Origin: Candidatus Zixiibacteriota bacterium
Lineage (GTDB): Bacteria > Zixibacteria > MSB-5A5 > GN15 > JACZUZ01
Reading direction: 5' to 3'
Assembly: GCA_024280775.1 (NCBI GenBank)
Contig: JAJRPM010000010.1
Span: 62,001 to 126,000 of the forward strand
Length of the DNA: 64,000 nt
Shown: positions 1-64,000 of the stretch, piece after piece
Layout: every line of letters starts with the position of its first letter
How positions within the stretch are numbered: the stretch's first letter is position 1
The notes under the pieces: model-generated
Told to the model about the DNA's origin: nothing
Seen by the model: the letters and a program-made list of their open reading frames with translations, nothing else
Database searches by the model: none
Translations under genes and position numbers: made by a program

Positions 1-1
1 C

Positions 2-181
2 GCAGCGCGCTGTGCCTTCCAGATTCAAAGACAAAACACAGATGCCGTAGGGGCGTCGTTTCGGCGCCCTTTTCTGGACTTGACAAATATCATGAATTGC
101 AACAAAGGCGGGGAAACCCCGCCCCTACAAGGTTGAGAGTTGTTTTTGTATCTTGACAGGCACAGCGCGCTGTGCCCCTAC
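2..181. repeat. Cluster of GTAGGGGC palindromic repeats, locus 1
   Basis: Short inverted-repeat modules separated by unique spacers. Module B (47-69) begins GTAGGGGCGTCG and folds around TTT. Module A (107-128, reverse orientation) has the stem GGCGGGG/CCCCGCC around AAA. Module C (159-181, reverse orientation) is built on CACAGCGCGCTGTG. A partial C lies at 2-16. Read in one direction, A, B and C all start with GTAGGGGC and then diverge. The same three modules recur at 27684-27822: A and B are identical but inverted, and C has one mismatch. No coding potential is seen here. These are probably non-autonomous intergenic palindromes of REP type; no transposase lies nearby. Confidence 0.85.
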
Positions 182-219
182 TTATTCGGCAGTGTATTGG
201 GAGTAGAGGTCTGAGAATG

Positions 220-249
220 TTGACAAGCGCGCAGGATTCGGGTTTATAT
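220..249 (+). promoter_or_regulatory. Probable promoter of tRNA-Arg
   Basis: A perfect -35 box TTGACA (220-225) is followed after 18 bases by TTATAT (244-249). The predicted start lies about 60 bases before the tRNA. No other gene lies between, so the tRNA is the likely target, and read-through into proS is possible. This is a consensus match by eye only. Confidence 0.5.
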
Positions 250-314
250 CTGCCAGCCTTTGCCGTTATGGCGGGTCGAGTTGATTCAAAAAAGGGTACA
301 AAGAAGCAAACCTT

Positions 315-386
315 GCCCCCATGGTGTAACGGATAACACGTTGGCCTCCGAAGCCGCAGATTCAGGTTCGATTCCTGATGGGGGTA
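315..386 (+). tRNA. tRNA-Arg (anticodon CCG)
   Basis: A full cloverleaf can be drawn. The acceptor stem GCCCCCA/TGGGGGT has a terminal G-U and the discriminator base is A386. The D stem is GTGT/ACAC. The anticodon loop CUCCGAA gives anticodon CCG, which reads CGG (Arg). The T arm is TCAGG-TTCGATT-CCTGA. CCA is not encoded. The gene lies 86 bases upstream of proS on the same strand. Confidence 0.95.
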
Positions 387-472
387 TGAATAACAATTAG
401 TTACAAAATGAAGTAGTTAATGAAGCCTACGTAGGTAAATTCGATGAAGACAAATAACTAGATTAGAGACAT

Positions 473-2212
473 ATGCGCTGGACACAGACTTACATACCGA
501 CATTACGCGAGGCTCCCGCAGAGGCGGAGTTGATTTCTCATAAATTGCTTGTACGCGCAGGCTATATTCGCAAGCTGGCTTCGGGGATTTATCTCTATTT
601 GCCTTTGATGCAAAGAGTGATTCAGAAGTTCTCACAAATTGTACGTGACGAGATGAACGCCGCCGGCGCGGTGGAAGTTACGATGTCCGCTTTGGCTCCG
701 GCTGAGGTGTGGCAAAAATCTGGGCGTTATGAAACCGCCGGGCGAGAGCAAATGCGTCTGAAAGATCGTCACGGACGCGATTATGTGCTCAACGGCACCC
801 ACGAGGAAGTGATAACCTCACTGGTTTCCGGTGAGTTGAAGAGCTACAAACAATTGCCGTTGAATATGTATCAGATTCAGATAAAGTTTCGTGATGAGAT
901 TCGTCCGCGTTTTGGTTTGATGCGCGGCCGTGAGTTTATCATGAAAGACGCTTATAGTTTCGACGCCGATGTCGAATCACATAGGGTGAGCTATCAGAAA
1001 ATGGTCGACGCCTACTTCAAGATATTCGAACGCGCCGGGCTGGATTCTCGCATGGTTGAGTCTGACACCGGAGCAATGGGCGGCGAGTCGGCGCATGAAT
1101 TTATGGTGATTGTGGACACATCGGCAGGTGAGGAGTATTTGCTGTTTTGCGATAAATGTGATTATGCCGCCAATCGTGAGAAGGCGACTTTTCGTGATGA
1201 GAACCCGCCGATTATCGATAGCGAAGAGAAGGAGCTGGAAAAAGTTCCGACACCGGGAGCCGCGACAATTGAGGAAGTCACTGCGTTCTTGAAGGTCGAT
1301 GCGAATCGCCTGGTGAAGACTTTGATTTACAAGGCAATCGACGACAAAGATAATGCCACGCCGATAGTGGCCCTTGTTCGTGGCGATCGCGAGCTAAATG
1401 AGGTCAAGCTCAACAATTTAGTCAAGGCGGTTGAATTGGAGATGGCTGACGAAGATTTTGTGTGCGAAGTAACAGGCGCTCCGGTTGGATTTGCCGGGCC
1501 GGTTGGTTTGAAGAACAAAGAAATTACTATTTATGCGGACCATGAGGTCATGGCTCTCAAGAATGTGATAGTCGGGGCCAATGAGGCTGATACGCATTAT
1601 CTAAATGCAAATATCGGGCGAGACTTTGAAGTGACCGAAACTGGTGATTTGACTACCGCCAGCGAAGGTGACGCCTGCCCGAATTGTGATGGCCGTTTGG
1701 TATGCAAGAAGGGTATTGAGGTTGGCAATACCTTTATGCTGGGAACGAAATACTCAGACTCAATGGACGCTAAGTTCCTGAATTCCAACGGCAAAGCGAT
1801 GCCGTTCGTGATGGGCTCCTATGGAATAGGTATTACCCGCACACCGCAGGCGGCAGTTGAGCGTTATCATGACGATGGCGGAATTATCTGGCCCAAGGAT
1901 ATTGCTCCATATTCTGTGGAAGTTGTCCCACTCAATTACAAACAGGACAATATCCGTGAAGCCGCGGACAGCATCTATGCCAAGCTAAGCGAAGCCGGGG
2001 TAGATGTATTGTTGGATGATCGCCCCGAAAGAGCGGGAGTTAAGCTCAACGACGCTGATTTGATAGGCTGTCCGGTTAGGATCGCTATCGGCGCCAAGTC
2101 GTTGGACGAGGGAAAAGTAGAGCTAAAGGCCCGAAACAGTTCCGAGGTTCATCTAGTGGCAGTTGAGGGTATAGTTGCTGAGATCGAAAAGACTCTGAAA
2201 ACCCTCAAATAG
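473..2212 (+). CDS. proS: Prolyl-tRNA synthetase
   Basis: Charges tRNA-Pro with proline in the cytoplasm. The 579-residue length and the domain order match the bacterial-type ProRS. A class II catalytic core contains the THEE motif near residue 109 and motif 2 around 139-164 (FRDEIRPR...MKDAYSF). A YbaK-like insertion domain, which in this family edits Ala-tRNA-Pro, occupies roughly 220-400. Motif 3 is GSYGIGITR near 447, and a C-terminal anticodon-binding domain ends the protein. The chosen ATG begins the typical MRWTQTYIPTLREAPAEAE sequence. It stands alone after tRNA-Arg, followed by a 319-base gap that holds a terminator. Confidence 0.97.
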   Translation: MRWTQTYIPTLREAPAEAELISHKLLVRAGYIRKLASGIYLYLPLMQRVIQKFSQIVRDEMNAAGAVEVTMSALAPAEVWQKSGRYETAGREQMRLKDRHGRDYVLNGTHEEVITSLVSGELKSYKQLPLNMYQIQIKFRDEIRPRFGLMRGREFIMKDAYSFDADVESHRVSYQKMVDAYFKIFERAGLDSRMVESDTGAMGGESAHEFMVIVDTSAGEEYLLFCDKCDYAANREKATFRDENPPIIDSEEKELEKVPTPGAATIEEVTAFLKVDANRLVKTLIYKAIDDKDNATPIVALVRGDRELNEVKLNNLVKAVELEMADEDFVCEVTGAPVGFAGPVGLKNKEITIYADHEVMALKNVIVGANEADTHYLNANIGRDFEVTETGDLTTASEGDACPNCDGRLVCKKGIEVGNTFMLGTKYSDSMDAKFLNSNGKAMPFVMGSYGIGITRTPQAAVERYHDDGGIIWPKDIAPYSVEVVPLNYKQDNIREAADSIYAKLSEAGVDVLLDDRPERAGVKLNDADLIGCPVRIAIGAKSLDEGKVELKARNSSEVHLVAVEGIVAEIEKTLKTLK

Positions 2213-2531
2213 CTCACATTCAGGTTGACCTTCGTATGGTTTACCTGTTGCTATCCAGCCTGTTTCCACATTTCAAGGGCTGACAAGAGCTGATTTGTCT
2301 CTTATTGTGGTCCGGTTAGGGCTGATTCTCTCTGTGGCTTGTAATTAGAGAAAAAATCTGTTGCCTTTTGCGTTAGGGGCCAATATATTAGCCTCGCGTT
2401 CTGAAGTGGGCCTTAGCCCGCTTTTTTTGATTGATGAGCGCAAAATTGATATGCTTTTTGCACACATGTTTTTTGCAAACATTGTTGTGTCGTGACTTGT
2501 ATACAGTAGGTGAGTAGGTTAGACCGGGCAT
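2213..2531. other. Gap between proS and rimP
   Basis: No gene is seen. The stretch holds a hairpin terminator at 2406-2428 and, downstream of it, an AT-rich leader containing TTGCAA (2473-2478) and TATACA (2500-2505). Their 21-base spacing is too long for a confident promoter, but the rimP-nusA-infB transcript probably starts in this part. Confidence 0.5.
2406..2428 (+). terminator. Rho-independent terminator upstream of rimP
   Basis: A six-pair stem GTGGGC/GCCCGC with loop CTTA is followed directly by seven T (2422-2428). It lies 194 bases after the proS stop and 104 bases before the rimP start. It may end proS transcription, or act as an attenuator in the leader of the following operon. 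Confidence 0.7.
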
Positions 2532-2984
2532 ATGATTGAAGATGAGAATAGCCTGGTTGAGAGCGTGGTAGGCGAAGTTTTGGAGCGCGAAGCCACTCAT
2601 GATCTAGTTGAACTAGTTGTAGTCAGGCACGGGAAATCTGCTCGTTTGCAGGTTTTTGTGGATTCTGACAACGGAGTCACGCTTGCCGATTGCGTTAGGT
2701 TGTCTCGGGCGATTGACGGGGAACTTGAAGCGCGAGAGTTGTTTGAGGGGGCTTACACAATAGAGGTTTCATCACCGGGCATTGACAGGCCGCTCAAGAC
2801 GGAGAAAGAATTCCGTCGGAAGCTGGGACGGACTATTGCCGTTGATTTTGTGGATGAAGGCCGAAAGCAACTTCGGGGAGTTTTACGCGAAGTTGGGGAC
2901 GGAACGATAAAGGTTGAGCCGAAGAAGTCCGAAGCGCAGGTAGCTGTTTTGGATGAGATAGCAGAAGCTCGGGAATATATTTAG
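2532..2984 (+). CDS. rimP: Ribosome maturation factor RimP
   Basis: Assists 30S subunit assembly. The protein has 150 residues, the usual size. The conserved block is visible around residues 35-90: VDSDNGVTLADCVRLSRAID, then YTIEVSSPGIDRPL, the family signature. A small SH3-like C-terminal domain follows. The ATG at 2532 gives the usual short N-terminus. Position directly before nusA and infB is the standard bacterial arrangement. Its TAG stop (2982-2984) is formed by the first three bases of a 21-base palindrome, and the gap to nusA is unusually long. Confidence 0.95.
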   Translation: MIEDENSLVESVVGEVLEREATHDLVELVVVRHGKSARLQVFVDSDNGVTLADCVRLSRAIDGELEARELFEGAYTIEVSSPGIDRPLKTEKEFRRKLGRTIAVDFVDEGRKQLRGVLREVGDGTIKVEPKKSEAQVAVLDEIAEAREYI

Positions 2985-3003
2985 CCTGCAAGTTGCAGGC
3001 TAC
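2982..3003. repeat. 21-base palindrome containing the rimP stop codon
   Basis: The sequence TAGCCTGCAA-G-TTGCAGGCTA is a perfect 10-pair inverted repeat with one central base. Read on the reverse strand it begins GTAG, like the GTAGGGGC modules elsewhere in the window. It has no T-run, so it is not a standard terminator. It could stabilise the rimP 3' end or be an inserted repeat. Confidence 0.7.
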
Positions 3004-3326
3004 GACAGTTGAGAGGGAATAAGGGGATTCATCAAATTACAATTTCGTCGCTATATTAGTGGTTGTCATCTTAGGAATTCTTTCGAGATGCGATTGTAAT
3101 ATGTGTTTGTGCGCACTTAACGCACGGTGAATTAGAGATAGAAATAAAGCACAGGCGGTAATTTACGAGAGCGATTCTCCCCTCGCGCGACCTTCGGTAT
3201 ATGCCATGGTTTGGGCTTGGTGAATTTGGTCTTGTATTTTTTTCACCAAAACGGACTCTGGAGTCTTGCCGCTTGTGTATGCATATAGATAGTATTAGAT
3301 TGTAAAGAATTGGAGAACAGTGAACG
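2985..3326. other. Long spacer between rimP and nusA
   Basis: No gene is seen in 342 bases, although rimP and nusA are usually close together. Apart from the palindrome at its start, an 8-pair stem TTGGTGAA/TTCACCAA (3217-3224 with 3242-3249) encloses a 17-base T-rich loop about 80 bases before the nusA start. A GACT-CTGG-AGTC mini-hairpin follows. The spacer could hold a leader or a second promoter for nusA-infB. Confidence 0.4.
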
Positions 3327-4793
3327 ATGGGCTATGACATCGTTGAGGCGATGACGCAAATCGCCAGACAAAAGAATATAGATTTCGAGGTCGTGGTAGA
3401 CACTCTTGAGGCCGGGCTTCTTGCCGCGGCAAGAAAGAAATACCCTGAAGCGAGTAACATCTCGTTTAGCTTCAGCAAAAGCGACGGCGAAATCACTATG
3501 ATGGCTGTTAAGACGGTTGTCGAGGAAGTGACAGATCCGATTTTGGAGATTTCACTCGAAGACGCAGTTCGGTTGGATAAGACCGCGCAGGTTGGTGATG
3601 AGATGGATATCTATCTTGATCATGAAGAATTCGGTCGCAATGCGGTTGCCTCTGCTAAGCAAATACTGATTCAACGTGTGCGTGAAGCTGAGCGCATGAG
3701 AGTCTTTGAGGAGTATGAGGACAAAGTCGGCAAGATGGTCTCTGGCGTTGTTACACAGATTGATAAGACCGGTTTGCTGGTTAATCTCGGTGACGCTGAG
3801 GCGATTCTGCCTATGCGTGAACTGATTCCGCGCGAGAAGTATCGCCAGGGTGAGCGTCTACGCGCGATTATCACCAGCGTGGAGCAAGTAACTCGTGGTC
3901 CACAAGTCACACTTTCACGTGTCTCTGATGATTTCCTTCGGGCGTTATTTGCAGTTGAGGTTCCGGAGATTTATGAGAGAGTTATTGAGATAAAGGCTAT
4001 CGCTCGTGACGCTGGTGAGCGCGCCAAGATTGCGGTTACTTCAATCGATGACAGAATCGACCCGATTGGCGCCTGTGTGGGTGTCAAGGGTGTGCGTGTG
4101 CAGGCTGTTGTTCGCGAGTTGAACAATGAGCGCATCGACATAGTGCTATTTAGTTCTAATTCAGAGCTATTTGTGACTCGTTCATTGGCTCCGGCCAAAG
4201 TTACCGCGTTGGATGTGTATTCCGACCGTCAATCTATGACTGCGGCAGTGGAAGACGAAAAGCTTTCATTGGCGATTGGTCGTGGCGGTCAGAACGCTAG
4301 GCTGGCGTCGAAACTCACAGGTTGGAAGATAAATATTCTTTCTGACACTGAGTATAGTCTGATTAAACGCCAGCAAGTGGAAATGGCGATGCCTATCGGC
4401 GGTCTTGAGGGTGTTGGGCCGAAGATGGAAGATCGGCTTATTGAAATGGGTATTGTGTCGGTTCAGATGTTGGCTGATATGACGCTTGAAGAATTGACGG
4501 ATGTAGAGGGTATCGGCGAAAAAACCGCCGAGACCTTGCTTGAAGGGGCTCGCGGTATTTCCAATCGTATCCAACGCGAGTATTTGGCGAAGATTCGTCA
4601 AGAAAAGGCGGAAGCGGATGCCGAGGCTGAGGCCCAACCGGGTGGCAAGCCCAAGAAGGGCATTGACGCTTTGTTTGTAAGTGATGCGGAACTTGCCGCG
4701 TCAGCGGATGACGATAGTGATGAAGGTTCCACCGACGCTAATGAAACAGAAGAGTCGGGTGCGAGTGAAGAGGAGATTACCTCTGCTGACTGA
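3327..4793 (+). CDS. nusA: Transcription termination/antitermination factor NusA
   Basis: Binds RNA polymerase and nascent RNA and modulates pausing, termination and antitermination. The 488-residue protein shows an N-terminal polymerase-binding domain (NYDIVEA-like start, about 1-130), an S1 domain (about 135-200, KVGKMVSGVVTQIDKTGLLV), two KH domains (about 225-350, with IGACVGVKGVRVQ and SLAIGRGGQNARLAS), and a helix-hairpin-helix segment (about 360-410, LEGVGPKMEDRL and VEGIGEKTAETLL). A strongly acidic tail rich in D, E and S ends it. The ATG has GGAG 11 bases upstream. infB follows after 55 bases. Confidence 0.97.
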   Translation: MGYDIVEAMTQIARQKNIDFEVVVDTLEAGLLAAARKKYPEASNISFSFSKSDGEITMMAVKTVVEEVTDPILEISLEDAVRLDKTAQVGDEMDIYLDHEEFGRNAVASAKQILIQRVREAERMRVFEEYEDKVGKMVSGVVTQIDKTGLLVNLGDAEAILPMRELIPREKYRQGERLRAIITSVEQVTRGPQVTLSRVSDDFLRALFAVEVPEIYERVIEIKAIARDAGERAKIAVTSIDDRIDPIGACVGVKGVRVQAVVRELNNERIDIVLFSSNSELFVTRSLAPAKVTALDVYSDRQSMTAAVEDEKLSLAIGRGGQNARLASKLTGWKINILSDTEYSLIKRQQVEMAMPIGGLEGVGPKMEDRLIEMGIVSVQMLADMTLEELTDVEGIGEKTAETLLEGARGISNRIQREYLAKIRQEKAEADAEAEAQPGGKPKKGIDALFVSDAELAASADDDSDEGSTDANETEESGASEEEITSAD

Positions 4794-4848
4794 TTATTGG
4801 ATTTTCGATAATCGGCTATTCAACATTGCAGGAGTGAGAAAGTAATAC

Positions 4849-7221
4849 GTGGCTAATAAACGGATATATGAAGTTGCGCGAACGTTCGGCATTTCTTCGG
4901 AAGCCTTCGTTAAGATTGTGCGTGAGCTGAGGTTTACGCCTAAGTCACATATGAGCGTTGCGACTGAAGAGATGATTGCGGCTGTGACGCGCAAGTTCGA
5001 TATCGAGAAGGCTAACGCCAAGAAAGATATCGAACATAAGAAAAAAATGAAGCGCGATCAGGCCCGCGCAGCGGCAGCCAAGCGCACTAGTCCCTCGGGG
5101 GCTGGTGGTTCTCTTGGAGATTTTGTGAAATCCGACTCAAAGGCGGCCACTGGGACAACCAAGGCGCCTGCCAGCTCAGGCACAAAGTTTCCTTTGAAGA
5201 AGCCTTCTGGAGGAGGCGGTGGTTTTCGACCGGGTGGCGGAGGTGGTAGCGCTCGTTCAGGAGGAGGCGGTGGATTTCGTCCAGGCGGCGGTGGTGGTTT
5301 TCGACCCCAAGGTGGCCCACGTAAGAGAAAACGTAAAGGCAGGTCCGTTGACAGAGCTGAGGTGAGCAAGAGTTTCCGCTCCACGATGGCTCAAATCAGC
5401 GGTTCGCAGAAAACAAAGAAGTATCGTCGTCGTGGCGCAACCGCAGATGAGTTCATCGAAGTACAGAACATTGTCAAGGTAACTGAGTTCATGACAGTGG
5501 GCGAGCTGGCCAAGACATTGGAGCTTAGCCCTGGTGAATTGATAAAGAAGATTATCGAGCTTGGTCAGATGGCGACTATCAACCATCGACTGGATATTGA
5601 CACTATTGAGATGCTCTGTCTTGAGTATAATTTCGGTATTGAGCAGGAAACCGAAATTGGCGAGCATATCAAAGAGATTCAAGCCGAAGGTGAGCAAGTC
5701 AAGAGACCGCCGGTTGTCACTGTTATGGGGCATGTTGATCATGGAAAGACGTCGTTGTTAGACTATATCCGTGACGCCAATGTTGTCTCCGGAGAATCAG
5801 GAGCAATTACGCAGCATATAGGCGCCTATCAAGTCAAGACATCCTCAGGTGATGTTGTAACATTTCTCGATACTCCCGGTCATGAAGCTTTTACGGCAAT
5901 GCGCGCTCGCGGGGCACAGGTTACAGACGTAGTAATTCTTGTTGTCGCCGCAGATGACAACGTAATGCCTCAGACAATCGAGGCGATAGATCACGCCAAG
6001 GCCGCCAAGGCTCCGATTGTGGTGGCGATTAACAAAATCGACAAGCCGGAAGCCAATGTAGAGAAAGTCCGTCAAGGGCTCGCTACTCATGGGCTTTCAC
6101 CTGAAGACTGGGGTGGTGACACTCCGATGGTTCCAATTTCGGCGAAGACTGGCGAGGGAATAGATAAGCTGTTGGAGATTGTAGTTTTGACAGCTGATTT
6201 GTTGGAGCTAAAAGCTGATCCTTGCATTCGCGCTCAGGGTACAATCATTGAGTCGCGCCTGGAAAAGGGACGTGGTCCGGTGGCCACAGTTTTGGTGACC
6301 TGCGGCTCGGTTGCGGTTGGTGATATTATTGTTGCCGGTGTTAATCAGGGTCGAGTGCGAACTATTATCGACGATGGCGGCAAGCAATTGGCGGGTTTGA
6401 AACCTGGTGATCCAGGGCAGATAACTGGATTGAATGGAGCTCCTCAAGCAGGTGATTCATTCCTGGTCGTTCCTAGCGAAAGTTCTGCGCGTGAAATTAC
6501 CGGCAAACGTCAGCAGATTAAACGTGAGTATGATTACCGACGTCCGCGCGGTCATGCCACGCTTGAGAATATCTTCAGTCGTATTCAGGATGAAAAGATC
6601 AAGGAGTTGCCGCTCGTTATTAAGGGTGACGTTGATGGCTCGGTCGAGGTGTTAGCAGAGACGCTTTCAGCTATAGAGCATGACGAGGTTCGAGTCAGAA
6701 TAGTTCATAAGGGAGTCGGCGGCATAACTGAATCCGATGTTCTGTTGGCGTCGACATCAGGAGCTATCATTATTGGTTTCCATGTCGGACCAACCCCACG
6801 CGCTCGTGAGATCGCGGCGCGCGAACAAGTTGATATTCGTCGCTACTCGGTTATTTACGAAGTAGAGGACAGTGTTCGTAAGGCTCTTGAAGGTCTGCTC
6901 GCTCCAGCATTTGAGGAACGTCATGTTGGGCTCGCTGAGGTGCGTGATGTTTTCAAAGCCCCGAAGGTGGGTATGATTGCAGGTTGTCATGTCAAGGATG
7001 GTATCATCAAGCGAACTAATAAAGTGCATTTGATGCGTGATGGGAAAATGGTCTTTACCGGACCGATTGATTCATTGCGTCGTTTCAAGGATGATGTGAA
7101 AGAAGTACAAAGTGGTTTTGAATGTGGTATTCATATAGAAAACTTCAACGATGTCAAAGTCGGTGATACAATTGAGACTTTCGAGATTATCGAAGTCGCG
7201 CGCACACTACAGGAAGGATGA
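4849..7221 (+). CDS. infB: Translation initiation factor IF-2
   Basis: GTPase that places initiator tRNA on the ribosome. The protein has 790 residues. The start is GTG at 4849, supported by GGAGTGAG ten bases upstream and the typical MANKRIYEVARTFGIS sequence (IF2_N domain). Residues about 120-165 form a low-complexity linker of FRPGGGGG repeats ending in a basic RKRKRKGR patch. A second IF2_N-like segment follows near 215, then the G domain with GHVDHGKTS near 293, DTPGHEAF and NKID. Domains II-IV complete the C-terminus. The stop TGA lies ten bases before the next start, so the two genes are probably translated together. Confidence 0.97.
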   Translation: MANKRIYEVARTFGISSEAFVKIVRELRFTPKSHMSVATEEMIAAVTRKFDIEKANAKKDIEHKKKMKRDQARAAAAKRTSPSGAGGSLGDFVKSDSKAATGTTKAPASSGTKFPLKKPSGGGGGFRPGGGGGSARSGGGGGFRPGGGGGFRPQGGPRKRKRKGRSVDRAEVSKSFRSTMAQISGSQKTKKYRRRGATADEFIEVQNIVKVTEFMTVGELAKTLELSPGELIKKIIELGQMATINHRLDIDTIEMLCLEYNFGIEQETEIGEHIKEIQAEGEQVKRPPVVTVMGHVDHGKTSLLDYIRDANVVSGESGAITQHIGAYQVKTSSGDVVTFLDTPGHEAFTAMRARGAQVTDVVILVVAADDNVMPQTIEAIDHAKAAKAPIVVAINKIDKPEANVEKVRQGLATHGLSPEDWGGDTPMVPISAKTGEGIDKLLEIVVLTADLLELKADPCIRAQGTIIESRLEKGRGPVATVLVTCGSVAVGDIIVAGVNQGRVRTIIDDGGKQLAGLKPGDPGQITGLNGAPQAGDSFLVVPSESSAREITGKRQQIKREYDYRRPRGHATLENIFSRIQDEKIKELPLVIKGDVDGSVEVLAETLSAIEHDEVRVRIVHKGVGGITESDVLLASTSGAIIIGFHVGPTPRAREIAAREQVDIRRYSVIYEVEDSVRKALEGLLAPAFEERHVGLAEVRDVFKAPKVGMIAGCHVKDGIIKRTNKVHLMRDGKMVFTGPIDSLRRFKDDVKEVQSGFECGIHIENFNDVKVGDTIETFEIIEVARTLQEG

Positions 7222-7231
7222 TAGCGCAATT

Positions 7232-7513
7232 ATGGTTATAGGAAGCTTAACAATCGAGGTTTCTCTCCCGAAGATTACTTCAAACAAGGAAAAACAGACA
7301 CGTTTGAAACCGTTGCTCTTTAGAATCGGCAATAGCTTCAATGTGTCAATAGCCGAAGTTGGTCGTGACGATATATATCGTTCAGGTATTATCGGTATTG
7401 CCACAGTGGCCAATGAACAGGCATCTGTTAGCTCTGTGCTCAACAGTGTAGTCACAATGGTTAAAGGCGAGCCGGATATGATATTGGTAGACTATACCAC
7501 AGAAATGTTATAG
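7232..7513 (+). CDS. DUF503 family protein (YlxP-like)
   Basis: A 93-residue protein of the DUF503/YlxP family, recognised by its opening VIGSLTIEVSLP and by its place between infB and rbfA, where this family commonly sits. Members are small cytoplasmic proteins linked by context to ribosome assembly; no biochemical function can be assigned from sequence. The reading frame extends upstream into infB, but the ATG at 7232 gives the family's usual N-terminus, with GGAAGG about 14 bases before it. No signal peptide or membrane segment is present. Confidence 0.85.
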   Translation: MVIGSLTIEVSLPKITSNKEKQTRLKPLLFRIGNSFNVSIAEVGRDDIYRSGIIGIATVANEQASVSSVLNSVVTMVKGEPDMILVDYTTEML

Positions 7514-7552
7514 TCGTTTGTGTCAATTTCGGTATTTGCAAGGTTATAGTTT

Positions 7553-7945
7553 ATGAAGTCGTACCCACGTTCGCGTCGAGTATCGGACCAGATCCTTCGG
7601 GAAGCCAGCATCTTGCTAGATGCTTTTCTCGAAGATCAGAGATTTGGACTTGTTAGTGTAACAGAAGTAACTTTGAGCAAGGATCTGAAATACGCCAAGA
7701 TTTTTGTGTCGTCGTTGTCAACTGAGGATACCCGGGAAGAGTTATTGAATTATCTCAAAGATTCTTGTAAGTCTTTCCGTGCGCAGTTGGCAACGCGCCT
7801 GACAATAAAGTACATGCCGGAGATATCCTTCGGATATGATGCGTCAGTCGAGCGAGGTATGAAAATCGAGGCGATTCTCACCGAGATACACGCCAAGGAA
7901 GACCAAACAGACTCAAATCCAACTTCCGATAGCTCTCCGCAATGA
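7553..7945 (+). CDS. rbfA: Ribosome-binding factor A
   Basis: Binds the 30S subunit and helps 16S rRNA maturation. The 130-residue protein begins with RRVSDQILREASILL, matching the family's first helix, and carries the KH-like core (VTLSKDLKYAKIFVSSL) and the C-terminal strand TIKYMPEISFGYDASVERG. The tail after about residue 110 is acidic and polar and probably disordered. It lies in the infB-rbfA-truB cluster, its usual place. Confidence 0.95.
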   Translation: MKSYPRSRRVSDQILREASILLDAFLEDQRFGLVSVTEVTLSKDLKYAKIFVSSLSTEDTREELLNYLKDSCKSFRAQLATRLTIKYMPEISFGYDASVERGMKIEAILTEIHAKEDQTDSNPTSDSSPQ

Positions 7946-8020
7946 ATCACCCTCTGTTTGGAATTCTAAGCGCTGAATATTTAACGCTACAGCGAACCCC
8001 TTTCTCTCATAAGCCGAATT

Positions 8021-9043
8021 ATGTCAGTAGATAGTAAAATCACCGCAATTCGTCAGTTGATAGAATCTTCCGAGTCAGTCCTTGTGACATCTCACATGGA
8101 TGGCGACGGTGATTCTATCGGGACGCAGTTGGCTGTGCTGGACTATTTGGCCTGGCTAGGGAAGACTGCGGTGGCGGCGCATGACAGCGAATTACCGGAT
8201 TCTCTTAGATTTCTTAATGATTCAACGCGGCTTAACAACGTTCGTTTACCCGCGAGAATGGACGCACTGAAGAGCTCTGCGCCATTTGATTTGATGATTG
8301 TACTGGAATGTCCCAATCCCGAGCGCATGGGAACTGTTTGGAGCCTGAAGTCAGAGAACACAAAGATTATCAACGTCGATCATCATCAGGATAATACAGA
8401 GTATGGCGATGCCGTTTGGTTGGATGCCGGCGCTAGTTCAGTTGGCGAATTGTGGGCTGAATATTTCGCGGCTGTGGAATTTCCTTTTGGCGCCAAAACC
8501 GCCGAGGCTCTCTACACCGCAATTCTAACAGACACCGGACGGTTTCAATATCCCAGCGCAACTTCGAAAACATTTGAAGTAGTTGCGGAATTACTCAAGA
8601 GGGATATTAACATTAGAGACATTGCTGACTCAATCTACCATCATCGTTCGTATTCGTCATTGCGATTACTCGGCTCGGCGCTTTCAAATATGAAAATGTT
8701 CGCCGCAGGTCGCGGTTCTCTAATCACTTTGCAAAAAGACGATTTTGACAGCGCTAATTCCAGCCCGATTGAGTGTGAGGGAATTGTCGAATATACACTA
8801 ATGACCGCAGGCTCTGAAGTGGGAGCTTTGGTGAGGAGTTTTGACGATACGCAATCCAAGGTTTCACTGCGCTCGCGTGGGAATTATGATATATCAGAGA
8901 TTGCCGCGCAATTCGGCGGTGGGGGACATGCGGGCGCCGCTGGTTGCAAGCTCGATGTTCCAGCTCATGAGGCGGCGGAGATGGTAGTTGCGAAGCTAAC
9001 AGCTCTGCTGGAATCAAGCGCTACAACGAAGGTCAGTGTATGA
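8021..9043 (+). CDS. nrnA: DHH-family oligoribonuclease / pAp phosphatase NrnA
   Basis: Predicted to degrade short RNA oligonucleotides and 3'-phosphoadenosine 5'-phosphate. The 340-residue protein has both halves of the family. The DHH domain shows SHMDGDGDSIGTQ near residue 26, VDHHQDN near 119 and ILTDTGRF near 170. The C-terminal DHHA1 domain shows the substrate-binding GGGGHAGAAG near 300. It overlaps truB by four bases (ATGA), which indicates coupled translation. nrnA between rbfA and truB is common in several phyla. Confidence 0.9.
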   Translation: MSVDSKITAIRQLIESSESVLVTSHMDGDGDSIGTQLAVLDYLAWLGKTAVAAHDSELPDSLRFLNDSTRLNNVRLPARMDALKSSAPFDLMIVLECPNPERMGTVWSLKSENTKIINVDHHQDNTEYGDAVWLDAGASSVGELWAEYFAAVEFPFGAKTAEALYTAILTDTGRFQYPSATSKTFEVVAELLKRDINIRDIADSIYHHRSYSSLRLLGSALSNMKMFAAGRGSLITLQKDDFDSANSSPIECEGIVEYTLMTAGSEVGALVRSFDDTQSKVSLRSRGNYDISEIAAQFGGGGHAGAAGCKLDVPAHEAAEMVVAKLTALLESSATTKVSV

Positions 9044-9993
9044 GCGCCAAGAAACCAGCTACGTATCACGGACTGCTCTTGGTGGACAAACCGCTGGGAA
9101 TGACAAGCCATGACGTGGTGCAAAGAGTGCGACGCATAACCAGACAAAAACAGGTCGGGCATGTCGGGACTCTTGATCCGCTTGCAACAGGTTTGTTGGC
9201 TCTATGTCTCGGTAAGGGTGGCAAGATAGCGCGCTTTCTTACTGACTACGACAAGACGTACAAAGCGCAGTTGCGATTGGGGATTATCTCAAAGACCTAT
9301 GATGCAGAAGGTGTCAGCCCCGAACAACTTGAAAGCGCTCCTAGTCCAAGTGTCACGCGCGACGAATTAAGCGGCGCCATCAAGAACTTTTTAGGGACTA
9401 TTGAGCAACGAGCTCCCGTTTATTCGGCTATCAAAGTGGACGGCCAGCCATTATACAAGGCGGCTAGAAAAGGTGAAGACGTTGAGGCGCCAGTGCGTAC
9501 GGTGACAGTACAAAGCATCACTATAGACAATTTCGAAGCGCCATATTTGGACTTCACCGTTGAATGTGGCAAGGGGACCTATATTCGCTCGCTGGCTAAT
9601 GATATTGGTGAGACTTTGGGGTGTGGCGCCTATCTTTCTAAACTGTGTCGAACTTCTATTGGAAAGCTTTCACTCGAGGATGCTATCACGCTAGAGGAAG
9701 CCGAAGAGCTAGTGGCAAAAGGCGAACTAGATAATCGTATTATTTCGCCCGAGCGAGCCTTAGAATTACCCGCATTGGTGGTCAGTGACACATTCGCCAG
9801 CAGAATCATCAACGGTTTCCGCCCTGATCCGGCGGATATAGAGTTAGTTAAAGGCGAATTCCTTGCGGGAGAATATGTTTCACTGATGAATACAGATAGC
9901 GCTTTGCTGGCGGTGGGAATCTCTGAAGTGGATTCAAGCGAGATTTCTGTGACTACAAAACGTCCCATTTACAGACATTTGCGAGTAATGTGA
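9040..9993 (+). CDS. truB: tRNA pseudouridine(55) synthase TruB
   Basis: Makes pseudouridine 55 in the T loop of tRNAs. The 317-residue protein starts with the family motif VDKPLGMTSHDVVQ (about 15-28). The catalytic aspartate lies in GHVGTLDPLATGLL (about 40-53). AKAYKAQLRLG-type and APVYSAIKVDGQPLY segments follow, as does GTYIRSLANDIGE near 185. A PUA-like C-terminal region ends the protein. It overlaps nrnA by four bases and touches ribF with a TGATG junction. Confidence 0.95.
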   Translation: MSAKKPATYHGLLLVDKPLGMTSHDVVQRVRRITRQKQVGHVGTLDPLATGLLALCLGKGGKIARFLTDYDKTYKAQLRLGIISKTYDAEGVSPEQLESAPSPSVTRDELSGAIKNFLGTIEQRAPVYSAIKVDGQPLYKAARKGEDVEAPVRTVTVQSITIDNFEAPYLDFTVECGKGTYIRSLANDIGETLGCGAYLSKLCRTSIGKLSLEDAITLEEAEELVAKGELDNRIISPERALELPALVVSDTFASRIINGFRPDPADIELVKGEFLAGEYVSLMNTDSALLAVGISEVDSSEISVTTKRPIYRHLRVM

Positions 9994-10946
9994 TGGGTAA
10001 CTTCTACAACAAAATATCCGATTTACCAAAGTGCGCCGGACGAGCTATTACAGTTGGCAATTTCGATGGAATCCATTTGGGACATCTCGCTATTATTAAG
10101 ACCCTCTGCAATGAAGCCGACAAACGTGGCGCAGAGCCTTTGATTATTACCTTTGAGCCACATCCGCGGGAAGTCATCAACCCGGACCAGGCTCCCAAGT
10201 TGATATTCTTACCTGGTGAAGAACGGCAGGCGCTACGGGATGCGTATTCGGGTGACGTGCTGTTTATGCCTTTCACTGAGGACATTCGCAACATGACCGC
10301 GATTGAGTTTATCTCAGATATCCTAATTAAGAAGCTGTCAATGAAAGCTATGGTATCCGGCGAGAACAATACTATCGGCAAAGACAGATGCGGCGATCAA
10401 CAACGATTGACACACTTGGCGAACGAACTTAACTACGATTTTGTAATTGTTCCGCATGTAGTGATTGATGGACAAAAGCTTTCCTCCAGCGCTATTCGTA
10501 AATCGATTGCCGCAGGAGAAATGGAAGCTGCTAATGCGTCGTTGTCACAGCCATATAGCATAAGTGGTGAAGTGATTCGTGGCATGGGACTGGGGCGCAA
10601 ATTGGGTTATCCAACTGCGAATTTGCATTATCAAGAGCGCAAGGCTTTGCCCAAAGAGGGTGTTTATGCCGCGGAGGTTATTGTCAAAGGAATTAGCTAT
10701 GGGGGGATGATGTTCATAGGAAAGAATTATCTCAACCCGGATGACGCATACTCTGTAGAGGCAAATATCCTGGAATTTGACGAGGATATTTATGGTGAAG
10801 TAGTAACATTTAGACCGTTGATATTTGTGCGAGCAAACCGGCGTATGGAGAGCAAAGAAGAGTTGGTAGAGCAAATAGATAAAGATAAAATAGTAATTCA
10901 GGAAATATTAGAACAAAAGGAGACAGAACGTGCCTGTAAGAAATGA
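9993..10946 (+). CDS. ribF: Bifunctional riboflavin kinase / FAD synthetase
   Basis: Converts riboflavin to FMN and FMN to FAD. The N-terminal nucleotidyltransferase domain carries [12 protein letters not shown] (about 20-31) with the HxGH motif and the ISSSAIR-like [10 protein letters not shown] near 165. The C-terminal kinase domain begins near 185 with [19 protein letters not shown]. The protein has 317 residues from the ATG at 9993, which overlaps the truB stop as TGATG; a GTG three bases earlier is also possible. Its last 17 bases overlap the rpsO start. truB-ribF-rpsO is a classical order. Confidence 0.94.
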
Positions 10947-11211
10947 ACAAGTGAAAGGGCGGAAGGAAAAAGTAATAAACGAATACCGTCTTCACGATAA
11001 TGACACCGGCTCACCAGAGGTGCAAACCGCGCTTTTGACGGAGAGGATTTTACACCTCACTGAGCACTTGAAGTATCACAAGAAGGACTTTCACACGCGC
11101 CGAGGCCTGCTGAAACTAGTAGGGCAAAGACGTAGAATTCTTGACTATCTAAAAGCCAAGGATATTGACAGTTATCGCGCATTGGTTGCGCAACTAGAAT
11201 TACGTCGCTAA
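10930..11211 (+). CDS. rpsO: 30S ribosomal protein S15
   Basis: Primary 16S rRNA-binding protein of the small subunit. It has 93 residues. The signature [17 protein letters not shown] and the C-terminal [20 protein letters not shown] are intact. The start is GTG at 10930 with AGGAG seven bases before it, inside the end of ribF. A later GTG at 10951 would still keep the core, but it lacks as good a ribosome-binding site. pnp follows after a structured 168-base spacer, as in many bacteria where S15 and PNPase are co-transcribed. Confidence 0.95.
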
Positions 11212-11327
11212 CGTTAGCGCTAGTCTAACAGTAGTGACGCATAACATCGTGGGCTAAGAGGCCGAGTAAGACAGAGGGTGGGGCAAAACAAAAACACCTC
11301 ACCGTGAAGCGATGTTACATACATACT

Positions 11328-11353
11328 GAAATAGCGCAAGAGGGCGCTATTTC
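11328..11353 (+). promoter_or_regulatory. Perfect 10-pair hairpin in the pnp leader
   Basis: GAAATAGCGC (11328-11337) pairs fully with GCGCTATTTC (11344-11353) around a six-base loop AAGAGG, 26 bases before the pnp start. In enterobacteria a double-stranded pnp leader is cut by RNase III and then used by PNPase for autoregulation. A similar role here is an inference from position and structure. It has no T-run, so it is not a terminator. Confidence 0.6.
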
Positions 11354-11379
11354 AAGCGGAGTTAAGGAAAAGAGACAGA

Positions 11380-13476
11380 ATGAAACACGTAGTGAAGTTA
11401 GAACTCGGAGGGCGCACGCTCTCAATTGAAACCGGTAGAATGGCGAAGCAGGCCAATGGCGCATGCCTTGTCCAATATGGCGACTCAGTAATCCTCGCCA
11501 CATCCTGCGCCTCATCAGAGCCCCTATTGGGTCGCGGATTCTTCCCATTGACAGTTGATTATCGCGAGCGCACTTATGCCGCAGGAAAGATCCCGGGTGG
11601 ATTTTTCAAACGCGAAGGTCGTCCCGGTTCCAAAGAGACATTAGTCAGTCGTATTATCGATAGACCGATTCGACCATTGTTCCCGGATGGATACCTGCAT
11701 GAAGTGCAGTGTTTGGTAAATGCGATAAGCGCTGATCGTGAAAACGATACGGATATGATAGCGCTACTCGGAGTTACCGCTTCATTGTATATCTCTGATA
11801 TACCTTTCAGCACTCCGGTAGCTGGTGTGCGTGTTGGCCGCGTTAATGGTCAGCTGATTGTCAATCCGACATTTGCGCAACTCGAAGAGTCTGACATCAA
11901 TATTTTTGTCGCTGGCACCCCGGATTCGATTGCTATGGTCGAAGGTGGAGCGCTTGAAGTTCCTGAGAAGGAAATGCTTGAGGCGCTGGAGTTTGCTCAC
12001 GAGAATATCAAGAAAATCACCACGGTAATCGAGGAGTTGCGTCAGCTGGCCGGCAAGCCCAAAGCAGAGTTCACTGCTGTGCTTCCGCCTGCAGATATGA
12101 TTGCCCGTGTGCGTGAACTAGGAGAAAGCCGCATTCGCGAAGCCTGCATGATAGGCGATAAAGAACAGCGGAACACCGCCAAGAGTGAGATCAAGTCAGA
12201 CATCGTCAGCACACTCATCGAAGAATTCCCTGATCAGGAAGGCTTCATCAAGACTGCTATTCACGATCTCGACAGTGAAATCAATAGAATCCTTATTGTC
12301 AAAGACAAGAGGCGTATTGATGGTCGCGGTCACGAAGATATCAGACAGATTACAATTGAATCATCTGTGCTACCTCGCACTCATGGCTCAGCGTTGTTCA
12401 CACGTGGCCAAACTCAGGCGTTGGTTGTATTGACACTTGGAACCAAGGTTGACGAACAGCGTATCGACGACCTGCAGGGTGATCACACTAAGAGCTATAT
12501 GCTCCATTACAATTTCCCTCCGTCCTCAGTCGGCGAAGTTCGCCCGATTCGTGGCGTGGGGCGTCGCGAAATCGGTCATGGAATGTTGGCCGAGCGCGCT
12601 TTGGAGCCGGTAATCCCGGCTGATGATTCATTCCCGTACACAATCCGTTTGGTTTCAGATATTCTTGAGTCAAACGGTTCATCTTCGATGGCCTCGGTTT
12701 GTGGTGGTTCTATTGCGATGATGGACGGCGGAGTGCCGATTAAGTGTCACGTCGCCGGTATTGCGATGGGTCTCATCAAAGAGGGCGATGACTTCGCTAT
12801 TCTTACTGACATCTTGGGTGATGAAGATCATTTCGGTGATATGGATTTCAAGGTCTGTGGAACCGCTGAGGGAATCACAGCTTTGCAAATGGATATCAAG
12901 ATTGACGGAATCGACATTGGCACTATGGCCAAGGCGATGGACAATGCGCGCAATGCTCGTTTGAGCATTCTCAAGGCGATGGAAGAGGCGATGCCGTCAC
13001 ATCGCAAGTCGATTTCAGAGTTCGCCCCGAGAATTATCACCGTCAAGATTCCGATTAACAAAATCGGTGATTTGATTGGTCCGGGCGGCAAAAACATCCG
13101 CGCGATTGTCGAACAGACAGGAGCCAAGATTGACATCGAAGACGATGGCACAGTGATGATTGCTTCAGTCGACTCAACCGCCAGTGAGAAAGCTCTCGCA
13201 AGAGTTCAGGCGCTGACCGAGTCTGCCGAAATAGGCAAAGAGTATGACGGAACAGTCCGTCGCACCGCCGCCTTTGGAGCTTTCGTCGAGATTCTGCCTG
13301 GCACAGACGGCTTAGTGCATATCTCAGAGATTGCGCATGAGCGTATCGCCAAAGTTGAGGATGTTCTCACCGTTGGTGATTCAGTTCGCGTAAAGGTCAT
13401 CAATATAGACCCGGAAGGAAAGATTCGTCTTTCCCGCAAGGCTTTGATGGATCGCGCGGAACCTGCCGACGCCTAA
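11380..13476 (+). CDS. pnp: Polyribonucleotide nucleotidyltransferase (PNPase)
   Basis: Phosphorolytic 3'-5' exoribonuclease of mRNA decay. The 698-residue protein has the complete family layout: a first RNase PH domain (about 10-215, GDSVILATSCASS, YRERTYAAGKIPGGFFKREG), an alpha-helical linker, a second catalytic RNase PH domain (about 310-535, RIDGRGHEDIRQI, GHGMLAERAL, DILGDEDHFGDMDFKV), a KH domain (IGPGGKNIR near 567), and a C-terminal S1 domain (GTVRRTAAFGAFVEI near 622). It ends in the long hairpin at 13518-13544. Confidence 0.97.
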   Translation: MKHVVKLELGGRTLSIETGRMAKQANGACLVQYGDSVILATSCASSEPLLGRGFFPLTVDYRERTYAAGKIPGGFFKREGRPGSKETLVSRIIDRPIRPLFPDGYLHEVQCLVNAISADRENDTDMIALLGVTASLYISDIPFSTPVAGVRVGRVNGQLIVNPTFAQLEESDINIFVAGTPDSIAMVEGGALEVPEKEMLEALEFAHENIKKITTVIEELRQLAGKPKAEFTAVLPPADMIARVRELGESRIREACMIGDKEQRNTAKSEIKSDIVSTLIEEFPDQEGFIKTAIHDLDSEINRILIVKDKRRIDGRGHEDIRQITIESSVLPRTHGSALFTRGQTQALVVLTLGTKVDEQRIDDLQGDHTKSYMLHYNFPPSSVGEVRPIRGVGRREIGHGMLAERALEPVIPADDSFPYTIRLVSDILESNGSSSMASVCGGSIAMMDGGVPIKCHVAGIAMGLIKEGDDFAILTDILGDEDHFGDMDFKVCGTAEGITALQMDIKIDGIDIGTMAKAMDNARNARLSILKAMEEAMPSHRKSISEFAPRIITVKIPINKIGDLIGPGGKNIRAIVEQTGAKIDIEDDGTVMIASVDSTASEKALARVQALTESAEIGKEYDGTVRRTAAFGAFVEILPGTDGLVHISEIAHERIAKVEDVLTVGDSVRVKVINIDPEGKIRLSRKALMDRAEPADA

Positions 13477-13517
13477 GCTGAAGCAGTTGCTGAGTTATCA
13501 AATAGTATTCAGAAACG

Positions 13518-13544
13518 GCAGCGCCCTCAAAGTGAGGGCGCTGC
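13518..13544. terminator. Strong 12-pair hairpin after pnp
   Basis: GCAGCGCCCTCA pairs perfectly with TGAGGGCGCTGC around the loop AAG, 41 bases after the pnp stop. No T-run follows (ATCTAAAC). It may be a 3'-end stabiliser or a weak terminator, since the M16 protease gene begins only 60 bases further on in the same direction. Confidence 0.55.
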
Positions 13545-13603
13545 ATCTAAACTATAACAACGCAGAACAATGCGTTGGATTTTGGAATTGAGAGTGGGGA
13601 TAA

Positions 13604-14860
13604 GTGGCTGTTAAGAAAACAGTATTACCTGACGGCCTGCGTATTATCACGGAGCGTATCACCTCGATACGCTCTGTTGCTATTGGTGTGTGGGTTAATG
13701 TTGGCTCGCGAAATGAACGCGCATCTGAAACCGGAATTTCACACCTTATAGAGCACATGTTTTTCAAAGGCACGAAAGCGCGCGACGCCAAGGAGATTGC
13801 CAATTCAATTGAGCAACTCGGTGGCGCTATCAACGCATTCACAACACGTGAGCAAACGTGCTTCTATATTAGAGCGCTTGACGAACATTTGCCGCAAGCG
13901 GTTGATGTTCTATCTGATATGCTTATGAACTCGACCTTCACACCGCACAACCTTCGTCGCGAAAAACAGGTAGTTCTTGAAGAGATCAAAGAAACCTGCG
14001 ACTCTCCAGCGGAATTGGTGCATGATATATTCGCTGAGAAGTTTTGGGTGGATCACCCGCTGGGCCGTTCAATTCTCGGCGATCCCGATTCGGTCAAAAA
14101 TATGCCCCGCAAACGAATACTTGACTATGTCAAAGCGAACTACACTGCCGGTAATGTTGTAATTGCCGCGGCTGGCAATTTGTCACATGACGAATTAGTC
14201 AAACTTGTCAAAAAGAAATTCAAGTTCTCTCGCATAGAGAGTCCGAAAGCCGAAGCGGCTGTTGCGCCGGTGAGTAGCGCAGTTCATTTTGTCCAAAAAG
14301 ATATTGCGCAGAATCACTTTGTGCTTGGCTTACCGAGCATAGACTTTTCCGATAGACGGAAATTTGCAGCTTTGGGGTTGAACTTCTATTTGGGTGGCGG
14401 TATGTCATCAGCTCTGTTTCAGGAAATTCGTGAAAAACGTGGTTTGGCCTACACTGTATACACATTTCAGGATTTCTATCGTGATTCAGGCGTCTTCGGT
14501 GTCTACTTATCTACAGATGGAAAAGGACTTCCAAAAGCTCTGGATATTATTCTCAAACAGTTTCGACTCTTGAAAAAGAAACCGATCGCTACTACTACGC
14601 TTGATAAAATAAAAGCGCAAATCAAAGCTTCGCTAATTTTCTCAATGGAGAGCGCCTCAGGACGCATGAATCGTTTGGCGCGCCATGAGTTGATGTTGGG
14701 GAAGAGTACGTCATTGAGCAGGTCTATAGGCTATGTAGATGCAATGTCACCCAAAGATTTGCAGGAGGCGGCTCAATTTATATTCAATGAGAAGCGTTTA
14801 GTCGCTGTATCTTTGGGGCCGGTCACCAAGAGTGACTTGGGTGATTCATTGTCGGTTTGA
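13604..14860 (+). CDS. M16 family zinc metallopeptidase (processing-protease-like)
   Basis: A 418-residue single-unit M16 peptidase (pitrilysin/mitochondrial-processing-peptidase family). The inverted zinc motif HLIEHMFFKGT (HxxEH) is at about residues 48-58 and the third ligand is in the EIKET segment near residue 127. The second M16 domain carries the typical GGGMSSALFQEIREKRGLAY (about 266-285). The substrate is unknown. Members beside pnp, often called YmxG/PqqL-like, are common. The start is GTG at 13604 with GGGGA just upstream. No signal peptide is seen, so it is probably cytoplasmic. The stop overlaps the next reading frame. Confidence 0.9.
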   Translation: MAVKKTVLPDGLRIITERITSIRSVAIGVWVNVGSRNERASETGISHLIEHMFFKGTKARDAKEIANSIEQLGGAINAFTTREQTCFYIRALDEHLPQAVDVLSDMLMNSTFTPHNLRREKQVVLEEIKETCDSPAELVHDIFAEKFWVDHPLGRSILGDPDSVKNMPRKRILDYVKANYTAGNVVIAAAGNLSHDELVKLVKKKFKFSRIESPKAEAAVAPVSSAVHFVQKDIAQNHFVLGLPSIDFSDRRKFAALGLNFYLGGGMSSALFQEIREKRGLAYTVYTFQDFYRDSGVFGVYLSTDGKGLPKALDIILKQFRLLKKKPIATTTLDKIKAQIKASLIFSMESASGRMNRLARHELMLGKSTSLSRSIGYVDAMSPKDLQEAAQFIFNEKRLVAVSLGPVTKSDLGDSLSV

Positions 14861-15639
14861 GTTCCAGAGTTTCGCGTAGCACGCATTGGTATCGCCAACT
14901 TAATAGTGTTAATAGTGAGATTATCAAGATGGTCTTAGCTTTCCACAAAGTTGAACCGAGATTGACTTGGGGTGTGACGAATTATTCGCCGCGGAGATTC
15001 GGGCGCTTACTGGACTCTATTGCCATATTTACTGAACCTCGAAACGATAAGACAGTTTCGCTCACTTTTGACGATGGCTATCAGTCTTTTCTGAATCATG
15101 CAGATTCGCTACTAACTGATCGAAATTTGACAGCCACGATATTTGCCGTAACCGGTTACCTTGGCAAGCGCAACAGTTGGGACTATTCGTCAATCCTGGC
15201 GCCGTCACCACATATGACAGGTTCGGAATTGCGAGTAGCGGCCAGTCATGGACATCGGATTGAGTCACACACGCATACGCACAGAGATCTTCGAGCGCTA
15301 TCTACTACCGACCTGAATAGAGAACTCTCCGATTCAAAGCGTAATCTTGAAGACATCCTCGGGAATGAAGTATCGGAACTCTGTTACCCTTTCGGATTGT
15401 ACAATTCCAAGGTGGAACATGTCGCGCGTGATGTGGGTTATCAGAGAGGCTGGAGCATGAATCCTGTTGATAATGGCCCTTTTACATTTGGGCGCTGGGG
15501 AGTGTATAGCTTCGATACTCCGCTTACCGTTTGGTCGAAGATGAATCCAGGTTCTCCTGGAGCCAAATTGGAGAAGCTGAAACTGCAGGCAACCAGCTCA
15601 ATGGCCAAAGCGGCGCGTTTTGCTTTTTGGACTGAGTGA
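14857..15639 (+). CDS. Polysaccharide deacetylase (NodB-like) family protein
   Basis: Predicted to remove N- or O-acetyl groups from a cell-envelope polysaccharide. The NodB motif 1 is SLTFDDGYQSF (about residues 68-78) and the metal-binding H-x3-H motif is in ESHTHTHRDL near 136. CYPFGLYN near 175 matches motif 3. The frame opens with a TTG that overlaps the M16 stop (TTGA). An ATG at 14929 would give MVLAFHKVEPR, closer to the common start of the fold (YHRV-like), and may be the true start. No signal peptide is visible. Gene order after the M16 peptidase suggests one transcript with it. Confidence 0.82.
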   Translation: MSSRVSRSTHWYRQLNSVNSEIIKMVLAFHKVEPRLTWGVTNYSPRRFGRLLDSIAIFTEPRNDKTVSLTFDDGYQSFLNHADSLLTDRNLTATIFAVTGYLGKRNSWDYSSILAPSPHMTGSELRVAASHGHRIESHTHTHRDLRALSTTDLNRELSDSKRNLEDILGNEVSELCYPFGLYNSKVEHVARDVGYQRGWSMNPVDNGPFTFGRWGVYSFDTPLTVWSKMNPGSPGAKLEKLKLQATSSMAKAARFAFWTE

Positions 15640-15737
15640 ATTATCATTGAGAAGCTATGGCCCATACTTTCATTGCATCGGATGGTTCCAAGGGTGTCAC
15701 TTGCTAACAAATAGGTTAATATAAAGTTCGAGTATCT

Positions 15738-16232
15738 ATGGATAAGACAGAGACTATTACAAGCGCTGATAGCGCCTCCAAGAAATATGACTTCAAGGAA
15801 GTCGAGCTCCGCTGGCAAAAACAATGGGAGGAAAGCGGCCTGTTTTGCGCCGATGAGATTGTCGCCACCGACAAAGAGAAGTTCTACATGCTCGTCATGT
15901 TCGCCTACCCGTCTGGTGACATTCATATGGGACACTTTCGGAATTACATTATAGGTGATGCAGTAGCTCGCAGGCAAATGATGCTTGGCAAAGAGGTGTT
16001 GCACCCTTTTGGCTGGGATGCATTTGGTTTGCCCGCTGAACGCGCCGCTATTCAACGAAAGCTTAATCCCGCTGAATGGACTGAATCAAATATTAAGATA
16101 TCTCGCACCACTTTGCAAAAAGTCGGAATATCTTTTGATTGGTCGCGCGAAGTTGTCACTTGTCGCAAAGATTATTATCGCTGGTCCCAGTGGCTTTTCC
16201 TGCGCCTCTTTGAAAGGGTCTTGCCTATTTGA
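15738..16232 (+). CDS. leuS: Leucyl-tRNA synthetase, N-terminal part (frameshifted)
   Basis: The first 164 residues of LeuRS, which charges tRNA-Leu. The class I HIGH motif is present as HMGH in FAYPSGDIHMGHFRNYI (about 54-70), and the WDAFGLPAERAAI block follows. The frame then runs out at FERVLPI. Adding one G to the GGG at 16216-16218 would restore the expected RGLAYLKEG sequence and join it to the next frame. The rest of the protein is intact. So either a base was lost in sequencing or assembly, or the gene is newly broken. LeuRS is essential, which favours an error. Confidence 0.9.
   Translation: MDKTETITSADSASKKYDFKEVELRWQKQWEESGLFCADEIVATDKEKFYMLVMFAYPSGDIHMGHFRNYIIGDAVARRQMMLGKEVLHPFGWDAFGLPAERAAIQRKLNPAEWTESNIKISRTTLQKVGISFDWSREVVTCRKDYYRWSQWLFLRLFERVLPI
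16216..16218 (+). other. Single-base frameshift site in leuS
   Basis: The run AAAGGGTC codes E-R-V-L-P-I-stop in frame. With one more G it would read E-R-G-L-A-Y-L-K-E-G, the sequence conserved in LeuRS. The two frames overlap by four bases at 16229-16232. No canonical -1 slippery heptamer in the correct phase is present, so programmed frameshifting is unlikely. Confidence 0.8.
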
Positions 16233-18247
16233 AAGAGGGCTTGGTCAATTGGTGCCCCGACTGTATGACAGTGTTGGCCAATGAGCAAGTTGTGAGCTGT
16301 TGCTGTGAAAGATGTGATTCAGAGGTCGAAAAGAAAGAGCTCAAGCAATGGTATTTCAAGATTACCGACTACGCCGATCGTCTAGTCGACGACCTCGACA
16401 AACTGCCCGGCTGGCCTGACAGTGTTAAGACTATCCAGCGCGAATGGATTGGTCGTTCCTATGGCGCAGAGGCGCGCTTTCAAGTGGAGGAAGCTGATTG
16501 GAGCATACCTGTTTATACCACACGTCTGGATACTATCTATGGTGTAACTTTTATTGCTATAGCCCCAGAGTCGAAGCTCGCGGAGCGTCTGAATGTAAGC
16601 GATGAAAAGCGCACCGAAATTGACGCTTACAAGAGCGCGGCGATGCTAAAGAATGATATTGATCGCGGCAATGACACTGTAGAGAAAACAGGAGTTTTCA
16701 GCGGGCTGTATGCTACGAATCCATTCAGCGGCGCTCGTGTACCTATATGGATTGCCGACTATGTGCTGGCGCAGTATGGAACCGGGGCTGTTATGGGTGT
16801 GCCTTTCAATGATATGCGTGATAAGGCTTTTGCTGAGAAGTATGATTTACCTATTCAGCAGATTCTAACTACCGCTGATGGAAGCGAGGTTAAGGAGGGG
16901 GAAGTCATATCTATTGCTAATGGTGTGACGGTTAACTCCGGTCGTTTTAGCGATATGTCTTCAAAAGAGGCGATTGACAGCATGGCCGCCTTTGCTGAAG
17001 AAGGGAAATTCGGCAAGAAAACCAAGCAATTCAAATTGCATGACTGGTTGATTTCTCGTCAGCGGTACTGGGGAACTCCTATTCCTATTATTCACTGCGA
17101 TAAATGCGGCCAGGTTCCGGTTCCGGAGAGTTCGTTGCCTATTGAGTTACCTATTATTAGTGACTATCTGCCCAAAGGTCGTTCACCGCTGGCCGACGTC
17201 GATGAGTTTATCAATGTCAAGTGTCCAACATGCGGGGGAGACGCAAAGCGTGACGCCGATACTATGGATACGTTTGTGTGTTCCTCATGGTATCATTTGC
17301 GCTATGCTGATCCGAACAATGGCTCGGCGCCATTCGAGACCGACAAAGCCAATTCATGGCTACCTGTCGATAAATATATCGGGGGCATAACACATGCAAC
17401 CGGTCACTTGTTGTATTTCCGTTTTATTACGAAATTCTTGCATGATTTGAAATTGATTGATTTCGAAGAACCGGCAAAGGAATTGTTTAACCACGGGATG
17501 GTTAGTGACAGTTCAGGACAAGTGATGTCCAAATCTCGCGGTAATGTAGTCAGTCCAATAGAGTTGATGGAACAAAGGGGAGTGGATGTCACTCGTTTGG
17601 CGATGTATTTCACCGCGCCGTCGGACAAAGAAGTCCTTTGGTCGGATGCGGCCTTAGTGGGAGTTGAGAAATTCCTCTTGAACAAAGTAATTGGCCTGCC
17701 AGCATTGTATGACGCTTCATGCAGTGACTTAAAGTCTCACTTCAAGCAAGCCGACTTGAGTTCCGCTGATTGGGATTTCTACACTGTCCTTAACCAACAG
17801 CTCAAGCGCATTACAGATGATTCTGAGAAACTGCAGTTTAATACAGTCATCGCCGCATCAATGGAGCTATCTCGTGAGATTGAACGCGCAACAGATATTA
17901 CTCCTGCGCTTCGGAATTACTCGGTTCGAGTATTGATTCAAGTTCTGGCTCCGTTGATTCCGCACGTGGCTGAGGAGATTTGGCAGACACTGGGATTCAA
18001 GGAGTCAATCTTCAAGTCGCAGTGGCCCAAAGTTGATGATTCGGCTTTGGTGTCACAGACTATTACTATGGCTGTTCAAATCAATGGAAAAGTTCGCGGT
18101 CAAATAGATATCGCTCCTGATGCTGACTCAGCTACCGCCTTGAGCGCGGCCAAAGCTTCTGAATCGGTGGTGCGTCACCTTGACGGGAAGACTGTTGTGA
18201 AAGAAATCTATATCCCTGGCAAGATTCTCAATATCGTGGTAAAGTAG
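16229..18247 (+). CDS. leuS: Leucyl-tRNA synthetase, C-terminal part (frameshifted)
   Basis: The remaining 672 residues of LeuRS, starting in the zinc-ribbon region (NWCPDCMTVLANEQV with CCERC). Next come the CP1 editing domain (TTRLDTIYGVTF near residue 95, GTGAVMGVPFND near 183), a second Cys4 zinc insertion (CDKCG and CPTCGG), the KMSKS loop as VMSKSRGNVVSP near 423, the anticodon-binding helices, and the small C-terminal domain. The apparent ATG at 16229 arises only because of the upstream frameshift. With the N-terminal piece the full protein is about 836 residues, normal for the family. Confidence 0.93.
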   Translation: MKEGLVNWCPDCMTVLANEQVVSCCCERCDSEVEKKELKQWYFKITDYADRLVDDLDKLPGWPDSVKTIQREWIGRSYGAEARFQVEEADWSIPVYTTRLDTIYGVTFIAIAPESKLAERLNVSDEKRTEIDAYKSAAMLKNDIDRGNDTVEKTGVFSGLYATNPFSGARVPIWIADYVLAQYGTGAVMGVPFNDMRDKAFAEKYDLPIQQILTTADGSEVKEGEVISIANGVTVNSGRFSDMSSKEAIDSMAAFAEEGKFGKKTKQFKLHDWLISRQRYWGTPIPIIHCDKCGQVPVPESSLPIELPIISDYLPKGRSPLADVDEFINVKCPTCGGDAKRDADTMDTFVCSSWYHLRYADPNNGSAPFETDKANSWLPVDKYIGGITHATGHLLYFRFITKFLHDLKLIDFEEPAKELFNHGMVSDSSGQVMSKSRGNVVSPIELMEQRGVDVTRLAMYFTAPSDKEVLWSDAALVGVEKFLLNKVIGLPALYDASCSDLKSHFKQADLSSADWDFYTVLNQQLKRITDDSEKLQFNTVIAASMELSREIERATDITPALRNYSVRVLIQVLAPLIPHVAEEIWQTLGFKESIFKSQWPKVDDSALVSQTITMAVQINGKVRGQIDIAPDADSATALSAAKASESVVRHLDGKTVVKEIYIPGKILNIVVK

Positions 18248-18760
18248 TGATTCGTAGCGATAGTTAGGTTTTTTTCATATTCTTAGATTTAGAGCTTGCT
18301 TTACGGATTCAGAAGCGCTAGAATCGGATTTTAGAAGACCGAAGGGGATTATCTTCTCCCGGTAGATGTATTTGCAGGTTCTTTAAGCTCAGTATCAACT
18401 AACACAGTGCGCCGTAATCTGCCCAGCAGGACTTGCGGTGATATGTCACAGAGAGGACACGCGCGTGAGTTGTAGTATAGTCTTACCAAAGACATTTTTT
18501 CCAATCTTCCGTTTCTTCATCAACTCCGTTACAGATTTCTCTTATCGCTATCATAACAGTAGTCTACATTCGTTTGATACCATTCAGCGGCTGAGCTTTC
18601 TTAGGCCCACTAAAGACGTTTGTCTATTGAGACACTCACTGCGATTTCATCGTGACCGTGAGCCCTTGACGCGCGCTTACCAGCCGCAGAGTAACATAAG
18701 ATATATTATGAGACGTAATAGAATTGTTTCACCAAACCCTTTTCACTTAACGGAGGCATC
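18248..18760. other. Gap between leuS and the AsnRS-like gene
   Basis: 513 bases with no convincing gene. A 108-codon frame covers part of it, but it has no recognisable motif and overlaps the next start. A TTGACG (18666-18671) lies in the last 100 bases without a well-spaced -10. A good GGAGG precedes the next ATG. Nothing else is recognised. Confidence 0.4.
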
Positions 18761-19771
18761 ATGAGACATCTGGAAGTCACGGACGGAAAATTCGTAAAAC
18801 TAACCACCATGAGAGCCGCAATGCTACGTGCGGCGCGCAATTGGTTCGACGAGTACAATTTCACCGAAGTCCCCTGCCCACATATCACCGGAGCTACCGG
18901 TAGCTGTGAATGGTTCCCGAATGCTATGCCGGTTACCATGTTCGAAACCGACGGAACCGAAAAGGACATGTTCCTTCGTCAAACGGCGCAGTTGTATCTT
19001 GAGGGATTCACTCAGGCGCACAACCGGGTCTACACTATCGGCCCGAGCTTCCGCCAGGAGCGCAAAGCCACTACCAGACACCTCTCGGAATTCACCCTGA
19101 TTGAGCTGGAAGGTCGCGATTTTGAGCTCCCGGGTCTGTTGGAGAATATTGAGGGCGTAGTTAAAGCGATGCTTGAGGCTGCCTCTGATTTTGGTGACCC
19201 CGCAGTGGTTTCCAAGTGGATAAATCAGCCGTTTAACCATATTAAGTATGCCGACGCTATCGTATTGCTGAACAATTCGGGAAATCCAGTTGAGGATGGT
19301 GATGACCTTGGTCATGACGAGGAGACTAAGCTTTGTGAATTGCTTGGTGGACTGCCAACTTTCGTAACCCACTACCCTGCTATTCTGATGCCGGAAAAAG
19401 AGGGCCAGGTTATCAAGTTCTTCTCCATGAAACGTGACATTGCCAAGAACGAGACAATTTGTGCTGATTTGCTTTTGCCGGAAGTCGGCGAGGCGGTTGG
19501 AAGCGCGGTTCGTGAGGGTAGCGCAACGATCTGTAAGAAGCAATTCGAGGACTCAATCATGTACAAACACATGCTTGAGCGTGGTGTTGATCCGGGTCAG
19601 TTTGACTGGTATTTCGAGGTTCTGGCGAAGTCTGAGGACAATCATCAGTCCTCAGGTTGCGGGATCGGATTCGAGAGAGTCGTGCAAAGCGTATTGGCTA
19701 CCAAGAGCCTGAGGCAGTCAATCAAGAACGCTATCGAGATTCCCCGCGCGCCTGATTTTCTCATGATCTAA
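18761..19771 (+). CDS. Stand-alone AsnRS-like class II synthetase without anticodon-binding domain
   Basis: A 336-residue protein that corresponds only to the catalytic core of asparaginyl/aspartyl-tRNA synthetases. Motif 2 is at about 96-117 (FRQERKATTRHLSEFTLIELE) and motif 3 at about 299-306 (GCGIGFER). The N-terminal OB-fold that reads the anticodon is missing: the protein starts directly in the core, with GGAGG five bases before the ATG. Archaeal proteins of this build (AS-AR, asparagine synthetase related to AsnRS) make asparagine from aspartate, ATP and ammonia. That is the best guess here, but an amino-acid-activating role in another pathway is possible. The gene is monocistronic with a long leader and a terminator after it. 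Confidence 0.8.
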   Translation: MRHLEVTDGKFVKLTTMRAAMLRAARNWFDEYNFTEVPCPHITGATGSCEWFPNAMPVTMFETDGTEKDMFLRQTAQLYLEGFTQAHNRVYTIGPSFRQERKATTRHLSEFTLIELEGRDFELPGLLENIEGVVKAMLEAASDFGDPAVVSKWINQPFNHIKYADAIVLLNNSGNPVEDGDDLGHDEETKLCELLGGLPTFVTHYPAILMPEKEGQVIKFFSMKRDIAKNETICADLLLPEVGEAVGSAVREGSATICKKQFEDSIMYKHMLERGVDPGQFDWYFEVLAKSEDNHQSSGCGIGFERVVQSVLATKSLRQSIKNAIEIPRAPDFLMI

Positions 19772-19804
19772 AAGCGCCTGATATCAAGTAGTGTGTAACA
19801 ATTG

Positions 19805-19850
19805 ACGCCCGTCTTATCATCTATACTGATGAGGCGGGCGTTCTATTTTA
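19805..19850 (+). terminator. Terminator after the AsnRS-like gene
   Basis: ACGCCCG (19805-19811) pairs with CGGGCGT near 19835-19841, and an imperfect inner extension TCTTATCATC/GATGAGG closes on a short loop. A T-rich tail TTCTATTTTA follows. It lies between the forward AsnRS-like gene and the convergent carboxypeptidase gene. Confidence 0.6.
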
Positions 19851-19903
19851 GCGAGAAATAAGTTTGGAGTGCGTAGTAACGGTATGAAGGTATAGCGATA
19901 AAT

Positions 19904-20875
19904 CTAAGACTTGGAGGCTCGGGCGGCTTTGCGGAGCTTTCTAAAGCCAAAGTCAGCTAGCCTGCGAGCCTCTTTGAAACGTATGCTTGATCTGGGGGCC
20001 CCCAAAGCAACAACTGTCAGCCTTTGACCATTCCTATCCTCAAGTATTGTTGCAAGGCAGTAGTCGGCCGCGAGAATAAAACCGGTCTTCCCTACCAGGG
20101 TTTTGTAGCGAGAATATACAAGTCGATTGGTAGTTATGACTTTGCGATACAGATGTTTGCCGCGTCTATTGGTAACGGGGAATCGATATGATTTCTTGCT
20201 TGAGGCGCGTACGATTTCTTTGTATTTCAAGCCATAATTCACCAACAAAGCGCAGTCGGTGGCATTGGATACGTTTTCCTTGTTCAATCCGCTAGGCTCG
20301 ACCATCTTGGTATGTCTCATACCAATCTTGCGGCAAGTTTTGTTCATAAGCGCGGCAAATTCTCCGTGAGAGCCACCAAATGTCCTCCCTAGCGCACGGA
20401 TTGCGCGGTTATCAGAGCCAATAAGCGCTACGTATAGTAAATCTCCAGCCTCTACTCTATCACCTATATAGAGATTTGACTTAGAGCTACGTCTGGCGTC
20501 CTCGCGAGTGATAGTTACGATGCTATCACGCGGGAAATCCATGTCCAATAGTGTAATAGCAGAGACGAGTTTGCTAATTGAGGCTACAGGGCGAACACTA
20601 TCGGCGCTATAGGCATATAGTGGAGCGCCGGAATTGTTATCAATAACCAAAGCCGCCTTGAGATTGACGAAGATTTCGCGGCGTTGGTCCGGGAAGCTCG
20701 CAGGTAATAACGCTCCGCGAGCATCAGGCCTGGACGCGGCGTAGGCAGATTTTCCCTCAATAAATGAGGGGGCATCGTCGATTCGAAGTGTCCTTCCCGC
20801 TATAAGAGTTAGCAGGATCAATGGCGCAATAAGAATCACTACGAAGCGAGGTGTCAATCTGTGGCGAAATGTCAT
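19904..20875 (-). CDS. D-alanyl-D-alanine carboxypeptidase (peptidase S11 family)
   Basis: Trims or cleaves peptidoglycan peptides outside the inner membrane. The 323-residue protein has an N-terminal hydrophobic signal or anchor (about 9-25, RFVVILIAPLILLTLIAG). It carries the three penicillin-binding motifs: SISK near residue 104 (VASISKLVSAITLL), SDN near 152 (IGSDNRAIRALG) and KTG near 260 (VGKTGFI). The core S11 domain is complete, but there is no long C-terminal extension. It lies alone between a convergent forward gene and the ABC exporter pair. The tail is rich in R and K. Confidence 0.88.
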   Translation of the reverse strand: MTFRHRLTPRFVVILIAPLILLTLIAGRTLRIDDAPSFIEGKSAYAASRPDARGALLPASFPDQRREIFVNLKAALVIDNNSGAPLYAYSADSVRPVASISKLVSAITLLDMDFPRDSIVTITREDARRSSKSNLYIGDRVEAGDLLYVALIGSDNRAIRALGRTFGGSHGEFAALMNKTCRKIGMRHTKMVEPSGLNKENVSNATDCALLVNYGLKYKEIVRASSKKSYRFPVTNRRGKHLYRKVITTNRLVYSRYKTLVGKTGFILAADYCLATILEDRNGQRLTVVALGAPRSSIRFKEARRLADFGFRKLRKAARASKS

Positions 20876-21019
20876 AAGCTCACGGCTATATTCTATGTTA
20901 CAATAATAACTGTTACTTCAGATATACTGTTGTGGCGACTAAACTGCAATCACCTCTTCGGCTATGAGTAAGCGCCTTCCACAAGCGACGGTCAAGATTA
21001 AATTCATCAAAACCACAGA

Positions 21020-22327
21020 TTATGTTTTACGCACCCAGCGAAAGATTTCTGGAAGAGTCGGACGTTTGCCATACATCAGCACTCCGATACGGAAAATTCT
21101 AGCTGTCAACCAGCTCATCCCGACGGTGGTGACCGTCATGATGACCAAACTAATAAGAGCCTGAATAATGACGGGGTCCGCTAGATTGAATGACTCCGGG
21201 GCCGCCAGCGCCAGGCGCATGGTCATAATTGATGGCGCTGTAAATGGAAACAATGACAGTGCGATTGCCCAACTAGCCTCTGATGCAGACGTCAAAACCG
21301 GAGCCAGCATAAATGGTATGACAAACACCATTACAATGGGCATCATGAAGTTTTGAGATTCCTTGTCGCTGTTGACGATTGAACCGACAGCTGCGAATAA
21401 CGTTGAAAACAAGAAGAAACCGATGACCAGGAAGAACAGAAAGAATACTAGTACGACAGGATTCAACAAGTTGTCTATCGAGTTTAGTATTGTGGCGTTG
21501 ATGGTTCCGCCAACTGAATACCTGATAGCGCCCCCAATGATTCCCCAAATTGCTACTTGAGTATAAGCGGCTAGACTCAGGCCAATGATTTTGCCCATCA
21601 TCAGCTGGAATGGCGAGACCGACGACACCATGACCTCCATTATGCGCGTAGTTTTCTCTTCAATAACCGAGCGCATCAGCACTTGCCCATAGTTAAAAAT
21701 CAACATGAACATTATCATTGCATATATAAACATTCCGAAAAATGCTGTCTCAAAGCTTTTGCTCTTCCCTGCCGGAGAAACTACTTCGATATCCACTCTA
21801 CGAGTCAGGCTGGCCAGGGAATCAGAGGGAAGATTCACATTAGCCAGTCTTAGGCGCTCTGCGCTGAGAACTGTTGTGATCCTTCTTTCGGCTCGTCTAA
21901 GTACCTTAATGTCAAATTTCTTGGAGATTACTATCAGTGATTCCGCCCGGGCAATATCTGGATAGAGTATCATAACCCCATCGATTTCTCCGTTCTGGAC
22001 CAAATCATTGAGTTCACTCTTGCGTCTTTCCCAATTCGTCACGTCATCCTGCGAGAATCTCTCAATCGAACCAAAATCGAATTGCGGCACACTATCGGAA
22101 GTTTGCAACCTAAGCAATTCATCTTTAATTTCGTCCGCCAGGTCTCCGTTTTCGAAGTCAACAAAGGTGTATTTTTGTGTGGGTGAAGAAGTATTCTCCA
22201 TTATCAAAGCTGGAAGAAAAATAGAAACAGCCATTAGAAGCGGTATTGCAAGAATACCCAGCAGGAATGATTTCTTTTGGACGATTTCCAGGTACTCGTG
22301 TTTTATAATTGTATTTATCTTAGACAT
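21020..22327 (-). CDS. ABC-2 type transporter permease
   Basis: Membrane partner of the ATPase encoded just upstream; the start codons and stop overlap by eight bases. The 435-residue protein has one N-terminal membrane helix (about 20-42), a large extracytoplasmic segment of about 130 residues, and five or six further helices from about residue 180 to the end. This is the layout of NatB/YhaP-type permeases in sodium- or drug-export systems. The substrate cannot be told from sequence. The N-terminus KHEYLEIVQKKSFLLGILAIP is typical of the family. Confidence 0.85.
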   Translation of the reverse strand: MSKINTIIKHEYLEIVQKKSFLLGILAIPLLMAVSIFLPALIMENTSSPTQKYTFVDFENGDLADEIKDELLRLQTSDSVPQFDFGSIERFSQDDVTNWERRKSELNDLVQNGEIDGVMILYPDIARAESLIVISKKFDIKVLRRAERRITTVLSAERLRLANVNLPSDSLASLTRRVDIEVVSPAGKSKSFETAFFGMFIYAMIMFMLIFNYGQVLMRSVIEEKTTRIMEVMVSSVSPFQLMMGKIIGLSLAAYTQVAIWGIIGGAIRYSVGGTINATILNSIDNLLNPVVLVFFLFFLVIGFFLFSTLFAAVGSIVNSDKESQNFMMPIVMVFVIPFMLAPVLTSASEASWAIALSLFPFTAPSIMTMRLALAAPESFNLADPVIIQALISLVIMTVTTVGMSWLTARIFRIGVLMYGKRPTLPEIFRWVRKT

Positions 22328-23270
22328 TGAGCGCTCCCTCCTTCAGTATCTCAGACTGCTCACTATTGGGGGCAATGCCTGCTGTTTCGATGAATATGTT
22401 GTATAGTGAGGGTTCAACGAGTTCGTATTTGGACACTGAGTTGTTGGCAACCAGGTCACGTAATAATTGCATATGATCGGCGCCGTCATTGAGTTTGGCC
22501 TCAATGTAACTTGGAAAAGTCAGCACTCTAGCAACAGTAGAATGCTTTTCTACAAAACCGGGGTCGCCGTCAAAGACAATCTGCACTGTGTTCTTTCCGA
22601 ATTGGGCTTTGACAGTTGCTAGTTCTCCATCGAGCATCTTCTGACCTTCGTTTATCATAACAATATGGTCACACATTTTCTCAGCCTGCTCCATTACGTG
22701 GGTGGAAAACAGGATTGTGGCCCCGCCAGCGCGCAAGTCGAAAATCGAATTCTTGACCAATTCAATGTTCAAAGGGTCGAGTCCGGAAAAGAGTTCATCG
22801 AGGATGACAATCTCAGGCTTGTGAAATACAGTAGTAATGAACTGTAGCTTTTGTTGCATACCCTTGGAAAGTTCTTCAACTTTCTTATCGCGGCAATCAT
22901 TGAGAGACATCTTATCTAACCAGAAATCGATTTCCTCATCCCAGGCTTGTGTCTTGTACTCTTTCAATTCAGCCAGGAAACGAATTACATCCTTGATTTT
23001 CATTTTCTTGTGAAGGCCACGCTCTTCTGGCAAATAGCCGACACGGTTCTTGAAGCTCTCGTCAACCTGGGTCCCGCGTAGCAGGATTTGCCCTGTGTCC
23101 GGCGCTATGATGTCCATTATCATCCGGATTGTAGTGGTCTTCCCTGCTCCGTTGGGGCCAATCATCCCATAAATGGAACCCTCGGGGACTGTCATGGAAA
23201 AGTCCTTGACAGCCTGTTTCTCACCATAACTCTTGCTGATATTCCTCAGTTCTAGGAAGTTTTTATTCAT
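22320..23270 (-). CDS. ABC transporter ATP-binding protein (NatA-like)
   Basis: A 316-residue cytoplasmic ATPase that powers the adjacent ABC-2 permease. Walker A is GPNGAGKTTT near residue 38. The Q-loop and the signature (ELSKGMQQKLQ, a variant of LSGGQ) are near 133. Walker B is VILDELFSGLDP near 155 with E replaced in the usual DEP by DEL, and the H-loop is STHVMEQAEKM. A C-terminal domain of about 80 residues (DUF4162-like) is present, as in NatA proteins. The 250-base region upstream, next to the DUF72 stop, should hold the promoter. Confidence 0.9.
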   Translation of the reverse strand: MNKNFLELRNISKSYGEKQAVKDFSMTVPEGSIYGMIGPNGAGKTTTIRMIMDIIAPDTGQILLRGTQVDESFKNRVGYLPEERGLHKKMKIKDVIRFLAELKEYKTQAWDEEIDFWLDKMSLNDCRDKKVEELSKGMQQKLQFITTVFHKPEIVILDELFSGLDPLNIELVKNSIFDLRAGGATILFSTHVMEQAEKMCDHIVMINEGQKMLDGELATVKAQFGKNTVQIVFDGDPGFVEKHSTVARVLTFPSYIEAKLNDGADHMQLLRDLVANNSVSKYELVEPSLYNIFIETAGIAPNSEQSEILKEGALNV

Positions 23271-23523
23271 AGGTCCTACTTTTCTCGTCGAATCCCCATA
23301 ACTTGTGAGGAATACGTCTGTAAGGAAATGTTTCTCAGTTTTATGATTACATGTTTAGGCCAACAAGTTCGTCTCAATTGTTGTTGTCCAATTAACCACA
23401 TCAATTACAGCCATACAACGACAGACAACATACATACTTGTTAGACGGCAAAGTATTCAATTTATTTTCGGAATTAGAAAACTCCTCCCGAAATATACCT
23501 ACTGTACTAGGGGCGGGAAAGTT

Positions 23524-24318
23524 TCACATTTGGAACAAATCTATCAACTCTTTCGCGTTCTTGACTGCCTGACCTCGATAACAGTTATTGAAAAAGACAT
23601 AGATTTTCTTGGCGCGCGGCTTCAATTTGTCGATTTTTTGTCGCCATTCTTCTAGTTCTTCAGAAGAGTAACCATAATCATAACGCCGATCTCCGCCGCC
23701 ATACCATTTCTCGCTGTTTCGTCCGTGGAGGCGAATGTAGGCGGTGTCATCGGTACAGAGAGCATGCGGCATTGGCATGTGGGACAGCTTTGGCAGGTCT
23801 ACCGACACCCAGTTAGTATTTACCTCTTTGAGGCGGTAATAAATTGGCCTTTGATACCAGCTGTCATGACGGAACTCAATGTAGAGTTTTGATTGAGTGA
23901 TAGTCTCGCTGGCGCGCAACAAGTAATCCATGTTTGTATCGTTGTATTTGAAAGAATATGGAAACTGGGCGAGAATGCCTGCAAGTCTACCTGCTTCGGC
24001 AAATGGTTGAACTGCCGCGAAGAACGCGGCAAGCTGGCTTTGTGATGCATCCCTTGAATGTGTGAAACTAGCGTGAGTTTTGACCATATAATCAAAAGTC
24101 GAAGGTGTGCGAGAAACCATGCTTTCGGCTACACTTGGGCGTGGAATGCCGTAGTAGGTTGAGTTGATTTCTACCGTTCCAAAAGACTGCGCGTAGTATT
24201 CCAGAAGTTTGTTTTTGGGCAAATCTTGCGGATAGAACGGCCCTCGCCAGTCCTCAAAACTGAAGCCGGAGGTTCCTATGCGGATATCGCAGGTCTGTGA
24301 GGTATCGGAGATATTCAT
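23524..24318 (-). CDS. DUF72 (YecE-like) family protein
   Basis: A 264-residue protein of the widespread DUF72 family, a TIM-barrel fold of unknown function. It is recognised by IRIGTSGFSFEDWRGPFYP at the N-terminus, FGTVEINSTYYGIPRPSV near 50, ILAQFPYSFKYN near 115, and AYIRLHGRN and YVFFNNCYRGQAVKNA near the C-terminus. It is cytoplasmic with no membrane segments. Its ATG overlaps the stop of a 49-residue zinc-ribbon gene (ATGA), which suggests the two are made together. Confidence 0.9.
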   Translation of the reverse strand: MNISDTSQTCDIRIGTSGFSFEDWRGPFYPQDLPKNKLLEYYAQSFGTVEINSTYYGIPRPSVAESMVSRTPSTFDYMVKTHASFTHSRDASQSQLAAFFAAVQPFAEAGRLAGILAQFPYSFKYNDTNMDYLLRASETITQSKLYIEFRHDSWYQRPIYYRLKEVNTNWVSVDLPKLSHMPMPHALCTDDTAYIRLHGRNSEKWYGGGDRRYDYGYSSEELEEWRQKIDKLKPRAKKIYVFFNNCYRGQAVKNAKELIDLFQM

Positions 24319-24464
24319 TCTCCTCTGTCCCGCTTATTGCTGGATCCTTTGGGTTTGGTAGGCTGAAAGCGAATCTTGCCGCACTTGGGACAAATCCATT
24401 TGCGGTTCTTGTGGAAACTTCGTTTCTCTTCCTTCATCGGGTTTTTGCACCGCGGACAAGTCAT
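24315..24464 (-). CDS. Small zinc-ribbon protein (49 residues)
   Basis: A short gene upstream of DUF72 on the same strand, overlapping it by four bases (ATGA). The protein reads MTCPRCKNPMKEEKRS, then HKNRKWICPKCGKIRF and a basic Lys/Arg-rich tail. Two CxxC pairs (CPRC and CPKC) separated by about 19 residues form a probable zinc ribbon, and the basic tail suggests nucleic-acid or ribosome contact. A TATAAT box ends six bases before the ATG, so the transcript may be leaderless; no ribosome-binding site is visible. Function is unknown. Confidence 0.75.
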   Translation of the reverse strand: MTCPRCKNPMKEEKRSFHKNRKWICPKCGKIRFQPTKPKGSSNKRDRGE

Positions 24465-24470
24465 AATAGT

Positions 24471-24476
24471 ATTATA
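24471..24476 (-). promoter_or_regulatory. TATAAT -10 box six bases before the zinc-ribbon ATG
   Basis: On the reverse strand TATAAT is followed by ACTATT and then ATG. A transcript from this box would start at or next to the start codon. The -35 region (CAATAC) is poor, so the call rests on the perfect -10 alone. Confidence 0.35.
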
Positions 24477-24480
24477 ATAG

Positions 24481-24510
24481 TTGACTTCAGATGGTATTGG
24501 AGTGTTCTAT
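24481..24510 (+). promoter_or_regulatory. Probable promoter of the sugar ABC operon
   Basis: TTGACT (24481-24486) and TTCTAT (24505-24510) are spaced by 18 bases, about 72 bases before the binding-protein start. It is divergent from the zinc-ribbon promoter on the other strand. No operator repeat was recognised. Confidence 0.4.
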
Positions 24511-24582
24511 TTATGTTCAGCTATGGGTCATTCCCCCAAGCTACCAGCAATGATAAAAGAAATGAAGTAATAAGGAAAATCT

Positions 24583-25968
24583 ATGATGTTCAGTCACACT
24601 TTGCACTCTGCCAAAACTAAGACGGTTATACAGCTTCTGGCAATCACATTCTTGCTTATCTCGATAGCCAGTCTATCGGGCGGTTGTTCTTCCAATGATG
24701 ATGGCAGTAAGAGCAATTCAAAAAAGATAGGTTTCAGCAAGTCTGATACTTCCAGCGCCTTGACCTCCACTGCACCTCTGATTGATGAGGATGTAACAGG
24801 GGCCGTCACCGTCAATTGGTGGCACTTTTGGACCGACCCTTCTATCAAACCAACTATTGACCAAATCGTAGCTGATTTCGAAAAGCAGAACCCGAAAATC
24901 AAGATACAGCAGACTGAGTTGACCTGGAATAATGGCCATGAAAAAATCGCTATTGCTCTGGGCTCGAATTCCGGGCCTGATTTGCTGGAGCTTGGCTCAG
25001 ATTGGATTCCTGAATTTGTGGCCGCCGGTCGCATTACCGATGTAACAGCCAATTTGAAGGGTGTCTATTCTGAGTACACAGGTTGGGGGCCGGTTCGTCA
25101 TAACGGAACTCTGTACGGAATGCCCTGGATATTGGGTACCAGAGTGATGTTCTACAATCGCGATTTGCTCACGAAGGCCGGTTTCAAGAGTCATTATATT
25201 CCCATCGACCTGACACAACTCATGCAAGCTACCGTAAGAGTTGACTCCCTGGGTGATGACATTTACGGATGGGGTTCGAATTCAGCGGAAAAGCATCGTC
25301 TTTACAAGAAATTCCTACCATTCTTCTGGACATTTGGCGCGACTTTCTATTCACAGAATAATGAGTATAGCATTATCTCTTCAATGGAATCTGGCAAGGC
25401 ATTGACCTTTTACAAACAGCTAAACGACAGTTGTGCGATGATCGATACGCAACGTCGCTTGGAGGATGCTTTCCTGGCGGGTAAAATCGGGGCCGTGTTA
25501 TCCGGTGATTGGTTGTTGAAGCGTATCAAGAAAGAGAAGCCTGACTTGAACTTCATCACAGGTTTGTTCCCTGGACAGAAAGGAGCAGGAAAGTCATTTC
25601 TGGGCGGAGAATATCTGGTTGTCAATGAGGACAGTAAGAACAAAGGGGCAGCGTTGAAGTTTATGAAGTTCCTCTCGAATGCGGAAAACCAAATCAAATT
25701 CTGCCGCGCGAACTTTTCCGCGAATCCGTCGAGTATCGAGGCCGCTAAAGATGCGTTTTTCACTGAGGACCCGAATCTCATGACTTTTGTCAAACAGCTA
25801 AGGCTCGCCAAGGCGCCACCGTTTGAACCCAAATGGGTTTACATCGAAGACGAATTCGAGCAGGCAATCGAAAGAACGCTATTTGAGGGCATGGGCCCGT
25901 TCGAGTCACTGAGTATCGCCCGAGCGAAGATTCAGCGAATTAGTCGTAATAACGACAAAAGCAATTAG
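24583..25968 (+). CDS. Sugar ABC transporter substrate-binding lipoprotein
   Basis: Extracytoplasmic binding protein of family 1 (MalE-like), 461 residues. A signal peptide of about 30 residues ends in the lipobox LSGGC, so it is predicted to be lipid-anchored. The mature part opens with a Ser/Asn-rich linker, then VNWWHFWTDPSIKPTI, typical of sugar-binding proteins. GMPWILGTRVMFYNRDLLTKAGF near 175 and AVLSGDWLLKRI near 305 are conserved family blocks. The ligand is unknown, probably an oligosaccharide. Two permease genes follow with tight spacing. Confidence 0.9.
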   Translation: MMFSHTLHSAKTKTVIQLLAITFLLISIASLSGGCSSNDDGSKSNSKKIGFSKSDTSSALTSTAPLIDEDVTGAVTVNWWHFWTDPSIKPTIDQIVADFEKQNPKIKIQQTELTWNNGHEKIAIALGSNSGPDLLELGSDWIPEFVAAGRITDVTANLKGVYSEYTGWGPVRHNGTLYGMPWILGTRVMFYNRDLLTKAGFKSHYIPIDLTQLMQATVRVDSLGDDIYGWGSNSAEKHRLYKKFLPFFWTFGATFYSQNNEYSIISSMESGKALTFYKQLNDSCAMIDTQRRLEDAFLAGKIGAVLSGDWLLKRIKKEKPDLNFITGLFPGQKGAGKSFLGGEYLVVNEDSKNKGAALKFMKFLSNAENQIKFCRANFSANPSSIEAAKDAFFTEDPNLMTFVKQLRLAKAPPFEPKWVYIEDEFEQAIERTLFEGMGPFESLSIARAKIQRISRNNDKSN

Positions 25969-25976
25969 GCGCCTGA

Positions 25977-26843
25977 TTGAACTCTCAAAACAAAAGCGGA
26001 TTGACCCTCGCTTCACCCTGGTTGATAACGCTTCTATTGTTCTGGCTGTTTCCATTGGGTTACTCGCTGGTTCTCAGCTTTACCGATAGCCATTTACTGG
26101 CTCGTGAAACATCATGGATTGGCTGGCAGAATTATTCTACCTTATTGAATGACCCGGCATTCCTTCAGGCGTTGAAAAATACTTTCATCTTCACTGTCGG
26201 CACAATTCCAGTCACACAAGTAGTGGCCATTGGTTTAGCATTATTGATTAGCGCCAACTTTCGCGGTCGCAGTTTTTTCCGTAGCGCTTTTTTTGTGCCC
26301 TCGGTTACATCAATGGTGGTGGTCGCACTGGTGTTTACCAATTTGTACGGCAGAGGCGGCTATGTGTTGGCCCTGGCTCAACTTGCGGGCCTTAACCCGC
26401 CGGAGAATGGTTTTCTGCTTGATTCATCTACCGCGCTGTACTCGATTATGGCGATGGATATATGGATGGCCAGCGGCTACTATATGTTATTGGCGCTTGC
26501 GGGGCTGAAGTCTATTCCTGATGAGCTGTATGAAGCCGCTGAAATAAATGGCGCAGGCCGTTGGCGGCAGTTTGTCAGTATCACTCTTCCCTTGCTTCGC
26601 CCCATCATCCTTTTCTCACTGGTTATCAATGGCATCAAGTCTTTGCAAGTGTTCGTTGAGATATTTGTAATGACCAAAGGCAAGTATGCAACTTCTACCG
26701 GCGTGTACGATGTCTACACGCGAGGTCTGGAGCGATTTGCATTCGGTGAGGCTTCTGCGGCGGCATACATTTTATTTCTCATCATCGCGATGTTCTCGGC
26801 GTTGCAATTCTGGTTGATGCGTAAGCGCAAGGTTGCGCTCTGA
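25977..26843 (+). CDS. Sugar ABC transporter permease (MalF-like)
   Basis: A 288-residue inner-membrane protein with about six transmembrane helices. The ATPase-contact EAA loop is YEAAEINGAGRWRQF near residue 188. The start appears to be TTG at 25977, eight bases after the binding-protein stop, giving MNSQNKSGLTLASPWLI. No ATG fits the usual N-terminus. The stop overlaps the next gene (TGATG). Confidence 0.9.
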   Translation: MNSQNKSGLTLASPWLITLLLFWLFPLGYSLVLSFTDSHLLARETSWIGWQNYSTLLNDPAFLQALKNTFIFTVGTIPVTQVVAIGLALLISANFRGRSFFRSAFFVPSVTSMVVVALVFTNLYGRGGYVLALAQLAGLNPPENGFLLDSSTALYSIMAMDIWMASGYYMLLALAGLKSIPDELYEAAEINGAGRWRQFVSITLPLLRPIILFSLVINGIKSLQVFVEIFVMTKGKYATSTGVYDVYTRGLERFAFGEASAAAYILFLIIAMFSALQFWLMRKRKVAL

Positions 26844-27673
26844 TGGGATATCAGCGCAACAAAAGCGGGGTCTCAGTCTGGCGCTATGCTACCCTATCGC
26901 TCCTGACTGTTGTGATGATTGGTCCGCTGATTTGGATGTTACGTGTGGCGCTTGCTCCGATTGGCTCAGAGCTGTCAGTGAGCGCGCTTACCAGCGCTGA
27001 GTTCTCCTTCGATGCATTTACGAATCTGTTTTCCGCCGGAGGCATTCAGCGTCCTGCGCTAAATTCACTGGCAGTGGGGTTGATTGTGACAGCAGGCAAT
27101 GTGCTGTTTTGTTTCATGTCCGGGTATGCTCTAGCGCGAAAGTCCTTCTTGGGGCGCAAAGTACTTTTTATACTGACACTACTTATTCTGATGGTCCCTG
27201 CGCATATTTTGATTGTGCCGCTGTTTCTATTGCTTACAAAACTGGGGATGTTTGATTCCTATTGGGCGCTGATTTTACCGTTTTTGGTGACACCGATTGG
27301 GATTTTCATGGTCAAGCAGTATGTAGAAACTATTCCTGTTTCTCTGGAGGAAGCCGCGCGTCTTGATGGAGCCAGCGAGTGGCGTACACTATTCTCTGTG
27401 GTGGCTCCGGTTTGTAAGCCGATTCTGGCAGTGCTGGCAATTCAAACGTTCTTAGTGAACTGGAATAGCTTCCTCTTCCCGTTCATTCTCACCAACTCAA
27501 CCGACCTGCGTACTTTGCCGGTGGCTTTGGCTCTAATGCAAGGCCATCAGGCGATAGACTGGCAACATCTAATGGCCGGTTCGACAGTTGCTGTGATACC
27601 GGCTCTAGTGGTGTTTCTGATTTTCCAAAAACGAATTGTATCGGGGATAACGGCCGGGGCTATTAAGCAGTGA
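26843..27673 (+). CDS. Sugar ABC transporter permease (MalG-like)
   Basis: A 276-residue inner-membrane protein with about six helices and the EAA loop LEEAARLDGASEWRTLF near residue 172. It pairs with the previous permease to form the channel. No ATP-binding gene follows: the next 140 bases are palindromic repeats and then a convergent MscS gene. The importer must use an ATPase encoded elsewhere, as known for shared MsmK-type ATPases. Confidence 0.9.
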   Translation: MGYQRNKSGVSVWRYATLSLLTVVMIGPLIWMLRVALAPIGSELSVSALTSAEFSFDAFTNLFSAGGIQRPALNSLAVGLIVTAGNVLFCFMSGYALARKSFLGRKVLFILTLLILMVPAHILIVPLFLLLTKLGMFDSYWALILPFLVTPIGIFMVKQYVETIPVSLEEAARLDGASEWRTLFSVVAPVCKPILAVLAIQTFLVNWNSFLFPFILTNSTDLRTLPVALALMQGHQAIDWQHLMAGSTVAVIPALVVFLIFQKRIVSGITAGAIKQ

Positions 27674-27683
27674 CAATAGGCCC

Positions 27684-27822
27684 GTAGGGGCGGGGTTTCC
27701 CCGCCCTATCTCGATTCATGCACGCTCTAGATCGCTTCAGGGCAAGGGCGCCGAAACGACGCCCCTACGAATTCGTGAGATTGTGCGTTAGTTCCAACAG
27801 GCACAGCGCGCTGTGCTCCTAC
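27684..27822. repeat. Cluster of GTAGGGGC palindromic repeats, locus 2
   Basis: Three modules. A is at 27684-27706 (GTAGGGGCGGGG-TTT-CCCCGCC). B is at 27746-27768, reverse orientation, ending CGACGCCCCTAC. C is at 27800-27822, reverse orientation, on CACAGCGCGCTGTG. A and B are identical to the locus 1 copies at 107-128 and 47-69 but inverted relative to them, and C differs by one base. The spacers are unrelated between loci, so the modules are the mobile or conserved unit. The outer TAG of module C serves as the stop codon of the convergent MscS gene. Confidence 0.88.
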
Positions 27823-28922
27823 TCTACCTTTGGAAGTTCTTCTTTCTCAGGGTACACATGATGCACTACTCTCTGCGGGAATGGAATCTCTATTCCGTCG
27901 GTGTTGAAGCGCTTATAGATTTGGGCACGGACTTGCAAGGTGGTTGGCCATTGGTCGGCGACTTCTTGCACACGCCCTACTATGGAGAAATTCAATGAGG
28001 AATCGGCCATCTCGGTGAAAAACACTGACGGCGGTGGATCTGAGAGAATCAGTGGATGCGCCTCGGCTATGTCTAGAAGTATCTTCTCTACTTCGTCAAT
28101 ATCTGAACCGTAAGCCACGCCTACATCTACCTTAACCCGTATTCTGGGTTCGGGATAGGTCAGGTTATTGATTGTCATCTTGATAAGCTCGGCGTTCGGA
28201 ACTATGACCAAAGTATTCTCGAATGTCAGAAATTTTGTGGAACGCATCCCGATTTCATAAACGTCACACTTCGTGCCATCACCAAGAATCACCCTGTCTC
28301 CCTTACGAAACGGCCTGTCAACCATGACCACAAAACCGGCTATCATATTCGAGAGTGTTTCCTGGGCCGCTAAAGCTATAGCCAAAGAGCCAACTCCGAG
28401 TACTGCAACCAGTCCCTTGATGTCCACACTAAAGTGATCAAGTATAATCATTGCCGCGACAACACCAATAGTGATTCTGCCAACGCGCTTGAGCAGAGGC
28501 ATTAATTCGTCATCGAAAGTGGATTCGGTTCGCACTGCAATAGACTTGGTGTACCAATCAGTGAGAGTTGTTACCAGCTTAATTAGATATATGGCAATCA
28601 AGACAACTAGTAGACTAAAGAGTATGCCGCTGACCACTTCAACTCGTAGGCCGCTATACCAGTCGTATTTACCTTCCAGGTGATTGCTAAGCGCCCCCAT
28701 ACCGGCCAGGTATACGAGTTTGACAATCAGCGGTTTAGATAAGTGGACAACATTATCGTCCAGATCTGTTTTGGTGAGACCGCTCAGGCGAGCAAATACT
28801 CCCGAAAACAAAGCCTTGGCCAAATGCGCCAGGACAAAAGTCACTATTAGAATAATCAGCACCGATAGAATATCGGACGGGCCGCCATTGACGCCTATTT
28901 TGGAAAGCAGATCTTCAATCAT
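27819..28922 (-). CDS. Small-conductance mechanosensitive channel (MscS family)
   Basis: Pressure-relief channel of the inner membrane. The 367-residue protein has four or five hydrophobic segments in the first 190 residues. The pore-lining helix and start of the beta domain are seen as AVLGVGSLAIALAAQETLSNMIAGFVVMVD, followed by PFRKGDRVILGD near 208. The C-terminal alpha/beta cage region contains RIRVKVDVGVAYGSDIDEVEKIL. The start lies next to the upstream Ig-like gene on the same strand (46 bases). The stop codon comes from the palindromic repeat: the protein ends E-V-E before the module's TAG. Confidence 0.93.
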   Translation of the reverse strand: MIEDLLSKIGVNGGPSDILSVLIILIVTFVLAHLAKALFSGVFARLSGLTKTDLDDNVVHLSKPLIVKLVYLAGMGALSNHLEGKYDWYSGLRVEVVSGILFSLLVVLIAIYLIKLVTTLTDWYTKSIAVRTESTFDDELMPLLKRVGRITIGVVAAMIILDHFSVDIKGLVAVLGVGSLAIALAAQETLSNMIAGFVVMVDRPFRKGDRVILGDGTKCDVYEIGMRSTKFLTFENTLVIVPNAELIKMTINNLTYPEPRIRVKVDVGVAYGSDIDEVEKILLDIAEAHPLILSDPPPSVFFTEMADSSLNFSIVGRVQEVADQWPTTLQVRAQIYKRFNTDGIEIPFPQRVVHHVYPEKEELPKVE

Positions 28923-28968
28923 CGTATATCTTCCATTATCAAGTTTCCATCATTAAGGATTGTATATA

Positions 28969-30705
28969 CTACTCAAGTATAATTGTGATTCCCTCGGTGT
29001 CAAAGCGCGGACGAACATTAACCGTATCAGGATAGAACGAACGAGGTTTAGCAAAACGCAAAGGATATAATGAGCCTACCGAATTACGACTGGTGTCGGT
29101 TAGCGCTTCGATAATGTAGTCTCCAGCGGGAAGCTCCATCGAGATAGAGTCCGGCTTAGTTGCGGCTATCCAATAGTCTCTGCCCTTCAGTCGGCTGATT
29201 CTCAGGAAGTAACTCCCATCGTAGAGACTGTCAAACCTATTGTCGATGTTGAGTGTTAGCAAGCCGAGTGAATCAGTCGACCATACGGAAATACTATCAA
29301 ATAAGACCGAATCTGAGATGGCATTGCCGGAGAAATCCCTGATACTCGCAGTGTCAATGGTTAGGGTATACCGTTCGCCCTTAACTGGTCGGATAGATGC
29401 GATGATGACAAGTTCGTTGGGGGCCACTGGTTGTGACACTACATAGTTGGCTCTGCCCTGCCGGCTGTTCGTCAAAACAATTGAGCTGTCCTGATTTGTA
29501 TCTATTGAAACCGGTTCGCTAAAAATATATGTCCACTGTGGTGTCTCCCAGGGGGCGATTATCTCTGGTACTACTCGCCCTTCAATCGAGGGAGTTCGGG
29601 TGTCAGCGGCGTCTGAATAGCTGACTTCAATTATCTGTTCTTGAGCATCGCGCCCGTCAGAATACAGCGAGTCAAATCCCAACGAGAACAGATAATCTCC
29701 GGCGGGTAAATCATTGAAATAGAACTCGAATCGTTTCGTCTTCTCGCCAGTAGGGTTTTTTAGCGCTGTGGGTGTGGATACTAATGAACTGTCAGCGGCG
29801 CTTAGCAAGCGAACATGCTCCAAACCACCTGAAAACAAGCTCGGGCTTAATTTACGTGAGAGATTCACTTTCAAAGCTTTGTCAGTGTTAAACAGCGCTG
29901 TGATAATTGTGGTTTCGGAAGTGTCAACTTCCTGCATGCGTAATTCCAGATTGTCATATTCGTCACTACCTATGTGGAGCTCTCGGGTTGTCACGCCGAA
30001 ATCCTCGGCGCCGTATTGGAACAATTGATTGTTGTCCTTGTCCTTGAAGGCGAGGATGAAATAGTCATCAACCGGAAGGAACGCTAATTCGAAACTTCCA
30101 TCCGAGCCGCTCATAGTGAAATAGTCAGGGTAGAGTGAGTCCATCTCACCCATAGCTGACGGCGTGAAATTCCGAAAGAGAGCCACCGCAACTCCCGAAG
30201 CGGGTGAGTCTCCGCTAGTTACAGTTCCAGATACGAAGCTAGTGTCAATTTCCTCGCCGCGAGTGAAGGCAAAACTCTTACTGTCCTCTAGTTGATTGCC
30301 GCGCATATCCCGAATGCCAGAACCGAGAGTAATCACATAGGTTTGATCCAATGAAAAACTATCTACAAAAACAGCCTCTAGCTCGGCGCCATGAATCTTG
30401 ATTTTCGGCGGCTTAACCTGCCGCGGGCTAACAAAGAATTGCTTGTTCACACTTCTAGGGTCGATATTTTCGGAAAAGGAAACAACAAACGAATTCCCAG
30501 GTGGAACCTTGGTTTGATGCGAATGTGGAGTTGCAGAGAGCACAGTAGGCGGAGTCTTATCCTCCGGTCCACCGGGAGGCGCAACAACTTTGGCGCAGGT
30601 TGCGCTCAACAGAGCCAGTATCAGAATTAAGAAACCTGATATGGCGCTCTTGCTTCGTGTAGCTGAAGCGGCGTCACTAGTAATGCTTGAGAGGTGAGGA
30701 TTCAT
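28969..30705 (-). CDS. Ig-like domain envelope protein (Big_5 type)
   Basis: A 578-residue secreted protein. A hydrophobic segment (about 20-37) ends in LLSATC, close to but not exactly a lipobox, so it may be a lipoprotein. The next part, PPGGPEDKTPPTVLSATP, and SFSENIDPRSVNKQFFVSP with GSGIRDMRGNQLEDSKSFAF, mark a bacterial Ig-like (Big_5) domain common in FCB bacteria. A carboxypeptidase-regulatory-like segment follows (VSGTVTSGDSPASGVAVALF, near 160). Later regions are beta-rich repeats with a second RDFSGNAISDS-like Big_5 motif near 460. Function is unknown. It is probably in an operon with the TPR protein and tyrS. Confidence 0.8.
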   Translation of the reverse strand: MNPHLSSITSDAASATRSKSAISGFLILILALLSATCAKVVAPPGGPEDKTPPTVLSATPHSHQTKVPPGNSFVVSFSENIDPRSVNKQFFVSPRQVKPPKIKIHGAELEAVFVDSFSLDQTYVITLGSGIRDMRGNQLEDSKSFAFTRGEEIDTSFVSGTVTSGDSPASGVAVALFRNFTPSAMGEMDSLYPDYFTMSGSDGSFELAFLPVDDYFILAFKDKDNNQLFQYGAEDFGVTTRELHIGSDEYDNLELRMQEVDTSETTIITALFNTDKALKVNLSRKLSPSLFSGGLEHVRLLSAADSSLVSTPTALKNPTGEKTKRFEFYFNDLPAGDYLFSLGFDSLYSDGRDAQEQIIEVSYSDAADTRTPSIEGRVVPEIIAPWETPQWTYIFSEPVSIDTNQDSSIVLTNSRQGRANYVVSQPVAPNELVIIASIRPVKGERYTLTIDTASIRDFSGNAISDSVLFDSISVWSTDSLGLLTLNIDNRFDSLYDGSYFLRISRLKGRDYWIAATKPDSISMELPAGDYIIEALTDTSRNSVGSLYPLRFAKPRSFYPDTVNVRPRFDTEGITIILE

Positions 30706-30728
30706 CGGCGTTATTTGCGCAGAACAGG

Positions 30729-32393
30729 CTATTTGCCTGACTTTGCTTTTGACTCGGTTGGCAGCGCTTGCAACTTGGCCTTAATAGTCTCGTTGTCACT
30801 ATCCTTTTCCAAAGCCCGACGCCAATACACAGCCGCGGAATCCGAGACGCCCAGCTTTTGATATACATCACCCAAATGATCGAAGACAGTAGGATCGGCC
30901 TGGATTAAATCCAATGCGCGATGCAATGAGTCTTTCGCCTGTTGGTAGTCTCCCTCTTTGAATAGCGCCCAGGCGTAGGAATCGATATATGCCCCGCTGT
31001 TAGGGTTGATTTCGAGCGCTCTTCTTATCAGCTCCTTGGCGTAAGGAACTCTATCATCCCGATCAACTAACATGTATCCCAGGTAGTTCAAAGCAGGCGC
31101 ATTCATTGAATCTAGCTCTAATACCTGATTGAAAGCTTTTTCTGAGAGTTCCATTTCGCCGATTTGCTCACGTGTGGCGCCTAGAGAGAAAAGCAGGCGA
31201 ATCCTGTCACGTTCATCTTTCACATGTGAAAGCCCTTCGCGGTAAGCGCTAGCGGCTTGCTTGAGAGAATCCATTGCCTGATAGGTCTGCCCAATCCCCA
31301 ACCACCCATCGGAGATGCTGTCATTAGAGCGGGTTGCGGTTCTGAAGTTTATCATGGCATAGGAGTAGTTTTCTTTTTCGAAGAATATCCTTCCCAGAAA
31401 AAAGTAGTTGGTGAAGTCCATTTGGCCGATTCCGATTAGTTCGTTGAATTGGTCTTCAGCGAGGTCAAGACTATCGGCGCTATAGGCGATGATACCCAGT
31501 CGTCTAATTGCGGACTTGTCCTGCGGCGTTAGTTCTACTTCGATTTTCGAATGAATCAAGGCGCTGTCAAAGAATCTTTGTCTTGAGTAATAGTCGATAA
31601 AACGTCGATGTGTCGGCACATGTGTGGAATCCAACTCTAATAGCTCACCCAACACACTTCTCTGTCGTACATTGTCGCCCTTCTCACTTAACGCATCAGC
31701 AAGCCCGGAATAACTGGGTATATTACCGCCCCCCGGTTCAATTTCGATAGACTTCTTGAATGAACTGATGGCGCCGTCATAATTCTCTGTGAGAAACTGA
31801 AGCGCTCCCAGCTCATTGTATGCCTGATAATCATTACTCCTTTGGGCAATCTTCTCGCGGTATGGAATCGAGGCCGCCAGATTGCCAAGCTGTTCATAGT
31901 ATGACGCCAAAGATTTCAGCGGAGTAAGATCGTTTGTGTCAACTTGGGCGAGCAGGTCCAGGTAGTAGAGAACAGAATCGGTCATTTGCGCCTGACGGTA
32001 CAAGTCAACTATCAGTCGCAAGGCTTCGGCGTCTTCAAGGTCGAGTTTACCGGCTTGGTCGCGCGCTTCCTGAAACTTCCCCACTTTTGCGGCGGTCTTG
32101 ATATACGACATTCGGATAGTGTATGACTCTGAGTCATAGAACATGGCGGTGTCATAATTGGCCAAAGCGCCTAACCAGTCTTGGTTTTCTTCCAGCTCCA
32201 TGCCGCGGTAGTAGTATTCAATTGCCGCCTTTTCGCGGGCTTCTCTTGGAGTGTCGTACTTGCCACGCGGGGCTTGAGGCTTTTGATTTCTTCCCGAGCG
32301 CCTGTCAATCGAATGTACTGAAGGAGCCGCAATCATTGTGGCTAACATCAATACCAATGCGCCAGTCGATATCCCCATGATTCGTTTTTGCAT
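30729..32393 (-). CDS. TPR-repeat protein, exported
   Basis: A 554-residue protein with a signal peptide (about 1-28, ending APSVHS) and an array of tetratricopeptide repeats through most of its length. Recognisable units are near 65 (YYRGMELEENQDWLGALANY), 190-230, 330-400 and 410-530 (YIDSYAWALFKEGDYQQAKDSLHRAL). TPR arrays bind partner proteins; this one faces the periplasm or outer membrane. It is 22 bases from tyrS and 23 bases from the Ig-like gene, all in one direction, which indicates an operon. No enzyme domain is seen. Confidence 0.85.
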   Translation of the reverse strand: MQKRIMGISTGALVLMLATMIAAPSVHSIDRRSGRNQKPQAPRGKYDTPREAREKAAIEYYYRGMELEENQDWLGALANYDTAMFYDSESYTIRMSYIKTAAKVGKFQEARDQAGKLDLEDAEALRLIVDLYRQAQMTDSVLYYLDLLAQVDTNDLTPLKSLASYYEQLGNLAASIPYREKIAQRSNDYQAYNELGALQFLTENYDGAISSFKKSIEIEPGGGNIPSYSGLADALSEKGDNVRQRSVLGELLELDSTHVPTHRRFIDYYSRQRFFDSALIHSKIEVELTPQDKSAIRRLGIIAYSADSLDLAEDQFNELIGIGQMDFTNYFFLGRIFFEKENYSYAMINFRTATRSNDSISDGWLGIGQTYQAMDSLKQAASAYREGLSHVKDERDRIRLLFSLGATREQIGEMELSEKAFNQVLELDSMNAPALNYLGYMLVDRDDRVPYAKELIRRALEINPNSGAYIDSYAWALFKEGDYQQAKDSLHRALDLIQADPTVFDHLGDVYQKLGVSDSAAVYWRRALEKDSDNETIKAKLQALPTESKAKSGK

Positions 32394-32415
32394 GATTCCC
32401 CTATTGTCCTGAATT

Positions 32416-33630
32416 CTAATTCGACGATTTCACCAAGCGGCGATAGCGACGTTTTCCGACTTTCAATATCACTGGTTCGGTGACCTCAATATGCGTATCG
32501 GAATCACTGACCCGCTCTCCGTCTAGTGATACAGCTCCAGCGTCAATCATTCTTCGCGCTTCACCATTAGACTTTGTCATACCGCTCTCAGTGAGAAGTT
32601 TGACAATCCATACTGGTTGGGCGCCGCAATCGTAATCCTCAATTTCATCCGGCAAACCACCACGCGAAAATACCTTCTCGAATTCCGCGCGAGCGCGTAG
32701 CCCGGCTCCTGCGCCGTTGTACATATCTGTAATTGCGCAGGCAAGCTCTTTCTTGAGCTCCATTGGGTTTACGCTTCCACCGTCCAACAGTTCCCTAAAC
32801 TCAGTGAGGCGCTCGGCGGGCAAATCCGAAGCCAACTCCCCATAGGAGACAATCAAATCATCCGGGATCGACATCAGCTTGCCAAACATCTCATTCTCGG
32901 AGTCATCAATTGCCACATAGTTCCCGCTGGACTTGGACATCTTCATTTTGCCGTCCAACCCAACAAGAATCGGCATGGTCAGAATCACTTGTTGCCGCAC
33001 CCCGTAGTCGGGCTGTATATCTCGTCCAACCAGCAGATTGAACTTTTGTTCGGTTGCGCCGATTTCGATATCAGCCTTGATTTCCACCGAGTCATAGCCC
33101 TGCATCAATGGATACAGGAATTCATGAATAGAAATAGGAATGCCGCCTTTGTAGCGTTTCTCGAAATCGTCACGCTCCAGCATTCTGGCGACTGTATATT
33201 TTGAGGCTAGTTCTATGAGGTCTTTGACACCCATTTTTTCGAACCATGAACCATTGTAATGGACTTCAGTTTTCTCTACATCCAAGATGTGAAAGAACTG
33301 CTCCTGATATGTCTTAGCGTTTTCGAGAATCTCTTCATGAGTCAACCTGGGGCGCGCGGAGGAGCGACCGGATGGATCACCAACCAGCGCAGTATAGTCT
33401 CCTACTATCAAGACCACCTTGTGCCCGAGGTCCTGAAACTGTTTGAGCTTGCGTATACCGACCGAATGGCCCAGATGAATATCTGGAGCTGTTGGGTCAA
33501 AGCCTTGCTTAACTCTCAGCGGGACTTTCTTTTCTATTGATTCCTTAAGCCTATCCTTGAACTCATCTTCAGGCGCTATTTCGGCAACTCCCCGGGTGAG
33601 AATTGCATATTGTTTTTCAAATTCCGTCAC
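32416..33630 (-). CDS. tyrS: Tyrosyl-tRNA synthetase
   Basis: Charges tRNA-Tyr. The 404-residue class I enzyme has the HIGH motif as HLGHSVGIRKLKQF (near 52), then IVGDYTALVGDPSGRS, which marks the shorter bacterial TyrRS subtype. The KMSKS loop is KMKMSKSSGNYVAID near 233. A C-terminal S4 RNA-binding domain (about 345-404) contains SNGEARRMIDAGAVSLDGE. The gene is first in a reverse-strand operon and lies back-to-back with PBP1A. No T-box motif was found in its leader. Confidence 0.96.
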   Translation of the reverse strand: MTEFEKQYAILTRGVAEIAPEDEFKDRLKESIEKKVPLRVKQGFDPTAPDIHLGHSVGIRKLKQFQDLGHKVVLIVGDYTALVGDPSGRSSARPRLTHEEILENAKTYQEQFFHILDVEKTEVHYNGSWFEKMGVKDLIELASKYTVARMLERDDFEKRYKGGIPISIHEFLYPLMQGYDSVEIKADIEIGATEQKFNLLVGRDIQPDYGVRQQVILTMPILVGLDGKMKMSKSSGNYVAIDDSENEMFGKLMSIPDDLIVSYGELASDLPAERLTEFRELLDGGSVNPMELKKELACAITDMYNGAGAGLRARAEFEKVFSRGGLPDEIEDYDCGAQPVWIVKLLTESGMTKSNGEARRMIDAGAVSLDGERVSDSDTHIEVTEPVILKVGKRRYRRLVKSSN

Positions 33631-34001
33631 TTACTTCCTCGATTTCAAATTGACATTCAGATAGCGCATTAGTCATGACGCTGTCTCTGCGCTCTAGAAC
33701 CGACTGCCGGACAAAGGGATAGCAGTCAACCGCAAGGATAAACAATCTCTCCCCTCAACACAAGGTCACACTTTTCTTACCGGCGAGCAAGTCTCCATGC
33801 GAGGCGTAAAAAGTTTTGTGGCTTTGAGGTCACTACAACTAATGATTTTAGGCGATAACCGGCCCTTGCTCGCGTATAATGTCTGTGCTCTGGTCTGAAG
33901 AGCTGTGGGTGATGACACTTTGTGCGAAACACGCATTCGCACAGACTCTCAGAGATTGATAAAAGTAGTACAAACACATAACGAGATTACGATTTCAAGA
34001 A
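33631..34001. other. Divergent region between tyrS and PBP1A
   Basis: 371 bases without a gene. It must hold both promoters. A perfect 8-pair hairpin TGTGCGAA/TTCGCACA with a 7-base loop lies at 33921-33943, 58 bases before the PBP1A start. It could be an operator or a leader structure; nothing else is recognised. Confidence 0.45.
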
Positions 34002-36125
34002 ATGTCTAAGAACAAGAAAATCTTCCTGGCCGTTGGCGTTGTGGCATTCATTGCGCTGATTTACGGAGCTATTCGTACATACGAGATTTATGAACGTGAG
34101 CTTCCCTCTTTCGCACAGCTACACAATATTGAACCGAGCCTTAAGACAAAAATCTATGCGCGCAACGGCGAATTATTGCAGGAATACTTCAACGAGAATC
34201 GCGCCCTAACATCTTACAATGACATTCCCCCGGAGCTTATCAATATGCTCTTAGCGGTTGAAGATCGAGACTTCTTTAACCATTGGGGAATCAATCTACC
34301 GCGCACAATCAGGGTCGTGACATTCGGAGTATTCGGCGCTGGTAAAATCGGCGCGGTATCTACTGTGACTCAGCAATTATCTCGTTTGCTGTTTGTAGGC
34401 CGTCAAAGGTCGATAGGCAGAAAAATTCGTGAGGCCCTGACAGCCATCAAACTTGAGCGCACTTACTCCAAAGAAGAGATACTGCAGATGTATCTCAATC
34501 AGTACTATTTCGGAAAAGGCGCCTATGGAATCAGCGCCGCGTCACGCACCTATTTCGACAAGAATGTCTCGGAGCTTACAATCAAGGACTGCGCTTTTCT
34601 AGTCGGAATTCTCAAAGCCCCCAGCCGCTATGGTTCTATTCCAAAGCTCGGCAAAAAGGTGCGAGACCGGGCCTTGCGCTCTTACTATAGCTTTGGCAAG
34701 ATAGACAAGCCGACTCTCGATAGCCTATTGCTGACTGAGCTTGACTTAACGCCACCGAAAGATCGTATCGGCAGAGCGCCATACTTTACCGAAGCAGTTC
34801 GTCAATACATTCAGAAAAAATACGGTGATGATGCGCTCTATACTGGTGGATTGAAAGTCTTCACTACTCTAGACTGGAAATTACAGCAAGCAGCGGAATC
34901 GGCGCTCGATGAAAGAATTGATTCGTTAAGGGCTCGCGTTGCCCGCACTAAGAAACTAACCGATGAGAAATACACAATTCAAATACCGGATTCCACAGAT
35001 GCGATGGGCAGGCCGGTCTTTGAATACAAGAAAGTACAGGGAGCGCTAGTTGCAATAGACAATGCCACCGGAGATATAATCAGCATGGTCGGCGGCCGAG
35101 ATTTCGCTCACTCGAAATTCAACCGCGCCACACAGGCGCTTCGCCAGCCCGGCTCCGCATTCAAACCTTTTGTTTACACCGCGGCAATTGACAACGGTTA
35201 CAGACCAATGGACATAGTGTATGATAACCCTATTGTATTGGATATACCCGGCTCCAAACAATGGCGTCCGTCGAATTTCGACCTCAAGTTCCTGGGACCG
35301 CTTACTATTCGTGACGGTTTGCGACTCTCAAGAAACTTGGTGGCGGTTGGTTTGCTACAAAAGGTCACAGCGAAGCAAGTGATATTCTACGCAAAGCGTT
35401 TTGGCATAACCACACCTATTCCCAATGTGCCTTCAATAGCGATTGGCGCCAATGAAGTGCATTTGCTGGATATTGTTTCAGCCTATACGGTTTTCCCAAA
35501 TGGCGGGATACGAATTCGCCCCAAAATGATTACCAAAATTGTTGACCGATATGGCAATGTGATGGAGGTAAACACTACGCCTGTCAAAGAAGAGGCTCTC
35601 TCGGCGGAATCGGCGTATATCATGGTGGATATGATGAAGACGGTCATAGATCATGGCACCGGTAAAGGCGTTCGCCGCAGGGGTTTCAAACGTCCAGCGG
35701 GAGGCAAAACCGGAACCACCAACAACTACACAGATAACTGGTTTGTAGGCTACACTCCGCAGATTTCAGCCGGTGTTTGGATTGGTTTTGATGATAAGAC
35801 TTCATTGGGACGTCGCCAATATGGCTCTACCAATGCTCTGCCGGTTTGGGCTAATTATATGAAGAAGGCGCATGATACTTTGCCGGTAGTGGACTTTGCT
35901 ATTCCCGATGATATAATGTTCACCAATGTATGTCTTGAATCCGGCGCGCTTGCGACTAATCTGTGTCGTGATGTCCGCTATGAGGTGTTTACCTCACGGA
36001 CAATTCCAATTGATATATGCCCGATGCACCCCTCGCCTGAGTTGTACCCCGGAATTGCAAAATACGATTACAATCGAAGCGATCGCGCCCTTAACGAAAG
36101 TAGCGACGAAGTAAGTTCTTTCTAG
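34002..36125 (+). CDS. Penicillin-binding protein 1A (class A, glycosyltransferase/transpeptidase)
   Basis: Polymerises and cross-links peptidoglycan. The 707-residue protein has one N-terminal membrane anchor (about 6-24). The glycosyltransferase (GT51) domain shows LLAVEDRDFFNHWGINLPR near 83 and GAVSTVTQQLSRLLF near 122. The transpeptidase domain shows the active-site serine in RQPGSAFKPFVY (SxxK, near 385), SRN in LRLSRNLVAVG, and KTGTTNNYTDNWFVGYTP near 568. The C-terminus contains paired cysteines. Upstream is a 371-base divergent region with a hairpin. Confidence 0.95.
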   Translation: MSKNKKIFLAVGVVAFIALIYGAIRTYEIYERELPSFAQLHNIEPSLKTKIYARNGELLQEYFNENRALTSYNDIPPELINMLLAVEDRDFFNHWGINLPRTIRVVTFGVFGAGKIGAVSTVTQQLSRLLFVGRQRSIGRKIREALTAIKLERTYSKEEILQMYLNQYYFGKGAYGISAASRTYFDKNVSELTIKDCAFLVGILKAPSRYGSIPKLGKKVRDRALRSYYSFGKIDKPTLDSLLLTELDLTPPKDRIGRAPYFTEAVRQYIQKKYGDDALYTGGLKVFTTLDWKLQQAAESALDERIDSLRARVARTKKLTDEKYTIQIPDSTDAMGRPVFEYKKVQGALVAIDNATGDIISMVGGRDFAHSKFNRATQALRQPGSAFKPFVYTAAIDNGYRPMDIVYDNPIVLDIPGSKQWRPSNFDLKFLGPLTIRDGLRLSRNLVAVGLLQKVTAKQVIFYAKRFGITTPIPNVPSIAIGANEVHLLDIVSAYTVFPNGGIRIRPKMITKIVDRYGNVMEVNTTPVKEEALSAESAYIMVDMMKTVIDHGTGKGVRRRGFKRPAGGKTGTTNNYTDNWFVGYTPQISAGVWIGFDDKTSLGRRQYGSTNALPVWANYMKKAHDTLPVVDFAIPDDIMFTNVCLESGALATNLCRDVRYEVFTSRTIPIDICPMHPSPELYPGIAKYDYNRSDRALNESSDEVSSF

Positions 36126-36335
36126 GCATGACTGCCCGCTTTCCCGTTTCGATTCTGAGCGTTGCGCAAGTGACTTGGGTTATGTATTATCTGAGAATTG
36201 AGGCCACTTGGGTCTTTGCTAACTTATCACCTACGCGAAATTCAAGTTGTCAGTAGATTCAAATCGGGACCTTTTATTTCTGTATAAAAAAGTTTTGACC
36301 AGAGAAAAGAACACCTAATTATATGAGGCACAACA

Positions 36336-37865
36336 ATGTCATCTAATGGATCAAATGGCTCAAGCGCCACTTACGAAAAACTGACTAAGAAGATTCGCAA
36401 TTACCAAACTTTGGGAGCCTGCGGCGCTCTTCTCTCCTGGGACGAGCAAACACTAATGCCCAGCAAAGGCGCTGAATTTCGCTCTGAGCAGTTGTCAATG
36501 ATAGCCGGGATGGTGCATGAGAGTTCCACCTCAGCGGAAATTGGAGATATGCTAAGCGAACTACGTAGCTCAGAGCTGACTCAGAAAAGTGATTCGCCTG
36601 AGGCGGTCAACATTCGCGAGGTCTCACGCGAATACAACAAGAGCAAGAAACTCTCACGTGAGTTTGTCGAGGAAATGACTCTGGTAACCAGCCAGGGACA
36701 GCATGCCTGGAAAGAGGCGCGCGAGAAAAAAGATTTCAGCATATTCCTTCCCTACCTGGAAAAGGTTATCGCTCTGAAAATCAAGCAGGCCGAAACCTAT
36801 GGCTACGAAAAAGACCGTTATGATGCGCTCATTGATGATTACGAGCCAGGTGCGACATTTGAATCAATCGGCAAAGTCTTTGCAGATTTCCGCGATGAGT
36901 TAGCGCCGTTTTTCAAAGCAATTCAGGATTCGGGCAATCAACCCAAGAGCAAGATTATCGAGCGCGACTTCCCTGTTGACGCCCAAGAGAAATTCGCCTC
37001 GGAATGCGCTAAAGCTATAGGATTCGACTTTTCCGCCGGGCGGTTGGATGTAACTACTCATCCTTTCTGTAGCGGTATCGGGCCCGGTGATACTCGTATC
37101 ACCACTCGATACAACCCGAACCACTTCCCCGATGCATTCTTCGGAACCTTACATGAAGCGGGCCACGGCATTTATGAGCAGGGCCTCAATACCAAATACT
37201 TTGGTCTTCCGATTGGTCAGGCTGTGTCGCTGGGAATTCATGAGTCACAGTCACGGATGTGGGAGAATCTGGTGGGTCGGAGTAAGCCTTTCTGGAAGAG
37301 GTTCTATGGCGACGCCCAAAAGGCATTCCCGGGCGCTCTCAAAGATGTGGCGCTCGATGATTTCTACTGGGCTGTCAATGATGTGCGCTCTTCATTCATC
37401 CGTGTCGAAGCTGATGAAGTGACATATAATTTGCATATCATCCTGCGCTTTGAAATGGAGCGAGCCATGATAAATGAGGAAATTTCAGCCGCTGATGTTC
37501 CGGCGGTTTGGAACGAGAAATTCACCAGTTTCTTTGGTATTACCCCGCCGGATGATTCGATGGGTTGTATGCAGGATGTGCATTGGTCCGCCGGCCTGAT
37601 GGGCTACTTCCCTACTTATGCGCTTGGGAATTTGTATGCGGCTCAGTTCTTTGCCAAGGCCATGGAGGATTTGCCGAATATGTACGCCAATTTCGAAAAA
37701 GGTGAATTCGGCGAACTCAAGAGCTGGCTCAATGAGAATATTCATTCACATGGCCAGCGTTACCCCGCTGAGAAACTGGTGGAAGTTGTAACCGGGCAGA
37801 AACTATCGCACAAAGCGGAAATGAAATATCTGCGCGATAAGTATGGCCCGCTCTACGGAATCTAA
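36336..37865 (+). CDS. Carboxypeptidase Taq (M32) family metallopeptidase
   Basis: Zinc carboxypeptidase that removes C-terminal residues from peptides, cytoplasmic, 509 residues. The HExxH zinc motif is HEAGHGIYEQG (about 273-283), and the third ligand lies in IHESQSRMWENLVGRS near 302. Family blocks CSGIGPGDTRITTRYN and MGCMQDVHWSAGLMGYFPTYALGN are both present. The start at 36336 gives a Ser/Gly/Asn-rich leader of about 12 residues before the conserved helix. It stands alone, upstream of tRNA-Leu. Confidence 0.95.
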   Translation: MSSNGSNGSSATYEKLTKKIRNYQTLGACGALLSWDEQTLMPSKGAEFRSEQLSMIAGMVHESSTSAEIGDMLSELRSSELTQKSDSPEAVNIREVSREYNKSKKLSREFVEEMTLVTSQGQHAWKEAREKKDFSIFLPYLEKVIALKIKQAETYGYEKDRYDALIDDYEPGATFESIGKVFADFRDELAPFFKAIQDSGNQPKSKIIERDFPVDAQEKFASECAKAIGFDFSAGRLDVTTHPFCSGIGPGDTRITTRYNPNHFPDAFFGTLHEAGHGIYEQGLNTKYFGLPIGQAVSLGIHESQSRMWENLVGRSKPFWKRFYGDAQKAFPGALKDVALDDFYWAVNDVRSSFIRVEADEVTYNLHIILRFEMERAMINEEISAADVPAVWNEKFTSFFGITPPDDSMGCMQDVHWSAGLMGYFPTYALGNLYAAQFFAKAMEDLPNMYANFEKGEFGELKSWLNENIHSHGQRYPAEKLVEVVTGQKLSHKAEMKYLRDKYGPLYGI

Positions 37866-38005
37866 TCCAGCGGAAACGCCTCTTGGAATGATGGCCTTCA
37901 TTGGCTCTTGACATAGTTCAAGTCACGCAGTAAAATATCGGCGCAGGAATCCGACGATGATTCGCAAGATCATTCACAACAGGTTCCTGCGCTTCCCTCC
38001 CTTAC

Positions 38006-38089
38006 GCCGGAGTGGTGAAATTGGTAGACGCAGGGGACTCAAAATCCCCCGATGGCAACATCGTGTCGGTTCGATTCCGACCTCCGGCA
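38006..38089 (+). tRNA. tRNA-Leu (anticodon CAA)
   Basis: A class II tRNA with a long variable arm. The acceptor stem GCCGGAG pairs with CTCCGGC and the discriminator is A38089. The anticodon loop CTCAAAA between GGGGA and TCCCC gives anticodon CAA (reads UUG). The variable arm is CGATGGCAACATCG and the T arm is GTCGG-TTCGATT-CCGAC. Six T follow directly. Its 3' end is copied 1358 bases downstream, so this gene was used as an integration site. Confidence 0.96.
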
Positions 38090-38094
38090 TTTTT
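38073..38094 (+). repeat. Direct repeat (attL-like) at the tRNA-Leu 3' end
   Basis: GATTCCGACCTCCGGCATTT and the next two T form the first copy of a 22-base direct repeat. The second copy at 39431-39452 has a single change (C38084 to T). It covers the 3' part of the T arm, the acceptor stem and the T-run, the usual crossover region for tyrosine-recombinase islands. Confidence 0.75.
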
Positions 38095-38149
38095 TCCACA
38101 TATAGTTCTTCCAAAGTCAATTTGGAAAGAACGCATCATCTGAAATCGC

Positions 38150-39181
38150 ATGACAAAGAAAAAAGCGACTCGAATAGTTAGAGTAGTACTGCTTATTGGA
38201 ACGATAACCTCCATGTTCTTTGTACCATGGATTTTGGTATGGGCTTGGATATTACCACTACCTGATACGGTCCAAGAGCAAGTAAATGAAGCAATCTATC
38301 ATGGATTTGATGGAATTATTGTTTATGTGGACGAAGCAGGCAAACCACCAGCGTTTTATGCCGCTGGTTGGCATGACCGGAAGAACAAAATACCCGCCTA
38401 CCCGCAAGCCTTATTCAAGATTGCCAGCATCAGCAAGTTATATGTTGCTGTTGCTATCACCAAATTAGCCAATGACAAACGTTTGTCTTTAGATAATACG
38501 CTCGCTGATTACTTTCCTGAACTTGTCGGAAGAATTGAAAATGTAGAAAAAATCACCTTGAGATTGATGGTGCAACACAGGAGTGGCATTCCCGATTATA
38601 TCTACAACCCTGATTTTTGGGATGAAAAGAGCAGTAAAGAAACGCTTGAATACGCGCTTGATTTGCCGGCTAACTTTGAACCAGATGAAGAATATGGTTA
38701 TTCAAATACAAATTATTTGTTGCTTTCCAGAATCATTGATAAGGTGGTGGGTTATAGTCGTCACCAATTTATCAAGGAGGAAATTCTGCTACCACTTGGG
38801 CTGAACAATACTTTCGGTACGCTTAGTGAAGTGGATATAGATGATGTTATGAGTGGCTATTATGTAGGCATTGAAGCCGACCTGAAGAGTGAGGATCAAG
38901 GAATGTTAGCTACGGCAGAGGATGTGGGCATATTCTTGCGTGCGCTAAACGATTGCTCTTTGTTTGATGAAGGAGAACAGGAAATCTATTCCTCAGTTTA
39001 TGTTTACGAACATACAGGTCTGATTACAGGCTATCAGAGTATCGCAAAATACCACAATGACATTGACGCAGTTGTTATCCAATTTATGAATACAACTGAT
39101 TTTGATGGATACAATTGGAATTTATCAGAGATAGTATATAGTCGTATTGTAAAAATACTGAGAAGCAAAAAAAGCTCATAG
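38150..39181 (+). CDS. Serine hydrolase, beta-lactamase class C/AmpC-like (islet cargo)
   Basis: A 343-residue predicted penicillin-binding-type hydrolase. One membrane segment (about 8-35) anchors it or serves as a signal. The SxxK motif is SISK at 93-96 and the YxN motif is YSN near 182 (YGYSNTNYLLLSRI). HTGLITGYQS near 286 takes the place of the third motif (HxG/KTG). Family members include D-aminopeptidases, esterases and class C beta-lactamases; the substrate is not predictable. Base composition is clearly more AT-rich than the neighbours, and the gene lies between the two copies of the tRNA-Leu 3' end, so it was probably acquired horizontally. Confidence 0.85.
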   Translation: MTKKKATRIVRVVLLIGTITSMFFVPWILVWAWILPLPDTVQEQVNEAIYHGFDGIIVYVDEAGKPPAFYAAGWHDRKNKIPAYPQALFKIASISKLYVAVAITKLANDKRLSLDNTLADYFPELVGRIENVEKITLRLMVQHRSGIPDYIYNPDFWDEKSSKETLEYALDLPANFEPDEEYGYSNTNYLLLSRIIDKVVGYSRHQFIKEEILLPLGLNNTFGTLSEVDIDDVMSGYYVGIEADLKSEDQGMLATAEDVGIFLRALNDCSLFDEGEQEIYSSVYVYEHTGLITGYQSIAKYHNDIDAVVIQFMNTTDFDGYNWNLSEIVYSRIVKILRSKKSS

Positions 39182-39744
39182 CAATGTATAAAAGTCATCA
39201 AAACGACGTTTTAGACCAACCGTTCCTGAGACTTAAAAAGCCAAAATAATTGATATTTCTAATCGACAAAATAAACTAGACAAAACTTTCAGTGGGCCTC
39301 CCTACAAGTTTATGTCTTGGGAATATAGGAAACCTATTCAGCCAGAATTGGAAATCTTAGACGCCAAACCAAAACCACTATAATTCTTTATTGGTCAATT
39401 GTTTATTTGTTATTGTGAGTAATGTATGTAGATTCCGACCTTCGGCATTTTTGTTCATAAATACCATGCTCCGACCTACAAAGTTTAATTGAAGCTTTCA
39501 GTTCTTTGTTGAGATTTATCCACCTTTCTCGCCAACCTTGCATCCATAAATGGCTTGCCATTTCCTAATATGGGGCTATATTGTATTGTCCATCAGTACA
39601 AAGGACAAATAGGGCTCTTCCCTATAGGTTAGCTTGCCAGCAAATATCTATCAATCGACAATGATTCACTTTCATGTCGCTCAATAGGAAACATACACAT
39701 ATAGAATATTCTCACAGCGTCAACACACATCGAAGGGCCGTCAA
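39182..39744. other. AT-rich stretch after the islet cargo gene
   Basis: 563 bases without a convincing gene. The first 250 bases share the AT-rich character of the serine-hydrolase gene and end at the second tRNA-Leu fragment (39431-39452). The remainder is the upstream region of the SBBP-repeat gene. No integrase remnant was recognised. Confidence 0.5.
39431..39452 (+). repeat. Direct repeat (attR-like) copy of the tRNA-Leu 3' end
   Basis: GATTCCGACCTTCGGCATTT and two further T match the tRNA-Leu 3' end in 21 of 22 bases. The rest of the tRNA is absent. This is the expected far boundary of an element inserted in the tRNA gene. Confidence 0.72.
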
Positions 39745-42700
39745 ATGCAAACAATTTCCAACAAATCTGCAATTAAGTCTCTAGCGCTAATCTTAATCAG
39801 CTCTAGCCTGGCTCTTTGGGTAGTTAGTGAACGATTTCAGCAGGAGGACCTGACAGGTAGTGTCAACTCTGATGTAGAAAAGGCAAGCAATTTGTCATCG
39901 GCGAATCTTGCCGCAACACAACAGCTTCGATTTGTGGAAAACCAGGGCCAGGCCGGACTCTCGGCAAAATACCATGTTCAAGGAGCCGGGCATACTGTTC
40001 TGTTCCATGAGGATAAAGTTGTGCTACGTAGAGATGAAGCGGTTGGCGCGAAGAATGAGATTGTCCTGCAATTCAATGGAGCAAATCAAAATCCGGAAGT
40101 TTCAGGGCGCGAGAAACTTCCCGGTGTAGCTCATTTTTACAAAGGTCAAAATCCAGAACAATGGCACACCAATGTACCTACATACGAATCTGTGATATAT
40201 TCGGAATTGTATCCTGGCATAGACATGGCCTACATCGGAAACGATGGCAAACTTGAGAGCGAGTTCTATGTCTCTCCGGGAGTTGATTTCCGTCAAATCC
40301 GAATAAGCTACAATGGTGTCAAAGCAATTACCATCCGAGATGACGGCGCCTTGGCGCTCACAACTGAAATTGGTGAGCTAATTGAGAGACGTCCGTTTGC
40401 CTATCAGAATGTTGATGGAGCAAGAAAAGAAATTGATGCTGAGTATGTGTTACTTGCCGATGCATCGGTTGGTTTCGAACTAGGTGGCTATGATCATGAG
40501 CGGCCGTTGGTGATTGACCCTGAACTGGTTTTTCTCTCGACAATCCCTGGTGGGCCGGGCGGCGGTGAATGGGCTGGTGATGTGGTTATTGATAATGACA
40601 ATAATGTCATACTTTCAGGCGGCGCTAATCGTTTCTTTCCTGCCGCCGATTCTATCGCCGGTTCAAACCATGTTGGCGGCTCTAGTAGCGATGGTTTACT
40701 TGTGAAGCTAGATGGCACTACTGGAGCTGTGATCTATTCTGCCTTGTTTGGAGGCTCCAGATTGGATTACTTCAATGAACTTGCCATCGATCCCTCAGGC
40801 AATCTATACCTTACCGGACTAACCAAGTCTAGCGACTTCCCGGTTCTGAATGCTCTTCAAGACACATTGGCCGGCGCAGAGGATGCATTCATGACTATAC
40901 TGGATGCGACCGGCGCACTTACCTACAGCACATATATTGGGGGAACATTGCGAGACTGGGGTGAAGGAATCACTTTGGATGATTCCGGCAACGTATATAT
41001 CGGAGGTAGCACCGAATCTGACGATTTCCCCACCACAGCTGGATTCCAGTCGACCTTTCAGGGAGGCTCTCGCGGCTCGGCATTTCCGGCTGATAACTTT
41101 GTGGCGAAATTCACCGCGCAAGGAGACCTGGTATACGCCACTTATCTTGGTGGCTCAGGAGATGACAGGTTTCAGGGGCTAACTGCCAATAGCTCAGGTC
41201 AAGTGACTGTCGCTGGAAACACGCTCTCATCAGATTTTCCGATGATGAACGCTTATCAGGATACACTAGGCGGCATTAAATGGGGAATCGGGGACATTAC
41301 AGTCACCAAGTTAAACAGCTCTGGAACCGGTCTTATTTATTCGACATATATCGGTGGCGCCATTCAGGATTGGGCAACCGATATTGCCAGTGGCATAAAT
41401 GGCGAAGTATACGTCTCAGGCGGAACAAGCTCATCGAACTTCCCGGTCATAAACGGCCTTTCCGCGCCGGAAGCAGACACTTCCGACGGCGTTCTTATCA
41501 GCTTGAACAAGGTTGGACAACCTGTCTATTCAGTGCGGACCAATTCGCCCGGATTCGACGCATTTGCCGCGGTTGGAGTTCATGGTCGCGCAGTTGCATA
41601 TCCTGTGGGTTCATGGGGTGATTCGACCAGAGTTTATGTAAAGTCAATTGACAGCGCTTTGAGTGTCCATTTCGCATTTGCGGCTCCTGGGCACAAGGTC
41701 AACAGCGCGTATTTATTTGGAGAATACATGGCCTTCGCGAATGTGTTCTTCGCCGCTTCTCCGGCAACCTCTTCTGCCACCGGCAACGCAAATAATCTGT
41801 CTTTGGGTTCGTCTCCAAGTTTGGCTGGTAGCGCCTTGAGCAGGTTGATTAGCAAGGGTCTATGGATAGCCGCGTTCAATAACTCTGCGCTAAACTTGGA
41901 CTACGATTTCGGTGATGGAATTCTAGCTCTTGGCGCTCAGCAAGACGGAAATACCACAGTCAACGGCGAAAACACAGGTGTTCCTACCGAAGAAGTCGTT
42001 GAGGTAAATATTAAGGGTTCCGATGGCGATGAGGAAGTCGACTTAAGCGGTATGATGGTTGAGTATTTTACGAATTTGACTCTTGTTGCCATCGTCACCG
42101 GCGGTGGCTCGGACTTGGTATTTGCGACTGTATTAAATAACATCAACTTATTGGTAAACGCAGGCGCCGGAGTTGACCAAATCTATGTTGCGTTATGGAT
42201 TAGTTATGTCAACGCCATAATCAATGGTGGACTTGGAAGTGATATGTATACCTTCCTCAGTCAATCCAACTCCCAACAATTATCTCCGACACCAGCAAAC
42301 CCAGGCGCCGCGCGATATGCGGTAGCTCCAGTCACAGTAGTTGATTCAGGAGGTGTGGACACCTTGAACTTTGCCAATTATGGCATGGGCGTCACTTTGG
42401 ATTTGGAAGCGCAACAAACTGCGCAAACCATCGACACCTCAGGTACGCAGATTGTTCTGGATGGAATGTTTGAAGTTGTAAGAGGAAGCGCCTCAAATGA
42501 TGAGATTACTCTCGCCCCTCTAGCTGGTGTTCCTCGACATTTTGACGGAGGAAGCGGAACAGATGTCCTGAACATCGCTCCGGCGAGCGCTCAATCAGTC
42601 GATGATGGCTCCACTATTCGGACACCGGGGTTTGCAGATATAACCTATTCAAATATCGAGACTGTCAATCTACCGATAGTCACTGGAATCGGAGATGACG

Positions 42701-42993
42701 ACAAGCCGTTGCCTTTCAACTTCAGTCTCAATCAGAACTATCCAAATCCATTCAACCCGTCAACAGTGATTTCGTACAGCATACCCACCAAATCCGAAGT
42801 GACAATCGGAATATACAATGTCCTCGGTCAGCAGATTGCGCTCTTTTCACAAGGACAACAGTCTGCAGGCGAATACAGTGTCACCTGGAGTTCTACTGAC
42901 AAATCCGGTGTGAGTGTCGCCAGTGGGATGTACTTCTACAAGATCACTGCTGGAGATTTCACTGCCTCACGGAAAATGGTTCTCTTGAAGTAA
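39745..42993 (+). CDS. Large secreted SBBP beta-propeller protein with FlgD-like C-terminal tail
   Basis: A 1082-residue exported protein. A signal segment lies at about 9-26. The first domain (about 55-260) matches the family found before SBBP repeats (FVENQGQ, HFYKGQNPEQWHTNVPTYE, YPGIDMAYIGNDGKLESEF). SBBP repeats follow at about 270-600, each of the type YSTYIGG...DIAS..GEVYVSGGT.SSNFPV. Residues about 730-930 contain RTX-like glycine/aspartate turns (GGGSDLVFA, GAGVDQIYV, GGLGSDMYTF, GGSGTDVLNI). The last 85 residues (NYPNPFNPSTVISYSI...GMYFYKI) form the FlgD-like tail seen in type IX-secreted proteins. It is probably surface-located; the ligand is unknown. Confidence 0.85.
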   Translation: MQTISNKSAIKSLALILISSSLALWVVSERFQQEDLTGSVNSDVEKASNLSSANLAATQQLRFVENQGQAGLSAKYHVQGAGHTVLFHEDKVVLRRDEAVGAKNEIVLQFNGANQNPEVSGREKLPGVAHFYKGQNPEQWHTNVPTYESVIYSELYPGIDMAYIGNDGKLESEFYVSPGVDFRQIRISYNGVKAITIRDDGALALTTEIGELIERRPFAYQNVDGARKEIDAEYVLLADASVGFELGGYDHERPLVIDPELVFLSTIPGGPGGGEWAGDVVIDNDNNVILSGGANRFFPAADSIAGSNHVGGSSSDGLLVKLDGTTGAVIYSALFGGSRLDYFNELAIDPSGNLYLTGLTKSSDFPVLNALQDTLAGAEDAFMTILDATGALTYSTYIGGTLRDWGEGITLDDSGNVYIGGSTESDDFPTTAGFQSTFQGGSRGSAFPADNFVAKFTAQGDLVYATYLGGSGDDRFQGLTANSSGQVTVAGNTLSSDFPMMNAYQDTLGGIKWGIGDITVTKLNSSGTGLIYSTYIGGAIQDWATDIASGINGEVYVSGGTSSSNFPVINGLSAPEADTSDGVLISLNKVGQPVYSVRTNSPGFDAFAAVGVHGRAVAYPVGSWGDSTRVYVKSIDSALSVHFAFAAPGHKVNSAYLFGEYMAFANVFFAASPATSSATGNANNLSLGSSPSLAGSALSRLISKGLWIAAFNNSALNLDYDFGDGILALGAQQDGNTTVNGENTGVPTEEVVEVNIKGSDGDEEVDLSGMMVEYFTNLTLVAIVTGGGSDLVFATVLNNINLLVNAGAGVDQIYVALWISYVNAIINGGLGSDMYTFLSQSNSQQLSPTPANPGAARYAVAPVTVVDSGGVDTLNFANYGMGVTLDLEAQQTAQTIDTSGTQIVLDGMFEVVRGSASNDEITLAPLAGVPRHFDGGSGTDVLNIAPASAQSVDDGSTIRTPGFADITYSNIETVNLPIVTGIGDDDKPLPFNFSLNQNYPNPFNPSTVISYSIPTKSEVTIGIYNVLGQQIALFSQGQQSAGEYSVTWSSTDKSGVSVASGMYFYKITAGDFTASRKMVLLK

Positions 42994-43064
42994 TTGCGCT
43001 TCACCATCATGTTGCTATGCGATTGTTGGTAGACATTATCGAGATATTAGCGTAATATTGTTGT

Positions 43065-44039
43065 GTGACTGATAATAGATACAAAGCGCTTACCGATGTT
43101 CTGAAACGGCGCGTTTTGGTTCTTGATGGGGCAATGGGGACTATGATTCAATCTCACGCGCTCAGCGAAAAAGATTTTCGCGGCGAGCGGTTTGAGAATC
43201 ATCATTGCAATCTACTAGGGAATCTTGATATCCTCTCCCTTACTCAGCCGCAGTTGATCGCCGATATACACCATGCCTACCTGTCAGCTGGGGCCGATAT
43301 AATCTCGACAAATACATTTTGCGCAACCTCAATCTCGCAATCAGATTATCAAACAGAAGCGCTGACCTATGAGTTGAATCTCAAATCAGCAAGACTAGCG
43401 CGTGTAGTGGCAGATCAATTCTCCCGTGAGGCCTTCGACAAACCACGTTTTGTCGCCGGAGTACTGGGCCCTGGGAAACGAGGAGTTGATTGTGAACAAC
43501 TTTGCTTAGCCTATGAACAGGCAACACAAGGGTTACTTGACGGTGATGTAGATATACTTCTTCTGGAAACGATATTTGATACTGCCAACGCAAAAGCGGC
43601 TCTTGTCGCGGTGACAAATGTTCTTAAGAAGCGCGGCACAAATGTTCCGCTTTGGATATCCAGCGCTGTCTCAAGTGATGGCGAACACACACTCGCTGGC
43701 CAAACTGTGGAGGACTATTGGCAATCTATCAGCCCAGCGAAACCGTTTTGTGTTGGATTCAATTGCTCTCTTGGATCTGAAGCGCTTCTGCCGCACCTTA
43801 AGGCGTTATCCAAAATTGCAGATAGTTTGATAGCTGTGTATCCAAACGCCGGTTTGCCGAACAAAGCCGTCGATTATCAGGAAACGCCAACGCAGATGGC
43901 AAACATCCTACGCGGCTTTGCACGTTGCGGTTTAGTGAACATTGTTGGCGGTTGCTGTGGAACTACTCCCGAACATATGGCCGCGATTGCATCCTCGATT
44001 TCCGGTCTGACGCCACGCGCTAGCGGTGAGTTATCTTAA
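43065..44039 (+). CDS. Homocysteine S-methyltransferase domain protein (MetH N-terminal module)
   Basis: A 324-residue protein equal to the first module of cobalamin-dependent methionine synthase. The opening [11 protein letters not shown] (about 19-29) and [19 protein letters not shown] near 84 are MetH-like. The zinc cysteines are in FNCSLG near 232 and [11 protein letters not shown] near 293. In full MetH the folate module follows just after this point, but here the protein stops at TPRASGELS. The folate, cobalamin and reactivation modules are not in the window. It may be a split MetH subunit or an independent homocysteine/selenocysteine methyltransferase. The start is GTG at 43065, without a strong ribosome-binding site. 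Confidence 0.87.
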
Positions 44040-44086
44040 AGCAATAGAGTTGGCTACAAAACTCATCCAGAAGCGCTTTGCAATCA

Positions 44087-46030
44087 CTACGAACCGGTAG
44101 TACCGCAAATTGGCGCTGGCCCGCCCGAAAAAATCCGGGAAATCAAGTAAGTCACATCGGCGATATTGAAGGTGTTATCACCATTAGCGTCTGCTTGGTC
44201 GGTACAAACCGGCGGAGGTCCGCCTGAGAAAATACGAGCTATTTCAAATGTAACATCAGCGATATTGGTTGCGAAGTCAAAGTTTGCATCACCAGGAATA
44301 AAGCAACATCCCTGAGGTGTAACCTCCACCGCCCCGGCGGATACCGATGGAGTTACGACCAACGCACAGGGATCAGAATAGCTGGGCAATACCCCATTTA
44401 TGTCCTGGATTACTACTGCATTTGGTCCGTCTGGCGCTCCACCGGAGACAGAAAAATACAAACTCAAAATCGGACCAGAGCCTGCGTCAAGCGCGGCGTT
44501 GACATCAGTAGTTGAGGCTATAAGGGCTACGGCCAGTTCGCGCGAAAGAGGATTGACGCTGAGCGTATCAATCTTCTCCATTGACTCAGAGCGCAATCCC
44601 GCCTTGGAAACGCTATCGAGTGTCAAATTCGCTGGGCCATCATAGAAGATTGGTATTTGAAATCTATGAATAGGATGTGAGTTGGTCCCGTAAATATCTA
44701 CTCTAACTTGTGAGCCTGCAGGCGCGCTGACATTCTCCACTATGAGAGTATCAAATGCTCCAACAGTTTCTTCGTGCAGTATGTATAGTTTGCCGTCCAT
44801 ATTTGAGCCGTAGATAAAGCCATTCGGCGAATATGGATACATCCCCCAACAGCCATTAAACCCCGGGAACTCTGTAGGCCAGGTGTCAAGAACTCCGATT
44901 TCCTTGGGATTGGTAGGATCCGAAAAATCAACTACTCGCATTCCGGATTCATAATGGGACAAATATACAGTATCACCCTTCACCTGTGCATTATGCGCCA
45001 AACCGCCCGGCGCCAAATACTGCCCTAACAGTTGCACATTGTTCAGGTCCTGTATATCCCAGAATTTTACCGTCTTGAATGACGTTTCCTCAGTAGTCAC
45101 CGCGATAGTGTTGTCACGGTTAGGCCAGATATTGTGCGCGTAGCCTCCACCCGGCGGAATCCATGACGAAAGTAGTTGAGGGGCGCTCTTGTCGGTGAGA
45201 TCCCAAACCGAGAATGAATGCACCGCTCCGTCGGCCACAAACACGGTGTCGTTATTGGCGACCATGTCGTGAATACTTTGTGTAATACTACCGAATCCTG
45301 TCAGGTATGAAGGTGTTGCCGGGTTCGTTAGATGATGCACGAAAATGTTTCTATTAGTCCAACCTGATGCGCCGAACCCTTCGGCATATAAGAAGCCGGA
45401 TATGGTGTCAATGCTAAGATTATGCGAACTGGTGATGGTCACTCCCGCCGAGGCCGGACTTACTTGAACAGTATTCACCCAACTGACACTATCAGGAAGG
45501 AATTGCATATCGATAACCTGAATATTGCTACCACATTCGGTCACTACGTAGCAATACTGACCGAAAGTCTTGATGTCCTGCCAGCTACAACCCGGTGTCG
45601 GAACCTCATCAACTACTACCCCTGTAGTCGCATTGACAAAGGCGATTGAGACACCAGTTCCAAATATGGCATAGTCAACATTTGACGGAGATGTATACCC
45701 CCAAATATCTGAGCCTGCCGAGGAAGGAAACTGTATTATGGTATCCAGACAAAAACGATAGATGTTCTCGCCGGCCGGGACAGTTGCTGCGGCGCTACTA
45801 ACGCGGAATGTAGAAGTCGGAGATTGTTCGCCTACTGGACCCGATGGCAAAACTGTTGGGGCCGGGTCGGTGATGTTCTTGCGAAATGTCGGAACAGAAA
45901 ACGCCGAGTTGGACATCACAAGAGATGCTGATATCACAATGGCCGTGAAGACTTGAGTTTTTTGCAGCAAACTTCTTTTTGTGCTTTTTGTAATTGTCAA
46001 AATCATAGATTGCATCTCATTAGATATCAT
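44087..46030 (-). CDS. Choice-of-anchor B protein with cohesin-like and dockerin-like domains
   Basis: A 647-residue secreted protein. The signal peptide is near 25-48, and starts at the second or third Met are also possible. Residues about 90-425 form a beta-propeller-like domain of the choice-of-anchor B type (DIWGYTSPSNVDYAIFG, SHNLSIDTISGFLYAEG, WDLTDKSAPQLLSSW). Residues about 430-560 resemble a cohesin fold (VENVSAPAGSQVRVDI, ILSLYFSVSG). The C-terminus has two calcium-type dockerin-like motifs (GDANFDFATNIADVT and DANGDNTFNIADVT), each followed by ARIFSGG or SRIFSGG, with paired cysteines. The end PAPICGTTGS is shared with the protein at 56857-59838. It is probably cell-surface or exported. 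Confidence 0.83.
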   Translation of the reverse strand: MISNEMQSMILTITKSTKRSLLQKTQVFTAIVISASLVMSNSAFSVPTFRKNITDPAPTVLPSGPVGEQSPTSTFRVSSAAATVPAGENIYRFCLDTIIQFPSSAGSDIWGYTSPSNVDYAIFGTGVSIAFVNATTGVVVDEVPTPGCSWQDIKTFGQYCYVVTECGSNIQVIDMQFLPDSVSWVNTVQVSPASAGVTITSSHNLSIDTISGFLYAEGFGASGWTNRNIFVHHLTNPATPSYLTGFGSITQSIHDMVANNDTVFVADGAVHSFSVWDLTDKSAPQLLSSWIPPGGGYAHNIWPNRDNTIAVTTEETSFKTVKFWDIQDLNNVQLLGQYLAPGGLAHNAQVKGDTVYLSHYESGMRVVDFSDPTNPKEIGVLDTWPTEFPGFNGCWGMYPYSPNGFIYGSNMDGKLYILHEETVGAFDTLIVENVSAPAGSQVRVDIYGTNSHPIHRFQIPIFYDGPANLTLDSVSKAGLRSESMEKIDTLSVNPLSRELAVALIASTTDVNAALDAGSGPILSLYFSVSGGAPDGPNAVVIQDINGVLPSYSDPCALVVTPSVSAGAVEVTPQGCCFIPGDANFDFATNIADVTFEIARIFSGGPPPVCTDQADANGDNTFNIADVTYLISRIFSGGPAPICGTTGS

Positions 46031-46374
46031 CGCAAAGCCTGTTCCTTAAATTACCACTCGATTGGGTTGTGTTTTTCTCTACCAAGGTGAAATCGCATTT
46101 GGTCGCGAACGGGAATTAGGTGAGGACACCGCTACGATTAGCGCAAGTGTGAGTTTCCAAACTGCGCCCCTCCCCTGATTCGCTACGGCTCGGATCTACT
46201 TGGGAGGCCATGCGCTTCTAAGATAAGGCTTTATCGCATCTTAGCAAGGATTGATTGCCCCAATTCAGCTCCCTAATCGCTCCAAAAGTGTGCAATTATC
46301 TGCGAATCCTCACCCGGTTAAGCCGATTTCCCCTTATCCATCCAGCGCGATGGCATAACTCCCGATACAGTAAT
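46031..46374. other. Divergent region before the acyltransferase gene
   Basis: 344 bases with no supported gene. A hairpin CTAAGAT/ATCTTAG with a 13-base loop (46218-46244) lies in the acyltransferase leader. A TTG-started extension of that gene back to 46255 is possible but lacks membrane-protein or family sequence. Promoters for both flanking genes should lie here. Confidence 0.4.
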
Positions 46375-47526
46375 ATGTCTCGCAATCCGCTACATATCCC
46401 CTCGCTTACCGGTGTCCGCGCTTTCGCGGCTCTTTGGGTTGTTGCGCTGCATTTTCGCGCCAATATCGGAGTCCATGAAGTAATAAACTTTGACTGGCTG
46501 GCTTCACAAGGATATTGGGGTGTTGATTTCTTCTTTGTGCTTTCGGGATTTATTCTCACTCACACTTATTTTGAGAGTCTTAGCAATGCTAGCTCGTCAA
46601 AAAAAACGGCCTGGAGCTCGTACAAGCTTTTTCTAGTCAAACGCTTTGCGAGGCTCTACCCGCTTCATGTCTTTTCGATAGCCATATTCGCTGGTTTGTT
46701 ATTCCTAGGCGCTCAACTAGGCGAGGAATTTGTCTCATCACAACGATGTAGTTGGGGGGCGTTGCTTCCGAATCTCCTGATGATACACGGCTGGGGTGTC
46801 ACTGATTCACTGAGCTGGAATTATCCGTCATGGTCAATCAGCGCTGAGTGGTTCGCCTATCTGGCGGTGTTCGCGCTGTATGTCTATGTGTTGGCCAGAA
46901 AAAGCGAAAAAGTCGGGATTCGTTTGGTAGTGTACAGCTGGCTGGCGCTGTGTATGTTCACCGCGCTCAATGGTGAGAGCGTAGACTATTTTACCGAATT
47001 CGCCCTGCCTCGAATCTTCGTCGAGTTCCTAGCAGGTTGTGTTCTCTATCGCATGGCCAAACGAGGCTTTGGAAGCGCTCTTCCCCGCTGGTCATTGCCT
47101 GTCGGTGTTCTCGGAATATTGATTCTTAGTCAACTCAGCTCAAACTTCGAGTTCTTACTACTGCCGCTGATAGCCTTAATCCTGCTAAGACTCTACCACG
47201 GAAACGGAATCGGTGAGCGAATCTTCTCAAATCACACGACCGTGTTCCTTGGAGAGATTTCATACTCAATCTACATGCTACACCCCCTAGGCCAAATCAT
47301 CGGCGACGCAATACTCAAAGACACCTCAAGAATCTATTCAATCAGCGACGGCTGGTTGATACTAAGCGCTGAACTAGGACTGGTTATCGGACTGGCAACG
47401 ATTGCGTATTACCTAATAGAGAAACCCTCAAGGCGCCTAATCATCGGAGCCTATATTCGCAAACAAAACAAGTCAAAACCAAGTAAGTTGGGAGCCCTGA
47501 GCTCCCGACGGTCTGTTTTCAAGTAG
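46375..47526 (+). CDS. Acyltransferase 3 family membrane protein
   Basis: Transfers acyl groups, often acetyl, to cell-surface polysaccharides. The protein has 383 residues from the ATG at 46375, with about ten membrane helices. The family signature IPSLTGVRAFAALWVVALHF at the N-terminus includes the catalytic-site R-x10-H pattern, and GVDFFFVLSGFILTHTY follows near 48. The last dozen codons (KLGALSSRRSVFK) run through a GGGAGC/GCTCCC palindrome and look like a repeat-derived tail added to the original C-terminus. A TTG at 46255 would add 40 unlikely residues. Confidence 0.88.
   Translation: MSRNPLHIPSLTGVRAFAALWVVALHFRANIGVHEVINFDWLASQGYWGVDFFFVLSGFILTHTYFESLSNASSSKKTAWSSYKLFLVKRFARLYPLHVFSIAIFAGLLFLGAQLGEEFVSSQRCSWGALLPNLLMIHGWGVTDSLSWNYPSWSISAEWFAYLAVFALYVYVLARKSEKVGIRLVVYSWLALCMFTALNGESVDYFTEFALPRIFVEFLAGCVLYRMAKRGFGSALPRWSLPVGVLGILILSQLSSNFEFLLLPLIALILLRLYHGNGIGERIFSNHTTVFLGEISYSIYMLHPLGQIIGDAILKDTSRIYSISDGWLILSAELGLVIGLATIAYYLIEKPSRRLIIGAYIRKQNKSKPSKLGALSSRRSVFK
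47491..47507. repeat. Palindrome inside the 3' end of the acyltransferase gene
   Basis: GGGAGC and GCTCCC pair around CCTGA. It forms part of the coding sequence near the stop. It has no T-run and is not an obvious terminator, though the stop is 17 bases later. It is a single copy in this window. Confidence 0.5.
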
Positions 47527-47591
47527 TGGGAGCGAATTCAGTTGATAGCATGTCGCGTGCTCAAGTCCCTAAATCTATCGAACTACGAATA

Positions 47592-48281
47592 TCAATACTC
47601 GTGTAATTCCAAGTCCCGTGCTGAAACTCCGAATACTACAACGATGCCAAATTTAGTAACATTCACTATTTCCCAATTCATTTCAAAAGGTTCTTCGCCG
47701 TGTACAACAGGGTATGGAACGGCACCTTTCGAACGGTCGTTAATGAGTATGCTAGTAGTCATGTTCGTGATTCTGCTTCCTGTAGATTTGTCAAATCTAT
47801 CTGGGCCGCGAAAAACTATGAGAGTGTCAGATGCACGAAGAAGCGAAAGCGCTGGGAGAGCAATCGTCCAGTTTCCTACCCGTATGCTCTTTAGCGGTTT
47901 ACTAGTTGTAATGCGCTTACGAATTAGGTCAACACTAAACACAGAATATCCAAGTGGGAAAGTAGCTGCAAGTTTTGTCCTGTTTGTCAACTCATAGTTG
48001 TCACTCAACAATGAAAGCATCGTGTGATTCCAAGTACTATCAGAAACATTTTGGGCTACGATTTCATTTCGTAGCAGAATTATCTCTGCATTCAGCTTTG
48101 TAATGTCAGTCCTTTTGTCTCTATACTCGAAGATGACAAGAGTAGAGCCAGATATCATGAGTACAAGTCCAGCTACTACTCTCGCAATTCGATTGTCTTT
48201 GAAATAGGGGACTTTATCAAAGATGTAGTTATCAACAAATGAAACTATGAAGATCAAGCATGCGATGACAACTCGGAACAT
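47592..48281 (-). CDS. Unknown membrane-anchored protein
   Basis: A 229-residue protein not assigned to any family. Two hydrophobic helices lie at about 3-17 and 34-51, separated by a short basic loop. A coiled-coil-like stretch follows (about 57-75, DITKLNAEIILLRNEIVAQ). The remaining 150 residues are soluble and beta-rich (SIRVGNWTIALPALSLLR, DTLIVFRGPDRFDKSTGSR). The layout suggests a small membrane-tethered domain outside the membrane. It is convergent with the acyltransferase gene, and its codon use appears AT-richer than hisS next to it. No partner gene is evident. Confidence 0.65.
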   Translation of the reverse strand: MFRVVIACLIFIVSFVDNYIFDKVPYFKDNRIARVVAGLVLMISGSTLVIFEYRDKRTDITKLNAEIILLRNEIVAQNVSDSTWNHTMLSLLSDNYELTNRTKLAATFPLGYSVFSVDLIRKRITTSKPLKSIRVGNWTIALPALSLLRASDTLIVFRGPDRFDKSTGSRITNMTTSILINDRSKGAVPYPVVHGEEPFEMNWEIVNVTKFGIVVVFGVSARDLELHEY

Positions 48282-48461
48282 ATTCGGACTCCCTTGTTCA
48301 ACAATTCGAACCTAACCTCATACCGTTAGATCTACCTTCGATATCAATAATCCTTTCTGAGCCTAATTGCTAACAATTTTCTCCTCTCCTTGACAGCCCA
48401 TATTGAAGTCCGCATACTGAGCCGCTGATGTTGGCGGACTTAAACTAATGTAGAACTGAAT

Positions 48462-49988
48462 ATGGCTGAAAAAATCAAACGTCCCAAAGCTCGTAATTAC
48501 AAAGGATTCCGCGATACTTTCTCTGAGGATATTCTTCTTCGCCGGAAGATGATTGAGACTATTCGCGAGATTTGCGAGCGCTATGGATTCAGTCCTCTGG
48601 AAACTCCGGCGCTGGAATATGTAGACTCGCTGGGCAAATTCCTTCCCGAAGAACACACCCCCGAGGGCGGAATTTTTTCATTCAAGAATCCGGATTTATC
48701 GAGCGGCACACGCGAGGATCATCCCGATTGGTGGCTGGGAATGCGCTATGACCTAACCGCGCCACTGGCGCGAGTGGTGGCGCAATATCAGGATTTGCCA
48801 AAACCTTTCCGGCGCTATCAACTAGGCCAGGTCTGGCGCTATGAAAAACCCGGCCCGGGACGTTTTCGTGAATTCTATCAATTTGATTTCGACAGCGTGG
48901 GCGCCGCATCAATGATAGCCGATGCTGAATCCTGCGCGATGGTGTGTGATATGCTCGAAGCCCTCGGCTTTGCGCGTGGTGATTACATTATCCAGGTCAA
49001 CGACCGCAAAGCGCTCCAAGGAGCGCTAGAATGCGCCGGACTAACCGAGAGCGACATCACCGACGAAAACTCACAAGTCGGCGTGGCCCTGCGGGCAATC
49101 GATAAACTAGACCGCGTAGGTCGTGATGGTGTCACAGAGTTGCTCGGCAAAGGACGCAAAGACACCTCCGGTGATTACACCGAAGGCGCAGGTCTCGACA
49201 CTAAACAGATTGACATAATCCACGCCTATCTTGATGCACGCAGTGATTCCCGCACCGAAGTTTGCGATAGTTTGGGTAAGCTGGTTGCTGATTCAAAAAT
49301 CGGATGTGAAGGAGTCGAGGAGTTACGTCAAATTGACAGTCACCTCACCGACCTGGGATACAGCGCAGATCGCGTGCGATTTGAGCCGACTGTTGTTCGT
49401 GGTTTAGGCTATTACACCGGCCCGGTTTTTGAAGGAATAATCACCAAAGAGATAGTCGACGAAAAAGGCAAGAAACGTAGTTTCGGTTCAATATTCGGCG
49501 GCGGACGTTATGACACTCTCGTCCAGCGTTTCACCGGCCAGAAAACCCCTGCCACCGGCGGATCGGTGGGAGTCGACAGACTCCTAGCGGCTATGCTCTT
49601 GCTTGATAAAAAGAAAGCTCACAATTCATGCACAACCGAAGTCCTAATCACCATCATGGACAAATCACGCCTTACTGACTATCTGCAACTAGTGCAAAAA
49701 GTACGCGCCGCCGGAATCAACTCAGAAGTGTTTGTCGGCAATGGTTCAATCGGTAAGCAATTACAATACGCGGACAGACGCGGCATCCCTTTGGCGCTAA
49801 TAGCCGGAAGCGATGAATTCAGCAACGGCGAGTATCAAATCAAAGACCTGGAATTAGGCAGGCGTTTGGCGGCGGATATCGAAGACCGTGACGAATGGCT
49901 CAAAGGCCGTCCCTCACAGCAGTCTGTCAAAGCCGATGAGCTAATGAGCAAGCTCAAAGAATTATTGGCGGACTATCGCGCTAAGTAA
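48462..49988 (+). CDS. hisS: Histidyl-tRNA synthetase
   Basis: Charges tRNA-His. The 508-residue class II enzyme has motif 1 near 35-60 (ICERYGFSPLETPALEY), motif 2 as RYQLGQVWRYEKPGPGRFREFYQFDFD (near 115-140), and the histidine-specific RGLGYYTGPVFEG near 310. Motif 3 is GGSVGVDRLLAAM near 367, and an anticodon-binding domain fills the last 100 residues. An insertion-rich middle makes it longer than the common 420-residue bacterial form. The ammonia-lyase gene follows 13 bases after the stop. Confidence 0.95.
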   Translation: MAEKIKRPKARNYKGFRDTFSEDILLRRKMIETIREICERYGFSPLETPALEYVDSLGKFLPEEHTPEGGIFSFKNPDLSSGTREDHPDWWLGMRYDLTAPLARVVAQYQDLPKPFRRYQLGQVWRYEKPGPGRFREFYQFDFDSVGAASMIADAESCAMVCDMLEALGFARGDYIIQVNDRKALQGALECAGLTESDITDENSQVGVALRAIDKLDRVGRDGVTELLGKGRKDTSGDYTEGAGLDTKQIDIIHAYLDARSDSRTEVCDSLGKLVADSKIGCEGVEELRQIDSHLTDLGYSADRVRFEPTVVRGLGYYTGPVFEGIITKEIVDEKGKKRSFGSIFGGGRYDTLVQRFTGQKTPATGGSVGVDRLLAAMLLLDKKKAHNSCTTEVLITIMDKSRLTDYLQLVQKVRAAGINSEVFVGNGSIGKQLQYADRRGIPLALIAGSDEFSNGEYQIKDLELGRRLAADIEDRDEWLKGRPSQQSVKADELMSKLKELLADYRAK

Positions 49989-50001
49989 TGCGCTGACTAA
50001 G

Positions 50002-52137
50002 ATGGCAAAATCAAATCATTCAAAGAAGCGCCTCATCGACCCGCTCGTTCTCGGTGATAGAAGTCTATCTATCGAGGACCTGGTCTCTGTCGCCAGAGGC
50101 TTTCGCCCTGTTACACTAGGAGCTGAGGCAAAGGCGCGCGTTGAATTATCACGCGCTGTAGTAGAGGAGATTCTGATACATGACGCCAAAGTTTATGGAA
50201 TCACTACCGGTTTTGCATCACTTCGCGACCAACGAATTGACGCCTCAGATGCAGGCCAGCTCTCGACAAACCTGATAAAAAGTCATGCCACAGGCGTTGG
50301 CGCACCTTTCGATGAAGATGTAGTGCGCGGCGCCATGTTGGTTCGCGCTCAAACTTTGGCGCGCGGCTGTTCAGGAGTGCGGGTAGACTTGATTCAAGTC
50401 CTGCTGGATATGCTAAATGCGCACGTCTACCCTTTCGTACCGCAACAAGGCTCAGTCGGAAGCTCCGGTGATTTGGCGCCTCTGTCACACTTGTTTCTGG
50501 TTGCCATCGGTGAACCTGATGCTATGGTGTATCACCGCGAAAGTAATACCGACGAAGACTCCTATGTAACATCATCGCGAGAAACAGATTTCATCGAATT
50601 GAGTGAGTTAGGTGACAAAACTTTGCCTTTCTCACCAATCACCTTGCAAGCCAAAGAAGGACTAGGCTCAAACAACGGCGCAGTCTTCAGCGCAGTAGTA
50701 ACAGCCCTTGCGGCATTCGATTCAGAGAATCTTCTGGCTGTTGAGGAGCTTGTTTCAGCCCTTAGCTTTGAGGCCCTGCAAGCTGTGCCCGATTGCCTCC
50801 AACCAACTCTGGCGCAGACTCGGCCACATCCCGGACATCTCGAAAGCGCTAAGAACATCCGCTCAGCTCTAACCGATTCGCAACTAGTTCCGGGCGACAA
50901 ACCGGCTTCGCTGAATATGGCTCATTACAATTGCGCGATGATGAAGTTGCATAGATTGGGGAAAGATATCCCCCAATTAACAGACCTGCATAAACAGATG
51001 GAAAGCGCTCAACCGGGGATAAGCGCGAGTCATAGTGACACCGAGTCATGCGAAACACTGTTACAGCCAATCGTAGAGAACTGGCGAACTGCTCTCGGAT
51101 GGAGCGAACAATCAAACTGCGCTCAATCTTTGCCTGTTGCTACCATTGAAGCGCTGGCGCAAATTTATTCCCAACATATTCGCGCAATACTGCGCCCACT
51201 CGGCGACCCTGATTTGCAGGACAATTATTCTTTCCGCGCCACACCAACAGTATTAGGCTCGGCTCGCCAGGCGCTAGAGCATACACTTGAAACTATTACG
51301 ACTGAAATCAACTCAGTCACTGACAATCCGATTATTCTACTCGATACGATTCTTGAGAGTTATCATGCTGACACCAAAGATGGCTCCTATCACGAATCAC
51401 CGACTTTAGGAAATTTCAAAAAATGGCTCAGTGATAACTGGCAGGTTGCAATTGCTCAGGTTAAATCAGCGGCGAATTTTCACGGCGAGCCAATAGGAAT
51501 AGCCGCCGACTATTTAGCGATAGCAATGGCCGAGGCTGGTAATATCTCAGAGCGTCGCTTGGCTGTTCTGCTCGATAGCGACCATTCAAAAGGTCTCCCC
51601 TCATATTTGATTTGGCAGGCCGGACTAAATAGTGGACTGATGCTCACCCAATACACCGCCGCATCCATTGTCACAGAAAACAAAACCCTGGCGACACCTG
51701 CAAGCGTAGACTCTATCCCCACCGGTGAGTCTTGCGAAGATCACAACAGCATGTCTACTCTTGCATCACGAAAACTCGCGCAAATTGTTAAGAATGTAAA
51801 GACGATTGTAGCCCTTGAAGCGTTGGCGGCATATCAAGCCGTTCAATTTCGCAAGCCAATGACTTTAGGCGACTCCACAGGAAAGTTAGAGTCACTCGTT
51901 GCCGGGAAGATTCACGATACAATGCTGAAGCAAAGCGAATTCGCTGATGTCAAAGCAATGCGCGAATTTTTGATTGGAATCGGTCTAGCAAAATCTACAG
52001 CGGAGAGCATACAACCTTGCCTCGTCCGCGATATATCAATGCGTCCTCTACTGCGCGATTTCCTCAAGCTCATTGATTCTAAAGAAATAATCACTCTGGC
52101 AAACGCCAACAAGAATACTCCGCTCAAGAACATCTAA
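50002..52137 (+). CDS. Divergent aromatic amino acid (histidine-type) ammonia-lyase
   Basis: A 711-residue member of the MIO lyase family (histidine/phenylalanine/tyrosine ammonia-lyases and aminomutases). The MIO site is GSVGSSGDLAPLSHL: residues 154-156 are Ser-Ser-Gly, not the usual Ala-Ser-Gly. Other blocks are YGITTGFASL near 65, NYSFRATPTVLG near 405 (usual YSLRCxPQV) and ANFHGEP near 500. It is about 200 residues longer than HutH, with insertions around 175-205, 300-395 and 445-485. Activity on histidine is plausible but not certain. No other hut genes are near. It starts 13 bases after hisS and is probably co-transcribed. Confidence 0.82.
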   Translation: MAKSNHSKKRLIDPLVLGDRSLSIEDLVSVARGFRPVTLGAEAKARVELSRAVVEEILIHDAKVYGITTGFASLRDQRIDASDAGQLSTNLIKSHATGVGAPFDEDVVRGAMLVRAQTLARGCSGVRVDLIQVLLDMLNAHVYPFVPQQGSVGSSGDLAPLSHLFLVAIGEPDAMVYHRESNTDEDSYVTSSRETDFIELSELGDKTLPFSPITLQAKEGLGSNNGAVFSAVVTALAAFDSENLLAVEELVSALSFEALQAVPDCLQPTLAQTRPHPGHLESAKNIRSALTDSQLVPGDKPASLNMAHYNCAMMKLHRLGKDIPQLTDLHKQMESAQPGISASHSDTESCETLLQPIVENWRTALGWSEQSNCAQSLPVATIEALAQIYSQHIRAILRPLGDPDLQDNYSFRATPTVLGSARQALEHTLETITTEINSVTDNPIILLDTILESYHADTKDGSYHESPTLGNFKKWLSDNWQVAIAQVKSAANFHGEPIGIAADYLAIAMAEAGNISERRLAVLLDSDHSKGLPSYLIWQAGLNSGLMLTQYTAASIVTENKTLATPASVDSIPTGESCEDHNSMSTLASRKLAQIVKNVKTIVALEALAAYQAVQFRKPMTLGDSTGKLESLVAGKIHDTMLKQSEFADVKAMREFLIGIGLAKSTAESIQPCLVRDISMRPLLRDFLKLIDSKEIITLANANKNTPLKNI

Positions 52138-52160
52138 TCCGCCGGATAGCAGGTTTGCTA

Positions 52161-52931
52161 TTACTCCCTATGTACCTGCGTACTTGAAGCCTGCGCAGTC
52201 GGGAAAATTAGCATCTCGCTGATATTCACATGCGCGGGTCTACTCGCTGACCAAACAATCGCATCTGCGATGTCCTCTCCCCTAAGCGCAGTTATTCCTT
52301 GATAGGGCGCTTTCGCCTTTTCTTTATCTCCCTTGAAACGCACCACGCTGAACTCAGTTTCAACCAAACCCGGGTCAATAGAAGTAACTCTAATAGGTGT
52401 TTCGTTCAAGTCCATCTTCAGACCGCGCGAAATTGCCCGCACTGCGAATTTAGTGGCGCAATACACAGCCCCGTTAGGATAGGATTCCCGTCCGGCTATT
52501 GAACCCAGGTTGATGATATGCCCCTCTCCACGCTCAACCATCCCGGGAACAATAGAATTAGTCACCGCAATCAGGGCCTTGACGTTTACATCAATAACCT
52601 CATGCCAGTCCTCGGAATCCATTGTGTAGAGCTTTTGCAGTCCTCTCACCAACCCGGCGTTGTTCACCAGGATATCCACCTCGCGCCAATCCACAGGTAG
52701 ATTCTTAAGCGAGACCTCCACTTGCTTAAACTCTCTCAGATTCAAGGGTATCACCAGCGTTTCAGTCTGGTGTTTCTCTTCAAGCTCTTTGGCCAGTGTC
52801 GCAAGCTTCTCTTCTCTTCTGGCAACTAGAATGAGCTTTGCTCCCTCACGCGCAAATGCCCGCGCAGTAGCTTCACCTATTCCGGCTGAAGCGCCGGTTA
52901 TCAAAACGATTTTGTCTGTTAGTTTAGTCAT
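52161..52931 (-). CDS. SDR family NAD(P)-dependent oxidoreductase (YdfG-like)
   Basis: A 256-residue classical short-chain dehydrogenase. The cofactor motif is TGASAGIGEATA (about 13-24), NNAG is near 90, and the catalytic pair is YCATKFAV (YxxxK near 158) with the Ser in LGSIAGRESY. The sequence most resembles the YdfG/serine-3-dehydrogenase subgroup, which oxidises small hydroxy acids with NADP; the real substrate is unknown. It is convergent with the ammonia-lyase gene (23-base gap) and divergent from the TauE/SafE gene. Confidence 0.93.
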   Translation of the reverse strand: MTKLTDKIVLITGASAGIGEATARAFAREGAKLILVARREEKLATLAKELEEKHQTETLVIPLNLREFKQVEVSLKNLPVDWREVDILVNNAGLVRGLQKLYTMDSEDWHEVIDVNVKALIAVTNSIVPGMVERGEGHIINLGSIAGRESYPNGAVYCATKFAVRAISRGLKMDLNETPIRVTSIDPGLVETEFSVVRFKGDKEKAKAPYQGITALRGEDIADAIVWSASRPAHVNISEMLIFPTAQASSTQVHRE

Positions 52932-53132
52932 AATACCTCTCCGTTTCTACGCCGAAAGTATTGCTGAACACCCCAAAAGACAAGTCAGACCAGATGCTGT
53001 CCCTTGAGTTTGTATGGCGCTGCAAGTCTAAGTATAATGTCGTAGATAATCGGCGCTGAAACTGGCAAGACCAAACACATTGATCCATGTCCGGCGCGCT
53101 AATGTTATGCTTTAGATTGCAGAGATAACATC

Positions 53133-53849
53133 ATGGACGCCATAGCTCTAATACTGGCCGCATTGCTGGGCGCGATAATCTCAGGAATCGTCGGCATGGC
53201 CGGCGGTGTAACTCTCTTGGGGATTATGAGCGCCCTGCTTCCGGCAAGTCAGGTAGTTCCCCTGCATGGTATCATCCAGCTAATCTCAAACTCCACCCGC
53301 ACTGTAGTGTTTATCAAACAGGTTCGCTGGAGAATTTTCTTGAGTTACATACTCCCTTTGACTATCGGAATATGGCTAGGAACCGAGGTTTGGACGGAAC
53401 AACTGGGGTGGTTCAAGCCATTCATAGGCGCTTTCATTTTACTATTTCTGCTATCGCGAAAATATGTCCAACACCTGCGCAACCTGCCGCTTTGGTCGTT
53501 CGCTCCACTCGGAGCTGTAGTTGGCTTTTTGACGATTTATGTCGGCGCCACCGGCCCGTTGATAGCTCCATTTTTCTTGCGTGATGATATGAACAAAGAG
53601 CAGGTAATCGCCACCAAGGCCGCCTGCCAAACCTGGGGGCACGTACTGAAGATCCCGGCGTTCCTGAGTTTGGGGTTCAACTATCAACCCCATATTTCGC
53701 TACTTGTTGGTATGTCAGTAGCAGTAATTGTCGGGACTTTGTTGGGGAAAAAGATTCTCGGCAAGTTTTCCAAGGAAGCGTTCACTCTCGCCTACCAAAT
53801 TGTTCTGGCTTTGATAGCCACGTATTTGATTGTCGGCGTTTGGTTGTAG
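53133..53849 (+). CDS. TauE/SafE family membrane transporter
   Basis: A 238-residue membrane protein with about seven or eight helices. The GMAGGVTLLGIMSALLPAS start (about 20-38) and GFLTIYVGATGPLIAPFFL near 130 are the two inverted halves of the TauE/SafE (DUF81) fold. Members export sulfite or sulfonates and related organic anions; the substrate here is unknown. It stands alone, with three bases between its stop and the convergent thioesterase stop. Confidence 0.9.
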   Translation: MDAIALILAALLGAIISGIVGMAGGVTLLGIMSALLPASQVVPLHGIIQLISNSTRTVVFIKQVRWRIFLSYILPLTIGIWLGTEVWTEQLGWFKPFIGAFILLFLLSRKYVQHLRNLPLWSFAPLGAVVGFLTIYVGATGPLIAPFFLRDDMNKEQVIATKAACQTWGHVLKIPAFLSLGFNYQPHISLLVGMSVAVIVGTLLGKKILGKFSKEAFTLAYQIVLALIATYLIVGVWL

Positions 53850-53852
53850 AGC

Positions 53853-54296
53853 CTATCTCTCCAGTGGCTTCTTCAGACGCATGTAGGTCACTTGAGCGAC
53901 CGCCAGCAATTTGCCATTTGCATCACTCAGACTAATCTCACAAGGACAAAGAGTTCGGCCAGGTTTGATAACAGTTGCCTTTGCTACAACCTTATCCAGC
54001 GCCGGAGCCAGGAAGCGGATGTTCATATCGGTTGTAGTCAGTGTGTCTTCCACGCCGATAAGAGTCTGAATAGCAAAACAGGCCGCGGTGTCAGCGAGAG
54101 CCATCAGAATCCCGCCATGGAGTGACACAAAAATGCCATCCAATAAGCCGTCACGAACCATGCTCATCCGGCACTCCCCCGGCGCCAGTCCGTCAAGTTG
54201 AATCTTCAACGATTTGACCAGCGGAATTCCGGCAATCACTCTCTCAATTTCATTCTTCTGTTCAATTGATAACTCAGGTTCGGTAACTTTATTCAT
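53853..54296 (-). CDS. PaaI-family hotdog thioesterase
   Basis: A 147-residue hotdog-fold protein, predicted to hydrolyse acyl- or aryl-CoA thioesters. The family core is DGIFVSLHGGILMALADTAACFAIQT (about 52-77), with the HGG motif and the catalytic-region Asp. TTDMNIRFLAPAL and GRTLCPCEISLSDANGKLLAVAQVTY complete the fold. It is cytoplasmic. The physiological substrate is not predictable from context. Confidence 0.9.
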   Translation of the reverse strand: MNKVTEPELSIEQKNEIERVIAGIPLVKSLKIQLDGLAPGECRMSMVRDGLLDGIFVSLHGGILMALADTAACFAIQTLIGVEDTLTTTDMNIRFLAPALDKVVAKATVIKPGRTLCPCEISLSDANGKLLAVAQVTYMRLKKPLER

Positions 54297-54504
54297 TCAG
54301 ATTATCTATTCTCTATGAAGTTGTCGTGTGCCCTGGGAACTTAACATGCTACAGTCCCGCGCAAAATACAGACGTTTCAAGAGAATGCAAGCGGTTGCAT
54401 TTAGTCATTGAAATATAGATATTGATAATGAGACTGAGAGGATATTAGAATCCTCCAGTTGGGGCTAATACAACATCCAGTTAATACAAACAAGGAGCAG
54501 AACA

Positions 54505-54921
54505 ATGATGTACCCACCGGAAATGGTTGCGCCGATGCGCGGCGAATTGACACAGATTGGTTTTTCAGAAATGCTTACCGCCGCTGATGTAGACTCTCTT
54601 TTTGAGGATGCGCCGGAATCTACTTTGGTAGTTATCAACTCGATTTGCGGATGTAGCGCAGGCGGATGTCGCCCCGCGGTCAAGTTTGCTTTGGAGGCCG
54701 AAAAGAAGCCCGCGAAGTTGGTAACAGTTTTTGCAGGACAAGACACCGAAGCCACCGCCAAGATGCGCGAATACATCACAGGATATGCGCCTTCTTCACC
54801 AATGATTGTGCTCTTCAAAGGCAAAGAGCCGGTTTTCGCCTTGGAGCGGCACCAAATCGAGGGTCGTCACCCGCAGGAAATCGGCGCGGACCTGTCTGAT
54901 TCGTTTGCAAGGTTGCTCTAA
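54505..54921 (+). CDS. Bacilliredoxin (BrxA/BrxB, DUF1094) family protein
   Basis: A 138-residue thioredoxin-like protein. The family motif is NSICGCSAGGCRPAV (about 49-63), with the CGC active site that removes bacillithiol or similar thiols from oxidised proteins. Most members have AAGLARPA after the CGC; the extra cysteine (GGC) is unusual. The N-terminus MMYPPEMVAPMRGELTQIGF and the C-terminal ERHQIEGRHPQEI are typical. Whether this organism makes bacillithiol is not shown here. An AGGAG site lies upstream of the ATG. Confidence 0.9.
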   Translation: MMYPPEMVAPMRGELTQIGFSEMLTAADVDSLFEDAPESTLVVINSICGCSAGGCRPAVKFALEAEKKPAKLVTVFAGQDTEATAKMREYITGYAPSSPMIVLFKGKEPVFALERHQIEGRHPQEIGADLSDSFARLL

Positions 54922-54948
54922 AGGGCGCTTTCTAATTCGGCGCATTAC

Positions 54949-55344
54949 ATGGCTAAGAAAAAACTGCCTGATTCCAGAAAAAACGAGCGTGACCGCCGTG
55001 GCGCAAAACGCCCGGGTCATGGCGGCGCCTACTTAGTTTTCGTCGCTCTTCTTCTGGTCGGCTACTGGTTCTATCAAAGGGCGCATTTGCGCGCGCTTCG
55101 CCCCGGTGAAATCTACATCACCGGAACTGTAGCTCGCGGCCCAGGATCTAATTGCTGGATTCTCAACGCCAGAACTGGCGAACGTTTCAATTTCTTCGGA
55201 GCCGATTTGGGGAAACTGCGAACTGTAGGAATCACCGCTAAAGTCATCGCCATGCCAGAGCCAGACAAACAATCACCCTGCCGACAGGGCCGGGTTGTGA
55301 CGGCGCTGGAGTATCGTGTGCTAAAGAAACCAAAATTCAAATGA
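54949..55344 (+). CDS. Unknown membrane-anchored protein
   Basis: A 131-residue protein of no recognised family. A basic N-terminus (KKKLPDSRKNERDRRGAKR) leads to one membrane helix (about 28-42, YLVFVALLLVGYWFY). A soluble domain of about 80 residues follows with two cysteines (SNCWILNARTGERFNF and SPCRQGRVVTALEY). The soluble part is beta-rich and could be an OB-like fold, but this is a guess. It starts 27 bases after the bacilliredoxin gene and precedes tadA by 21 bases, so the three are probably co-transcribed. Confidence 0.7.
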   Translation: MAKKKLPDSRKNERDRRGAKRPGHGGAYLVFVALLLVGYWFYQRAHLRALRPGEIYITGTVARGPGSNCWILNARTGERFNFFGADLGKLRTVGITAKVIAMPEPDKQSPCRQGRVVTALEYRVLKKPKFK

Positions 55345-55365
55345 CCGCACTACTTATGCCTTGCT

Positions 55366-55905
55366 ATGAATGACGAAAAAACACCCAAAGGCCACAGCCT
55401 ACTTCACGGAAGCCTTTTGGGAGTTGGTGAAACCAACGCTAACCCTGAAAAGTTTATGGCCGAGGCCTTACGTGAAGCCCGGCAGGCTTTCGAGGAACGA
55501 GAAACTCCAATTGGAGCAGTTGTAGTTCATCAGGGGCACATAGTAGGGCGCGGGCATAATCGAACTATTGCCCTGTCCGACCCTACCGCTCACGCAGAGA
55601 TGATAGCCCTGACCTCAGCCTCCGAAACACTCGGAGATTGGCGTTTGGTGGACTGCGATTTGTATTGCACAATCGAACCGTGTGTAATGTGCGCTGGGGC
55701 CTCTGTGCTGGCGCGAGTGCGCAAGATATATTTCGGGGCCACAGAGCCGAAATTCGGCGGCTGTGGGAGTCTATTTCAGGTTCCGCAAGATACTCGGCTC
55801 AATCATCAATGCAAAATTGAAGGCGGTATTCTCGCCAATGAATCAGCGGCATTGATGCAAGAGTTCTTTCAAAGCCTCAGACAAGGAAAGTTCAGTCAGA
55901 ACTAG
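55366..55905 (+). CDS. tadA: tRNA-specific adenosine deaminase TadA
   Basis: Converts adenosine 34 to inosine in tRNA-Arg(ACG). The 179-residue protein has the zinc and catalytic motif HAEMIAL (near 76) and PCVMCAGASVLARVRKIYFGA (near 104-124), with GGCGSLF near 130, typical of TadA. An N-terminal extension of about 25 residues precedes the usual start (FMAEALREARQAFEERETPIGAVVV). A later in-frame Met at residue 30 would give the standard length. Its last base is the first base of a longer TTG-type frame for the next gene. Confidence 0.92.
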   Translation: MNDEKTPKGHSLLHGSLLGVGETNANPEKFMAEALREARQAFEERETPIGAVVVHQGHIVGRGHNRTIALSDPTAHAEMIALTSASETLGDWRLVDCDLYCTIEPCVMCAGASVLARVRKIYFGATEPKFGGCGSLFQVPQDTRLNHQCKIEGGILANESAALMQEFFQSLRQGKFSQN

Positions 55906-55961
55906 TGATTTGTTCTAGTGATTGTTTACTGTTACGGTCGCTAATGAATTGTGAGGATATT

Positions 55962-56516
55962 ATGAGCGAAAGCATGATCAGCGAACAAGCCGACGCCGTG
56001 GCAAGTAAATACGGAATTGACCTTATCAAGGTTCAATTCAAGGCAACGATGATGGGAATGATCTTGGGAGTTGTATATCCCGGGGCAATAGTTGCTGTTG
56101 CATATTTCATAAATAGCAACCGAACTCCACCTATTTCACCTGCGGATATAGACATGTTTTTCTGGATTTTAGTCGCTATAGGTGTAATTCAAGTTCTCAT
56201 AGCCTTCTACTTTCGTCGCAACCTTCTCTCAAAGCCATGCGTAAAGACAGAGTCAACATTTGCCGTAGACTTCCAAGATTCGATAAAGAAAACCAACATC
56301 ATACTGGCGTCCTTCCACAACTCCATTGCAATATACGGACTCGTATTGTTCTTCATGGGCGCTGAAATCGATGTGGCGTTGCTTTTTGCAGTTTTATCAG
56401 TCATTGCTTTTCAAATACTCCGTTTCCGCGGCCCCTTGATAGAGAAAGCCATCGTCAGTCAGCAAGAGCATGTCTCCGCCGGTAGGTTTTGGAAATCAGG
56501 CGGACTTTTCGGCTAA
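55962..56516 (+). CDS. Unknown four-helix membrane protein
   Basis: A 184-residue protein of no recognised family. The ATG at 55962 is chosen because GAGG lies five bases before it; an earlier start at 55905 would add 19 residues without family support. Four hydrophobic helices are visible, at about 31-53, 70-90, 116-135 and 138-157. The N-terminus (SESMISEQADAVASKYGIDLIKVQ) is a short cytoplasmic helix. The tail (QEHVSAGRFWKSGGLFG) is hydrophilic. It lies just before tRNA-Ser and may be the end of the bacilliredoxin-tadA transcript. Confidence 0.65.
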   Translation: MSESMISEQADAVASKYGIDLIKVQFKATMMGMILGVVYPGAIVAVAYFINSNRTPPISPADIDMFFWILVAIGVIQVLIAFYFRRNLLSKPCVKTESTFAVDFQDSIKKTNIILASFHNSIAIYGLVLFFMGAEIDVALLFAVLSVIAFQILRFRGPLIEKAIVSQQEHVSAGRFWKSGGLFG

Positions 56517-56559
56517 GCGACGCTTTACATCAATTTAAGAAAGTCCTACATTCGACCCC

Positions 56560-56644
56560 GGAGAGATGCCGGAGTGGTCGAACGGGATGGTCTCGAAAAT
56601 CATTGAATCGCAAGATTCCCAGGGTTCGAATCCCTGTCTCTCCG
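56560..56644 (+). tRNA. tRNA-Ser (anticodon CGA)
   Basis: A class II tRNA. The acceptor stem GGAGAGA pairs with TCTCTCC and the discriminator is G56644. The anticodon stem-loop ATGGT-CTCGAAA-ATCAT gives CGA (reads UCG). A long variable arm GAATCGCAAGATTC is present. The T arm is CAGGG-TTCGAAT-CCCTG. CCA is not encoded. No duplicate of its 3' end is seen nearby. Confidence 0.96.
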
Positions 56645-56738
56645 TTTTGATCTATTTGGTATCCTTTCGTTCTACTCGCTCGAAGGTTTTTTTATATGCG
56701 CAAACTTGTGTCAGCGCAATATCGGCTCCCTCAAATAA

Positions 56739-56773
56739 AAGAGGTCGATTTGAATAAATCAAATCGACCTCTT
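56739..56773. terminator. 15-pair hairpin between tRNA-Ser and the dockerin gene
   Basis: AAGAGGTCGATTTGA pairs perfectly with TCAAATCGACCTCTT around ATAAA. The flanks are A-rich on the left and T-rich on the right. It sits between convergent transcription units and may act in both directions. Confidence 0.6.
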
Positions 56774-56856
56774 CTACTTTAGATATCTCTATTCTTCCTG
56801 CTCCAGCGCCTAAAAGAAACGAGGCGCTTAGCCCAGGGAGATAACGCTTACGACAA

Positions 56857-59838
56857 TCATGAGCCAGTGTTACCACAAATCGGGGCCGCTCCGCCTGAGA
56901 ATATACGAGCGATACCGTAGGTTACATCTGCAATATTGAATGTGTTGTCACCGTTGGAGTCAGCTTGGTCCTGACAAATTGGAGCCGGGCCGCCTGAAAA
57001 TATGCGCGCGATTCCAGAGGTTACATCAGCGATATTGAATGATGCGTCATCGTTAAAGTCACCGGGGACAAGGCAACATCCCGCCGGTGTACAAACGCCG
57101 CCATCAAACCCTGGAGCGGCGGCGTGAGATGTGAATTCACGTTGCCATAGATGCGTCCAATCATCAGTCCATAGCGCTGAATCAGGACTGAAGGCCCCTG
57201 TAAACAACACGTCAGTGAAGAATGCGTTACTGGCGTCCGGATTGCTGGTAGTCCAGTTCGGACAAATTGTAGAACGAGGGTCCAATCCATTGTCCGGTGT
57301 GCGTGAGATACCAACCAACGAGGGATTTGTAACAAAGTTATTCTTACTCGCATCCCGGAAGAGTATATCGAGTACGTATGAGTCAGTGACGTAGCTGGCA
57401 GTGTCTGTAAACGCCACTTGATCAACTGCGGCGCCAAAGCCCCACCAAATGTTACATTCAAACTCAAGGTCACCCACTTCTAGTCGCTCACGACTGTCAG
57501 CTCCGCTTACCAAGTCCTCAACAGTCAATGCGCGGTCGGCAAAATCAGTGAAGATGCTATTGAAGTACTTCCCGCCTGCATTGTCTCTGATGGCAAAACC
57601 ACGATTGGCGGTTAGCGCATTGACGCCTGAGCCAATGTAAGTAGCGTTCTTGATAACCGGGATAGCCAACGGGGTTCCATCTTCAGGAACGGTGCCGCCG
57701 TCATGCTCACCTGCCCGGTCGCCAAAGGCCGCGTCGTTAAGACTGAACCAGAACTGACCTTTACCGCGGAATCCTTCGTCATAATCAAAACTGTCATCAC
57801 CGTTGAAAGCAGAAACCATGTATGAGGTGTTGACTGTGCCACCGAAGAACTCAAAGCCATCATCAAGGTTGTTAAACACTTCGACGTGGTTGATTTCAGT
57901 GCCGGAGCCAACAGCGCCCAAAGTAAGGCCGTTGATTTCATTGCCGGCTCCGATTTGTGTGCCGCCATGACGAATCGAGACGTACTTGAAAACACCTGAG
58001 TTGTCAGCGTCATTGGTTCCACCGTAGGCGCCGCGAATTTCTGATGGCGGAATACCTTCGATTTGACCGACACCCAAGGCTGTGTTTATTTGCGCATTGC
58101 CTAGAATAATCACACCGCCCCAAAGACCGTTGGTGCCTAGTGGAATGTCATTCGGGTCAGGTACATTGTCGGTAACACTGGTGAATACAATCGGCCACCA
58201 GGGCTTTCCAACTGCGTTGATTGTGCCGCCTTGCGCGACGATAAGTGCGCTGGCGGATGCTCCAGCTCCAGGGAGAGCCTTGATTATTGTTCCGCCCTCG
58301 ATATTGAGAGTCTCACCATTTTCTACGAACACAAACCCACTGAGAATGTAGACAGTATCCTGCGTCAAGGTGCGTGTTCCAACAATATCAGCGTCTGTCA
58401 CTGTGACAGTAGGCTTACCATTGTTTTCATCCCAGAGAACGCCCGGGACAGGGGCGTTTGAAGTATAGCCCAGCTCCCAGAGATAGGTCCAGTTGTCGGT
58501 CCAAAGAGAGTCTTTGGGGTTGAAGGCGCCAACCCATTTGGAATCTACGAAGAAGGGATCGGAAAAATTGCCCCAGGCTGCGAGATTGTCGGTCCATGTA
58601 GGACAGAAACGAGCGCGCGGGTCGAGTCCGCCGTCACGTGAACGACTGATACCAACTATTCCCGGATTGCGTGTCAAGTTGTATTTTGCTGAATCACGGA
58701 AGAGGATGTCGAGTACGTATGTATCTGTTACATAGCTAGCGGTATCGGTGAAGCCGACCTGATCAACGGCGGCGCCGAAGCCCCACCAAAGATTGCCACG
58801 GAAGTCCAAGTCACCTGTCTCAAGGCGCTGTCTGCTGTCTGCGCCACTGACTAGGTCTTCGACCGTCAAAGCGCGGTCGGCAAAGTCGGTGAAAATGCTG
58901 TTGAAGTACTTGCCGCCAGCGTTGTCTCTAATAGCAAAACCGCGATTGGCGGTGAGCGCATTTACGCCGGAACCGATATAAGTAGCGTTCTTGATGTGAG
59001 GAATCGCGAGCGGAGTTCCATCCTCGGGAACTGTTCCGCCGTCATGCTCTCCTGCTCGATCGCCAAATGTCGCGGCGTTAAGACTAAACCAGAATTGCCC
59101 ATTGCCACGGAAACCTTCGTCATAATCAAAACTATCATCACCATTGAAGGCAGAAACCATGTACGAAGTGTTGACTGTACCACCGAAAAACTCAAAACCG
59201 TCATCGAGATTATTGAAAACCTCAACGTGATGTATTTCAGTTCCTGAGCCCACAGCTCCCATAGTGAGTCCGTTGATTTCATTTCCCGCGCCGATTTGTG
59301 TGCCACCGTGACGAATTGAGACGTATTTGAAAACGCCTGAATTATCGGCGTCGTCGCTTCCGCCATATGCCCCGCGAACTTCCGCAGGTGGGATACCCTC
59401 AATCTGTCCAACTCCCAGAGCTGTGTTTATCTGAGCGTTGCCCAAAATAATGACGCCACCCCAAAGACCGTTGGTTCCGATTGGAATGTCGTTAGGGTCA
59501 TCGACATTATCAGATACACCAGTGAAAATAATGGGGCAATTCGCCTCGCCATTGGCGAAAATCTTTCCGCCGCGAGCCACTATCAAGGCGCTCGCAGATG
59601 CGCCTGCGCCCGGCATGGCCTTTACGATTGTCCCAGGGTCAATGGTCAATGTCTCGCCAGATTCGACGAATACAAAGCCATTTAGAACATAAATGTTCGA
59701 CGCTGACCAAGTGGTAGCGCCGACTATGTCGGCGTCGGTTACGTTTACAATCGGTTTGCCGGCTTCTGTTATGCAGTTCTGTCCCCAACTGAGAGTCGGG
59801 ACAAGAAGCAGGATGATTACTGCTCTCAAGATAGACAT
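56857..59838 (-). CDS. Secreted protein with internal duplication and dockerin-like tail
   Basis: The start chosen is the ATG at 59838, with GGAGAG nine bases before it, giving MSILRAVIILLLVPTLSWG as a clean signal peptide; an upstream ATG at 59904 would add 22 residues. The mature protein (about 970 residues) consists of two units of about 440 residues, each starting near VTDADIVG and carrying WGGVIILGNAQINTALG, YVSIRHGGTQIGAGNEINGL, NLDDGFEFFGGTVNTSYMV and ANRGFAIRDNAGGKYFNSIF. These look like a beta-helix or similar surface fold. The tail has two dockerin-like motifs (GDFNDDASFNIADVT, DSNGDNTFNIADVT) and ends PICGNTGS, like the gene at 44087. Function is unknown. Confidence 0.85.
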   Translation of the reverse strand: MSILRAVIILLLVPTLSWGQNCITEAGKPIVNVTDADIVGATTWSASNIYVLNGFVFVESGETLTIDPGTIVKAMPGAGASASALIVARGGKIFANGEANCPIIFTGVSDNVDDPNDIPIGTNGLWGGVIILGNAQINTALGVGQIEGIPPAEVRGAYGGSDDADNSGVFKYVSIRHGGTQIGAGNEINGLTMGAVGSGTEIHHVEVFNNLDDGFEFFGGTVNTSYMVSAFNGDDSFDYDEGFRGNGQFWFSLNAATFGDRAGEHDGGTVPEDGTPLAIPHIKNATYIGSGVNALTANRGFAIRDNAGGKYFNSIFTDFADRALTVEDLVSGADSRQRLETGDLDFRGNLWWGFGAAVDQVGFTDTASYVTDTYVLDILFRDSAKYNLTRNPGIVGISRSRDGGLDPRARFCPTWTDNLAAWGNFSDPFFVDSKWVGAFNPKDSLWTDNWTYLWELGYTSNAPVPGVLWDENNGKPTVTVTDADIVGTRTLTQDTVYILSGFVFVENGETLNIEGGTIIKALPGAGASASALIVAQGGTINAVGKPWWPIVFTSVTDNVPDPNDIPLGTNGLWGGVIILGNAQINTALGVGQIEGIPPSEIRGAYGGTNDADNSGVFKYVSIRHGGTQIGAGNEINGLTLGAVGSGTEINHVEVFNNLDDGFEFFGGTVNTSYMVSAFNGDDSFDYDEGFRGKGQFWFSLNDAAFGDRAGEHDGGTVPEDGTPLAIPVIKNATYIGSGVNALTANRGFAIRDNAGGKYFNSIFTDFADRALTVEDLVSGADSRERLEVGDLEFECNIWWGFGAAVDQVAFTDTASYVTDSYVLDILFRDASKNNFVTNPSLVGISRTPDNGLDPRSTICPNWTTSNPDASNAFFTDVLFTGAFSPDSALWTDDWTHLWQREFTSHAAAPGFDGGVCTPAGCCLVPGDFNDDASFNIADVTSGIARIFSGGPAPICQDQADSNGDNTFNIADVTYGIARIFSGGAAPICGNTGS

Positions 59839-60353
59839 GTTTTGTTCTCTCCACACAATTCGTTTTGATAGGTATGAGTTGGTTGATTTCAATAGACTTT
59901 TCATTCGGACAAGATGACTCAGATTACTACCTTCAGTTTTTGTTCTCTCCCGCTCCTTTTCGCTTTAGCGCTAAATACTACTTACTGTCGTTACTGGCTC
60001 GATGATACTAGTGATTGTGTAACACACACTCTCTTTACTTCTTCAACTGGAAATAGAGCTGTTGTGGCTACAGCGCGCCTACTTCCAGCAGACAGTGAGA
60101 ATATTGGCGATGGAAAGTTATTCCTGATGAGATGTGAGTTAATGTTTAGTTAATCACGCAGGACATTGGAACGAAATGGAACGCAATTGAAAACAATTGA
60201 AACATCCCAAAAGAAAGACCGCAAGGACATATTGTCTATTGCGGTCTTTCCGGGGTGGCAATGAAAACGAAGGCAAACTATTGGGACAGAAAGAAGCTCA
60301 TAATTCTTAGCCTTTGCTTCAGCGCCTTAGGGGGCCTCGGAGGTCGAAGCGTC
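59839..60353. other. Gap between the dockerin gene and the TonB receptor gene
   Basis: 515 bases with no convincing gene. It holds the leader of the dockerin protein, a near-repeated GGAACG-type sequence (60170-60200), and the 12-pair terminator of the TonB receptor gene. A 79-codon frame at 59914 has no family features. Confidence 0.4.
60213..60250 (-). terminator. Terminator of the TonB receptor gene
   Basis: GAAAGACCGCAA pairs perfectly with TTGCGGTCTTTC around a 14-base loop. On the reverse strand a T-rich tail (TTTCTTTTGGG) follows. It lies about 105 bases after the receptor stop. Confidence 0.7.
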
Positions 60354-63260
60354 TCATGGTGAGTATGTCAGACCAAGTGAGAAAGTTGATCCGCTGGAGT
60401 ATTCCTGGAAGATATATTCCTGTCCCTTATATTGATGTGTCTTTTTGTACTTTGAATTCAATATGTTCTTCCCCGCCGCTTTGAGTTTCAAAGACCCTAG
60501 TAGCCTCTGTGAAAACGTCAGGTCAAATTCAGGTCGCGGCTGCTCATAGACATCAGGAGTGCCGCCAAGTGACACTGTGGCTAAACGCTCCCCAAAGACA
60601 TTGAACATACCGCTGATTACTGTGCCTCGTTGTGCATTTTCATAAGTTAACTCGGCATTAAGTATGTATCCTGACTGCCCCTGCATCGGTCGGGTGGATG
60701 ACGCGTTGGGGTCAAATGCCCGGATAATTGTCAACTCGGTTTCGCCGATATCGACTTTCGAATCTACTAAAGTCAGGTTTCCAGCTATGAAAACGTTTGA
60801 GAACCTTGAACCAAGTTGGTCGAGTCTCTTACGCAATTCAAATTCCAATCCATAAACCTGACCACTCTCAACATTGACAAACTGAACCGAGCCATTTGCA
60901 TCTACAATTGTTCGTTCAATCGGATTCGAGAAGTTCTTGAGGTACACGCTCACCGCCATAACTTCCCCGGGTCTGGCAAACCACTCCCAACGTAAATCGT
61001 AATTGTCTACTAAGGTCCTTTGTAGATTCGGATTCCCACTGAGAATGTAATCATTGATGAACTCAAACGATGGGAATGGAGCCATCTCCCTCAATGTCGG
61101 CCGGGCCAAAGTCCTGCCGTAGGCGGCGCGTATGTTGATATACTGTGAGGTTTTGTACACCACATTCAAAGATGGCAGAATGTCATTTTCACTAAGTGAC
61201 CCTACGTCTTCAGTTGGGTCAAGGCTAAGTGTTGTCATCTTGGTAGTCTCGAAACGGGCGCCGGTGATAACAGTTACTTTCCTCGAAATCGGGTATGAAA
61301 GCATTGCATAGGTTCCAAGAATCGTTTGATCACCATTGTAGCTGTTTCTCAAGTCGGTAACATCAGAGACATACAAGCCAGACCAGGAAGAATTGACGTT
61401 ACTATTCCCTACGTTATTGGCGAAATATGAATTCGGATCACCAGTGTAGCCCCACGAGGAGCCAAGTGATTTGTAATCATATTGCTTCTCACGAAAAGTT
61501 CTGGACTTCGACAAGGCGGCGACTCCAAACTTAACCTCTCCGCGAATATCGTTTCGCGTAAAGGGCATAACCAAATTGACCTTGAGGTCTCGCGTGTTCT
61601 CATCCAAATTACGGAAATAGTGTGTTGGTGATGGATATTTCGATGGACTGATGCTGTAAACAGTTGTATCTCGCCTGGCTATATAACGATAGTCATCTGA
61701 GAAAAAACGAAGGTCAGGATTGTTTTGTTGGGTATTCGCAAACCCTGCCTGCCAGTCGAGTTCTACTCTCTTGACAAAGTCAAACTTGTGTGTTCCTTTT
61801 GCCTGAAAACTACTCAACTGACGCTCGGTATATCCCAGCGCCCGAGTTTCGAAAACCTCATCTTCACCCAAATCACGTGGCAATTCTCCGAATAGATAAC
61901 GTGATGATGTCTCAGCGCTACGATTGTACATGAGGTTTGCGCGAACTGATTGATCGACGCCTAGACTGTGTGTCAAGCTAACCAAACCGCCCCATGACAC
62001 TTCGTCAGTCGACTTTGTGTCGTTCAAGAGGTAATCCTTGCTTAGCTCATTGACAGTATTCACGTTACCGGGGTTATTCCAACGCCCAACCTTACCATTT
62101 TCATAAAACGATATGTTTCGCTTGTAGTTAAGGCTGGCCATCATGCCAAGGGGACGATTCCCAATTGAGTATTTGTTTCCGTAGTTTAGCGTATAGGACT
62201 GATTGGTAGGAGCGGAACCAACGGTGGGACTCATTTGAGTGTTGAAGGCGCGTGACGCTTTATCGAGCGCGATTGAGGAATCAGGATTCACAAAAGCAGA
62301 GCCAACACTTGGTATATCACTCCCTTGCCTGGAAACCAATGCGGGAATATCTCTGCCTCCGTCATCAATCCCCAACCAGTCAGTAGAGCCACCAGAGTAG
62401 CTTAGGAATTTATCCGAGAATGACGCCTGAGAATTGTAAGAGCTTGATGTTCCGAAAGAGAATGCGCCCTGTTCAGGATATTTCTTTAGATTTAGCTCAA
62501 CACTTCCACCAGTGAAGTTTCCCGGTTGATCGGGTGTGAAGGTTTTTAACACCACTATATTATCCAGCATACCCGCGCTGATTAAGTCCAGCGGAGCAGA
62601 TTGTCTATCCGGGTCTGCGCTAGGCAAGGCCATTCCATTGAGCGATGAATTTGTGTAACGGTCGCCAAGCCCACGTACAATTATGTGTTTGCCGTCTGCG
62701 ATTGTTACTCCGGTCACATGCGTCATCGCTCCGGCGGCGTCAGAACTACCATTGCGACTTATCATCTCCGCGCTAATTGCGTTAGTAACTCCCGCGGCTT
62801 TACGACGATCGGTCAACAGCGCCGCATCAGTGTTCTCAACCTTGCGGACTTCAACCGTAATTGTCTCATTCGTATATTGAATTGTTTCGGACTCAAGTTG
62901 AGCGTCTATAGTTGCCACTCCTCGTGATGTAACAACAACGCTGTCCCACACTATAGTCTTATATCCAATAGTGGAGAATCTGACAATATGAACACCGACA
63001 GGTACCTGCCGGATACTAAATCTACCATCAACATCGCAAAAAGCTCCTAACTGTGTGCCAACCACTACAGCGGTAGCTCCAACCAACGCCTCTTTTGTTT
63101 GACTGTCAGTGACCATACCGCTAATCGTACCGAATTGCTGTGCAACAACTGACCTAACAATCCCTAGTGACATCAACGCCAAAAGCAACGACAACATCCC
63201 CAGGAAACTCAGGCTCATTAGCTTCCTGCTTTCAACCTGTGACTTAACTTGAAATCTCAC
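60354..63260 (-). CDS. TonB-dependent outer-membrane receptor
   Basis: A 968-residue predicted outer-membrane beta-barrel transporter. The signal segment (about 15-40) ends near VVAQQ. A carboxypeptidase-regulatory-like domain follows (about 43-115, GTISGMVTDSQTKEALVGATA). The plug domain shows ISRNGSSDAAGAMTHVTGV and IIVRGLGDRYTNSSLNGMALPSADP (about 165-220). The barrel ends in SSGSTFSLGLTYSP, with the usual C-terminal aromatic pattern weakly met. Substrate unknown; SusC-type pairing is not seen, as no SusD-like gene is present. It is divergent from the response regulator at 63505, which could control it. Confidence 0.9.
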   Translation of the reverse strand: MRFQVKSQVESRKLMSLSFLGMLSLLLALMSLGIVRSVVAQQFGTISGMVTDSQTKEALVGATAVVVGTQLGAFCDVDGRFSIRQVPVGVHIVRFSTIGYKTIVWDSVVVTSRGVATIDAQLESETIQYTNETITVEVRKVENTDAALLTDRRKAAGVTNAISAEMISRNGSSDAAGAMTHVTGVTIADGKHIIVRGLGDRYTNSSLNGMALPSADPDRQSAPLDLISAGMLDNIVVLKTFTPDQPGNFTGGSVELNLKKYPEQGAFSFGTSSSYNSQASFSDKFLSYSGGSTDWLGIDDGGRDIPALVSRQGSDIPSVGSAFVNPDSSIALDKASRAFNTQMSPTVGSAPTNQSYTLNYGNKYSIGNRPLGMMASLNYKRNISFYENGKVGRWNNPGNVNTVNELSKDYLLNDTKSTDEVSWGGLVSLTHSLGVDQSVRANLMYNRSAETSSRYLFGELPRDLGEDEVFETRALGYTERQLSSFQAKGTHKFDFVKRVELDWQAGFANTQQNNPDLRFFSDDYRYIARRDTTVYSISPSKYPSPTHYFRNLDENTRDLKVNLVMPFTRNDIRGEVKFGVAALSKSRTFREKQYDYKSLGSSWGYTGDPNSYFANNVGNSNVNSSWSGLYVSDVTDLRNSYNGDQTILGTYAMLSYPISRKVTVITGARFETTKMTTLSLDPTEDVGSLSENDILPSLNVVYKTSQYINIRAAYGRTLARPTLREMAPFPSFEFINDYILSGNPNLQRTLVDNYDLRWEWFARPGEVMAVSVYLKNFSNPIERTIVDANGSVQFVNVESGQVYGLEFELRKRLDQLGSRFSNVFIAGNLTLVDSKVDIGETELTIIRAFDPNASSTRPMQGQSGYILNAELTYENAQRGTVISGMFNVFGERLATVSLGGTPDVYEQPRPEFDLTFSQRLLGSLKLKAAGKNILNSKYKKTHQYKGQEYIFQEYSSGSTFSLGLTYSP

Positions 63261-63504
63261 TCTTCCTCCGCTTCACCTGCGCTTAGTTTCATTGCCGGAA
63301 CCTCAGACTTGCAGGCATTGAGTCCTACGGTTCGGCGATGAAAGTCGGCATGCAGTGTTTACGGGATGCAAAGTGTTTATGAGTTTCGCGTGAATTATGT
63401 CAATGCAATTACCGAAATACGCATAAAGAATTAACTGCTCCTTAGCGCTTTGCAAACAATCCGCGTCGATTATAGTGGACGCGCAAACTGCGCCGGGAAA
63501 CGTT
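63261..63504. promoter_or_regulatory. Divergent promoter region, TonB receptor and response regulator
   Basis: 244 bases between divergent genes. TTTGCA (63449-63454) and TATAGT (63471-63476), spaced 16 bases, form a weak promoter candidate for the response regulator about 30 bases before its ATG. No clear inverted operator was found. Confidence 0.3.
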
Positions 63505-64000
63505 ATGAAACAAAACATACTTATAGTTGAAGACGAACCGCAGATTCAAGATCTGATTCGACATGGCCTCGAGAGAGAGGGCTTTTTCGTTTCCGCATAC
63601 CAGTCAGGCGAGCAGGCTCTCTACGCCGTCGAGAACATGCGCTTTGACCTTGCGCTACTTGATGTGATGTTACCCGGGATTGATGGAATTGAGCTGTGTC
63701 GGCGACTAAAAGCTGACCCCGCCACCGAGCCTATGGCAGTCATATTTCTCAGCGCCAAATCTGAGGACGCTGATATCGCTGATGGTCTGGAGATGGGGGC
63801 TGTGAATTACATCACCAAGCCGTTTAGCTTGAAGTCTCTGATCTCCATGATAAGGGCTACACTGCGGCTATCGAGCAAGCCGCTTCCCAATATCAATGAG
63901 ATGATTCAGCTAAATGGTTTTGCGCTGCATTTGGGTAAACATGAGTTGAAAGTAAATGGCGAACGCGTTGACCTAACCCGCACAGAGTTTAGTATTCTTA
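63505..64000 (+). CDS. OmpR/PhoB-type response regulator (partial, runs off the window)
   Basis: The visible 165 residues start with ATG at 63505. The receiver domain shows ILIVEDEPQIQDLI (acidic pocket), the phospho-acceptor Asp in LALLDVMLPGIDG (near 53), VIFLSAKSEDADIADGL and NYITKPFS with the conserved Lys. A winged-helix DNA-binding domain begins after about residue 125 (LHLGKHELKVNGERVDLTRTEFSIL). The cognate histidine kinase is expected beyond the window. It probably acts on envelope or phosphate-type genes; the target is not visible here. Confidence 0.93.
   Translation, partial: MKQNILIVEDEPQIQDLIRHGLEREGFFVSAYQSGEQALYAVENMRFDLALLDVMLPGIDGIELCRRLKADPATEPMAVIFLSAKSEDADIADGLEMGAVNYITKPFSLKSLISMIRATLRLSSKPLPNINEMIQLNGFALHLGKHELKVNGERVDLTRTEFSIL

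Follow-up and report, generated by a model that had tools for sequence, protein, structure and literature searches.

The 64,000-nucleotide stretch analysed here (the window), which belongs to the genome G000, contains a tRNA-Leu(CAA) gene followed by a short AT-rich segment that ends in a second copy of the tRNA 3' end. The proximal copy, GATTCCGACCTCCGGCATTTTT, is a 22-mer consisting of the last 17 bases of tRNA-Leu(CAA) and five T. The distal copy, GATTCCGACCTTCGGCATTTTT, lies in the same orientation at an offset of 1358 and differs from the proximal one by a single mismatch. When an 18-mer of the repeat was searched at ≤2 mismatches in the whole 3.17-Mb genome, it was found in two places only, the copies at 38073 and 39431, and no 22-mer or 16-mer match at ≤1 mismatch was obtained in 300 first-order Markov shuffles of 15 kb. 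The locus begins with the intact tRNA and closes with a displaced copy of the tRNA 3' end, the mark of a tRNA-integrated island, and it retains both att-like sites, as expected of CIMEs (cis-mobilizable elements). Because tRNA-Leu(CAA) is intact, the tRNA side is the reconstituted copy. The features and their flanks are listed in Table 1.

Table 1. Features of the tRNA-Leu(CAA) locus, in positions of the window
Feature	Position	Strand	Basis or remark
Left flank, M32 carboxypeptidase gene	36336..37865	+	PF02074, E=2.8e-184
tRNA-Leu(CAA), docking site	38006..38089	+	ARAGORN; Rfam RF00005, 53.4 bits
Proximal repeat (attL-like), tRNA 3' end plus 5 T	38073..38094	+	GATTCCGACCTCCGGCATTTTT
Short leader; second half corresponds to the conserved cassette leader of G001 and Bacteroidota	38095..38149	+	
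Cargo, 343-aa membrane-anchored S12-type serine hydrolase	38150..39181	+	PF00144, E=6e-40
Short hairpin directly behind the stop codon, degenerate attC-like	39180..39226	+	alignment with equivalents behind homologues from other phyla
AT-rich non-coding DNA, no counterpart in G001	39227..39430	.	sequence comparison
Distal repeat (attR-like), 21/22 to the proximal copy	39431..39452	+	GATTCCGACCTTCGGCATTTTT
Right flank, SBBP beta-propeller / Por_Secre_tail protein	39745..42993	+	orthologue in G001

The GC content of 38095-39430 is 0.381, as against 0.478 for the 64-kb window, and falls within the lowest 0.3% among windows of equal length. The hydrolase gene, intact and assigned to PF00144, is the sole sizeable ORF between the repeats. 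Neither the ORF list nor the profile search revealed a recombinase encoded between the two repeats, and no recombination or conjugation module is present, which is also the state of CIMEs. The initial annotation, which had reported a 22-base direct repeat of the tRNA-Leu 3' end (21 matches) around about 1.36 kb of AT-rich DNA with one serine-hydrolase gene and no integrase, is therefore borne out in these points. The DNA behind the stop codon (39182-39430) is non-coding and has 32.9% GC. The sequence ATTGTGAGTAATGTAT, at 39413-39428 just before the distal repeat, also occurs behind a hydrolase homologue in a Melioribacteraceae MAG (L095), possibly by chance.

The hydrolase has an N-terminal membrane anchor, read off its sequence, and the motifs SxxK (S93/K96), YxN (Y184/N186), and HxG (H288/G290) are invariant in an alignment of 20 homologues. 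Its closest solved relatives in a profile search are an alkaline D-peptidase (4y7p) and DD-carboxypeptidases, and the protein is predicted from its sequence to be a cell-envelope hydrolase. Among the 132 genomes of the phylum, the gene is present at E≤1e-30 in just two, G000 and G001 (a congener of G000, a Candidatus Zixiibacteriota MAG). Further relatives, retained from a genome-wide scan, share 67-82% identity with the window's hydrolase and come mostly from Bacteroidota, with some from Gammaproteobacteria, Ignavibacteriota, and Calditrichota. Plasmid and phage relatives were rejected; the best has 58% identity (a Persicobacter plasmid) and the others about 30% or less.

Between G000 and G001, the synonymous divergence (pS) of the hydrolase gene is 0.25 and the difference at fourfold sites 0.20, whereas 15 syntenic neighbour genes have pS values of 0.75-0.94 and fourfold-site differences of 0.62-0.79; the adjoining M32 gene has 74.8% nucleotide identity and a pS of 0.83. 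Toward the closest Bacteroidota copies, the pS of the window's hydrolase is 0.40-0.46. The G000 and G001 sequences group together in the tree (100/96), nested among those of Bacteroidota. The low pS relative to the neighbours and the position in the tree clearly indicate that the gene has moved horizontally, crossing phyla. It is a clear case, with a synonymous divergence across phyla that is lower than the neighbouring genes have within one genus. Among 80 hydrolase loci, a tRNA directly upstream of the gene was found, apart from the window's, only in the congener, implying that the hydrolase gene does not target tRNAs by itself.

In G001 the hydrolase gene lies at the same tRNA-Leu, preceded by a similar short stretch, and a second repeat of the tRNA end is absent from that locus. 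G000 and G001 are about 0.75 identical as far as the tRNA; from there to 39200 the value is about 0.9, and past that point it falls to 0.48. The shared segment stops at ~39221, the end of the hydrolase 3' hairpin and about 210 bp before the distal repeat; this drop at ~39200-39221 implies that the boundary of the shared unit is the gene's hairpin, not the repeat. The left flank with the M32 gene is syntenic in G001 and in G003, a member of the same family, and the SBBP orthologue in G001 is about 7.6 kb further from the hydrolase. The intervening stretch (L033 764-7600, G001:C17) holds carA, carB, a glycosyltransferase gene, and the cold-shock gene csp, names given from reading the translations; G000, which is 97% complete, yielded no convincing carB. 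In G003 the M32 gene and the tRNA are present, the hydrolase is absent, and unrelated DNA follows the tRNA. The initial annotation had proposed that an empty tRNA-Leu site be sought in related genomes. A strict one, with the tRNA followed by the DNA now behind 39452, was not found, the DNA of G003 being a mismatch and the site in G001 being occupied. Since the DNA after the tRNA in G003 is unlike that behind the distal repeat, G003 attests the absence of the gene and is not a proven empty site.

In this order (Zixibacteria), small passenger islets dock repeatedly at the tRNA-Leu(CAA) gene. At 10 of 26 related tRNA-Leu(CAA) loci, a copy of the tRNA end was found on the same strand within 15 kb downstream at ≤2 mismatches (5 of them at ≤1), a fraction slightly biased upward, as one of the ten, G020, entered the set once a phylum-wide scan had shown its copy; chance may explain the two-mismatch copies that have no flanking similarity (G007, G021). 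The opposite-strand control at the same 26 loci gave one copy, a real tRNA-Leu(TAA) gene. A separate scan, which includes loci chosen for their copies, detected neither upstream copies nor a downstream recurrence of the tRNA 5' end. The bracketed segments at tRNA-Leu(CAA) span 2.65-12 kb and most have no recombinase gene. Integrase-less ones are those of G005 (2.95 kb, one kinase gene), G025 (12 kb, one giant gene), G027 (5.0 kb, three secreted proteins), and G072 (2.65 kb), and an integrase-less islet of 1.1 kb with one gene is situated at tRNA-Leu(TAA) in G004. Further islets at the same tRNA, which the initial annotation had suggested looking for, are thus found in relatives.

Some additional arrangements were observed at tRNA-Leu genes. 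The 1.1-kb islet of G004 comes with an exact repeat of the tRNA-Leu(TAA) end, and immediately upstream of that tRNA are genes for a replicative-helicase-like protein and a tyrosine recombinase of 343 aa (L219, G004:C12, reverse strand 1329-5898). In G026 and G065, tandem units of ~92 bp (91-93 bp), each opening with the tRNA-Leu 3' end, are situated directly behind the tRNA (L202 171-371; L209, tRNA-Leu from 475 onward, minus strand).

A candidate enzyme for this site is encoded in relatives. In G012, a 572-aa large serine recombinase (Resolvase, Recombinase, and Zn-ribbon domains; L187 13398-15116, plus strand) is antisense to tRNA-Leu(CAA) (15065-15150, minus strand) and overlaps its end, so that the antisense strand of the tRNA gene encodes the C-terminal residues of the recombinase, CRRSESNRHDVAIGGF. 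A distal copy of the tRNA end lies 10.3 kb away. In G124, a homologue of this recombinase abuts tRNA-Leu(CAA), and decayed recombinase tails are found there in G085 and G030, with weaker ones in G022 and G007. In G027 and G072 the integrase-less segment does not include the recombinase tail, which follows immediately after the distal copy, giving the order tRNA, integrase-less segment, copy, recombinase remnant. Such a tandem order was seen in these two genomes only. This order fits the later docking of a passenger in trans by a resident enzyme; the loss of the segment's own enzyme would leave the same order. Homologues of the G012 recombinase elsewhere in the phylum adjoin tRNA-Met, Glu, Asn, and His.

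No member of the large serine recombinase family of G012 was found in G000 or G001, and no clear recombinase remnant was detected in the 64-kb window beyond the residues encoded by the tRNA. A recombinase gene adjacent to attL, which characterises large-serine-recombinase elements, is absent in the window and in G000 and present in G012 and G124. The initial annotation had envisaged a tyrosine recombinase recognising the att sequence. No such enzyme was found, and the only recombinase that matches the site is the serine recombinase of the relatives. The four PF00589 proteins of G000 were rejected as partners: two look like XerC/XerD, one is encoded behind tRNA-Ser(GGA), and one was unplaced. 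The gene behind tRNA-Ser(GGA), for a 375-aa tyrosine recombinase, starts about 110 bp behind the tRNA (G000 L172 6033-7358, G000:C12), and no repeat of the tRNA-Ser(GGA) end was found within 8.9 kb. Serine integrases in general need no long identical att repeats, so copies of 17-22 nt fit tyrosine enzymes at least as well.

Several homologues of the hydrolase in other phyla have a cassette-like context. The leader common to its relatives starts sharply between a G and the TTATGAGC that follows it, and several of them have inverted repeats behind the stop codon. In Psychroserpens, Maribacter, a Bacteroidetes MAG, and others, the gene is part of one-directional arrays with attC-like sites of 60-137 nt. 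In a model built from 17 of these sites, the covariation was reached by none of 500 shuffles and 91.8% of cells were paired, against at most 43.5% for slid versions; the model matches 53, 76, and 43 sites in three flavobacterial genomes. A simple attC-like pattern scan over all hydrolase loci gave 30 hits on the same strand, 9 on the opposite strand, and 14 in shuffled sequence, hardly above the shuffled level, and the array claim therefore rests on the covariance model and the individual loci. The arrays begin directly behind a same-strand tyrosine recombinase, which matches the integron-integrase model in two pieces only, both below cut-off. This arrangement is integron-like, and its organisation suggests that these enzymes may recombine the cassettes. 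The arrays to which the hydrolase leads are large (L255 1231-18574, with the tyrosine recombinase at 17447-18574; L256 6334-14547; L174 20-1542; L175 549-2954; L177 663-3713; G142:C4 193886-351696), and no description of Bacteroidota attC-like arrays headed by such a tyrosine recombinase was found in the integron literature searched.

In G000 and G001, the long attC-like model (R1) has no match. The hairpin of the window at 39180-39226 has a weak consensus fold of 8 pairs, and a short weak hairpin of the same type is present in G001. The integron integrase (TIGR02249) scores below cut-off in both genomes, so the IntI by which integron cassettes are recognised was not found in either.

These findings suggest that 38090-39452 is an integrase-less, att-bracketed islet of CIME-like kind that carries foreign cargo at a recurrent tRNA-Leu docking site, a reading to which we assign a probability of about 0.6. 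Four things are shown: two copies of the tRNA end form a pair, relatives use the docking site repeatedly, a recombinase sits at this tRNA in some of them, and the cargo is foreign. The segment would have arisen when DNA integrated site-specifically at the tRNA-Leu(CAA) 3' end, most likely through a large serine recombinase like the one docked at this tRNA in relatives, which would have acted in trans or been lost from the islet later; the two courses look alike here. The source of the hydrolase gene would be a pool shared across phyla with its centre in marine Bacteroidota, among which the gene would travel as a cassette. The islet would restore the tRNA, leave the host gene functional, and add one cell-envelope hydrolase.

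The initial annotation had gone further and suggested a non-autonomous islet mobilised in trans. The horizontal movement of the cargo, the recurrence of the docking site, the serine recombinase docked at tRNA-Leu in relatives, and the order in G027 and G072 agree with it, so that mobilisation in trans is plausible, and a recombinase of the G012 serine family may have made the window's islet in this way. Several findings count against the islet reading as a whole: G001, with the gene at this tRNA too, lacks a second repeat, similarity stops about 210 bp short of the distal repeat, no recombinase of the family is encoded in G000 or G001, and neither a strict empty site nor a clear remnant in the window was found. 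The recurrence nevertheless gives an uncultured phylum a small-islet docking site with a candidate enzyme in relatives, which is testable on the same tRNA end.

As a special case of the islet reading, the segment could be the decayed remainder of a larger autonomous tRNA-Leu element, whose recombinase and other genes were deleted in place and which was never a passenger in trans. The degraded recombinase tails at tRNA-Leu(CAA) in G030 and G085, with the weaker ones in G022 and G007, show that elements of this kind do decay where they sit, and the non-coding, 32.9% GC stretch at 39182-39430 is also compatible with it. However, the window itself yielded no recombinase remnant, and the order in G027 and G072 shows that a segment with no integrase can be nearer to the tRNA than a recombinase element is. 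We regard decay in place as possible though rather unlikely.

The main rival assumes two unrelated events. The hydrolase would have reached this genus as a cassette, placed a few tens of bases downstream of tRNA-Leu either in an integron-like manner or through homologous exchange, and the repeat at 39431 would be the leftover of an older, mostly deleted tRNA-Leu element; the bracket would then be coincidental and the gene would never have moved as a tRNA islet. The end of the segment shared with G001 at the hairpin (39221) instead of the repeat, the absence of the second repeat in G001, the common leader of the homologues from the boundary before TTATGAGC, and the occurrence of several of them in attC-like arrays all point in this direction. 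On the other hand, G000 and G001 contain no integron integrase above cut-off and no match to the long attC-like model, only the weak short hairpin, and the site coincides exactly with the tRNA-Leu end at which many relatives have bracketing copies of the same kind. Separate origins of the gene and the distal repeat appear doubtful. That the repeat is a chance match, as the initial annotation had allowed, or a simple duplication of the tRNA end without mobility is most improbable in spite of the one mismatch in the distal copy and the congener without a copy, given the lack of matches in shuffles, the uniqueness in the genome, the recurrence of copies in relatives only downstream and on the same strand, and the strongly reduced synonymous divergence of the cargo. 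Chance as such is refuted by the genome-wide search, the shuffles, and the strand comparison across the 26 loci.

The islet reading can be extended, tentatively, to a two-step flow across phyla, in which Zixibacteria took up an integron-like single-gene cassette of Bacteroidota and retained it behind tRNA-Leu, in islets that lack an integrase and are docked in trans by a resident large serine recombinase. The source system would be the one-directional attC-like arrays, at whose head lies a tyrosine recombinase in which no IntI patch is recognisable. If such a flow exists, single-gene tRNA-Leu islets would be a general acquisition route in the phylum.

The size and the single cargo gene, which the initial annotation had called remarkable, are ordinary for the CIMEs of Streptococcus: these are flanked by att sites at the 3' end of the target gene, contain cargo genes and no recombination or conjugation genes, and measure 1.2-13 kb, and microCIMEs measure 130-220 bp (PMC7563491). 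The window's islet shares the att repeats at the target 3' end, the cargo, and the lack of those modules, and its 1.36 kb is within the size range; the ~92-bp tandem copies of G026 and G065 resemble the gene-less microCIMEs. Unlike the case of CIMEs, no conjugative or mobilizable parent element was seen here; G012 has a serine-recombinase element at the same tRNA. In S. salivarius, decayed elements are distal to the target gene, whereas here integrase-less segments can adjoin the tRNA.

Integron gene cassettes and CALINs (PMC9024848) resemble the cargo homologues in their one-directional single-gene arrays and attC-like hairpins ending in CGTTR. The window's copy differs: its hairpin is short and weak at best, it is not part of an array, and no integron integrase accompanies it; the linked Bacteroidota recombinases score below the integron-integrase cut-off. 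In tRNA/tmRNA genomic islands (Islander, PMC4383910), the RNA gene is restored and a displaced 3' fragment marks the far end, as in the window; the catalogued islands are usually formed by a tyrosine integrase, whereas the window's islet encodes none. The ssrA islands of Dehalococcoides occur in tandem and have 20-bp direct repeats of the RNA gene 3' end; their serine recombinase, DsiB, is about 540 aa long, and its reverse-strand gene adjoins attL and has the repeat embedded in it (PMC3146451). Repeats of an RNA gene 3' end and tandem islands recur at tRNA-Leu, and the reverse-strand recombinase of the G012 type likewise embeds the repeat; the target differs (tmRNA versus tRNA-Leu), and no recombinase remains in the window. 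Islets of the window's type and size are thus already known, and their closest kinds are the CIMEs and the Dehalococcoides ssrA islands.

Follow-up and report, generated by a model that had tools for sequence, protein, structure and literature searches.

The locus described here raises the question of why a secreted protein should carry both members of a binding pair, a cohesin and a dockerin, in a single chain. The DNA analysed (the window; 64,000 nucleotides, positions 62,001 to 126,000 of contig JAJRPM010000010.1 in assembly GCA_024280775.1) is from a Candidatus Zixiibacteriota bacterium. A preliminary description of this DNA had pointed to one protein, hereafter the focal protein, with a cohesin-like segment and a dockerin-like tail, and had suggested that such pairs might assemble secreted proteins outside the cell. 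In clostridial cellulosomes adaptor scaffoldins have a cohesin and a dockerin in one chain and the X-dockerins have a domain directly before the dockerin. The role of non-cellulosomal dockerins is a long-standing puzzle.

The two domains of the focal protein

Positions 44087-46030 are full of stops when read on the plus strand; the protein is encoded by the minus strand (Table 1). In addition to the choice-of-anchor B profile, Pfam matched an LVIVD repeat in the propeller. The tail was recognized by Dockerin_1 (PF00404, residues 579-633), which scored 19.0 bits when the protein was searched alone (cut-off 22.9) and 23.5 bits in the genome scan. When folded alone, the dockerin gave a model with a pLDDT of 89.6, a pTM of 0.79 and helices at positions 22-34 and 55-67 of the model. 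This model matched solved dockerins, the best Z score being that of 5m2s_B (Z 10.1, 1.6 Å, 67 residues), with 4dh2_D at Z 9.9. Foldseek also retrieved 4dh2_D (E 2.8e-4).

Table 1 Features of the focal protein and of two other proteins in the window
Feature	Position in window	Strand	Basis or remark
Focal ORF (647 aa) with signal peptide, propeller of choice-of-anchor-B type, cohesin and dockerin	44087..46030	minus	Sequence, profiles, models
Probable signal-peptide region, aa about 21-46	45893..45970	minus	Sequence reading; start codon uncertain
Choice-of-anchor B (TIGR04312) beta-propeller, aa 100-419	44774..45733	minus	168.8 bits, cut-off 100
Cohesin-fold domain, aa about 426-573	44312..44755	minus	AlphaFold2, Foldseek, VIA-align; phmmer matches to cohesins found with PF00963
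Dockerin tail (aa 575-647) with two Ca-binding loops and the ending CGTTGS	44090..44308	minus	Pfam; fold match to solved dockerins
Pfam dockerin match within focal tail	44132-44296	minus	PF00404
Second protein with a dockerin tail (1015 aa), containing two long internal repeats	56857..59904	minus	ORF reading, Pfam
Pfam dockerin match of second protein	56920-57066	minus	PF00404
T9SS-tailed protein, DUF7948 and SBBP repeats	39745..42993	plus	Pfam/NCBIfam profiles
T9SS sorting tail of the DUF7948/SBBP protein	42739-42981	plus	Example of alternative C-terminal tag

The region between propeller and dockerin was not matched by the cohesin family PF00963, either in the Pfam search of the protein or in the genome scan. 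A single-sequence phmmer search with residues 421-576 retrieved two cohesins of the same genome that Pfam does recognize, C1_57925 (E 1.9e-12) and C11_16668 (E 3.8e-12). Comparison of the module sequence with the PDB gave matches to dockerins and none to a cohesin, and the identity of the cohesin was then settled by a fold search. Residues 421-647 were modeled with AlphaFold2 from 30 sequences (pLDDT 91.6, pTM 0.71; the relative placement of the two domains is not confident). The top Foldseek match of the model was 6kgf_C (E 1.6e-12), and VIA-align superimposed it on 6kgf with a Z of 18.4 and 2.2 Å over 143 residues. All 50 VIA-align rows among the matches listed were cohesins, including C. 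perfringens cohesins and the non-cellulosomal A. fulgidus cohesin 2xdh (Z 16.5). In the predicted structure, the unnamed region is unambiguously of cohesin fold.

The closest named match, from Dive100_bin1.50 (Candidatus Zixiibacteriota), was 72% identical, and the order propeller, cohesin, dockerin was kept in 19 of 19 aligned orthologues, the focal protein being counted among the 19. A chance origin is excluded by the 59 matches to the tail family across the genome and by the conservation of the three-part architecture among these orthologues. The focal chain carries a genuine cohesin and a genuine dockerin domain, and we regard this as practically certain; what the preliminary description had called by likeness was borne out for both segments by fold matches for each. 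That description had also reported a like tail on a protein at 56857-59838. This holds too, the two tails being 75% identical over 80 aa; the longest start lies upstream of the one given at 59838, and the ORF becomes 56857-59904. No cohesin was found in this second protein.

The focal tail contains four cysteines (Cys575, Cys576, Cys609 and Cys642). Across 30 rows of the focal module, C555 was kept in 23, C575 in 27, C576 in 29, C609 in 27 and C642 in all 30. Disulfides are likely in a secreted cohesin-dockerin (Coh-Doc) protein. The two dockerin tails of the window (44090-44308 and 56860-57066) both have a CC pair before loop 1, a Cys between the repeats and a Cys near the end, and the CC pair recurs in 37 of the 57 dockerin tails of the genome; possibly these dockerins are clamped by disulfides.

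Cohesins, dockerins and T9SS tails in the genome and across the class

A scan of the focal genome (G000) with PF00404 gave 59 matches at E ≤ 0.1, of which 41 were over the cut-off, in 58 ORFs; 52 of the 59 stop no more than 20 aa before the stop codon. With a local HMM we counted 57 C-terminal dockerin tails. Two canonical 12-residue calcium loops are present in 53 of them, and loop positions 10-11 are nearly fixed (in segment 1, I in 50 and A in 42 of 53 tails), as is expected if there is one shared partner class. CG occurs near the end in 36 of the 57. Cohesins gave seven matches over cut-off with PF00963 and 24 with an in-house profile, A3. Combining 12 of the 15 Pfam matches (three at E 0.14-0.39 were omitted) with 22 of the 24 A3 matches gave 26 cohesin ORFs, of which 13 have a dockerin tail, 10 a type IX secretion system (T9SS) tail, three neither and none both. 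Each of the 26 has at most two cohesin matches, bearing in mind that the profiles may miss divergent copies. The preliminary description had proposed such a genome-wide count, and its outcome favours non-cellulosomal surface assembly.

The T9SS tail family gave 53 matches, 47 over the cut-off and six below, and these 53 ORFs show zero overlap with the 57 dockerin-tailed ORFs. The export machinery is encoded as well, with SprA (538.6 bits) and PorU (665.1 bits) both over cut-off. By a crude heuristic, a signal-like segment was present in 53 of 57 dockerin-tailed and 49 of 53 T9SS-tailed ORFs, versus 83 of 178 other ORFs. One of the 53 T9SS-tailed ORFs has an internal dockerin (C15:287144-289813, L062), the sole such ORF found in this genome. 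Together with seven of 30 cohesin ORFs of relatives, it rules out absolute exclusivity of the two domains. At another site on this contig (C15:255390-258071, L070) one ORF terminates in the beginning of a cohesin, and a T9SS tail follows just downstream in another frame; as judged from its frames, this locus is a split gene or a frameshift.

The proteins bearing the tails were then characterized by a Pfam scan of 55 of the 57, one fragment and one protein without a reference being left out. Among the 25 families listed, of 50 in all, the most frequent next to the dockerin itself included FG-GAP (8), PKD (8), TSP3 (7), subtilase/Peptidase_S8 (6), LVIVD (3), M12B (2) and M43 (2), and these 25 families contained no cellulase. 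Two dockerin-tailed proteins matched an NCBIfam glycosylhydrolase family. On these domain assignments the cargo looks like one for adhesion and proteolysis, not for cellulose breakdown. Eleven dockerin-tailed ORFs, partly adjacent, lie within about 54 kb of contig C7 (7236-61456; L083, L059, L060, L087 and L081), which suggests local duplication of cargo genes.

In the 132 genomes of the class (G000-G131) PF00404 was found in 127 and PF00963 in 118. In each of the nine genomes that have dockerins but lack a PF00963 match, A3 detects cohesins, which may be Coh-Doc modules rather than free anchors, and the five genomes without dockerins have no cohesin by PF00963 or A3. With the two profiles together, cohesins are thus present in 127 of 127 dockerin genomes versus none of the five dockerin-free genomes. 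The latter (G081, G082, G090, G091 and G097, one of them 52% complete) belong to two families, f6 and f7, and therefore the co-loss may represent one or two events. Four of these five genomes have 131-239 T9SS-tail candidates; the median for dockerin-rich genomes is 50.

The top PF00963 ORF was examined in each of 30 relatives. A T9SS tail was present in 25, alone in 18 and accompanied by an internal dockerin-like match in seven (five of these matches being weak); three ORFs had neither and two were cut. About eleven of the 30 are short, with just one cohesin between a signal peptide and a T9SS tail, and several of the top ORFs are only 276-334 aa long. Dockerin and T9SS counts did not show a simple inverse relation from genome to genome (Spearman 0.107, p 0.22), nor was the correlation significant at the level of families (-0.39, p 0.10). 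In a post hoc ranking based on loose first-look T9SS candidates and on dockerin counts that stop near 41 per genome and are lower bounds, the families f6, f7, f13 and f17 had the fewest dockerins and were also the four richest in T9SS tails.

Dockerin and T9SS tails on related proteins

Choice-of-anchor-B proteins were compared at 70 of 79 loci from named genomes, the nine running off the locus end being omitted. Among these proteins with intact C-termini, the T9SS type A sorting tail TIGR04183 was found in none of 31 labelled Zixibacteria versus 25 of 39 others, whereas the local dockerin HMM matched 29 of the 31 versus five of the 39. With Pfam Dockerin_1, a less sensitive model, the matches at E ≤ 0.05 fell to 9 of the 31 and 2 of the 39. 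The five dockerin cases outside the Zixibacteria label are designated "bacterium", GN15 or Calditrichaeota and resemble Zixibacterial proteins. In this propeller family either tail takes up the same C-terminal position, but the two are otherwise unrelated, TIGR04183 being a domain read by the T9SS and the dockerin a calcium-loop plug.

Such exchange was also seen within the focal genome. A propeller paralogue with a T9SS tail is encoded on contig C7 (a 1043-aa frame), and for 26 of the 57 dockerin-tailed proteins the region upstream of the tail has a homologue in a T9SS-tailed protein of the same genome. Identities were 52% over 437 aa for a paralogue on contig C3 and 47% over 348 aa for the focal protein. 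Note that several of the 26 pairs are short TSP3-like/repeat or cohesin matches.

A proposed surface system, its alternatives and its precedents

We consider the focal protein to be part of a cohesin-dockerin system of non-cellulosomal type on the Zixibacterial cell surface, with a probability of about 0.6. The extracellular, non-cellulosomal assembly put forward in the preliminary description is thereby retained as the best-supported idea, since both domains are real and the genome-wide counts favour it, while the pairing itself is a prediction. In this proposal the T9SS would export cohesin proteins and anchor them on the outer surface, some of these being only a signal peptide, one or two cohesins and a tail. 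Dockerin-tailed subtilases, metallopeptidases, FG-GAP/LVIVD propellers and PKD/TSP3 proteins would be exported by Sec and would plug into the anchored cohesins with calcium. As T9SS-anchored cohesins would hold dockerin-tailed proteins, the dockerin tail would replace the T9SS tail of the focal protein and take over as its hold on the cell. The Coh-Doc chains, the focal protein included, could act as adaptors or lengthen the assembly because they add a second socket. For the focal protein's own cohesin, an active socket is a tentative assignment, which we put at somewhat below an even chance.

T9SS cargo normally requires its own C-terminal tail. A bolder version, which we think unlikely, has the dockerin-tailed proteins dock on T9SS-tailed cohesins already in the periplasm and leave with them through the SprA channel. 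If such piggyback export were true, one T9SS passport would serve many proteins that lack a T9SS tail, and the dockerin tail would be a second outer-surface address standing in for the sorting tail.

The focal cohesin might instead be a structural companion that steadies the dockerin, as an X module would, and has no partner, the protein then being plain dockerin-tailed cargo; we give this a substantial but minority chance. A 220-aa Coh-Doc module recurs behind differing N-terminal parts within the focal genome, and in a cohesin tree of 27 rows (13 dockerin-linked, 13 T9SS-linked and one neither; strong support on 4 of 24 branches) a single clade (support 97/96) unites the focal cohesin with eight others of the 13 that are dockerin-linked. 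Cohesin and dockerin are therefore inherited together as a unit. The conserved cysteines in both halves (C555, C575 and C576) could tie them, and Pfam no longer sees the focal domain as a cohesin. However, the fold is that of a full cohesin, the neighbours of the nine-member clade in the tree are T9SS-tailed cohesins, and loss of binding would have to be assumed in up to 13 of the 26 cohesin ORFs. Compared with the clostridial adaptor scaffoldins and X-dockerins, the system differs in that the pre-dockerin domain here has a cohesin fold and anchoring appears to be T9SS-based. A clean division of the tree into dockerin-linked and T9SS-linked clades was ruled out, as the labels need 5-6 changes.

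The surface system proposed above also competes with readings that assign the pair other purposes. Coh-Doc chains could join head to tail into fibres or a sheath for which the T9SS cohesins provide only the start. This would make use of the presence of both partners in one chain in 13 ORFs and of the near-identical loop positions common to the tails, but about 44 of the 57 dockerin tails are on proteins without a cohesin, hence chains would often be capped, and we think fibres quite improbable. We are a shade more doubtful that the dockerin tail serves some other export machinery as a signal for sorting or processing and that cohesins are not its partner. The extreme C-terminal position of the tails, the frequent CG near their end and their occupation of the place of T9SS tails would suit a signal, whereas retention of the calcium loops and the co-occurrence of cohesins with dockerins across the class genomes would not. 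A true cellulosome for plant fibre would have the same building blocks, but we consider it highly improbable: the cargo families listed, 25 of 50, are peptidases, propellers, PKD and TSP3 with no cellulase, and none of the 26 cohesin ORFs gave more than two cohesin matches with the profiles used. Unlike that of clostridial cellulosomes, the cargo among the families seen here is not cellulolytic.

Three described systems come close to the one proposed. A non-cellulosomal "planctosome" was put forward for Nemodlikiaceae (Planctomycetes), in which the cohesin anchor has a lamin-tail domain, the adaptor has a dockerin and a cohesin in one chain, and the dockerin-bound peptidases include M12B reprolysin-like enzymes (PMC6461901). 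The 13 Coh-Doc ORFs and the dockerin-tailed Peptidase_S8 (6 of 55) and M12B-type (2 of 55) proteins of the focal genome resemble this arrangement, but in place of the lamin-tail anchor described there we find T9SS tails on cohesins and dozens of dockerin proteins. Candidatus Stygibacter (Cloacimonadota) is described as having a cellulosome-like complex built on a 3,755-aa scaffoldin of repeated cohesins and CBMs. In this description a conserved C-terminal domain, for which the authors cite a T9SS review, attaches the scaffoldin to the surface of the cell that makes it, and the secreted proteins that bear dockerins are peptidases and GH enzymes (PMC8542988). T9SS-tailed cohesin proteins are likewise found here (10 of 26 cohesin ORFs in the focal genome and 25 of 30 top ORFs of relatives), but there are several of them with one or two cohesin matches each rather than the one large scaffoldin of that account, and the cargo is mostly non-glycosidase whereas that of Stygibacter includes GH enzymes. 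In ANME archaea large non-cellulosomal dockerin and cohesin sets, including chains with a dockerin plus cohesins, were reported (PMC9012536), and the Zixibacterial sets are likewise large and non-cellulosomal and include chains that join both domains. The ANME differ in being archaea and in having ABC substrate-binding proteins as common cargo, and the account drawn on here describes no T9SS anchor for them.

Going by these accounts of Stygibacter, the planctosome and ANME, non-cellulosomal Coh-Doc surface assembly has precedents and is not new in kind. What seems new is its scale in Zixibacteria, the swap of dockerin and T9SS tails and the recurrent Coh-Doc module. In the openly licensed literature we found no paper linking Zixibacteria with dockerins or cohesins and none on choice-of-anchor proteins with a dockerin. 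If the proposal is true, an entire uncultured class would use cohesin-dockerin assembly as a general route for displaying secreted proteins, and this assembly would be tied to the T9SS. The tail swap on orthologous propellers makes the puzzle of non-cellulosomal dockerins a concrete, testable question. The two kinds of tail can also be found side by side: at C16:330643-333128 (L050, L294) two adjacent genes encode homologues, 29% identical over 545 aa, one dockerin-tailed and the other T9SS-tailed, which on sequence comparison is a tail swap between tandem copies.
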